Assembly (NCBI GenBank): GCA_003696605.1
Contig: RFGV01000163.1
Coordinates: 1-32,091, forward strand
Reading direction: 5' to 3'
Length of the DNA stretch: 32,091 bases
DNA from: Chloroflexota bacterium
Lineage (GTDB): Bacteria; Chloroflexota; Anaerolineae; Promineifilales; Promineifilaceae
The position numbers and the translations under genes are program-made. This document shows, one piece after another, positions 1 to 32,091 of the stretch. Position 1 is the stretch's first letter. Every line of letters begins with the position of its first letter. The notes beneath the pieces are model-generated. The model worked only from the letters and a program-made list of their open reading frames with translations. It had not been told where the DNA came from and made no database searches.

Positions 1-758
1 CCCCCAACCTCCTGCCCACACCCATCGGCCCTTATAGCTGGACACTAAAAGTTCCCATCCTCATGTACCATTACATCAGCGTCCCCCCCGCCGATGCCGA
101 CATCTACCGCTACGATCTTTCCGTAGAACCAGACAACTTCCGTGCCCAAATGGCTTATCTGGCAGAAAACGGATACACCACCATTGACCTCTACGACCTT
201 TCCCTGGCTATCACCAACAAAAAAGAACTCCCTCCCAAACCCGTCATTCTCACCTTCGACGACGGCTACCGAGACAATTACGAAAACGCCTTTCCTGTCT
301 TGCAAGAGTTTGGCCTCAAAGGTACATTCTTTGTCGTAACCGAGTTTGTTGATCGTGGTCTGGAAGCATATATGACCTGGCCCATGCTAGAAGAGATGGC
401 CGCCGCCGGACAACGCATTGAACCACACTCCAAAACACATGCCGATTTACGAAATCGTGACCGGGACTTTCTCATCTGGGAAATCTTGGGCTCGCAAGAA
501 ACGATTGCCGCCCACATTGGCTACACACCACGCTATTTTGCCTATCCTGGTGGCCGCTATGATGATGCCGTTATCCAGATTTTGCGAGAACTGGATTATT
601 GGGGGGCAGTGACCACGATCAGCGGTAAATGGCATGGCTTTGCGGATCGGTATGAATGGACACGCCTCCGTGTGCGACACGATACCACATTGGCCGAATT
701 TGCCGATCTGATAGACCCGGGAGACACGGTAGGCGGAAAACCACAGGGGAACAATTAA
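1..758 (+). CDS. Polysaccharide deacetylase (NodB domain), 5' end outside the window
   Basis: Carbohydrate esterase family 4 enzyme, expected to remove acetyl groups from a cell-wall or exported polysaccharide using a bound metal. The reading frame is open to the first bases of the window (codons in frame from base 3), so the N-terminus is missing. An ATG at 63 lies inside the usual VPILMYH opening of the domain and is not a convincing start. Numbered from that ATG, motif 1 is TFDDGY (residues 64-69, metal-binding Asp 67 and catalytic-type Asp 66), motif 2 is HSKTH (His 122 and His 126 bind metal), and motif 3 is RYFAYPGGR near residue 157. About 230 residues of the domain are present, so the catalytic part looks complete. 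The next gene starts directly after its stop, which suggests cotranscription. Confidence 0.9.
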   Translation, partial: PNLLPTPIGPYSWTLKVPILMYHYISVPPADADIYRYDLSVEPDNFRAQMAYLAENGYTTIDLYDLSLAITNKKELPPKPVILTFDDGYRDNYENAFPVLQEFGLKGTFFVVTEFVDRGLEAYMTWPMLEEMAAAGQRIEPHSKTHADLRNRDRDFLIWEILGSQETIAAHIGYTPRYFAYPGGRYDDAVIQILRELDYWGAVTTISGKWHGFADRYEWTRLRVRHDTTLAEFADLIDPGDTVGGKPQGNN

Positions 759-1286
759 GTGGTTGAAGAAAACCAAAAACAGGACAAACACAAAGAACCA
801 GCCCGCATTTTCCCTTTCTTTATTATTGCCCATTGGGCACGGTTTGCCTATTTGGGATTGCTAGGAGTAACGTGTGTGGCTACGGCCGTTTACGGATTCT
901 GGCAACTATTCCAGCCCGTTACCCAGACAACCGGTACACTCACCGGCCTCACTACCGATCAATCCCACTACCCCCTAACCAGCTATACACTCCTAATCCA
1001 GACTGATGACAATCAACTGCACCCAATCCGCCTGCGAAATAACGGCCGTATTCACACCTACCTCCAAACTCACCCTGACCTGCTTTTTACCCGTGTCGCC
1101 ATCCAACAACAGGCTGGTGTAGCCACCCTCCTTATCCCCCTCAATGGTCACACTCCACCTATACGCGAAATCACCATCTCCCCCCTTTTCCTCCTTTTCA
1201 CTGCCTTCCTCATGCTTATTCTGTTCTTTCCCCTGGCCTATCCCGCTCTTTTTGAACACCGTTCTTCAGCAACAGATTGGTCATAA
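759..1286 (+). CDS. Two-pass membrane protein of unknown function
   Basis: 175 residues; I do not recognise a family. The start is GTG at 759, immediately after the TAA of the deacetylase, with AGGGGA at 745-750 as ribosome binding site. The N-terminal 25 residues are polar and charged. A hydrophobic segment follows at about residues 28-50 (YLGLLGVTCVATAVYGFW). A soluble stretch of about 90 residues is predicted outside the membrane, and a second very hydrophobic segment lies at about 140-167 (LFLLFTAFLMLILFFPLAY). This N-in/C-in layout with an extracytoplasmic loop resembles small DUF3592-type membrane proteins, but I cannot confirm that. It is probably cotranscribed with the deacetylase and may share its envelope role. 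It contains two ACGGCCGT copies (882, 1042). Confidence 0.75.
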   Translation: MVEENQKQDKHKEPARIFPFFIIAHWARFAYLGLLGVTCVATAVYGFWQLFQPVTQTTGTLTGLTTDQSHYPLTSYTLLIQTDDNQLHPIRLRNNGRIHTYLQTHPDLLFTRVAIQQQAGVATLLIPLNGHTPPIREITISPLFLLFTAFLMLILFFPLAYPALFEHRSSATDWS

Positions 1287-1330
1287 CCAGCCCGGTTGCT
1301 GAAACCATGCTGGAACTATGGAGGTAACAA

Positions 1331-2065
1331 ATGGAACTTGCAGGCAAAGTCGCTGTTATTACCGGTGGCGCAGTACGATTAGGCCGGGCACTGACATTGG
1401 CATTAGCCCAAGCCGGATGTCATGTGTTTATTCATTACGGCCGTTCTGCCGCCCCCGCGCAACAAACCCAAACAGATGCCCAAGCCCTGGGCATACAAGC
1501 CCATATTTTTAGTGCCGATTTAGCTGACCCAAACGCTGTCAGCCGCATCATTCCGGCTGCTGTGGCCCAATTTGGTCAGGTAGATATCCTCATTAACAAT
1601 GCCGCCATCTTCCCGGAAGAAGACAACTTCAGCCACACAGACGCCGCCTTGTGGGATAAACTATTTGCGGTAAATTTGCGAGCACCTTTTTTGCTTAGCC
1701 AGGCATTTGCCGCCCAGCTTCCAGCCAACACACAGGGCAAAATTATCAACATCACTGATGCCCGCGTGCGCCACCCCCAAACCGATCACTTTGTCTATCG
1801 GCTAACCAAAGGGGGCTTGTGGCAAATGACAGAAATGCTGGCACATGCCCTCGCGCCTCGTGTGACGGTAAATGCTGTTGCTCTGGGGGCAATTTTGCCC
1901 CCGCCAGGACAAGATGAAGGTTACCTGCAAAATCTGGCTCAAACACGTGTTCCGTTGCAACGGGCAGGAAGTGCGGAAATTGTCACGCAAAATGTGTTAC
2001 ATTTGCTCACACAGGATTTTTTGACGGGTGTGGTGATTCCCATAGATGGGGGAGAGTTTTTATAA
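1331..2065 (+). CDS. Pteridine-reductase-type short-chain dehydrogenase (FolM/PTR1-like)
   Basis: 244-residue SDR with a Rossmann fold: TGGAVRLGRA (residues 11-20) for the dinucleotide and HYGRS (35-39), which matches the HYHRS NADPH-phosphate pocket of PTR1. In the active site the usual SDR serine is replaced by Asp 143 (NITDAR), followed 13 residues later by Tyr 156 and then Lys 160 (YRLTK). That Asp-13-Tyr-4-Lys spacing is the one known from pteridine reductases. The expected role is NADPH reduction of a dihydropterin or dihydrofolate. folB and folK lie about 1 kb downstream on the same strand, which supports a folate or pterin role. The ATG has TGGAGGT at 1319-1325 as ribosome binding site. 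The substrate is inferred; a generic SDR remains possible. Confidence 0.82.
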   Translation: MELAGKVAVITGGAVRLGRALTLALAQAGCHVFIHYGRSAAPAQQTQTDAQALGIQAHIFSADLADPNAVSRIIPAAVAQFGQVDILINNAAIFPEEDNFSHTDAALWDKLFAVNLRAPFLLSQAFAAQLPANTQGKIINITDARVRHPQTDHFVYRLTKGGLWQMTEMLAHALAPRVTVNAVALGAILPPPGQDEGYLQNLAQTRVPLQRAGSAEIVTQNVLHLLTQDFLTGVVIPIDGGEFL

Positions 2066-2151
2066 GGGATAAACCCGGCTAAATCGTGGCAAAACGGCCG
2101 TTTTCGGGTTACACTCTGAACATCATCACCCAGTCAGGCAGGAGAAGAACC

Positions 2152-3024
2152 ATGAAACATCTCGAAAGCACTTTCCAGGGCGCAGATGACACCATCCTTT
2201 ACTACCAATATTGGCTACCAGACACACCCCCAAAAGCCACTCTCATTATTATCCACGGCTTTGGCGAACACAGTGGTCGGTATATGAATATCGTTAACTA
2301 CCTTGTTCCCAAAGGCTACGCCATTTACAGCTTTGACCATCGCGGACACGGCCGTTCCCCCGGCCAACGAGGCCACATCAACCATATAAGCGAATTCCGC
2401 AACGATGTACACGCCTTTGTACAACTCATCCGCCAGCAAACACCTGACCTCCCCCTCTTCCTCTACGGTCACAGCATGGGTGGCCTCATTGTGCTTGACT
2501 ACGGTTTACACCACCCAGACGGATTAAGCGGCGTTATCTCTTCTGCACCAGCCATTGGCGAGCTAGGCGTTCACCCCATTTTGCTGACAATCGGCCGTAT
2601 CATGTCACGCATCTTGCCCCGCTTCAGCCTCAATGCCAACCTCGACGCCACAGCCATCTCCCGCAACGAAAAAGTCGTACGTGCCTACCAGGAAGATCCA
2701 CTGGTACATGGCCGCGCTTCTGCCCGCCTGAGCACCGAACTGCAAGACGCCGCCACCTGGATACAAGCCCATGCCACCGAATGGCGCTTGCCCCTCTTAA
2801 TTCTGCATGGTACAGCCGACCGCCTCACAGCACCAGAAGGCAGCCAACGTTTCTTTGAAAATGTCACCTGGCCAGACAAACAACGCATTGTATATGAGGG
2901 CGGCTACCATGAATCACACAATGATATTCACTATGAACGTGTTCTGGCCGATCTGAGCAACTGGCTGGAAGCCCACCTCCAGCAAACGCAAGATTCCCAT
3001 CAAGACTCTTTAGCAAATACCTGA
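2152..3024 (+). CDS. Alpha/beta hydrolase, monoacylglycerol lipase / lysophospholipase type
   Basis: 290 residues when started at ATG 2152, which is preceded by AGGAGA at 2140-2145. A GTG at 2086 would add 22 residues but has no ribosome binding site, and the extra residues are unlike the family. The protein shows HGFGEHSGRY (oxyanion region, residues 35-44), DHRGHGRS (62-69), the nucleophile elbow GHSMGG (Ser 108), Asp 223 in HGTADRL and His 253 in GGYHES, a complete triad. This is the Hydrolase_4 / PldB pattern, so the likely reaction is hydrolysis of mono- or lysoglycerides. It sits between the pteridine-reductase-like gene and folB with short gaps, so it may share their transcript without sharing their pathway. 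Confidence 0.88.
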   Translation: MKHLESTFQGADDTILYYQYWLPDTPPKATLIIIHGFGEHSGRYMNIVNYLVPKGYAIYSFDHRGHGRSPGQRGHINHISEFRNDVHAFVQLIRQQTPDLPLFLYGHSMGGLIVLDYGLHHPDGLSGVISSAPAIGELGVHPILLTIGRIMSRILPRFSLNANLDATAISRNEKVVRAYQEDPLVHGRASARLSTELQDAATWIQAHATEWRLPLLILHGTADRLTAPEGSQRFFENVTWPDKQRIVYEGGYHESHNDIHYERVLADLSNWLEAHLQQTQDSHQDSLANT

Positions 3025-3071
3025 AAGAAACGCAAACATTAAAACCTGGCGTCACAACCAAAGGAACAGAA

Positions 3072-3440
3072 ATGGACAAGATTATTATCAAAGATCTGCT
3101 GTTGCGCGGCATTATCGGCATCAATCCGGACGAACGGGAAAACAAGCAGGACATTCTCATTAATCTGGTGCTCTATACCGATGTGCGTCAGGCAGCCGCT
3201 TCGGATGATATTGCCGATGCAGTGAATTATCGGAGTATTACCAAGCGAATTATTGACCATGTAGAAAATTCGGCCGATTTTTTGGTGGAAAAGCTGGTGA
3301 CGGATATTGCCCGTATTGTGTTGACGGAATTTCCCGTCGAACGGGCAAAAGTGCGTGTGGAAAAGCCGGGAGCCTTGCGCTTTGCGCGTTCTGTGGGCAT
3401 TGAAATTGAGCGCACTCGGACGGATTTTTTGCAGGAATGA
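3072..3440 (+). CDS. folB: Dihydroneopterin aldolase
   Basis: 122 residues, the usual FolB length. It cleaves 7,8-dihydroneopterin to 6-hydroxymethyl-7,8-dihydropterin and glycolaldehyde in the cytosol, a step of folate synthesis. Visible family features are the N-terminal strand MDKIIIKDLLLRGIIG, the NPDERENKQ segment with the conserved Glu, DAVNYRSITK around the substrate pocket, FLVEKLVTDIA, and the C-terminal VEKPGALRFA containing the catalytic-type lysine. AAAGGA at 3060-3065 precedes the ATG. The stop codon overlaps the start of folK (ATGA at 3437-3440), so the two are translationally coupled. Confidence 0.95.
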   Translation: MDKIIIKDLLLRGIIGINPDERENKQDILINLVLYTDVRQAAASDDIADAVNYRSITKRIIDHVENSADFLVEKLVTDIARIVLTEFPVERAKVRVEKPGALRFARSVGIEIERTRTDFLQE

Positions 3441-3955
3441 ATCAGGTTTTTGTGTTGCTGGGTTCAAATATTGACAAGGAAAAAAATTTACCAACGGCCG
3501 TTTCCCTTTTGCGACAATCCTGTACGGTAACGGCCGTTTCCTCCGTGTACGAAACAATTCCGGTTGGTTTACGCCATCAGCCTAACTTTTGGAATACGGC
3601 CGTACTTCTCGCCACCCCCCTGGATGCCCCCACCTTACACCAAACCATTTTACGCCCGCTGGAACAACAGCTAAACCGCGTCCGCACCTACGACAAAAAT
3701 GCTCCTCGCACCATTGACGCTGACATCATCCTTTTCAACAACGACGTATTTGACTTTGACCACCACCACATCCCCGATCCAGATTTACTCCGCTTTCCCC
3801 ATGTGGCTGTGCCCATAGCTGAGCTGGCACCACAAATGCCCCACCCGGAAACCAGAGAACCACTGGCCAAAATTGCCCAACGTCTGCTAGCTGAATTGAC
3901 AGCCCGCGAAGGGCAGCCGGTAGTGTGGAAACGGCCAGATGTGCAGTTGTCGTAA
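3437..3955 (+). CDS. folK: 2-amino-4-hydroxy-6-hydroxymethyldihydropteridine pyrophosphokinase (HPPK)
   Basis: 172 residues. It transfers pyrophosphate from ATP to 6-hydroxymethyl-dihydropterin, the step after FolB. It has the N-terminal VFVLLGSNI motif and the HPPK signature around APRTIDADIILF (residues 89-100), with Mg-binding Asp 94 and Asp 96, and FPHVAVPIAELAP in the C-terminal part. The start overlaps the folB stop by four bases. Three ACGGCCGT copies lie in the first 170 bases (3494, 3530, 3596). Beyond the third, codon use changes abruptly from G/T-rich to C-rich without a break in the frame. No folP or folE is in the window. Confidence 0.95.
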   Translation: MNQVFVLLGSNIDKEKNLPTAVSLLRQSCTVTAVSSVYETIPVGLRHQPNFWNTAVLLATPLDAPTLHQTILRPLEQQLNRVRTYDKNAPRTIDADIILFNNDVFDFDHHHIPDPDLLRFPHVAVPIAELAPQMPHPETREPLAKIAQRLLAELTAREGQPVVWKRPDVQLS

Positions 3956-3993
3956 AACTTAGTTAGTTACTGGAGTTCGGTTCACAAGAGGAA

Positions 3994-4632
3994 TCAGGAA
4001 GAAACGGCCGTCAGTCGTTCACGATACCGCGCCTGTACAACTTCCTGAAAATAGGACAACCCGCGTCGGTGAGCCTGTTGCTGTCGGGCACGAATAAAGC
4101 GGTAATTACGGCGTGGCTCTTCTGGCACTGGCCGGGAAACAGAGCTGACACGCAAAACAACTTGTCCGTCTGGCAACCAGGCCACATAAGCTGACCACTC
4201 CCCTTGCTCAACATGCCGGGCAGTTGTTACACAAGTAAAGCCACATCGACGATCAGCCTGAGTAACGGCCGTTACCTCATTCATCACCACTGCATCCAGC
4301 ACCACCCGCCCCCGCAATTGCCATACATGCACCCGCTGCACAATCCGATCCCCCACTTGCAGCCAACGCCCCTGCAAATCAAAATCGCTCATATGCGTCA
4401 ACACATCCGGCGGATAAAATTCATACCGCATCAACACATCCGCCGCACAGGCAAACAACTCGCCGGTGGCATCATGCCCCAATGACGCCTCATATTTATC
4501 TATGTGCCATGTCTCATCAAGGGGGATACTGGCATGGTAATTCAGCGGAACCTGTTCCCATTCATCCAGGTACTTTACATCACAACAACCATCAGACAGC
4601 CATTCCAGAGTAACCGTCGTTAAAAGAGCCAT
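3994..4632 (-). CDS. DUF1990 family protein
   Basis: 212 residues, transcribed toward folK. The C-terminal half carries the DUF1990 (UPF0548) pattern: GFTCVTTARHVEQGEW, then a strand ending in RVSSVSRPV, then an Arg-rich helix where other members have the RPVQRRFQRRY-like tail. The N-terminal part has PPDVLTHMSDF and GDRIVQRVHVW, also typical of the family. The family has no established biochemical role. The start has no strong ribosome binding site. An ACGGCCGT copy at 4004 encodes Thr-Ala-Val three residues before the C-terminal end, so the tail itself appears shaped by the element. It has no obvious partner genes. Confidence 0.68.
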   Translation of the reverse strand: MALLTTVTLEWLSDGCCDVKYLDEWEQVPLNYHASIPLDETWHIDKYEASLGHDATGELFACAADVLMRYEFYPPDVLTHMSDFDLQGRWLQVGDRIVQRVHVWQLRGRVVLDAVVMNEVTAVTQADRRCGFTCVTTARHVEQGEWSAYVAWLPDGQVVLRVSSVSRPVPEEPRRNYRFIRARQQQAHRRGLSYFQEVVQARYRERLTAVSS

Positions 4633-4850
4633 TTTACTCGCGCATTACTTGAATTGCGCAGCCATTCAATTGACCATGCTGTAAATATTCTACAAGTTAT
4701 AAAGAGGCAACGCAACACTAACAGCACAAATTTGGACTAATTTCCCCCCTTTCCCTCTGGCAGCCAGCTTCAAACTATGTTAAGGTGAAGGCACATCAAC
4801 CGTTCAAGTCATACCTCATGACACAAATTTGCATAATTTAAGGAAGTAAC

Positions 4851-5780
4851 ATGTCATCACATACCGTCCCCCAAAGATTAGCCCGCCAGTTAGACAAGTG
4901 GGTCTTATACAGTATGAACAGGCGACTGCCAGGCAGCTTTGAACATAGTTACCAGAACGCACCTTCATTGGAAGATGTACTGGCAGCCACACAAGTCGAT
5001 CGGAGGAAAACGGCCGTTTACAACCTCACCGCCCCTGGTGAACATCCCATCTATTTACATACCACCACCGGAACCCTGCGGTGTCATGTCCGAGTCCGCC
5101 CTCACCACAACCCCAATGCCCCTCTCATTCTGTACCATCATGGCTTCAACGAAACCCCCTACACCAATTCCTGGCGCCGCATTTTCTCCCCGCGCCATCT
5201 ATTCGCCGCCCACACCGTCTGCATACAAGCCCCCTTCCACAACAACTGGCGCGACCCTCTGCTCAAAGGCTTTGCCAGCTTGCAAAACGTCTATCAAATA
5301 TTTGCTGGTTCACTCCGTATTATGGAACTGGTACAACAACAATTTGAAGCACAAGGAACACCATGGACAATCGTCGCTGGCGCAAGCTGGGGAGGCATTA
5401 CCAGCATGCTTTACGCAGGCATTCTCGGAAACACTCGTGCGGTTGTGCCCATGCTCTCCTCCCCCAACCTGGCACAAGTATTGTGGGATATTGCCGATTT
5501 ATTCAATCGCCCAGTACCTATCTCTCACAGCCATCTTAGCAAACTGTTAGACTTCACACCTTATTATCGGCGCGTTCCCCCTCATCGTGTCTTTCCCTTA
5601 CTGGGAGAATGTGACCTTTTCTTTCGCTGGGAGCATCACGCACCTATCTTTGAACCACGACCTATCACCACAATAAATGGCAGCCATATCACTTCATTCC
5701 TGTATGCCCATCAATTACGGCAACATCTTCTTTCAGTATTGGAACAAGTGCAATCCTGGCCAGAAAACGGCCGTTACTAA
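4851..5780 (+). CDS. Alpha/beta hydrolase with GASWGG nucleophile elbow
   Basis: 309 residues. The core strand LILYHHGFNE (residues 92-101) gives the oxyanion region, GASWGG places the nucleophile at Ser 179, and Asp 255 (GECDLFF) and His 279 (NGSHIT) complete a plausible triad. The first 75 residues form a family-specific N-terminal extension without a signal peptide or membrane segment. It resembles the large, poorly characterised ABHD18-like group rather than lipases or esterases with known substrates, so the substrate is unknown. AAGGAAG about 4 bases before the ATG is the ribosome binding site. It stands alone in a 218-base upstream and 137-base downstream gap and ends at the shared terminator at 5861. 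An ACGGCCGT copy (5767) forms the C-terminal Asn-Gly-Arg-Tyr. Confidence 0.8.
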   Translation: MSSHTVPQRLARQLDKWVLYSMNRRLPGSFEHSYQNAPSLEDVLAATQVDRRKTAVYNLTAPGEHPIYLHTTTGTLRCHVRVRPHHNPNAPLILYHHGFNETPYTNSWRRIFSPRHLFAAHTVCIQAPFHNNWRDPLLKGFASLQNVYQIFAGSLRIMELVQQQFEAQGTPWTIVAGASWGGITSMLYAGILGNTRAVVPMLSSPNLAQVLWDIADLFNRPVPISHSHLSKLLDFTPYYRRVPPHRVFPLLGECDLFFRWEHHAPIFEPRPITTINGSHITSFLYAHQLRQHLLSVLEQVQSWPENGRY

Positions 5781-5860
5781 CCCATACTCACTAACTACTT
5801 ATCTTCAACTAAGGAAAAATTTAAGATCCCTCGTTACACTACAAAAGAAGTCGCCAAAAG

Positions 5861-5909
5861 AAGTGTACAGCCCCGGTTTCCCCTCCTGGCCGGGGCTGTA
5901 CACTTTTTT
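5861..5909. terminator. Bidirectional intrinsic terminator between the hydrolase and alr
   Basis: A perfect 16-bp inverted repeat (AAGTGTACAGCCCCGG at 5861-5876 and its complement at 5890-5905) with a 13-base loop. On the plus strand it runs into TTTTTT (5904-5909). On the minus strand it is followed by CTTCTTTTGG. It lies between two convergent genes and can serve both. Confidence 0.92.
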
Positions 5910-5917
5910 GAGCACCT

Positions 5918-7078
5918 TTACGGCTCATACTTATACAAACGCGGCACACGTGTATTAATATTCGTCAACACCTCATACGGAATCGTCCCTGCCCACTGAG
6001 CCAAATCCTCACAGCGAATCCACTCCTCACCCGACGCCCCAATTAGCACCACCTCATCCCCATTATACGCCGAATCCCACTCAATATTCACCATCACCTG
6101 GTCCATACAAATACGCCCAACCACCGGATACCGCTTCCCCCGAATCAACACCTCAGCCTTACCCGACATACTCCGAAAATAACCATCACCATACCCCACC
6201 GGCACAGTAACCACCCGTACCATATGATCACTTTGCCATGTCGAACCATAACTGACTGGATGCCCCGGCTTAACCACCTTAAAATACACCACCCGTGACT
6301 TCCACGACAGTGCCGGTCGCACCACAATCGTCTGTTTCACCTCATCAGAAGGATACACCCCATAGAGCAAAATTCCTGCCCGAACAATATCAAAATAACT
6401 TTCTGGCATCTGCAAAATTGCCCCAGAATTGGCCATATGCCGCAATCGTGGGTGGGGTAATCCCCGTTCTTCATAAAACTGCAAAACTTGTCGAAATCGG
6501 TTCAACTGTTCTTGGGCATAAGAAAGATTGGCCGCGTCAGAGCTGGCAAAGTGGGAGTAAATCCCCTCTACCTCACAATACTCACACCGCAAAGCAGCTT
6601 CCAACAATGTGTGCGCGCTGTAATAATGCACGCCAATTCGCTCCATACCAGTATCAATCTTCAGATGTACTTTTGCCCGTCGTCCCATCCGGCGAGCAGT
6701 TTCATTGATATGTTCCAGCTTTTCCACTGAAGAAGCTGTTAATGTCAGATCGTGAGTCAGAAAAAGAGGAATCTGATTCCCCAAAATCCCTCCCAACACA
6801 AGAATGGGGGTCTCAATTCCAGCTTCACGAAGCAAAATCCCTTCTTCTAAAAAGGCCACTCCCAAATAAGGTGCGCCCAAAGATGCAACATGGCGGGCGA
6901 CTTCTACCAATCCATGCCCATACGCATTAGCCTTGAGAATGGGCATCACTTGCGCGGGGGCTACGGCCTGTTCAATAGCACGATAATTTTCGGTCAGTCT
7001 GGCCAGATTGATCTCCACATAGGTGGGGCGCACGGTACCGTAGTTGGCACTTATGGTTAACTGATTTAGTGCTGTCAT
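5918..7078 (-). CDS. alr: Alanine racemase
   Basis: 386 residues, full length. This PLP enzyme interconverts L- and D-alanine for peptidoglycan. Lys 49 in PILKANAYGHG forms the Schiff base; Tyr 277 in PVSYGSTW is the second catalytic base. RICMDQVMVNI and the C-terminal beta domain (VVLIGASGEEW, then PYEVLTNINTRVPR) are also present. The gene has no ACGGCCGT copy over 1.1 kb, unlike its neighbours. It diverges from the glycine cleavage operon. A possible -10 box (TAGAAT) ends only six bases before the ATG, so its mRNA may have almost no leader. AGAGG directly before the ATG is too close to be a good ribosome binding site. Confidence 0.96.
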   Translation of the reverse strand: MTALNQLTISANYGTVRPTYVEINLARLTENYRAIEQAVAPAQVMPILKANAYGHGLVEVARHVASLGAPYLGVAFLEEGILLREAGIETPILVLGGILGNQIPLFLTHDLTLTASSVEKLEHINETARRMGRRAKVHLKIDTGMERIGVHYYSAHTLLEAALRCEYCEVEGIYSHFASSDAANLSYAQEQLNRFRQVLQFYEERGLPHPRLRHMANSGAILQMPESYFDIVRAGILLYGVYPSDEVKQTIVVRPALSWKSRVVYFKVVKPGHPVSYGSTWQSDHMVRVVTVPVGYGDGYFRSMSGKAEVLIRGKRYPVVGRICMDQVMVNIEWDSAYNGDEVVLIGASGEEWIRCEDLAQWAGTIPYEVLTNINTRVPRLYKYEP

Positions 7079-7084
7079 GCCTCT

Positions 7085-7113
7085 ATTCTAGCGGATATGG
7101 GTCACGCTGTCGC
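7085..7113 (-). promoter_or_regulatory. Possible alr promoter giving a near-leaderless mRNA
   Basis: On the minus strand GCGACA (complement of 7108-7113) is followed after 17 bases by TAGAAT (complement of 7085-7090). The alr ATG begins six bases after the -10 box, so transcription would start at or next to the A of the start codon. The -35 match is only moderate. Confidence 0.35.
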
Positions 7114-7119
7114 ACTTGT

Positions 7120-7148
7120 TTGCACATTGGGCAAGGCAAGCGTACAAT
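7120..7148 (+). promoter_or_regulatory. Sigma-70-type promoter of the glycine cleavage operon
   Basis: TTGCAC (7120-7125), a 17-base spacer and TACAAT (7143-7148). Transcription would start near 7155, about 45 bases before the glycine riboswitch and 360 bases before gcvH. It lies almost back to back with the proposed alr promoter. Confidence 0.55.
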
Positions 7149-7199
7149 TGCAGCAGGGTAGTTATGTGTCGCGGACAATTTAATACTGCAAACGGCCGT

Positions 7200-7430
7200 C
7201 TGGGAGAGCATTCCATTTTTTAACCATGTTTTCTTCGTCTGACATGGAATCGCCGAAGGGGCAAACCGATTTTACGGTGAAACTCTCAGGCAAAAGGACC
7301 GGACGACCGGGTAACTCTGGAAAGCTGTCATTCCTTCCCCTCCTTCCTTTAACCAAATCTGCAATGACAGCACCGAAGGGGCAAGCTAATTGTGCAAATT
7401 AGCGAATCTCTCAGGTCCATGACAGAGGAT
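7200..7430 (+). promoter_or_regulatory. Tandem glycine riboswitch
   Basis: Two glycine aptamers in series. Aptamer 1 has GGGAGAG (7202-7208), a P3-type stem formed by ATTCCA (7210-7215) and TGGAAT (7245-7250), the conserved CGCCGAAGGGGCAA (7251-7264), then ACTCTCAGGCAAAAGGACCG and the closing ACTCTGG. Aptamer 2 repeats the core as CACCGAAGGGGCAA from about 7371, with AATCTCTCAGGT and GACAGAGG at the 3' side. It sits directly before a terminator and gcvH-gcvP. The known role of this class is to turn on glycine breakdown when glycine is plentiful. An ACGGCCGT copy abuts its 5' edge (7192-7199). Confidence 0.93.
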
Positions 7431-7466
7431 GCCAGCAATGCCTTATTGCTGTGCGTCCTTTTTTTA
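7427..7466 (+). terminator. Riboswitch expression-platform terminator
   Basis: GGATGCCAGCAAT pairs with ATTGCTGTGCGTCC (about 13 pairs, one G-U and one bulged T) around a five-base loop, followed by TTTTTTT at 7459-7465. The 5' arm begins within the 3' end of aptamer 2 (GACAGAGGATGCC), so folding of the glycine-bound aptamer and of this hairpin can compete. That is the arrangement expected for an ON switch. It lies about 50 bases before the gcvH start. Confidence 0.82.
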
Positions 7467-7514
7467 TCTCTGTTGGTGAAGTTTTTCACCTTTAGCAGTT
7501 AGGAGGATTTACTC

Positions 7515-7907
7515 ATGAGCCACAATATTCCAGCCGACTTGCGTTATACAAAAGATGATGAATGGGTCAGAGTTGAGGGCGATGAAGTGGTGGTAGGCAT
7601 CACAGATTACGCCCAGGACGCACTGTCTGATATCGTGTACCTGGAACTGCCTAATGCAGGCGACTTTTTTGGCATAGGCGAAGTATTTGGTGTGGTGGAA
7701 TCGGTAAAAGCCGCCGCCGATTTGTATATGCCTGTGTCAGGTGATGTTGTCGCCGTCAATGAAGCGTTGATTGATACCCCAGAATTAATAAATGAAGACC
7801 CATATGGGGCAGCGTGGATGATTCGGGTGAAGATGAGTGAACCGGAACAGTTGGACGAGCTGATGGACGCAGAGGCTTACCGGGCACATTGTGAGGCACG
7901 CGGGTAG
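7515..7907 (+). CDS. gcvH: Glycine cleavage system H protein
   Basis: 130 residues. This lipoyl carrier shuttles the aminomethyl group between the P, T and L proteins. The lipoylation site is Lys 65 in VVESVKAAADLYMP. Flanking family features are the N-terminal LRYTKDDEWVRVEGDEVVVGITDYA-type beta domain and GAAWMIRVKMSEP near the end. A strong AGGAGG (7501-7506) lies eight bases before the ATG. It is first in the operon after the glycine riboswitch and is followed by gcvP after 141 bases. gcvT, which usually completes the system, is not within the window. Confidence 0.97.
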   Translation: MSHNIPADLRYTKDDEWVRVEGDEVVVGITDYAQDALSDIVYLELPNAGDFFGIGEVFGVVESVKAAADLYMPVSGDVVAVNEALIDTPELINEDPYGAAWMIRVKMSEPEQLDELMDAEAYRAHCEARG

Positions 7908-7963
7908 CCAGGTGGCGTTCAGCTTCTGTCCGGGGGTTGATAGATGGATATAGTGGTGTGACA

Positions 7964-7991
7964 ACGGCCGTTTCTGCCTGATTACGGCCGT
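7964..7991. repeat. Paired ACGGCCGT elements between gcvH and gcvP
   Basis: Two copies of the palindrome (7964-7971 and 7984-7991) stand 20 bases apart in the 141-base non-coding gap. The flanks differ strikingly: 7911-7960 has about 21 G and 6 C, whereas 7992-8041 has about 4 G and 27 C. Confidence 0.9.
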
Positions 7992-8048
7992 TTCCTCCCC
8001 TATCTCACCCCACTCATCTCCCCATCCCCTGCCCACTGGAGAGGACAG

Positions 8049-10967
8049 ATGACCACTTTTGCACAAGCCCCACAAACAAACCTGCAACACAATTACAACC
8101 GTCGGCTCCTACACGGCGCCGACCAATTTATAAACCGGCATCTCGGCCCTCGTGAAAGCGAAATCGCCGAAATGTTGGCCCAAATGGGACTCCCCTCACT
8201 CGACGCCCTCATAGATGAAGCCGTCCCGGCCAATATCCGTATGAGCGGCCAACTTAATCTGCCCACCCCCCGCTCCGAAACCGCCCTCCTGGCCGAGTTA
8301 CGCGAACTGGCCGCCCAAAACAAATTATACCATTCCTTTATTGGCATGGGATTCTATCGCACCATCACCCCACCTGTTATCCAACGCAACATTCTCGAAA
8401 ATCCCGGCTGGTACACCCAATACACCCCCTACCAGGCCGAAATTGCCCAGGGACGTCTGGAAGCCCTGCTCAACTTCCAGACCATGATTTGTGACCTGAC
8501 CGGTATGGAATTGGCCAATGCCTCCCTCCTGGACGAAGGATCGGCCGCAGCTGAAGCCATGACCATGTGCTGGCGTTCCCGTCCACGCAATTCCCAGGCC
8601 AATACCTTCTTTGTGTCCGAGCGCTGTCACCCGCACGTCATTGCTGTGGTGCAAACCCGTGCTGAACCATTAGGCATCAACGTTGTTGTTGGCAATCACG
8701 AAACAATCTCCTTTGCAGATGTTTTCGGTGTGTTGGTGCAATATCCCACCACAGATGGGGATGTATTGGACTACGCCCCATTGTGCGAAAAGGCACACGA
8801 GGCTGGCGCGATGGTTGTGGTATCGGCCGATTTGCTGTCCCTGACACTCCTCCGCCCACCGGGTGAATTTGGTGCAGATGTGGTGGTAGGCAATAGCCAG
8901 CGTTTTGGTGTGCCCATGGGTTTTGGTGGCCCACATGCCGCCTTTATGGCGACCAAAGACGCTTTCAAGCGACAAATGCCGGGTCGCCTCGTGGGTGTTT
9001 CAGTAGATGCAACGGGGAAACCGGCGTTGCGACTGGCTTTGCAAACTCGTGAACAACATATCCGCCGGGAAAAAGCCACCAGTAATATTTGCACGGCGCA
9101 GGTATTGCTGGCAATTATGGCTTCGATGTATGCGGTGTATCATGGGCCTGAAGGTTTGCGCCGCATCGCCCAGCGAGTTCGTCTGCTTACGGCCGTTTTG
9201 GCGACGGCATTGCAGGAGTTAGGCTACACGGTCAATGATCAGCCTGTTTTCGATACGCTTAAGGTGCAAAACGGCCGTTTCTCCCCCCAAGAACTCATCC
9301 AACGCGCCCACCAACACCAGATCAACCTGCGCCAATATGACGACGCTGTCGGCATCTCCCTCGATGAAGCCACCACCCTCGACGAACTGCAAACCCTTCT
9401 TACTGTTTTTGGTGCAGCCAACAACCAATTCGACCTGGAAGCCCTGGCCGACCAGATAAACATCACTTACCAGCCTCCCCACCAACGAACCAGCGACTAC
9501 CTCACCCATCCCGTTTTCAATAGCTACCACTCCGAAACAGAGATGCTGCGCTACATCCACCGCTTACAAAAACGGGACCTCTCCCTGGCTCAATCCATGA
9601 TTCCGCTCGGCTCCTGCACCATGAAGCTAAATCCCACAGCGGCGATGCTCCCCATTAGCTATCCAGAATTCAGCCAACTACACCCGTTTGTACCCGCCGA
9701 CCAGGCCCAAGGATACCATGAACTGTTCCGCCGCCTGGAAACATGGCTCAAAGAAATCACCGGATTCACGGCCGTTTCCCTCCAACCCAACGCCGGTTCT
9801 CAAGGCGAATATACCGGCATGCTCGTCATCCGTGCTTACCACAAATCACGCGGCGAAGGACACCGAAATATCTGCCTCATCCCCAGTTCAGCCCATGGCA
9901 CCAACCCCGCCAGCGCCACCATGGCCGGCATGAAAGTCGTTGTGGTTGCCTGCGACACAAACGGCAACATAGACGTTGACGATCTGCGCCAAAAAGCAGA
10001 ACAACACCGAGATAACCTTGCCGCCTTGATGATTACCTACCCCTCCACCCATGGCGTCTTCGAAGCGGCCGTGAAGGAAATCTGCCAGATTGTACACGAC
10101 AACGGTGGGCAAGTATATCTGGATGGCGCAAACATGAACGCAATGGTGGGGCTGGTGCGCCCGGCAGAGCTGGGCGCAGATGTATGCCATCTGAACCTGC
10201 ACAAAACCTTTAGCATCCCCCACGGCGGTGGCGGTCCCGGCATGGGCCCCATCTGCGTGGCAGCACACCTGGCCCCATTCCTGCCAGGCCATCCTGTGGG
10301 CTCCAACGTAGGTGGAGAACAGGCAATTGGCCCTGTTTGCTCTGGTCCTTGGGGTAGCGCCAGTATTCTGCCTATCTCTTACGCTTATATCGCCATGCTG
10401 GGGAGCGAAGGTGTTACAGAAGCCAGTAAAATCGCTATCCTGAATGCCAATTATGTGGCTCATCGGCTAGATGCTTACTTCCCGGTCTTGTATAAGGGAC
10501 AAAACGGCCGTGTGGCTCACGAATGTATTGTAGATTTGCGTCCGGCCAAAGAGCGCAGCGGCATTACTGTGTTCGATGTAGCCAAACGACTGATGGACTA
10601 CGGCTTCCATGCACCTACAGTTTCCTGGCCGGTTATCGGCACGCTGATGATTGAGCCGACCGAAAGCGAGTCGAAGGCGGAGCTAGACCGGTTCTGTGAT
10701 GCGCTCATTCGGATTCACGGGGAAATTGAGGCGGTGGCATCTGGGCGCTACGATCGGGAACAAAACCCACTGACAGGCGCACCACATACGGCTGAAGTGC
10801 TCACGGCTGATTCCTGGGAACGGCCGTATTCCCGACAAGAAGCTGCTTACCCTGCCCCCTGGCTACATGAATCCAAATTCTGGCCTTACGTCTCTCGCAT
10901 AGACGACGTATACGGCGATCGGCATCTCGTCTGTACCTGCATCCCCATCGAAGCCTACGCCGACTAA
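8049..10967 (+). CDS. gcvP: Glycine dehydrogenase (decarboxylating), single-chain P protein
   Basis: 972 residues, the fused one-chain form rather than gcvPA/gcvPB. It decarboxylates glycine with PLP and passes the aminomethyl group to GcvH. The N-terminal half begins [16 protein letters not shown] and carries HSFIGMGFY. The C-terminal half carries the PLP-binding Lys 719 in [18 protein letters not shown] and the Gly-rich stretch after it, with [12 protein letters not shown] near 518. Ribosome binding site GGAGAGGA (8038-8045), ATG at 8049. The gene holds five ACGGCCGT copies (9189, 9271, 9768, 10504, 10820). At 9271 its base composition switches sharply to C-rich with no frame change. It ends at a shared terminator facing tyrS. 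Confidence 0.98.
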
Positions 10968-11001
10968 CAACCCAACAATTCATCTCCCCCCATAAATAAA
11001 A

Positions 11002-11036
11002 CAGGCCCGGCAAATACACCGGGCCTGCTGCTTTTT
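11002..11036. terminator. Bidirectional terminator between gcvP and tyrS
   Basis: CAGGCCCGG (11002-11010) pairs with CCGGGCCTG (11019-11027) around an eight-base loop, followed on the plus strand by CTGCTTTTT. On the minus strand the stem is followed by TTTTATTTATG, so it can also end tyrS transcripts. Confidence 0.9.
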
Positions 11037-11067
11037 CACCTCGCCTATAATTGTTTTCCTCTTTTTG

Positions 11068-12348
11068 TCAGGCAAACAGTTGTACCAAATGATACTTCTT
11101 GCGCCCTTTACGCAACACCACAAACTGCCCTTCAATGCTCTCAGCAACTGTTACTCGCTGGCCGACATCAGTCACGCGGCGATTGTTGACATAAATACCG
11201 CCCCCCTGAATGGAACGGCGAGCATCTCCCTTGCTAGTTGCCAGTCCTGTTTCCACCAACAAGTCAACCACCGGCATCCCTTCGCCTTCAAACGCCGTTT
11301 TAGCCAGCTGACTGGAGGGAACATCGGCGAAGATGTCGCGGATATCGTTGGCATCCAGCCCTTCCAGGTCGCCGCCAAAGAGCACTTGAGATGCTTGTTC
11401 GGCACGGGCAACGGCCGTTTCCCCATGAATCATTCGCGTCACCTCTTGCGCCAGTGCCCGTTGCGCCTCTCGTTTCTCTGGCCGTTCAAACAACGCCTCC
11501 TCCAACGCCCGAATCTCATGCTGATCCAGCCACGTAAAATACTTCAGGTAATTAATCACATCCGCATCATCCACATTCAACCAAAACTGGTAAAACCGAT
11601 ACGGCGATGTCCGCTGCGGATCCAGCCACACATTCGTTCCGGAGGCCGTCTTGCCAAATTTGCTTCCATCCGCATTCGTAATCAGCGGATACACCAGGCC
11701 ATGCGCCTTCTTGCCCCGTACCCGTCGAATCAACTCCACACCAGCTGTAATATTTCCCCACTGGTCACTGCCCCCCGTTTGCATCACACAGCCATACGTA
11801 TCAAACAAGTGCAAAAAGTCATATGCCTGTAACAACATATAGCTAAACTCGGTAAACGAAATCCCTTCCTCACGCTCCAACCGAGACTTCACCGAATCCT
11901 TAGCCATCATGTAATTAACCGTAAAATACTTGCCCACATCTCGCAAAAACGTCATCATACTCATGGGGGCCAGCCAATCTGCATTATTCAAAATACGGGC
12001 CGGGTTGCTTTTGACCTCAAAATCCAGAATCAAAGCCAATTGCTTTTTAATCCCTTCCAGGTTCGCTTCTATTTGCTCCCGCGAAAGCAACTGACGCTCC
12101 GTAGCCCGACCACTGGGATCACCAATCATGCCTGTGCCACCGCCAGCAATGGCAATCGGCGTATGCCCAAACCGTTGCAGGCGAGCCAGCCCCATCATTG
12201 GCACCAGATGCCCTATGTGGAGGGAATCGGCCGTTGGGTCAAAACCGTTATAAACTGTGATTTTCTCTTTTGCCAACAACTCAGGCACACTTTCCGTGTG
12301 ATCATATACCAAACCACGCCACTTGAGTTCTTCAAATGCGTTTATCAC
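11068..12348 (-). CDS. tyrS: Tyrosyl-tRNA synthetase
   Basis: About 426 residues. It charges tRNA-Tyr in the cytosol. The class I signatures are SLHIGH near residue 42 and KFGKT near 230 in place of KMSKS. The tyrosine pocket shows [10 protein letters not shown] and the GGSDQWGN motif. A C-terminal S4 RNA-binding domain carries [18 protein letters not shown] and [14 protein letters not shown] at 12348 is preferred because the AGGAG of the leader then sits eight bases upstream. The alternative GTG at 12357 falls directly against that AGGAG and would add three residues (family proteins begin near [15 protein letters not shown]). It has its own promoter at 12383-12411. Confidence 0.95.
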
Positions 12349-12382
12349 GTTGTCCACTCCTCTTTCATAACATCAGTTTGTG

Positions 12383-12411
12383 ATGGTAGCCCCTGCAGGC
12401 CAAGTTGTCAA
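12383..12411 (-). promoter_or_regulatory. Promoter of tyrS
   Basis: On the minus strand a consensus TTGACA (complement of 12406-12411) is followed by exactly 17 bases and TACCAT (complement of 12383-12388). It lies after the terminator of the upstream gene and about 35 bases before the tyrS start. Confidence 0.75.
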
Positions 12412-12415
12412 TGCA

Positions 12416-12445
12416 ACAAAAAAGACGCGGTTGGCGCCGCGTCTT
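12416..12445 (-). terminator. Intrinsic terminator after the VWA gene
   Basis: On the minus strand AAGACGCGG pairs with CCGCGTCTT (12422-12445, six-base loop) and runs into a T tract (complement of the A run at about 12418-12423). It separates the MoxR-VWA transcript from the tyrS promoter just downstream. Confidence 0.85.
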
Positions 12446-12466
12446 GGTATCGGGAAGAAAAATTGC

Positions 12467-12524
12467 CGTTTACAGGTAACGGCCACACTCGCCCAAACGC
12501 GGTGCCGGTAATTTCCTGTAAACG
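12467..12524 (-). other. Structured inverted repeat in the 3' untranslated region of the VWA gene
   Basis: CGTTTACAGG (12467-12476) is complementary to CCTGTAAACG (12515-12524). Inside it TAACGGC faces a near-complementary GCCGGTA, so the 58 bases can fold into a long interrupted stem. The minus strand reads GGCACCGCG in the loop, which recalls part of a T-box. The consensus -35/-10 pair downstream of it argues against tyrS control. Confidence 0.4.
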
Positions 12525-12625
12525 TAATAATAAGACCGGGTTTCAGTCCACAACATCATCATACCTGCATGGTAACATGCCCACAGACAAGCGTCAAGCC
12601 CTGAGAAGGCAACACGATGGATGGT

Positions 12626-14005
12626 TTATGTGCTGCCAGCCAAAAGTTTGTCTACGGCGTGGGCGAGCTGGGCCAGGTTGCGCACCACATAGACGGCATC
12701 ACATACGGGGGCGTATTCGAGCATGTCGCTGTCTCCTGTGCCCCATTGCCGCTGTGGCTCAGGATTGAACCAGATGAGTTTGCGGGCACGACGCTGGAGT
12801 TGCTTCATGAGGTCTATGCGCGGAGAGTTGTAGTTGTTACGGCCGTCTCCCAGAATGACAACAGTGGTGCGGTTGTCCACAGCATCCAGCCAATTTTTGA
12901 AAAAGGTATTGAGACTATTGCCAAAATCGGTGGCGTAGTAGCCGGGAGGGATGTCATAGAGAACGGCCGTTACCGCCTCAACCGCCCGCCGCCCCGACAA
13001 CGTCACACTAATCTCCTGCATATCCGAATTAAAGGCAAAACTGCGCGCCTTGGCCACCTGATCCTGAAGCTCATACGTCAGCCGCAACATAAACTCTGCC
13101 ACTGCCCGCATCGAAGTTGAAACATCACAAATAAGCACCAGCTTGGGCTTCAGCTTCCGCTTCTTAAAGCGCAACTCTACCGGCACGCCACCATACCGTT
13201 GGTTGGCGCGAATCGTCGCCTTGGAATCAAATTTCCCCTGATTGCCCCGTTTACGCCGCAACGCTGCCCGGCTACGCAATTGTGTCACCAACCGTTGTAC
13301 TTCTTTACGCAACTGGTTCGCTTCTTCTTCAGTCAACGACTGAAACGGCTTGTGCATCAAATCTGGCCCATGAAACTCATCTGCCCGCCGGGCGCGTTCC
13401 TGAGCAATCTGTAACCCAACCTGATGCGCCACTTGTTCTGCTAACGCCTCTCGGTTAGCCTCCACCACGCCCATCAGCTTGTCAATCGCCTCCTGACTCA
13501 TGCCCATTTCCTGCAAACGTTGGCGTAGCTGCTCAATCAACTCTTCCAAGTGCGAAAAGCCCATCTGTTGCAACATGCGGCGTGTAACCCAGCGAGCTTC
13601 ACGCTGATCGGTTGCCCACTGCGCCCCAGCCTGACGCGCCATCTCTTCCAACTCTTCTTTAGTTGGTCCTTGCCCACTTGTCAGCCAGTCCAACAATTTT
13701 TGCAGGCGACCACTTAACGCCTGTAAAGCCGCCTCCAGCATTTGCTGGTCTTCTGGACTCAAGTCTTCCAGGGCGTTTTGCAATGCCGGGCCACCACTGC
13801 CGAAGTAGAGGGGAAACAGTTCATCGAAAATGGGGAAGTCTTCTGATTCTTTGACCAGTGTGGTACGGAGCGAGGCACGGAAAATTTCTTTGTCGGTGAT
13901 GCCCAGTGTTCCAACAGCGTTCATGGCATCTACTGATTCGGCCAGGGAAACGCGCACACCAGCAGCTCGCAACCCTCTGATAAATTCTACGATTCGATTG
14001 TCCAT
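12626..14005 (-). CDS. VWA-domain (CoxE-like) protein
   Basis: 459 residues. The N-terminal 250 residues are helical, charged and rich in Gln and Glu, beginning with FIRGLRAAGVRVS as in CoxE-like proteins. The C-terminal von Willebrand A domain has the metal-site motif DVSTS (Asp 294) and then ILGDGRNN near residue 392. In the known MoxR-VWA pairs the VWA protein acts with the AAA+ ATPase in assembly or activation of another protein complex. Here it follows the MoxR gene by 47 bases, so they form one operon. No carbon monoxide dehydrogenase genes are in the window, so the client is unknown. AGGTGA precedes the ATG. Confidence 0.87.
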   Translation of the reverse strand: MDNRIVEFIRGLRAAGVRVSLAESVDAMNAVGTLGITDKEIFRASLRTTLVKESEDFPIFDELFPLYFGSGGPALQNALEDLSPEDQQMLEAALQALSGRLQKLLDWLTSGQGPTKEELEEMARQAGAQWATDQREARWVTRRMLQQMGFSHLEELIEQLRQRLQEMGMSQEAIDKLMGVVEANREALAEQVAHQVGLQIAQERARRADEFHGPDLMHKPFQSLTEEEANQLRKEVQRLVTQLRSRAALRRKRGNQGKFDSKATIRANQRYGGVPVELRFKKRKLKPKLVLICDVSTSMRAVAEFMLRLTYELQDQVAKARSFAFNSDMQEISVTLSGRRAVEAVTAVLYDIPPGYYATDFGNSLNTFFKNWLDAVDNRTTVVILGDGRNNYNSPRIDLMKQLQRRARKLIWFNPEPQRQWGTGDSDMLEYAPVCDAVYVVRNLAQLAHAVDKLLAGST

Positions 14006-14052
14006 GCTGTCACCTGCTTTGGAATGGGTGGTTGCCAGACGGGGTAAACGAA

Positions 14053-14982
14053 TTAACGGCCGTACCGCCCCCCATGCCGACTACCTCCATTCCCCATCAT
14101 TCGGCGTGCTTTCTGCACATCCGCCTCATACTTCAACAAAACCGTCAATGTATTTGTCAGTGTCTTTTCATCAATCGCCTCTGCATTCAACGTTACCAAT
14201 GCTCGCGCCCAATCCAACGTTTCGCTAATACTGGGCACTTTTCGCAAATCCATATTCCGCAATTGATGTACCACAGCGACCGCCTGTCGAGCCAATTCTG
14301 GCCGCAAATCCGGTACTTTGAGCCGCACAATCTCCAGTTCAGCATCTTGAGTTGGATAATCCACATACAAATACAGACACCGTCGTTTGAGGGCTTCACT
14401 TAATTCGCGGGTATTATTACTGGTGAGCAAAACCATAGGCTGATGTTTGGCTTTAATTGTGCCCAGTTCCGGTACGCTCACCTGAAAATCACTGAGTACT
14501 TCCAGCAAAAAGGCTTCAAATTCCACATCGGCGCGGTCAATTTCGTCAATGAGCAACACAACCGGGTTTTCGGACATAAGGGCAGTGAGTAGCGGGCGAG
14601 GAAGGAGAAAGTTTTCGGAAAAGAATACATCTTCTTCGGCGGCCAAACGGCTGGCTGCTTCGGACAGGCTGTTGACGTCGCCCAATATTTTGTGCAAGGT
14701 GTCACGCAAGAGCTGGGTATAGAGCATTTGTTTGGCGTATTCCCATTCGTACAGTGCCTTGCTCTCATCCAGTCCTTCATAACATTGCAGGCGGACAAGT
14801 GGATAGCCCATTGCGCCAGCCCATGCCTTGGCCAATTCTGTTTTGCCGACGCCGGCCGGCCCTTCCGCCAGAATGGGTTTGCATAATGATTGCGCCAGAA
14901 AAACGACGGTACTGATTTCTTCAGACGCAATGTATTGTTGCTGGCCCAGTTTTTTTTGTACGTCGGCAATATCTTTGAACAT
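14053..14982 (-). CDS. MoxR-family AAA+ ATPase (CoxD-like)
   Basis: 309 residues when started at ATG 14982, which has GGAGAG eight bases upstream. An in-frame start at 15018 would add 12 residues with poorer support. Walker A is GPAGVGKT (residues 41-48), Walker B is LLIDEIDRAD, and sensor 1 is LLTSNNTREL followed by the arginine-containing ALKRRC. This is the MoxR type of chaperone ATPase, working with the downstream VWA protein. The last codons (GGRYGR then stop) are formed by an ACGGCCGT copy at 14056, so the C-terminus is written by the repeat. Confidence 0.9.
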   Translation of the reverse strand: MFKDIADVQKKLGQQQYIASEEISTVVFLAQSLCKPILAEGPAGVGKTELAKAWAGAMGYPLVRLQCYEGLDESKALYEWEYAKQMLYTQLLRDTLHKILGDVNSLSEAASRLAAEEDVFFSENFLLPRPLLTALMSENPVVLLIDEIDRADVEFEAFLLEVLSDFQVSVPELGTIKAKHQPMVLLTSNNTRELSEALKRRCLYLYVDYPTQDAELEIVRLKVPDLRPELARQAVAVVHQLRNMDLRKVPSISETLDWARALVTLNAEAIDEKTLTNTLTVLLKYEADVQKARRMMGNGGSRHGGRYGR

Positions 14983-15125
14983 GATGTATTCTCTCCATTT
15001 TTTAAACTGCACGAGCAAGCTTTGGCTTGCCTGCTTTTGGTCTCCGGCTATTTTTGCGGCAATTTTGATTGTAATGGCTAACAGGTAAAAGGTAAAGCGT
15101 TAGTTTCCCGGTTTGTACGTTTCTC

Positions 15126-16052
15126 TCATATTTGGTTCTCTTTTTGGTCGCTTTTGTTTGTCAGATTGTAAATGAGGTAATAGATGGATTGCGTAAGCTG
15201 GAATCCCAATTGTTGGTAGAGGTGGATGGCTGCTTGATTTTGTTTCCAGGCGCCAATGATGGCTTGGGTGACGCCTTTTTGTCGGAGGTGGTGCAGGGCG
15301 GTGAGCAGGAGGTAACGGCCGTAACCCTTTCCCTGATGGCCTGGCACAACCCCTAACGGCTCAATGCTGCCCTGCCTGGCATCCTGTTCGTGTACCCAGG
15401 CAAATCCAATTGGCGTTTGCTGGTGGTACAGGAAAAGCAAGTCACGGTTGCTTTCCAGCGTGGCAGCGACTTCTTCTTCGGTGTAAGGTTGATACCAGGG
15501 ATGGGGACGAAAACTGGCATCGTACAAGGTGCAAAAGAGGGGGATGGCTTCGTGGCGGGCACAGGAGTGAATATGGCAATCAGGATTTGGGGGGATTGAG
15601 GGCGGTAGTTGAGTAAGATACGGCCGTTTCATCACCCACTCTTCATGTTCCAGTACAAATCCCCGCCTAAACAAAAATCGGGCAGTGGCATCATTTAGCG
15701 AATGCAAAGTACAAGAAATCTGCTGAATCTTGTTTTGGTGCGCCAGAGCCAGGACATGATCCAACATCTGTTGCCCAATCCCTCGTGATCGGTAACTGGC
15801 CAACACACCACCAGAAAGATGAACAACACCTGGTAAACCGGGCACAGGCGCAACAGCCGCATAAGCCACTACTGAGTTTCCCCATCCACTCACCCACAGT
15901 TCGCCACCACATTCTCGTACTGTACTTACCCAATTATTCAGGCTTAACGGCGTATGCCACGCTTCGGGATAAAGCAGATTGTGCAAGGCTGCGACCTCTG
16001 TGGCATCTTGCTTCTGATACGGCCGTATATGCAATGCCAATTTACCCATCAT
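15126..16052 (-). CDS. Double-GNAT N-acetyltransferase
   Basis: 308 residues with two GNAT folds in tandem. The first (about residues 5-150) has the acetyl-CoA loop SYRSRGIGQQML and RFLFRRGF. The second (about 160-295) has VVPGHQGKGYGRYLL and IHLYQQLGF. Both motifs A look intact, though in many double-GNAT proteins only one half is active. The arrangement resembles mycothiol synthase (MshD), but sequence alone does not show the substrate, and no other mycothiol gene is near. The gene stands between the tRNA-Glu promoter region and the MoxR gene with a 143-base downstream gap. Confidence 0.85.
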   Translation of the reverse strand: MMGKLALHIRPYQKQDATEVAALHNLLYPEAWHTPLSLNNWVSTVRECGGELWVSGWGNSVVAYAAVAPVPGLPGVVHLSGGVLASYRSRGIGQQMLDHVLALAHQNKIQQISCTLHSLNDATARFLFRRGFVLEHEEWVMKRPYLTQLPPSIPPNPDCHIHSCARHEAIPLFCTLYDASFRPHPWYQPYTEEEVAATLESNRDLLFLYHQQTPIGFAWVHEQDARQGSIEPLGVVPGHQGKGYGRYLLLTALHHLRQKGVTQAIIGAWKQNQAAIHLYQQLGFQLTQSIYYLIYNLTNKSDQKENQI

Positions 16053-16180
16053 TCAAACAGTAACACACCCATTCCCGTATATCAATAGAGAAATTTTGCA
16101 GTTTTTACGCCTCATGTAATGGAATTGGCGTAATAATGTTTCCACGTCGTATAAAAATACCCGATTTTTCAAAAAAGGTC

Positions 16181-16209
16181 TTGACCTGATATTCAAAGAT
16201 TGATAGAAT
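16181..16209 (+). promoter_or_regulatory. Promoter of tRNA-Glu
   Basis: TTGACC (16181-16186), 17 bases, TAGAAT (16204-16209). The tRNA begins eleven bases after the -10 box. Confidence 0.8.
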
Positions 16210-16219
16210 TCTCCCGCTT

Positions 16220-16292
16220 GCCCTCATCGTCTAGGGGACCAGGACGCGGCCCTTTCAAGGCCGAAACCGGGGTTCGAATCCCCGTGAGGGCA
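16220..16292 (+). tRNA. tRNA-Glu (anticodon TTC)
   Basis: 73 bases. The acceptor stem GCCCTCA (16220-16226) pairs with TGAGGGC (16285-16291), with discriminator A. The anticodon stem CGGCC/GGCCG encloses CTTTCAA, giving anticodon TTC. The T arm is CCGGGGTTCGAATCCCCG. The 3' CCA is not encoded. It is a lone tRNA gene with its own promoter and terminator, and there is no sign of an integrated element at its 3' end. Confidence 0.97.
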
Positions 16293-16294
16293 TT

Positions 16295-16321
16295 CCCCCG
16301 CCAGCGTGGTGGGGGTTTTTT
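16295..16321 (+). terminator. Terminator of tRNA-Glu
   Basis: CCCCCGCC (16295-16302) pairs with GGTGGGGG (16308-16315, one G-T pair) around a five-base loop, followed by TTTTTT (16316-16321). Confidence 0.92.
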
Positions 16322-16395
16322 ATTATTCTAAACCTCTGACAAACCACCCACATAAGCAATTTTCTGCCAGCCCCTTCCCATATCGGCTGTTTTGC

Positions 16396-16424
16396 TTTAC
16401 CAATCTGTTACTCTGTCTTACAAT
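16396..16424 (+). promoter_or_regulatory. Possible promoter of the LLM-Elp3 operon
   Basis: TTTACC (16396-16401), 17 bases, TACAAT (16419-16424), giving a leader of about 110 bases. The -10 box is good and the -35 box has four of six consensus bases. I see nothing else recognisable in the 216-base gap between the tRNA terminator and the LLM gene. Confidence 0.4.
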
Positions 16425-16537
16425 CAAAACAGTTGGGTTGGTCAAAAATTAAGAACGACACACCCCAAAAGTAATACAACCATTTTTAGTAGGTTTCAGC
16501 AAACAGTTTGTCTGATAGCCAATAAAGGAGGCCAAAG

Positions 16538-17578
16538 ATGCGTTTGGGAATCATGCTAGGCTATGCAGCCCAAAGAATACAATTACCTGTGGAAATGGTG
16601 CAGGAGGCGGATCGGTTGGGTGTGTATGCTGTCTGGACAGCAGAAGCATATGGATCAGATGCAATTTCACCATTGGCATGGTTAGGCGCATTGACACAGA
16701 ACATTAAGCTGGGGACGGCTATCATGCAAATGCCGGGGCGTACACCGGCCAATGCGGCAATGACGGCCATGACAATGAATCAGCTATCAAACGGCCGTTT
16801 CCTCATGGGGCTTGGTCTCTCAGGCCCCCAGGTCGTGGAAGGCTGGCACGGAGTCAGTTACGCTAAACCACTCACCCGCACCCGTGAATACGTTGAAATT
16901 GTCCGCAAAATCCTGCGCCGGGAAGAACGCCTGACCTACAATGGCAAACTCTATCAGATACCCTATCAAGGCCCCGACGCAACCGGTTTAGGCAAACCTC
17001 TCAAAAGCACCCTGGAAGCCCAACCAGACATCCCCATCTACCTGGCATCCATTGGCCCCAAAAACGTCACCCTCACCGCCGAAATTGCGGACGGCTGGCT
17101 ACCCATATTCTTCTCGCCAGAACGGTATGACGAAATCTATCGCCCCTACATCGAAGCTGGCTTTGCCAAAGCTGGCAACGGCAAAAGTTACGACCAATTT
17201 GATATTGCCCCTTATGTCCCGGTGGTCATCAACGACAATCTGGAAATCTGCTACAACGCCTTACGACCTATGCTGGCACTCTATATCGGTGGCATGGGCG
17301 CAAAAGGTAAAAATTTCTACTATGACCTTGCCTGTCGCTACGGCTATGAAGCAGCTGCCACAGAAATTCAAGACCTCTACCTGGCAGGAGACAAGGGAAC
17401 AGCTATGATGAAAGTTCCTGGTGAACTCATTGATGAAGTCGCCCTGGTTGGCCCCAAAGAACGCATTCGGGAACGGCTGGCACGCTACGCACAATGCCCA
17501 ATTACTACGCTCAACATTAGCGTGTTCGACGTGGAGAGCTTGCGAACTATGGTAGAATTGATGGGAGAATTCTCATAA
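16538..17578 (+). CDS. LLM-class (probably F420-dependent) oxidoreductase
   Basis: 346 residues of the luciferase-like monooxygenase TIM-barrel family. Typical stretches are the N-terminal [67 protein letters not shown] and the later [21 protein letters not shown]. This pattern fits the F420-dependent subgroup known in Actinobacteria and Chloroflexi better than the FMN two-component monooxygenases, but cofactor and substrate are inferred. An excellent ribosome binding site AAAGGAGG (16524-16531) precedes the ATG. Elp3 follows after 16 bases. An ACGGCCGT copy at 16791 encodes Asn-Gly-Arg in LSNGRFLMG. Confidence 0.88.
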
Positions 17579-17594
17579 ACTGAGTGTAACGGAT

Positions 17595-19217
17595 ATGAAT
17601 ACAACCCGGCAGGTAGAGTGGTACGAAAAACATGAACCGGTTGCCATAGCAGGGCAAGAATCATTGTATGTGCAACTGATTGAGGCGCTGGTATCAGAAC
17701 GGCCGTTAACCGGCAAAAAATACCGTCAAATTATGCGCCAGTTTGCCCGGCAAGGCCTCCCCTGGCTTTCCAAAGATCAGGTGCTACACGTGTACCACAC
17801 CCTCTGCCAAACCGGCTGGCTCACCTTTAACCCCGACATCCCCACCCACCTGCAAATGAAACCTACCCGCACCCAATCAGGCGTTACCGTCGTCACCGTA
17901 CTCACCAAACCATATCCCTGCCCCGGTAAATGCATCTTCTGCCCCACTGATATACGCATGCCCAAAAGCTACCTCCACGACGAACCAGGTGCCCAACGCG
18001 CAGAACGACACCAGTTCGACCCCTACGCCCAAACCGCAGCCCGCATCCATGCCCTGGAGCGCATTGGCCATCCTGCCGAAAAAATCGAACTCCTCATTTT
18101 GGGGGGCACATGGTCAAGTTATCGGCGTGACTACCAGGAATGGTTCGTCAAGCGGTGTCTGGACGCCATGAACGGCACAGATTCGGCAACCCTGGCCGAA
18201 GCCCAGGCACAAAATGCCACCGGCAAACGACGCAATGTTGGCCTGGTAATCGAAACACGGCCTGACCACATTGACGCAGAAGAACTACGCTGGCTACGCT
18301 ATCTGGGTGTAACCAAAGTGCAAATTGGTATCCAGAGTATGGATGATCACATTTTGGCAATCAACAAGCGTGGGCACAATGTGGCATCTGTACGAAGAGC
18401 CATGCGCTTGTTACGATTGGCCGGATTCAAAATTCATGCCCACTGGATGCCTAACTTGCTGGGTGCCACGCCAGAAAGTGATATTGCCGATTTTGCCCGT
18501 CTTTGGGAAGACCCGGCTATTCGTCCGGATGAGTTAAAGATTTATCCCTGTATGCTCCTGGAAAATGCTGAATTGTATGCTTACTGGCAACGGGGAGAAT
18601 ATCGGCCGTACACCGAAGAGGAAGTGTTGGATGTACTGGTTGCCTGCAAGGCACAAGTGCCGCCATATGTGCGCCTAAACCGTATTATCCGGGATATTCC
18701 AACCAATAACGTTGTGCAAGGCATCAAAAAAGCCAATTTGCGTCAGGTCGCTCAACAACGAATGAAAGCTCAGGGATTGACCTGCCAATGTATTCGTTGC
18801 CGGGAAATACGGCGCCAGCAGGTTCAGCGTGAGGATTTGGCTTTGCGGGTTTTCACGTATGAAACAGACGCAACAACGGAACATTTTCTGAGTTTTGAAA
18901 CGGCCGAATCTCGCCTGGCCGGTTTTCTGCGCCTCTCCTTCCCCCACCCCGACCAGCCACACCCGCTACCTGAACTCACCGGCCACGCTATGATCCGCGA
19001 GGTTCACATCTACGGCCCTGCGCTGCCTCTGGGCGAAGACAGCCAGGGTGAAGCTCAACACATGGGGCTGGGCAGTGAACTCATTGCCAAAGCCAAAGAA
19101 ATGGCCCGCGCTGCCGGCTACCAACGGCTGGCCGTGATCAGCGCCATTGGCACGCGCCAGTATTACGCCCGTCATGGATTTCAGATGGATGGTCTATACA
19201 TGACCGTCGATCTTTAA
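17595..19217 (+). CDS. Elp3-type radical SAM / GNAT tRNA uridine-34 modification enzyme
   Basis: 540 residues, full length for Elp3. It carries out the first step of cm5U-type modification at the wobble uridine of tRNAs, joining acetyl-CoA and radical SAM chemistry. The cluster motif is CPGKCIFC (Cys 109, 113, 116), followed by LILGGTWSSY and IETRPDHID of the SAM barrel. A Cys-rich linker CQCIRCREI lies near residue 396, and the C-terminal GNAT domain shows MGLGSELIAKAKEMA and YYARHGF. No Elp1 or Elp2 is near, as usual for bacterial and archaeal Elp3. The start ATG has only a weak ribosome binding site, so translation may depend on the upstream LLM gene. Confidence 0.93.
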   Translation: MNTTRQVEWYEKHEPVAIAGQESLYVQLIEALVSERPLTGKKYRQIMRQFARQGLPWLSKDQVLHVYHTLCQTGWLTFNPDIPTHLQMKPTRTQSGVTVVTVLTKPYPCPGKCIFCPTDIRMPKSYLHDEPGAQRAERHQFDPYAQTAARIHALERIGHPAEKIELLILGGTWSSYRRDYQEWFVKRCLDAMNGTDSATLAEAQAQNATGKRRNVGLVIETRPDHIDAEELRWLRYLGVTKVQIGIQSMDDHILAINKRGHNVASVRRAMRLLRLAGFKIHAHWMPNLLGATPESDIADFARLWEDPAIRPDELKIYPCMLLENAELYAYWQRGEYRPYTEEEVLDVLVACKAQVPPYVRLNRIIRDIPTNNVVQGIKKANLRQVAQQRMKAQGLTCQCIRCREIRRQQVQREDLALRVFTYETDATTEHFLSFETAESRLAGFLRLSFPHPDQPHPLPELTGHAMIREVHIYGPALPLGEDSQGEAQHMGLGSELIAKAKEMARAAGYQRLAVISAIGTRQYYARHGFQMDGLYMTVDL

Positions 19218-19232
19218 CCAATCAGATATACC

Positions 19233-20501
19233 ATGTCAGCAGATGACACCACAATTGCCATCTTACACCAAACACTCATCGATCAGCTCATCCAAAGCCA
19301 AAACCTGACCTCGCCACGAATCGAGGCTGCGTTTCGCGCGATTCCTCGGCATATTTTTCTGCCTAATATCCCACTGGAAACAGCCTACTCCGATCAGGCC
19401 ATTCCCACCAAATATGAAAATGGACGTGCCATCAGCTCATCAACTCAGCCTTCTATGATGGCCATTATGCTGGAACAATTAGATTTGCAAGAAGGACACC
19501 GTGTACTGGAAATTGGTGCAGGCACAGGCTATAACGCGGCCATAATGGCCTGGCTGGTTGGTTCTTCCGGCCAGGTAACCACTGTTGATCTGGATGCAGA
19601 CACGGCCGAAACGGCTCGTACCAACCTGACCAATGCGGGATTTCCACAAGTAAAGGTGGTACAAGCAGACGGGATGTTAGGCTATGCCCCCAATGCACCT
19701 TATGATCGTATTATTCTTACTGTAGGTGGCTGGGACATTCCTGAATGCTGGCTAGAGCAACTGGCACCAAACGGCCGTATTGTCTTACCGCTGTCATTCA
19801 ATGGCCCCCAACTCTCCATTGCCTTCGACAAACACCCAACTCACCTGGAAAGCGTTTCCGTACGTCCCTGTGGCTTTATGCGCATTCGCGGCCCCATGGC
19901 CGAACCCTCTCGCCAATGGGCTCTTGGCCCCACGCCCGGTCTTACCCTCGATTTCACCTCTGGACCTGATACCCCAGCCAACATTTCAGCCGAAACAATT
20001 TATCAATGGCTTACCGGCCCAACCCGGCAACATTCAACCGACATTCGTGCCACACCCTCACAAATATGGCGCAACCTCATTCTGTGGCTGGCATTGCACG
20101 AACCTGCATTTTGTTACCTTTCGGCCGCAGGCGAAATGTTTGACAGCAACCTGGTTCCTCTTTTGTTGCACTATGAGAGCCGTGAACAACGCTGGAAGAT
20201 GACTGTGGGGCTGCTCGGAGAAGATGGCCTTGCTGTTCTGGGGCGCACTCTCCCCAGCCGTAAGCGCCAAAGTAAAAAAGAGACACCCTTTTTACTTGCC
20301 GTGCACAGTTTTGGCCCGAATACTGAACTGGCACAGCGGTTGACAAATCATGTCCGTGCCTGGCATCTTTCTGGCCGCCCGGATGCCAGAGCCTTGCGGG
20401 TGTTGGCTTATCCGGCCACAGCCACGATTTACACGATGCCGGGTCAATGGGTTTTGCGAAAGAAGTGGCAACAGTTTGTCATTGAGTGGGTAAATGGGTA
20501 A
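19233..20501 (+). CDS. PCMT-like methyltransferase with a long C-terminal extension
   Basis: 422 residues. Residues 1-200 match protein-L-isoaspartate O-methyltransferase: IEAAFRAIPRHIFLP, AYSDQAIPT, SSSTQPSMMAIMLEQL and the SAM motif VLEIGAGTGYNAA (residues 91-103), then TVDLDADTAETA and LAPNGRIVLPL. A usual PCMT ends near residue 210. Here another 200 residues follow with no motif I recognise (for example QIWRNLILWLALHEPAFCYL). The enzyme may repair isoaspartyl residues or may methylate another peptide, as extended PCMT relatives do. It follows Elp3 by 15 bases and overlaps the next gene by 8 bases, so the three are coupled. Confidence 0.82.
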   Translation: MSADDTTIAILHQTLIDQLIQSQNLTSPRIEAAFRAIPRHIFLPNIPLETAYSDQAIPTKYENGRAISSSTQPSMMAIMLEQLDLQEGHRVLEIGAGTGYNAAIMAWLVGSSGQVTTVDLDADTAETARTNLTNAGFPQVKVVQADGMLGYAPNAPYDRIILTVGGWDIPECWLEQLAPNGRIVLPLSFNGPQLSIAFDKHPTHLESVSVRPCGFMRIRGPMAEPSRQWALGPTPGLTLDFTSGPDTPANISAETIYQWLTGPTRQHSTDIRATPSQIWRNLILWLALHEPAFCYLSAAGEMFDSNLVPLLLHYESREQRWKMTVGLLGEDGLAVLGRTLPSRKRQSKKETPFLLAVHSFGPNTELAQRLTNHVRAWHLSGRPDARALRVLAYPATATIYTMPGQWVLRKKWQQFVIEWVNG

Positions 20502-22428
20502 TCGGCTAGATTGGGAGTTTGGGGAAGAAGCAGATACCGTTTCGCCAACAACGACAACCGCCACGGAACTGGAACGAAGTGCCATTTGGTTCTGGCTGGT
20601 TGTCATTATTTTTGGGGGTGTTTTGGGGCTGGTATGGCAGGTAGGACAATCTCGAATTCGACAGGCGAATGAAGATTTGCGCCAACAGGTGCAGCGGGTG
20701 CTTGATTTGGAAACGGCCGCTTTTCGGCAAGGTGATGGTGACCTGCTATTTACCCTGCTTACCAATGATCCGGCCTGGCAAGCAGCCCAGTTACGCCCGG
20801 AAAATCTGGCTTTCTGGCAAGGTAATCCTGTGGTGACTCGGGCTGATGCCCATGATACAGCCGTTTGGGCAAACATCACCTGGCAAAGTAACGGGCAAAC
20901 CTGGCAACGACTGGCATTTTTTACCTGGCAAGACAACAATCAGCTTCGTCACGCCGCTACTGACCCGGCTTATTGGGGGCGAAAGCTGGCAACTGAACAT
21001 ACCTGGGGGATATTGGCCTACGCTGAAGTGGACCAGGTATGGGCGGATGAAATAGGCTTTTTTGTAGATGATCTGGTGGCGGAGTTGTGTGCGCGTGGAT
21101 GCCTGGCCGAACAGTTGCCGCTGGAAATTCGGCTGACAGATGGGTATGGGGAAACGGCCGTTCCCCACGAAATCACCCTCCCTTCTCCACGTCTGGTTGC
21201 CCTTACTGCTGATGGCCAACCAGCCCCCATTTTTTGGGAATTGCTCACTCAGGCCGTTACCGACCACCTGACAACGGCCGTTCTGCGGTTTGGTGTGCCT
21301 CGCCACCAACCCATCCTCGACTACGAAACCGCAGCCCATACCTTCATGGCCTCCCACCCCAATATCCAAATCGAAATAATCTGGCTAGACGAATTCCCCG
21401 ACACAACCTTGCTGACCACATTAGATGGCGTCGCCCTCACCCCTCCGGCCGATCTCATCGCCGCTGGCCTTGTCGCCGATCTGACTCCCCTGGCTCAAAC
21501 CGACCGCACTTTTGACAGCAACGACTTTTATGAACAAATTTGGGCCGGCGCACACTGGCAAAATCGTTTGTGGATGATGCCTCAGGCGGGGCAAATGCGG
21601 CTGTTATTTTACGAAAAAGAGGCTTATGAGCAGGCCGGGCTTACTCCCCCCTCTCTGCGTTGGACGTGGACGGAGATGGCAGAAGACCTGTTACATCTGA
21701 CGGCCGTTCCCACACCTGATGAGCGCTGGGGATTTATTGATGTAGGGATCGACAGCTTGTTGGCTTATGCTTACGGACAGGCAGCCAGTTGCACCAATCA
21801 GATTGCCTTCCCCTGCTCTCTGCGGCAAAATCCGGCAGCAATCGCAGCCGCGTTGACCTGGTACAAGGAAATGACGGCCGTACCAGGTCTGATGCCTGAC
21901 CTGGCTGCCACGCCATCCCATCTGCGCGAAGCTGTCATGGTAAACTGGCTAACGGCTGCACGACATGCAGCTATTTGGGTAGATGATCCGATTGGATATG
22001 AGCATCGGCTATTGATTCGGCCATTAGGCGTGACACCATTTCCCGGCTCAGATCGGTTTGATGGCATCACACCATTGTGGGTACACGGCAGCTTTATGAC
22101 ACGAACAACCAAACGGCCGTTTGCCACATGGCAATGGCTCAAATTCCTCAGCACCATCCCCCCCACCCCCCGTTTGCGCCTCATTCCAGCCCGCCCTTCT
22201 ATTGCTGACCAGACACATTACTGGCACCGACTTCCCCGCCCTCTGAGCGAAGCCATGCGCACTGCCTTCCCCTTCACCCGCCCTGTGCCGCTAGATGAGC
22301 AAACGATATTTAATCGGGTGATGCTGGATAAGATCATCAGTGGCGCCCAGTCACCAGAAGAGGCCGCCCAAAGCATTGCTCCCATTCACTGGTTTAATTG
22401 GGCTGTTACTCAATCTCGCGCAAAATAG
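20494..22428 (+). CDS. Membrane-tethered protein with an extracellular solute-binding (SBP family 1-like) domain
   Basis: 644 residues. A polar N-terminus of about 30 residues is followed by one transmembrane segment (AIWFWLVVIIFGGVLGLVW, about 30-48) and a short coiled region (IRQANEDLRQQVQRVLDLE). Residues 65-235 look like a separate alpha+beta domain that I cannot name. From about residue 255 the sequence follows sugar-type ABC solute-binding proteins: FMASHPNIQIEIIWL, WMMPQAGQMRLLFYEKEAYEQAGL, then TWTEMAEDL. There is no lipobox and no transporter permease or ATPase in the window. The ATG overlaps the methyltransferase stop (ATGGGTAA). Five ACGGCCGT copies fall in this gene. It may sense rather than transport a ligand; the role is unknown. 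Confidence 0.75.
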   Translation: MGNRLDWEFGEEADTVSPTTTTATELERSAIWFWLVVIIFGGVLGLVWQVGQSRIRQANEDLRQQVQRVLDLETAAFRQGDGDLLFTLLTNDPAWQAAQLRPENLAFWQGNPVVTRADAHDTAVWANITWQSNGQTWQRLAFFTWQDNNQLRHAATDPAYWGRKLATEHTWGILAYAEVDQVWADEIGFFVDDLVAELCARGCLAEQLPLEIRLTDGYGETAVPHEITLPSPRLVALTADGQPAPIFWELLTQAVTDHLTTAVLRFGVPRHQPILDYETAAHTFMASHPNIQIEIIWLDEFPDTTLLTTLDGVALTPPADLIAAGLVADLTPLAQTDRTFDSNDFYEQIWAGAHWQNRLWMMPQAGQMRLLFYEKEAYEQAGLTPPSLRWTWTEMAEDLLHLTAVPTPDERWGFIDVGIDSLLAYAYGQAASCTNQIAFPCSLRQNPAAIAAALTWYKEMTAVPGLMPDLAATPSHLREAVMVNWLTAARHAAIWVDDPIGYEHRLLIRPLGVTPFPGSDRFDGITPLWVHGSFMTRTTKRPFATWQWLKFLSTIPPTPRLRLIPARPSIADQTHYWHRLPRPLSEAMRTAFPFTRPVPLDEQTIFNRVMLDKIISGAQSPEEAAQSIAPIHWFNWAVTQSRAK

Positions 22429-22804
22429 CCAGCAGGCGTGTCGCTTCCTCGCGATAATCAGCATCAGGAAGTTGAAGGTATGCTTCCAGGTCAGCCCGGG
22501 CAGCTGCAAAACGGCCGTTGTTTTGTGCCACCAACGCCCGATTAAACAAAGCTGGTGCGTAAGCCGGGTCTGCCTCTAGCAACGCATCTAAATCTGCCAA
22601 TGCCTCCTCCCAATGCCCCAATTCTCGCCAGAGCAAGATAGCCCGTTCTAGCCGGGCACGCCGAAAGCCAGGATCGATACGCAAAGCACGGGAAAAATAA
22701 CGGACAGCAGCCTCATGCTCTGCTCGCATGTGGTTTTGGTTGCCAAAGTAGCGGTGTAATCCACCCCAGGTATAAACCAGCCACGCCAAAAGAAACCGTA
22801 ACAT
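22406..22804 (-). CDS. Small TPR-repeat protein with N-terminal membrane segment
   Basis: 132 residues. A hydrophobic N-terminus (LRFLLAWLVYTWGGL) is followed by about three tetratricopeptide repeats: AAVRYFSRALRIDPGFRRA, EEALADLDALLEADPAYAPA and AARADLEAYLQLPDADY. Such proteins bind partners, and no partner is evident. GAGGGGATA precedes the ATG. Its last 23 bases overlap the 3' end of the convergent solute-binding gene, so the two transcripts share sequence there. It lies downstream of trxB on the same strand but is separated from it by a terminator. Confidence 0.8.
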   Translation of the reverse strand: MLRFLLAWLVYTWGGLHRYFGNQNHMRAEHEAAVRYFSRALRIDPGFRRARLERAILLWRELGHWEEALADLDALLEADPAYAPALFNRALVAQNNGRFAAARADLEAYLQLPDADYREEATRLLAILREIE

Positions 22805-22827
22805 TATCCCCTCTGTATAAATTTGCG

Positions 22828-22863
22828 TAAAAAAAGAGGGAGAAGCCTTGCCGGCCTCTCCCC
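22828..22863 (-). terminator. Terminator of trxB
   Basis: On the minus strand GGGAGAGGCC pairs with GGCTTCTCCC (22838-22862, one G-U pair), followed by CTC and a run of seven T (complement of the A run at about 22829-22835). Confidence 0.82.
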
Positions 22864-22891
22864 AAATTATTTACTTCAAATGCAAAGCTGC

Positions 22892-23824
22892 TTATTCGCG
22901 CTCACTGAGCCACCTTTCGGCCTGCAGCGCTGCCGCACACCCTTGTCCAACAGAAGTGGCGATCTGACGGTACACTGCATCCTGAATTTCACCAGCAGCA
23001 AAAACGCCCTCCACACTGGTTCGCATCATTTCATCGGTGATGACGTACCCGTGTTCGTCCAATTCCACCTGACCTTCAAGGAATTTACTGTTGGGGTAAT
23101 GCCCAATGAAGATGAAAACGCCGTCAGTAGGAAGAACGGCCGTTTCCTCCGACTTGACATTACGCACCTTCACCGCCTGCACAGTCCCATTCCCCACAAT
23201 TTCCTCAACCACAGTATCCCAAATAAACGAGATCTTTTCATTAGCAAACGCTCGTTTTTGCAACGTTGCCCCAGCGCGAAGCTGATCCCGCCGATGAATG
23301 ACACGTACACTATTGGCAAATCGGGTCAGGAAGATCGCTTCTTCCATCGCACTGTCACCGCCACCAACGACAACAATATCCTTTCCGCGAAAGAAAAAAC
23401 CGTCACAAGTGCCACAATAGCTCACACCACGACCGATAAACGCCTCTTCGCCTGGCACACCCAAACGACGGGGAGAGGCGCCAGCCGTTACAATCACGGC
23501 ATCAGCCAGATATTCTTTGCCATAAGTTTTGATGTAAAAGGGCGAGCCTTTGGTGAAATCAACTTCGACCACTTCATCAAAAACAATGCGTGCTCCAAAA
23601 TGTTCCGCCTGTTTTTGCATCACTTCCACCAACTCCGGGCCGGTTGGTGTGTGATCATCAAAGAAAAAGCCGGGGTAATTTTCCACTTCGGCCGTCAGAG
23701 AAATCTGGCCGCCTAATTGATTGCCAGCAATAACGACCGGGTTTAATTGCCCGCGCGCTGTGTACAGGGCAGCAGTTAATCCGGCCGGACCTGAACCTAT
23801 AATGACAACACGTTCTTTTTCCAT
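22892..23824 (-). CDS. trxB: Thioredoxin reductase
   Basis: 310 residues, the usual length of the low-molecular-weight enzyme. It reduces thioredoxin with NADPH through FAD and a redox disulfide. FAD motif [12 protein letters not shown] (residues 10-21); redox pair Cys 137 and Cys 140 in [10 protein letters not shown] (CGTC where many have CATC); NADPH motif [14 protein letters not shown]-terminal [14 protein letters not shown] (commonly GD in this position, here GE). AGAGGAG lies seven bases before the ATG. It is the penultimate gene of the long minus-strand run and ends at its own terminator. No trxA is in the window. Confidence 0.95.
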
Positions 23825-23923
23825 TTGCGCTCCTCTACGAGTTCTTGTTCTCGGTTGTTTTTAGTTTGTTGGACTGGCAAATAAGCGCAGTCCTTGCTTT
23901 AGACGTGGGAAGTGCTTGTTTTC

Positions 23924-25180
23924 TTACGTCTCCGTAGGGGCTGGTGTAAGTGGTAGATGGACGGTAAAGGTAGTTCCCTGTCCTACTGTGCTGGTGACGG
24001 TAATACGGCCGTTATGCTCTTCTGCAATCTTGTTGGCAATGGCCAGCCCCAAGCCACTTCCTTCAGACACCTTTTCACTCCCCGGCACACGATAAAATCG
24101 TTCAAAAAGATGTTCCACATCTTCTGGCGCAATACCAGGACCCGTATCGGCCACGTGTAACCGCAATTGGCGGGCATCGGTGTCTATTTCGGCCGTGATG
24201 GTAATACGGCCGTTTTCCACATTATACTTAATCGCATTACTCACCAGATTCAGCAACACTTGCTTCAACCTGTCTGCATCACCCACCAACAACAACGACG
24301 AATCCACATCAGGCAATTCAGGTGACAACACCATTTCTATTTGAATACCCCGCTTTTCTGCTTGTGAGCGAGAGAGGGTCACCACCTCTTGTACCAGCGC
24401 GGCCACAGCCACAGGCTGACGCGCTAACCGCACTCGCCCCGATTCCAGGCGAGCAAAATCCAAAAAGTCTCGCGTCATCTTAGCCAAACGCTCTGCCTCT
24501 CGGCGAATCATTTGCACCACCTGGTCATGTTGCGCCTTAGGCAATTCTGGCCGACTCAATAACTCGCTGGCGGCAGTAATAGCCATCAATGGTGTTTTTA
24601 ACTCGTGCATAATCTCGGCCAGCAAATCAAACTGGTGAAACAAGTGTGCATTCATGATTGCCACGGCCGATTGGGAAGCCAATGCTTCCATCAAGGCCAC
24701 ATCTTGGGGAGTGTAGAGGCCATCACCCCGCTTGTTGATTACTTCTAATGCCCCAATGACTTTATCCTTGGTAATGAGGGGCACAGCCAACATGGAGCGA
24801 GTTTGGAAAGAAAGGTCCTTATCCACATTGGCATAAAAGCGTTCGTCCGATTGCACATCCTGGAGAATAAGAGAACGGCCGTTGCGCACTACCCACCCGG
24901 CAATACTACCATCCAGCGGCACCACAATATCCTCTGGCACCTCCCCGCCTTTCGAAGCCGCAAACCGCAACTGCCCCGTCTTCTCATCCAACAACAAAAT
25001 AGACGACACCTCCGTATCAGTCAGTTCCGTTGCCACATCCATTACCAGCAACAACAACTCATTCAAATGTAACGTCGAACTCAGCTTGGTACTAATTTCC
25101 AGCAACCGTTTCAGCTTCTCCGGGCTAATCGTGCCCAAATCCGCTGCGGTCACACCCGATTCGTGAATCACATCAGACAT
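23924..25180 (-). CDS. GAF-domain sensor histidine kinase
   Basis: 418 residues from ATG 25180. A TTG at 25198 would add six residues, and neither has a clear ribosome binding site. There is no transmembrane segment, so it is a soluble sensor. A GAF domain spans about residues 30-175 (VPLDGSIAGWVVRNG, RSMLAVPLITKDKVIGALEVIN). The phosphoacceptor His is near 192 in MHELKTPL. The ATPase domain has the N box NLVSNAIKYN, G1 DTGPGIAP, F box FERFYR and G2 GSGLGLAI. It follows the sirtuin gene by about 30 bases and a response regulator lies two genes upstream, so these probably form one signalling operon. The ligand of the GAF domain is unknown. Confidence 0.93.
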   Translation of the reverse strand: MSDVIHESGVTAADLGTISPEKLKRLLEISTKLSSTLHLNELLLLVMDVATELTDTEVSSILLLDEKTGQLRFAASKGGEVPEDIVVPLDGSIAGWVVRNGRSLILQDVQSDERFYANVDKDLSFQTRSMLAVPLITKDKVIGALEVINKRGDGLYTPQDVALMEALASQSAVAIMNAHLFHQFDLLAEIMHELKTPLMAITAASELLSRPELPKAQHDQVVQMIRREAERLAKMTRDFLDFARLESGRVRLARQPVAVAALVQEVVTLSRSQAEKRGIQIEMVLSPELPDVDSSLLLVGDADRLKQVLLNLVSNAIKYNVENGRITITAEIDTDARQLRLHVADTGPGIAPEDVEHLFERFYRVPGSEKVSEGSGLGLAIANKIAEEHNGRITVTSTVGQGTTFTVHLPLTPAPTET

Positions 25181-25211
25181 ACGTTTGCTCAACTTCAATC
25201 ACCAGTTAATC

Positions 25212-25991
25212 TCATGTACGAGGCAAAAATGGCTCTGCCAGGCGAGGCAACATTTCCGCCACATCTCCCCGAATAACAACATCGGCCAAATAATCCAAAT
25301 GCGTCTCACTCAAATTGACAATTATCAAACTTGCTCCCCCTTGCTTGGCCTTCCAGGGTAAATCCCCCGCCGGCGACACTTCCAACGACGATCCGGCAAC
25401 GAGCATCAAATCACAAGCCCGCACATGCTGTTCCGCTCGCATCAATTCTTCCATAGGCAACAACTCACCAAAAAGCACGACATCCGGCTTAAGCAATCCA
25501 CCACATGAGGGGCAGCGTGGCACTTGTGCCTGCTCCATCACAACCGGCAAGAATCTCTCTGCCTCAAACTGCGCCATACACTGCAAACAACTCATCAACC
25601 GTAAATGCCCATGCAACTCACAAATGTTCCGCGAGCCAGCTTTAGCGTGCAACATGTCAATATTTTGTGTAATCACTGCCCTCAATGGACCATATTGCTC
25701 CAGGTGAGCCAACGCTATGTGTGCTGGATTGGGATGTGCGTCTAAAATCTGGCGCAAAAGCGGCCGAATCCAGTTGTAAAATCGTTCCGGAAACTGCTTA
25801 AACGCCATAATTGTTGCCACTTCCATCGGATCAACTTGCTCCCACAAGCCATAACGGGAACTGCGAAAATCCGGAATCCCAGATGGTGTACTGATACCGG
25901 CTCCAGTGAGGGCAACAGCATAACGTGAACGATTTAGCAAGCGGATGGCCTTGTCAATACTTAGATCTAATTGATTCACACGTTTCTCCAA
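25212..25991 (-). CDS. Sir2-family NAD-dependent protein deacylase
   Basis: 259 residues. It removes acyl groups from lysines while consuming NAD. NAD-binding GAGISTPSGIPDFRS (residues 31-45), TQNIDMLH, catalytic His in ICELHGH, and a zinc ribbon of CLQC and CPSC. GSSLEVSPAGDLPW is in the C-terminal Rossmann part. All catalytic and zinc residues are present, so it should be active. It is a stand-alone canonical sirtuin, not one of the SIR2 fusions of phage defence. It sits 24 bases after the response regulator-CpaE gene and just before the histidine kinase, an unusual place for a sirtuin. Confidence 0.94.
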   Translation of the reverse strand: MEKRVNQLDLSIDKAIRLLNRSRYAVALTGAGISTPSGIPDFRSSRYGLWEQVDPMEVATIMAFKQFPERFYNWIRPLLRQILDAHPNPAHIALAHLEQYGPLRAVITQNIDMLHAKAGSRNICELHGHLRLMSCLQCMAQFEAERFLPVVMEQAQVPRCPSCGGLLKPDVVLFGELLPMEELMRAEQHVRACDLMLVAGSSLEVSPAGDLPWKAKQGGASLIIVNLSETHLDYLADVVIRGDVAEMLPRLAEPFLPRT

Positions 25992-26015
25992 AATAATGTG
26001 ATTTGATTGCTTCCG

Positions 26016-27221
26016 TTATTCTGTCGCTGTTTGCACACGCACCAGTTTATGGGCAACTTGCCGTAATTCGGCCGTTATCTGGCTATCAGGCACATTTTCC
26101 ACCAACGGCACACCTTTATTAGCCGCTTGTGCAATCTCTCGGGGTGGAACAGGAATGTTAGCCAGCATAGAAAAGCCAAGATATGCTTCCACAGCTTGTC
26201 GGGGCAGGGTTTTGCCAGAACTAAAATTAAGCAAAAGCGCACTAAGTGTTGTATGCGGGAATATCATTGTTTTTAACTGCTCCAGTAGTTGCCGGGCAGA
26301 AGTCAGGGCTAACCGTTCTGGCGGCAGACAAACAACGATATGATCTGCGTGCTGAATAAATGGACGAGTGCAGGTTGTTAATCCCCGCCCCCCATCAATG
26401 ATGACATATTGACCAGGTTGGATAAGCAAGTCAGCCAAAACATCAATCTCTGATTCTGAAGGCCATATCATTGGCTCATGAACTTGTGGTTTGGCCAGAA
26501 AAAGTTGCAAGTTGCGATTATACTTGACAGCCAATCGTCTCAGTTGTTCCTGCATCATTGGTTCTGGCATTCCAACTAACGACTGGAGTCCGGCTGGTAC
26601 TTTTTGGTTTAGATACAATCCAACATGCCCTTGCTGCCAATCCATATCAACAAGCGTAGTAGATAACCCCATTTGGGCAATCAGCAGTGCCAGATTGATA
26701 GCGGCCGTTGTTGTGCCGGCTCCCCCGCGCACGCCTAACAGCATAATTACCCGGCCTTCATCAGGCAAAGCCATTGTTCCCAAAAATGGCTTTTCTTCTT
26801 TGTGGCTGGCTGCCGGTGTCGCCTGTTCTGCATTCGCCGACATTTTTTTGCCCCGACTTTCCAGTAATGACTTAACCCGTTCAATCAATTCTACGGGTTC
26901 GGTTGGTTTGGTTAAATAATCGTCTGCCCCCGCGTCAAAACCTGCCAGTTTTTGGTCTGCTTCATCCAATGCGGTAAACATGATCACTGGGGTGTCGGCT
27001 AATTCTGGATTGGCGCGGATGCGTTGGCATACTTCGCGCCCGTCCATTTCTGGCATCATTACATCCAGCAGGATCAAATCGGGATGTTGTGTTTCAGCCA
27101 GCGTTAATGCTTCTCGTCCAGACTGGGTAGCAATTACCTGAAAGCCTTGTTGCTCCAGGACACGGCGAATAATGTTTAGGGTTTCGGGATGGTCGTCAAC
27201 TAATAGTAGTTTGTATGACAT
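26016..27221 (-). CDS. Response regulator receiver fused to a CpaE/TadZ-like ATPase domain
   Basis: 401 residues. The receiver domain (1-122) is complete: acidic pair Asp 9 and Asp 10, phosphoacceptor Asp 53 in LLDVMMPEMDG, FTALDE, and Lys 105 in LTKP. A polar linker (about 123-155) leads to a MinD/ParA-like domain. Its nucleotide loop reads GVRGGAGTT (163-171), where both the signature lysine and the P-loop lysine are replaced, as in CpaE/TadZ proteins. VDMDWQQGHVGLYL and IIDGGRGL follow. CpaE/TadZ proteins help localise type IV/Tad pili, but no tad or pilus genes are in the window. The likely input is the GAF kinase two genes downstream. The start lacks a good ribosome binding site and lies 16 bases after the SCO1664-like gene. 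Confidence 0.88.
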   Translation of the reverse strand: MSYKLLLVDDHPETLNIIRRVLEQQGFQVIATQSGREALTLAETQHPDLILLDVMMPEMDGREVCQRIRANPELADTPVIMFTALDEADQKLAGFDAGADDYLTKPTEPVELIERVKSLLESRGKKMSANAEQATPAASHKEEKPFLGTMALPDEGRVIMLLGVRGGAGTTTAAINLALLIAQMGLSTTLVDMDWQQGHVGLYLNQKVPAGLQSLVGMPEPMMQEQLRRLAVKYNRNLQLFLAKPQVHEPMIWPSESEIDVLADLLIQPGQYVIIDGGRGLTTCTRPFIQHADHIVVCLPPERLALTSARQLLEQLKTMIFPHTTLSALLLNFSSGKTLPRQAVEAYLGFSMLANIPVPPREIAQAANKGVPLVENVPDSQITAELRQVAHKLVRVQTATE

Positions 27222-27237
27222 AGGCGTTTAGATTTGA

Positions 27238-27984
27238 TTAAACGGGTGGCCATGGATAGTGTCGCCCAGGACCAGGTTGAATAAATGTTTGTTGTTGAAT
27301 TTGTTTTGCCAGTCTGTTTTCCAGTGCGTTTAGTTCGGCAGGGGAAAGCAGGGTTTCGAGTTGTCGTTGCCAGGGTTGCCCGGCAGTATGCCAGCGTTGT
27401 TGGAATTGTTTGAGGTCTTGCATCAGGTCTGATGGTATTGGTTGCCCGGCAAATTCCCAAATAACTGTGCGTAATTTGTAGTCGGTGTGAAAGCAAACGC
27501 CATGATCGATTGCCCAGAGGCGATCGGGGGTGTTGTTTTGTTGTGGCTGGCGCAAAACATGGCCGCTTTTGCGGTCGGCGTTGTTGATGATGGTGTCGAA
27601 AAGCACAATTTTTTGTACTTGTGTTCGCAGTTGGGGGTCGCCCTCAAATGTAAAGTAGTGATTTTCGGGGTCGTGTTCGATGAATAGTTGGACGGAGCCT
27701 ATGCCGTGGGGGCCGGTACGAATGACGGTGGGTGGGACGATGTGCCAGCCGATGGCTTCGCTGATAATCCAGGCGGCTCGTTCGCGTTGGCAGAGTGTTC
27801 CATGGGGGAAGTCCCACAACGGCCGTTCTCCCCGTCGCGGTTTATAAACGGCCGAAACCTCTACCCCATCATGGCAAACTCGCACCAGAAAGGTGTAATT
27901 GGAGCTCCAGGGTAACAACCCTTCTACTTCCAATTCGCCTACCTGTAAAAGCTGTTCCAATTCGGCCAGACTCATTGTTATCAC
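27238..27984 (-). CDS. SCO1664-family protein (PI3/PI4-kinase-like fold)
   Basis: 248 residues. Features of the family are FLVRVCHDGVEVSAVYKPRRGERPLWDFP near the start (possible ATP-binding lysine in VYKP), LCQRERAAWIISEAIGW, and the catalytic-like FDTIINNADRKSGHVL and WAIDHGVCFH, which resemble the catalytic and metal loops of phosphatidylinositol-kinase-like enzymes. The substrate is unknown. The frame begins at GTG 27984, where the motif ACGGCCGT plus G forms the start codon and GGAGAA lies just upstream; ATG 27975 is the alternative. It is the third gene of a conserved trio with DUF3090 and a histidine phosphatase. Confidence 0.83.
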   Translation of the reverse strand: MITMSLAELEQLLQVGELEVEGLLPWSSNYTFLVRVCHDGVEVSAVYKPRRGERPLWDFPHGTLCQRERAAWIISEAIGWHIVPPTVIRTGPHGIGSVQLFIEHDPENHYFTFEGDPQLRTQVQKIVLFDTIINNADRKSGHVLRQPQQNNTPDRLWAIDHGVCFHTDYKLRTVIWEFAGQPIPSDLMQDLKQFQQRWHTAGQPWQRQLETLLSPAELNALENRLAKQIQQQTFIQPGPGRHYPWPPV

Positions 27985-28005
27985 GGCCGTTTCTCCACCA
28001 CCCTT

Positions 28006-28521
28006 TTAATGTGTGTGTCCGTTTCGTTGCGGACAAAAATGACCATCCGGGTCTATTGGTGCCCCACAGTTACCACAGATCGGCCGTCCGGCCTTCACCA
28101 CTTCATAAATATGAGGAATAATTGCTTTAATTTGTGCCCGTGTTGCCCAAAAGCTGACAACATTCGGTTCCTCATCTTCACCCACCAGCTCATACGCCAC
28201 CACGACAACCTGATCGGTATCTTCATTATAGCCTAACCCCATATTTCCCACTCGAAACAGGGCATTTACCGGCTCACGCAACCGCATATCTGTCCATAAC
28301 GGCTCCTGTTCTGGTGTGGCAGTTGCGGGAAATTTTTCTTGCAATTCAACCAATAGCGATTCAAAGCTATTGGCTAGCATAATTGCCTGTTCTTTTTCGA
28401 TGATTAACGACACTACCTCTGGCCCCCGTCCCCCTTGTAGATAAAACACACGTTGTCCGGGAGGGCCAATTGTACCGACTGTTAAAAAGGATACGGGGTT
28501 TAATTCTATATGCCGCGCCAT
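28006..28521 (-). CDS. DUF3090 family protein
   Basis: 171 residues. The N-terminus matches the family: MARHIELNPVSFLTVGTIG, then GQRVFYLQGGRGPEVVSL and the C-terminal FWATRAQIKAIIPHIYEVV. The end has a small zinc-ribbon-like motif CGNCGAPIDPDGHFCPQRNGH with three Cys and two His. The function is unknown. In Actinobacteria it accompanies the SCO1664-like and MSMEG_4193-like genes, and the same order is seen here with a 21-base gap to the former and a 160-base gap to the latter. I see nothing recognisable in the 160-base gap. Confidence 0.88.
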   Translation of the reverse strand: MARHIELNPVSFLTVGTIGPPGQRVFYLQGGRGPEVVSLIIEKEQAIMLANSFESLLVELQEKFPATATPEQEPLWTDMRLREPVNALFRVGNMGLGYNEDTDQVVVVAYELVGEDEEPNVVSFWATRAQIKAIIPHIYEVVKAGRPICGNCGAPIDPDGHFCPQRNGHTH

Positions 28522-28681
28522 TCTGTGAACTGTCCTTTTTTGTTTCGTTTTCTGGCAATCTATCGCACTCTGTCTTGTTCACATTATACAGCGTTCTTAC
28601 CATTGTTGCTGTTTGTTATGGTCGCTTTATATCAAATATCTATGAAGCGCATATTCTGCCAGCTTGCCAACAAACCGTTTG

Positions 28682-29368
28682 TTAAGTAGATGTATCCACC
28701 CCATCTTTTTCTTTCGGGGGGGCTTCATCTGTCACTTTTTTATCTTCTTCTGGGGCAGGTAAACGAAGTGGACCATCGTCGTTTAGTCGCAATACGCGCA
28801 CGCCACCGTTGGGGAATAAGGCCAGCACGCTGACCGATGCCGGAGAAATAACTATTCGCTGGAACAAGTCCATGTGAACACCCAAATAATGGGCTAATAT
28901 GAGTTTGATCAGATCTGCGTGGGAAACGATGACTATTGTTTGTTTGGGATGTGCAGCGGCAAGGGTTTCCAGAGCGCGTACTGCCCGGTATTGTACCTGA
29001 TGTAATGATTCGCCTTCGGGGAACTGAAACCGGCTAGGGAAGAATTGAACGGCGCCCCAAGCTTTCTTTTTGGCGAGTTTTTTTATTTTTTTGCCTTCCC
29101 ATTTGCCGTACCGAACTTCACCAATATCTTCCAGGGGGATGACGGGGAGTTGGTGGGTTTCGGCAATGTAAACGGCCGTTTCCATGCACCTTGTTACCGG
29201 GCTGCTATAAACGGCATGGATGGTCAAATCTGCCAAACGGTTTGCTGCTGCCTGGGCTTGTTTACGGCCGTTTTCATTCAGGTGGACGCCTGGAATCCAG
29301 CCCGCCAGCCGCTTCTTCTTCACCCAATCATTTTCGCCATGCCGTACCAGGATTATTGTAGTTGTCAT
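28682..29368 (-). CDS. Histidine phosphatase (MSMEG_4193-type phosphoglycerate-mutase-like)
   Basis: 228 residues. The RHGE motif gives catalytic His 10 (LVRHGENDW); VYSSPVTRCMETA holds the second Arg, GKWEG the family acid region, and SHAD gives His 150. The C-terminal 30 residues are charged and disordered. The best match is the MSMEG_4193 group that accompanies SCO1664 and DUF3090. The substrate is unknown; a phosphatase beside a kinase-like protein suggests they may act on the same phosphate group. It starts 92 bases after the M23 peptidase gene. Confidence 0.9.
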   Translation of the reverse strand: MTTTIILVRHGENDWVKKKRLAGWIPGVHLNENGRKQAQAAANRLADLTIHAVYSSPVTRCMETAVYIAETHQLPVIPLEDIGEVRYGKWEGKKIKKLAKKKAWGAVQFFPSRFQFPEGESLHQVQYRAVRALETLAAAHPKQTIVIVSHADLIKLILAHYLGVHMDLFQRIVISPASVSVLALFPNGGVRVLRLNDDGPLRLPAPEEDKKVTDEAPPKEKDGVDTST

Positions 29369-29460
29369 ACGTTTATGTCCTGTTATAATGCCCGCTGTTT
29401 TCTATCCCCCTTGTGCGAATGATAGCAGATTTCCATACCCACGTAAAACCTGCCACAATC

Positions 29461-30930
29461 TTATGGGAACGGCACTTGAGTCCATTGTATGCCATTAACT
29501 GCCACGCCTTGCACGCGCAGGTCCCAATGTAAATGAGGCCCGGTGGAAAGACCGGTAGAACCACCAGCCGCAATAGGCTGACCAGCAACGACGAATTCCC
29601 CTGGCTGCACAAAAATATCAGACAGGTGAAAATAGGCTGACATCACCCCTAACCCGTGATCAATGATGACTGTATTACCACGTAGCTGAAGGGTGCCTGT
29701 GTACACAACAACACCGTTGGCTGGTGCCAAAATGGGTGTGCCAACTGTGCCAGCAAAGTCTACGCCAGTGTGGAAGATTTCTATTGGTCCGCCATTATAG
29801 GAACGGCCGTCTCCATATCGGGCAGTCACAATCGTGTTTGTAACCGGCATCTGAAACAGCCCATTCCACATCTGCTCCTCAGTAAATTGCGTATAAATGG
29901 TATGCAAAAACTCATCTTCCCTTTGCCGAATCTCTGGGGCCAGCAAGTCACCCATCTCTTCCGGCACAGTAATAGACTGGATTGTGTACTCACCAGCTTC
30001 CACCTTTATCAATTGTCGAAAAGGCGTCCAGGGGCGCGTTCCAGAGCCATTCAATTCGAGCGGATAGATGCCCGGTTCAGTAAAAGAATCCAGACCAACT
30101 AATGCCACAAAGCCATCTTCATAGGGTGTAAAGCGCAAGGTTTGTCCGGCTAATGAACCGGTGGGGACACCATCTTGCAGATTTTCGACGTAGATGGAGA
30201 GAGTGTTCCCGCGTACAAAAGGCAACGGCCGTATGCGCACATCTTTCCATTCCCCCGGCAACGAACGATATACCCCATCTGCGGGAATCCGTAACCGCTG
30301 CCCTGGCATCAGGTAAGCCGGCAACGAAAGCCCATTCATTTCGGCCAGCATCATTTCAGACAAAGCAAAGCGGGCAGCCACCATCGTCAATGACTCACCC
30401 GGCTGAACCAGATACGGCCGTCCTTGTAACGGCGCAGGCAAGGCCGAACCAGTCCGACTAATAACCACCAATCTTTGCCCAATCACCAAATCTTGCTCTG
30501 GATAAATCATCCGATTTGTGCGGGCAATTGCCTCAGGCGTAGTGAGAAACATTTCGGCAATGCCGGCGAGCGTATCCCCAGCCTGAACCGTGTAAACAGT
30601 GGCAACAGACTCTCCCTCGCCTCCTGGGATAATCAAAGATTGCCCCACATACAGCAAGTCGTTTTCATCAAGGTTGTTCACCAGAAGCAGTTCTTCAAGC
30701 GTAATGCCATAGTTCAGAGCAATGCTAATGGGTGTCTCACCTTCCTGAACAATGTGTGTCCGTAAAACAGGCTCTGGTACAGGTGTGGCTTCTGGGGTAA
30801 CTGTGGGGCCAGCAGTCTGTGCCAAAACAGGTAAAGGAAAAACGGCCGTTGTCCACAAACCAACCCCCAGCAATAACCCCATCCCAGCCCATCGGGCACG
30901 CCAGAAAATCCGTAAAACCCTAAACAACAT
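29461..30930 (-). CDS. Secreted LysM / M23 metallopeptidase (cell-wall hydrolase)
   Basis: About 489 residues from ATG 30930, which has GAGGGGAA just upstream; GTG 30942 would add four residues. A signal peptide (LRIFWRARWAGMGLLLGVGLWTTAVF, then VLAQ) is followed by three LysM domains for peptidoglycan binding: HIVQEGETPISIALNYGI, YTVQAGDTLAGIAEMF and YLVQPGESLTMVAARF. After a linker of about 130 residues comes an M23 domain with zinc ligands in HTGVDF and HLHW and the conserved GNTVIIDHG. It probably trims or remodels peptidoglycan outside the cell. Its start overlaps the DUF192 gene by 11 bases. Confidence 0.93.
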   Translation of the reverse strand: MLFRVLRIFWRARWAGMGLLLGVGLWTTAVFPLPVLAQTAGPTVTPEATPVPEPVLRTHIVQEGETPISIALNYGITLEELLLVNNLDENDLLYVGQSLIIPGGEGESVATVYTVQAGDTLAGIAEMFLTTPEAIARTNRMIYPEQDLVIGQRLVVISRTGSALPAPLQGRPYLVQPGESLTMVAARFALSEMMLAEMNGLSLPAYLMPGQRLRIPADGVYRSLPGEWKDVRIRPLPFVRGNTLSIYVENLQDGVPTGSLAGQTLRFTPYEDGFVALVGLDSFTEPGIYPLELNGSGTRPWTPFRQLIKVEAGEYTIQSITVPEEMGDLLAPEIRQREDEFLHTIYTQFTEEQMWNGLFQMPVTNTIVTARYGDGRSYNGGPIEIFHTGVDFAGTVGTPILAPANGVVVYTGTLQLRGNTVIIDHGLGVMSAYFHLSDIFVQPGEFVVAGQPIAAGGSTGLSTGPHLHWDLRVQGVAVNGIQWTQVPFP

Positions 30931-31312
30931 CTTTCCCCTCACCTTCCATTATAAAACGCACATGATCTCCCGGTTGCACCCGCGCCAGCAACGCCGGGTG
31001 TCCCTCAATCACGTAACGGGCAGGCTCGCGGGGCACATAAGAAAGCCGCCAGGACCGGGCTAAAACCGTGTCAACTACCTCATTCACCTCATTTACCCAA
31101 ATAACAGCCAGATCAAAAAAAACAAATAGCATATGAATGGCTGTGTTCAGGCGTCCTGCCTCCTTTTCTACCAACACCAATCCCTCATCCTGAGACAGGG
31201 CACGCCGCCAGGTAAACCCGCGCAACTTTGTGGCGAATGTGTCGCACCAACGGGCTCGCGGAATAAGGAGTTGACCACTTTCTACGTGTTGTATTTCACA
31301 CCATTTTGTCAT
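30920..31312 (-). CDS. DUF192 family protein
   Basis: 130 residues. The DUF192 pattern is clear: RGFTWRRALSQDEGLVLV, then the central strand HMLFVFFDLAVIWVNEV, VVDTVLARSW, and ARYVIEGHPALLARVQPGDHVRF. Many members are exported and have a signal peptide, but this one starts MTKWCEIQHVESG with none, so it looks cytosolic. The role is unknown. It overlaps the start of the LysM/M23 gene and follows the HD gene by 27 bases, so the three are likely one transcript. Confidence 0.9.
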   Translation of the reverse strand: MTKWCEIQHVESGQLLIPRARWCDTFATKLRGFTWRRALSQDEGLVLVEKEAGRLNTAIHMLFVFFDLAVIWVNEVNEVVDTVLARSWRLSYVPREPARYVIEGHPALLARVQPGDHVRFIMEGEGKDVV

Positions 31313-31339
31313 GGGTGGAAGTATAAAGCAGGCAAAGGG

Positions 31340-31909
31340 TTATGCAAGTGTATTTTGACGGCGCTGAAGCAGAAGTTCATAAACGGCCGTTGCTTCTGGA
31401 TAATAAAATGTCGCCCTTTTTTCCCAAAACTCTTGCAAAAACTGGTTACCTGTTTGCGCTTCATACACAATTGCCTGCAAATACATATCGAGGCGATCCG
31501 CATCATGCACCAGGCGAGATTCGGCCGTTTCCTCCTCGTGCAACGCTTCCCATAAACCCATCAACGCTTGCGCAGACGAATTTCCGTTCAAAATTTCGTT
31601 CATTGCTCGGCGCTCCACATCCTGCTTCACGCCCGCAGGCAAAAACCGCCATGCCGGCGTAGGAATATCCGTCGTCAACCCTTCAGGCAAGTCATGCAAA
31701 GCCGCCATAGCCAACGCACGCCCCAAATCAATTGGCTCTGATATGACTTGCGCCAACACCAACGTGGCAAACACCACACCAAAACTATGCGCGGCCACAT
31801 TTTCTGCATCGGCAATACCCCGCTGTACCCAACCAGTACGCTGGGTACGCTTAAGCTGATTCCCATGTAAAAGTACATTCAAAATCTGTTCCGCACTCAT
31901 CGTTTTCAT
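31340..31909 (-). CDS. HD-domain phosphohydrolase (YfbR-like 5'-nucleotidase)
   Basis: 189 residues from ATG 31909. ATG 31900 is an equally good start, since GGGAGGAA lies just upstream of both. An open frame continues up to 32062 but its residues are unlike the family. The metal residues are His 41 (AENVAAHSF), His 72-Asp 73 (LHDLPE) and Asp 136/138 (HDADRLDM), the HD layout of YfbR-type enzymes that dephosphorylate deoxynucleoside monophosphates. It is the first gene of the long minus-strand run. I found no convincing promoter in the 180 bases upstream, which hold an ACGGCCGT copy at 31983. Confidence 0.85.
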   Translation of the reverse strand: MKTMSAEQILNVLLHGNQLKRTQRTGWVQRGIADAENVAAHSFGVVFATLVLAQVISEPIDLGRALAMAALHDLPEGLTTDIPTPAWRFLPAGVKQDVERRAMNEILNGNSSAQALMGLWEALHEEETAESRLVHDADRLDMYLQAIVYEAQTGNQFLQEFWEKRATFYYPEATAVYELLLQRRQNTLA

Positions 31910-32091
31910 TTCCTCCCAGGAAGTTTCTAAACGCTCACTATTTTCAGGGCAAATTGAACTTGTGAATGGTAACGGCAAACAAACGGCCGTGCCAACAAAC
32001 GCACACAATGTATCCAACTTTACTCCCAATTTGTTCCTTTTTGCTTGACAACTACATAGCAAGTAAGTTACCGTGTAAGCATATATAAACC

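Follow-up and report, generated by a model that had tools for sequence, protein, structure and literature searches.

A highly iterated palindrome in a Promineifilum-like Chloroflexota genome anchors a local, mirror-symmetric G-to-C strand asymmetry

The window (the whole 32,091-nucleotide stretch of DNA that was analysed) carries gcvH, which encodes the 130-aa glycine cleavage system H protein (7515..7907, + strand), followed on the same strand by gcvP (972 aa, 8049..10967). ORFs were called mechanically; gcvH owes its name to the earlier note and to homologues, present in 47 of 52 family genomes, while gcvP was assigned with the help of relatives. Between the end of gcvH at 7907 and the start of gcvP at 8049 lies a gap of 141 bases, and in it are two exact, unstranded matches to the octamer ACGGCCGT, at 7964..7971 and 7984..7991, 20 bases apart from start to start; gap and spacing are as first described. 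The 56-nt 5' flank (7908..7963, + strand) is G-rich by base count (G21 C9 A10 T16), and the 57-nt 3' flank (7992..8048, + strand) is C-rich (C28 T12 A10 G7). The initial description of this right part as almost pure pyrimidine holds for its first ~40 nt but not for the whole 57 nt, which include ten A and seven G. When the left-minus-right difference in G-C was computed over 55-base flanks, the two copies gave 34 and 32, while random window positions had a mean of 0 (sd 8.5) and reached these values in only 0.07% and 0.16% of cases. The switch from G-rich to C-rich across the gap is therefore real, being matched by fewer than 0.2% of random window positions.

Upstream of gcvH, at 7191-7427 of the window, lies a tandem glycine riboswitch with two Rfam RF00504 matches (61 and 39.7 bits), and a further copy of the octamer (7192-7199) sits right where the first aptamer match begins. 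Alignment was attempted between genera, and the gcvH-gcvP gaps proved not to be homologous across them. In the orthologous gaps of relatives (L106, L108, L121, L122, L127, and L129), unrelated long inverted repeats follow just after the gcvH stop; these consist of short tandem units that differ between genera, examples being CAGTGAACAGT... with ...ACTGTTCACTG and AATCGGTAAACGGT... with ACCGATTACCG.

The octamer is by no means confined to the gap. The window holds 50 exact copies between 882 and 31990 against 0.5 (0.49) expected, with starts at 882, 1042, 1437, 2094, 2348, 3494, 3530, 3596, 4004, 4265, 5010, 5767, 7192, 7964, 7984, 9189, 9271, 9768, 10504, 10820, 11411, 12839, 12963, 14056, 15315, 15620, 16019, 16791, 17699, 19771, 21154, 21274, 21700, 21874, 22113, 22511, 23136, 24005, 24206, 24875, 27819, 27983, 29172, 29264, 29803, 30225, 30414, 30842, 31383, and 31983. 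The 4.92-Mb source genome, a metagenome-assembled genome of 705 contigs with some stretches given as N, of which ~300 kb was sampled for the skew measurements, contains 5,641 copies (~1,147/Mb) against 201 of a reversed control. Within the sample, 147 of 156 copies lie in ORFs. One-base variants in the window numbered 15 over the 6 outer variants and 5 over the 18 inner ones, and the nearest bases around the copies extend the motif to AACGGCCGTT. By GcvP, the closest named relative is a Promineifilum sp. metagenome-assembled genome at 68% identity. Among the family genomes, many carry thousands of ACGGCCGT copies (up to 13,708 in 6.9 Mb) and others few, and in genomes poor in this octamer other palindromes were abundant: TCGGCCGA at 1,280/Mb (G007), GCGGCCGC at 1,353/Mb (G014), and TGCCGGCA at 848/Mb (G011). 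The core CGGCCG is enriched in most family genomes, whether or not the outer bases are fixed.

Highly iterated palindromes (HIPs) are known from cyanobacteria as GC-rich palindromic octamers with ~1,000-2,000 copies per Mb, mostly inside genes, whose one-base deviations are biased to the first or last nucleotide and which are substituted by other HIPs in some relatives (Elhai 2015, PMC4390886). Because of its abundance, its palindromy, its pattern of one-base variants and its replacement among relatives, ACGGCCGT is the HIP of this Promineifilum-like genome. It resembles HIP1 (GCGATCGC) and the alternate HIPs of cyanobacteria in all of these respects, in its density and in its mostly genic location; it differs from HIP1 in sequence and in phylum. 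A literature search found no paper linking HIPs with Chloroflexi, and for this phylum the papers searched contain no earlier report of a HIP. No comparable palindrome was seen among 80 loci surveyed from other phyla. As a separate observation, four family genomes (G021, G034, G060, and G061) contain a dispersed ~60-base repeat (L156, about 730-800) in dozens of copies, mostly of >90% identity and on both strands.

To see what surrounds a copy in general, base composition was averaged over ACGGCCGT copies, and the sequence proved rich in G 5' of a copy and rich in C 3' of it. Of the 50 window copies, 43 had this sign, and the mean was 13.4 (55-base flanks), while the largest mean among 2,000 random sets of 50 positions was 4.0. 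Over the ~300 kb of source genome, the left-minus-right difference in G-C at 10-200 bases was 0.071 against -0.001 (sd 0.0027) for a circular-shift null, and the flank effect was replicated in 173 kb of other contigs of this genome. An additive regression, in which all neighbouring copies contribute, gave an effect per copy of 0.131 at 0-10 bases, 0.082 at 60-100, 0.051 (se 0.004) at 200-300, 0.026 at 400-600, and 0.015 (se 0.003) at 800-1200, with ~0 beyond (standard errors were 0.003-0.007 and came, as elsewhere, from bootstraps or block jackknives). Since the per-copy effects are additive, the skew between copies takes a sawtooth form: in inter-copy intervals of 1.2-2.5 kb, GC skew stood at -0.285 just behind a copy and had risen to +0.285 in front of the following one. 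Comparison of the two sides by ordinary least squares showed equal and opposite effects within single contigs of 32-100 kb, as in the window (+0.134/-0.122 at 10-30 bases). In relatives, the effect was similar near the copy, weaker beyond ~30 bases and detectable to ~600 bases. A weak excess of T over A accompanied the G excess on the same strand and was clear at longer range only in the source genome. Each ACGGCCGT copy thus anchors a local, mirror-symmetric asymmetry in which, going 3'-ward from the palindrome on either strand, C is in excess and G is depleted, with a decay over ~1 kb; the switch from G to C between gcvH and gcvP is one case of this genome-wide effect. It shares with replication-associated GC skew the asymmetry of G and C between strands, the peak at neutral sites and a weak excess of T over A farther out, but it reverses at each palindrome, over hundreds of bases and independently of replication direction.

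The asymmetry in the source genome was seen in intergenic DNA, in both gene orientations and at all codon positions. Per copy, fourfold-degenerate sites shifted by 0.27 at 10-30 bases and by 0.041 (se 0.008) at 800-1200, compared with 0.067 and 0.005 for the first two codon positions. Over the stretch 10-50 bases 3' of a copy, C made up 0.416 and G 0.159 of the fourfold sites, and the G+C content there (0.576) was close to that at 400-800 bases (0.542); with G+C content nearly constant, the change is mainly one of G against C. A protein or codon cause is ruled out by the strength of the effect at fourfold sites, by its presence in intergenic DNA and by its occurrence in both gene orientations, and the proposal that the asymmetry arises at the nucleotide level and not from protein constraint is borne out on the same grounds. 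Extended inverted repeats around the copies were also sought, and the flanks showed no excess complementarity, so structure formation is not the cause.

How far the effect depends on the full octamer was assessed with related and unrelated palindromes. The TCGGCCGA, GCGGCCGC, and TGCCGGCA palindromes of relatives each showed the same polarity of switch around their own copies. Cores with other outer bases had little or no effect in relatives (e.g., -0.035 vs -0.268 for the octamer at 0-10 bases in G062), which excludes CGGCCG alone as the cause, and a reduced one in the source genome (-0.11 vs -0.26, and, for CGGCCG alone, 0.028 vs 0.089 for the octamer); genomes with mixed outer bases, when pooled, gave -0.04 at 0-10 bases and -0.02 at 10-30. 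Six genomes (G023, G003, G005, G025, G074, and G017; L177, L185, L178, L189, L186, and L187) are strongly enriched in CGGCCG but favour no outer base strongly and have hardly any asymmetry in the flanks; core enrichment is thus separable from the state of octamer plus skew. Other palindromic hexamers away from HIPs showed no asymmetry. Around 377 HIP1 sites in four cyanobacterial plasmids, a weak effect of the same sign was measured within 30 bases (-0.10 and -0.065), with little beyond, whereas that of ACGGCCGT is strong and extends to ~1.2 kb. The GATC control in these plasmids gave -0.056 and -0.026, again with the same sign and over the first 30 bases, so some minor share of the near effect may be common to palindromes of this kind. 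A weak A-T effect of ~3 standard errors was also noted at 400-800 bases from HIP1 in cyanobacterial plasmids (L171, L192-L195, and L324-L326). Skew is not mentioned in Elhai 2015 (PMC4390886), and no description of palindrome-centred skew was found in the literature search.

The earlier note had named two outcomes that would speak against a role of the palindromes, namely the same G-to-C change in relatives that lack them or an asymmetry older than they are. Because the gap could not be aligned between genera, the comparison was made in coding DNA, on a codon alignment of the family's gcvP (loci L293-L322). At gcvP positions with a palindrome, the skew in successive bins to 200 bases was -0.28, -0.16, -0.05, -0.11, and -0.06. 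The same positions without a palindrome gave -0.08, -0.01, +0.03, -0.03, and +0.01 in HIP-rich genomes and -0.09, +0.03, +0.06, -0.02, and 0.00 in HIP-poor ones, and at 10-30 bases (-0.01/+0.03 vs -0.16) neither of the two outcomes was observed. By this test, the asymmetry appears to be neither older than nor independent of the palindrome. In pairs of genomes at 77-84% identity with the octamer in only one member, C-versus-G differences favoured C 3' of the palindrome by 25:16 at 0-10 bases and by 45:31 at 10-30, and within 30 bases the octamer-less genome still had roughly two thirds of the skew. Such partial skew would be expected if the asymmetry builds up and decays slowly. From composition and from this modest contrast at 77-84% identity, we infer that the direction of change is from G to C. 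Some HIP positions in gcvP are common to up to 16 other family genomes and others are unique to one, and the copies probably differ widely in age.

We considered several other readings of the pair and of the skew. The earlier note had suggested that the paired copies form an RNA hairpin that adjusts gcvH versus gcvP expression, and the two copies are indeed able to pair, the 141-nt gap folding to -49.9 kcal/mol. This fold is not exceptional (z = -1.7; 7 of 200 shuffles are as stable), the flanks of a copy complement each other no more than their composition predicts, and relatives' gaps hold no such pair, G013 having two copies near the start of the gcvP reading frame instead. Nor do the paired copies have a special status: a 20-base spacing is expected by chance at this copy density, with one gap of 16-23 bases between successive copies observed and 1.4 expected among the 156 copies of the source genome. 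No intrinsic terminator was found in the gap, which likewise lacks the stable conserved hairpin, the U tract or the compensatory pairing that would place it in the terminator or RNA hairpin class, and we regard a hairpin acting on these two genes as hardly credible. The palindromes might instead sit at skew changes that already existed, at gene boundaries, transcription-unit ends or shifts in codon use, without causing them. Skew alone cannot separate cause from consequence, and the octamer-less members of the genome pairs keep much of it, but so many copies lie inside ORFs in both orientations, the gcvP positions without a palindrome are so free of skew beyond 10 bases, and other 6-mer palindromes and the bare core have so little effect that this reading is very improbable. 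Much the same, or a shade less, can be said for palindromes as preferred starts of Okazaki fragments or as sites of another event that depends on replication direction: a strand that starts at the palindrome and grows 3'-ward would have the right polarity, but one-sided effects are predicted for each replichore. Within contigs the two flanks show effects of the same size and opposite sign, so replication direction is not the cause.

Two further explanations are better placed, although each seems to us unlikely. If the palindrome is bound by a protein (a factor for the nucleoid, for segregation or for repair) that favours G-rich DNA to one side and C-rich DNA to the other, the flanks would be under selection, which agrees with the shift of the nearest 10-30 bases at codon positions 1 and 2 and with the lengthening of the motif to AACGGCCGTT. 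The effect nevertheless reaches ~1.2 kb, decays smoothly, adds up between neighbours and is ~4x larger at fourfold sites than at the first two codon positions, and selection on distant synonymous sites is unlikely; a selected binding context could nonetheless account for the bases closest to the palindrome. The other explanation, to which we would give a similarly small chance, makes the palindrome a bidirectional Chi-like site at which RecBCD/AddAB-type enzymes coming from a break change their activity, the 3' single-stranded tail that ends there then being damaged or repaired to leave the skew. Here the polarity fits exactly, as the G-rich strand has its 3' end at the palindrome, and a range of up to ~1 kb is also as expected; like Chi, ACGGCCGT is an iterated GC-rich octamer, with about one copy per kb. 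Known Chi sites have an orientation and are not palindromes, whereas ACGGCCGT is an exact, unoriented palindrome with equal effects on both sides. Moreover, no PDDEXK_1 protein of AddA, AddB, or RecB size (~1,100 residues) was found in the incomplete assemblies of G000, G062, G065, and G018, all of which have palindrome and skew and contain only PDDEXK_1 proteins of ~190-310 residues, while G001, G031, and G019 have ~1,100-residue ones; several carriers of ACGGCCGT are thus without nucleases of this size, which argues against a conventional Chi system, and other enzyme types may be present.

The explanation that we consider the best, and to which we give about an even chance, is that the palindrome is a recurrent site of nicks or breaks, and that a strand removed and rebuilt 3'-ward from it leaves G-to-C substitutions behind. 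A nick or double-strand break at the palindrome would give DNA repair or recombination a sequence-specific point of entry. The strand that has its 5' end there would be excised and resynthesised 3'-ward; its partner, ending 3' at the same point, would be left exposed. As tracts would begin at the palindrome and end at variable distances, the effect would decay. In the measured geometry, C is enriched on the strand that has its 5' end at the palindrome and G on the partner that has its 3' end there, a geometry shared by excision with resynthesis that starts at a nick and by 5'-to-3' resection that starts at a break. Bacterial MutS may overlook C.C mispairs more readily than G.G. The net G-to-C bias on the rebuilt strand could come from C.C mispairs of resynthesis that escape mismatch repair more than G.G, with G+C little changed, or from cytosine damage in the exposed strand. 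In yeast, C-C mispairs are not always recognised by repair (PMC3422593). The strong first ~30 bases, where codon positions 1 and 2 are affected too, could reflect a selected binding context rather than this nick or break mechanism.

Candidates for the enzymes were sought among the genomes. MutL is encoded in each of the 22 family genomes and also in G036 and G040, G049 alone being without it; being in HIP-poor genomes too, it explains nothing by itself. No member of the MutH family was found in 24 genomes, nor did any sequence-specific nickase turn up. HIPs as a class come with a methyltransferase that recognises part of the sequence, and one D12 member reads GGCC (Elhai 2015, PMC4390886). Unlike the cyanobacterial HIPs, ACGGCCGT has no core-specific C-methyltransferase identified in the Chloroflexota genomes checked (G000, G062, and G065): PF00145 methyltransferases were absent from these three and from G001 and G018, and PF01555 gave only weak partial matches in G000, G062, and G065. 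Neither an m5C methyltransferase nor a full-length AddAB/RecB was found in the source genome, and the absence of such an enzyme from several HIP-rich genomes speaks against a link to m5C methylation. A MethyltransfD12 (Dam-like) protein is conserved, its family occurring in HIP-poor genomes as well; in G000 and G065 it is named Dam family (TIGR00571), and the best solved relative of the G000 protein is DpnM.

We hypothesize, somewhat more tentatively than for the nick or break mechanism itself, that HIPs are fixed, genome-wide entry points from which a putative sequence-directed nicking or breaking system repeatedly excises and resynthesises one strand outward, the gradients being the footprint of HIP function. 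If this is true, the genome would be divided into sub-kilobase units, each with its own gradient of strand composition. The function of HIPs has been an open question since 1995, and a gradient around each copy recasts it as that of a directional DNA process with measurable range and polarity. The gradient is tied to the exact octamer, is present at neutral sites and recurs with different palindromes in sister genera. A short motif tied in this way to base composition over a kilobase bears on skew-based origin finding, on the analysis of codon use and on molecular dating.
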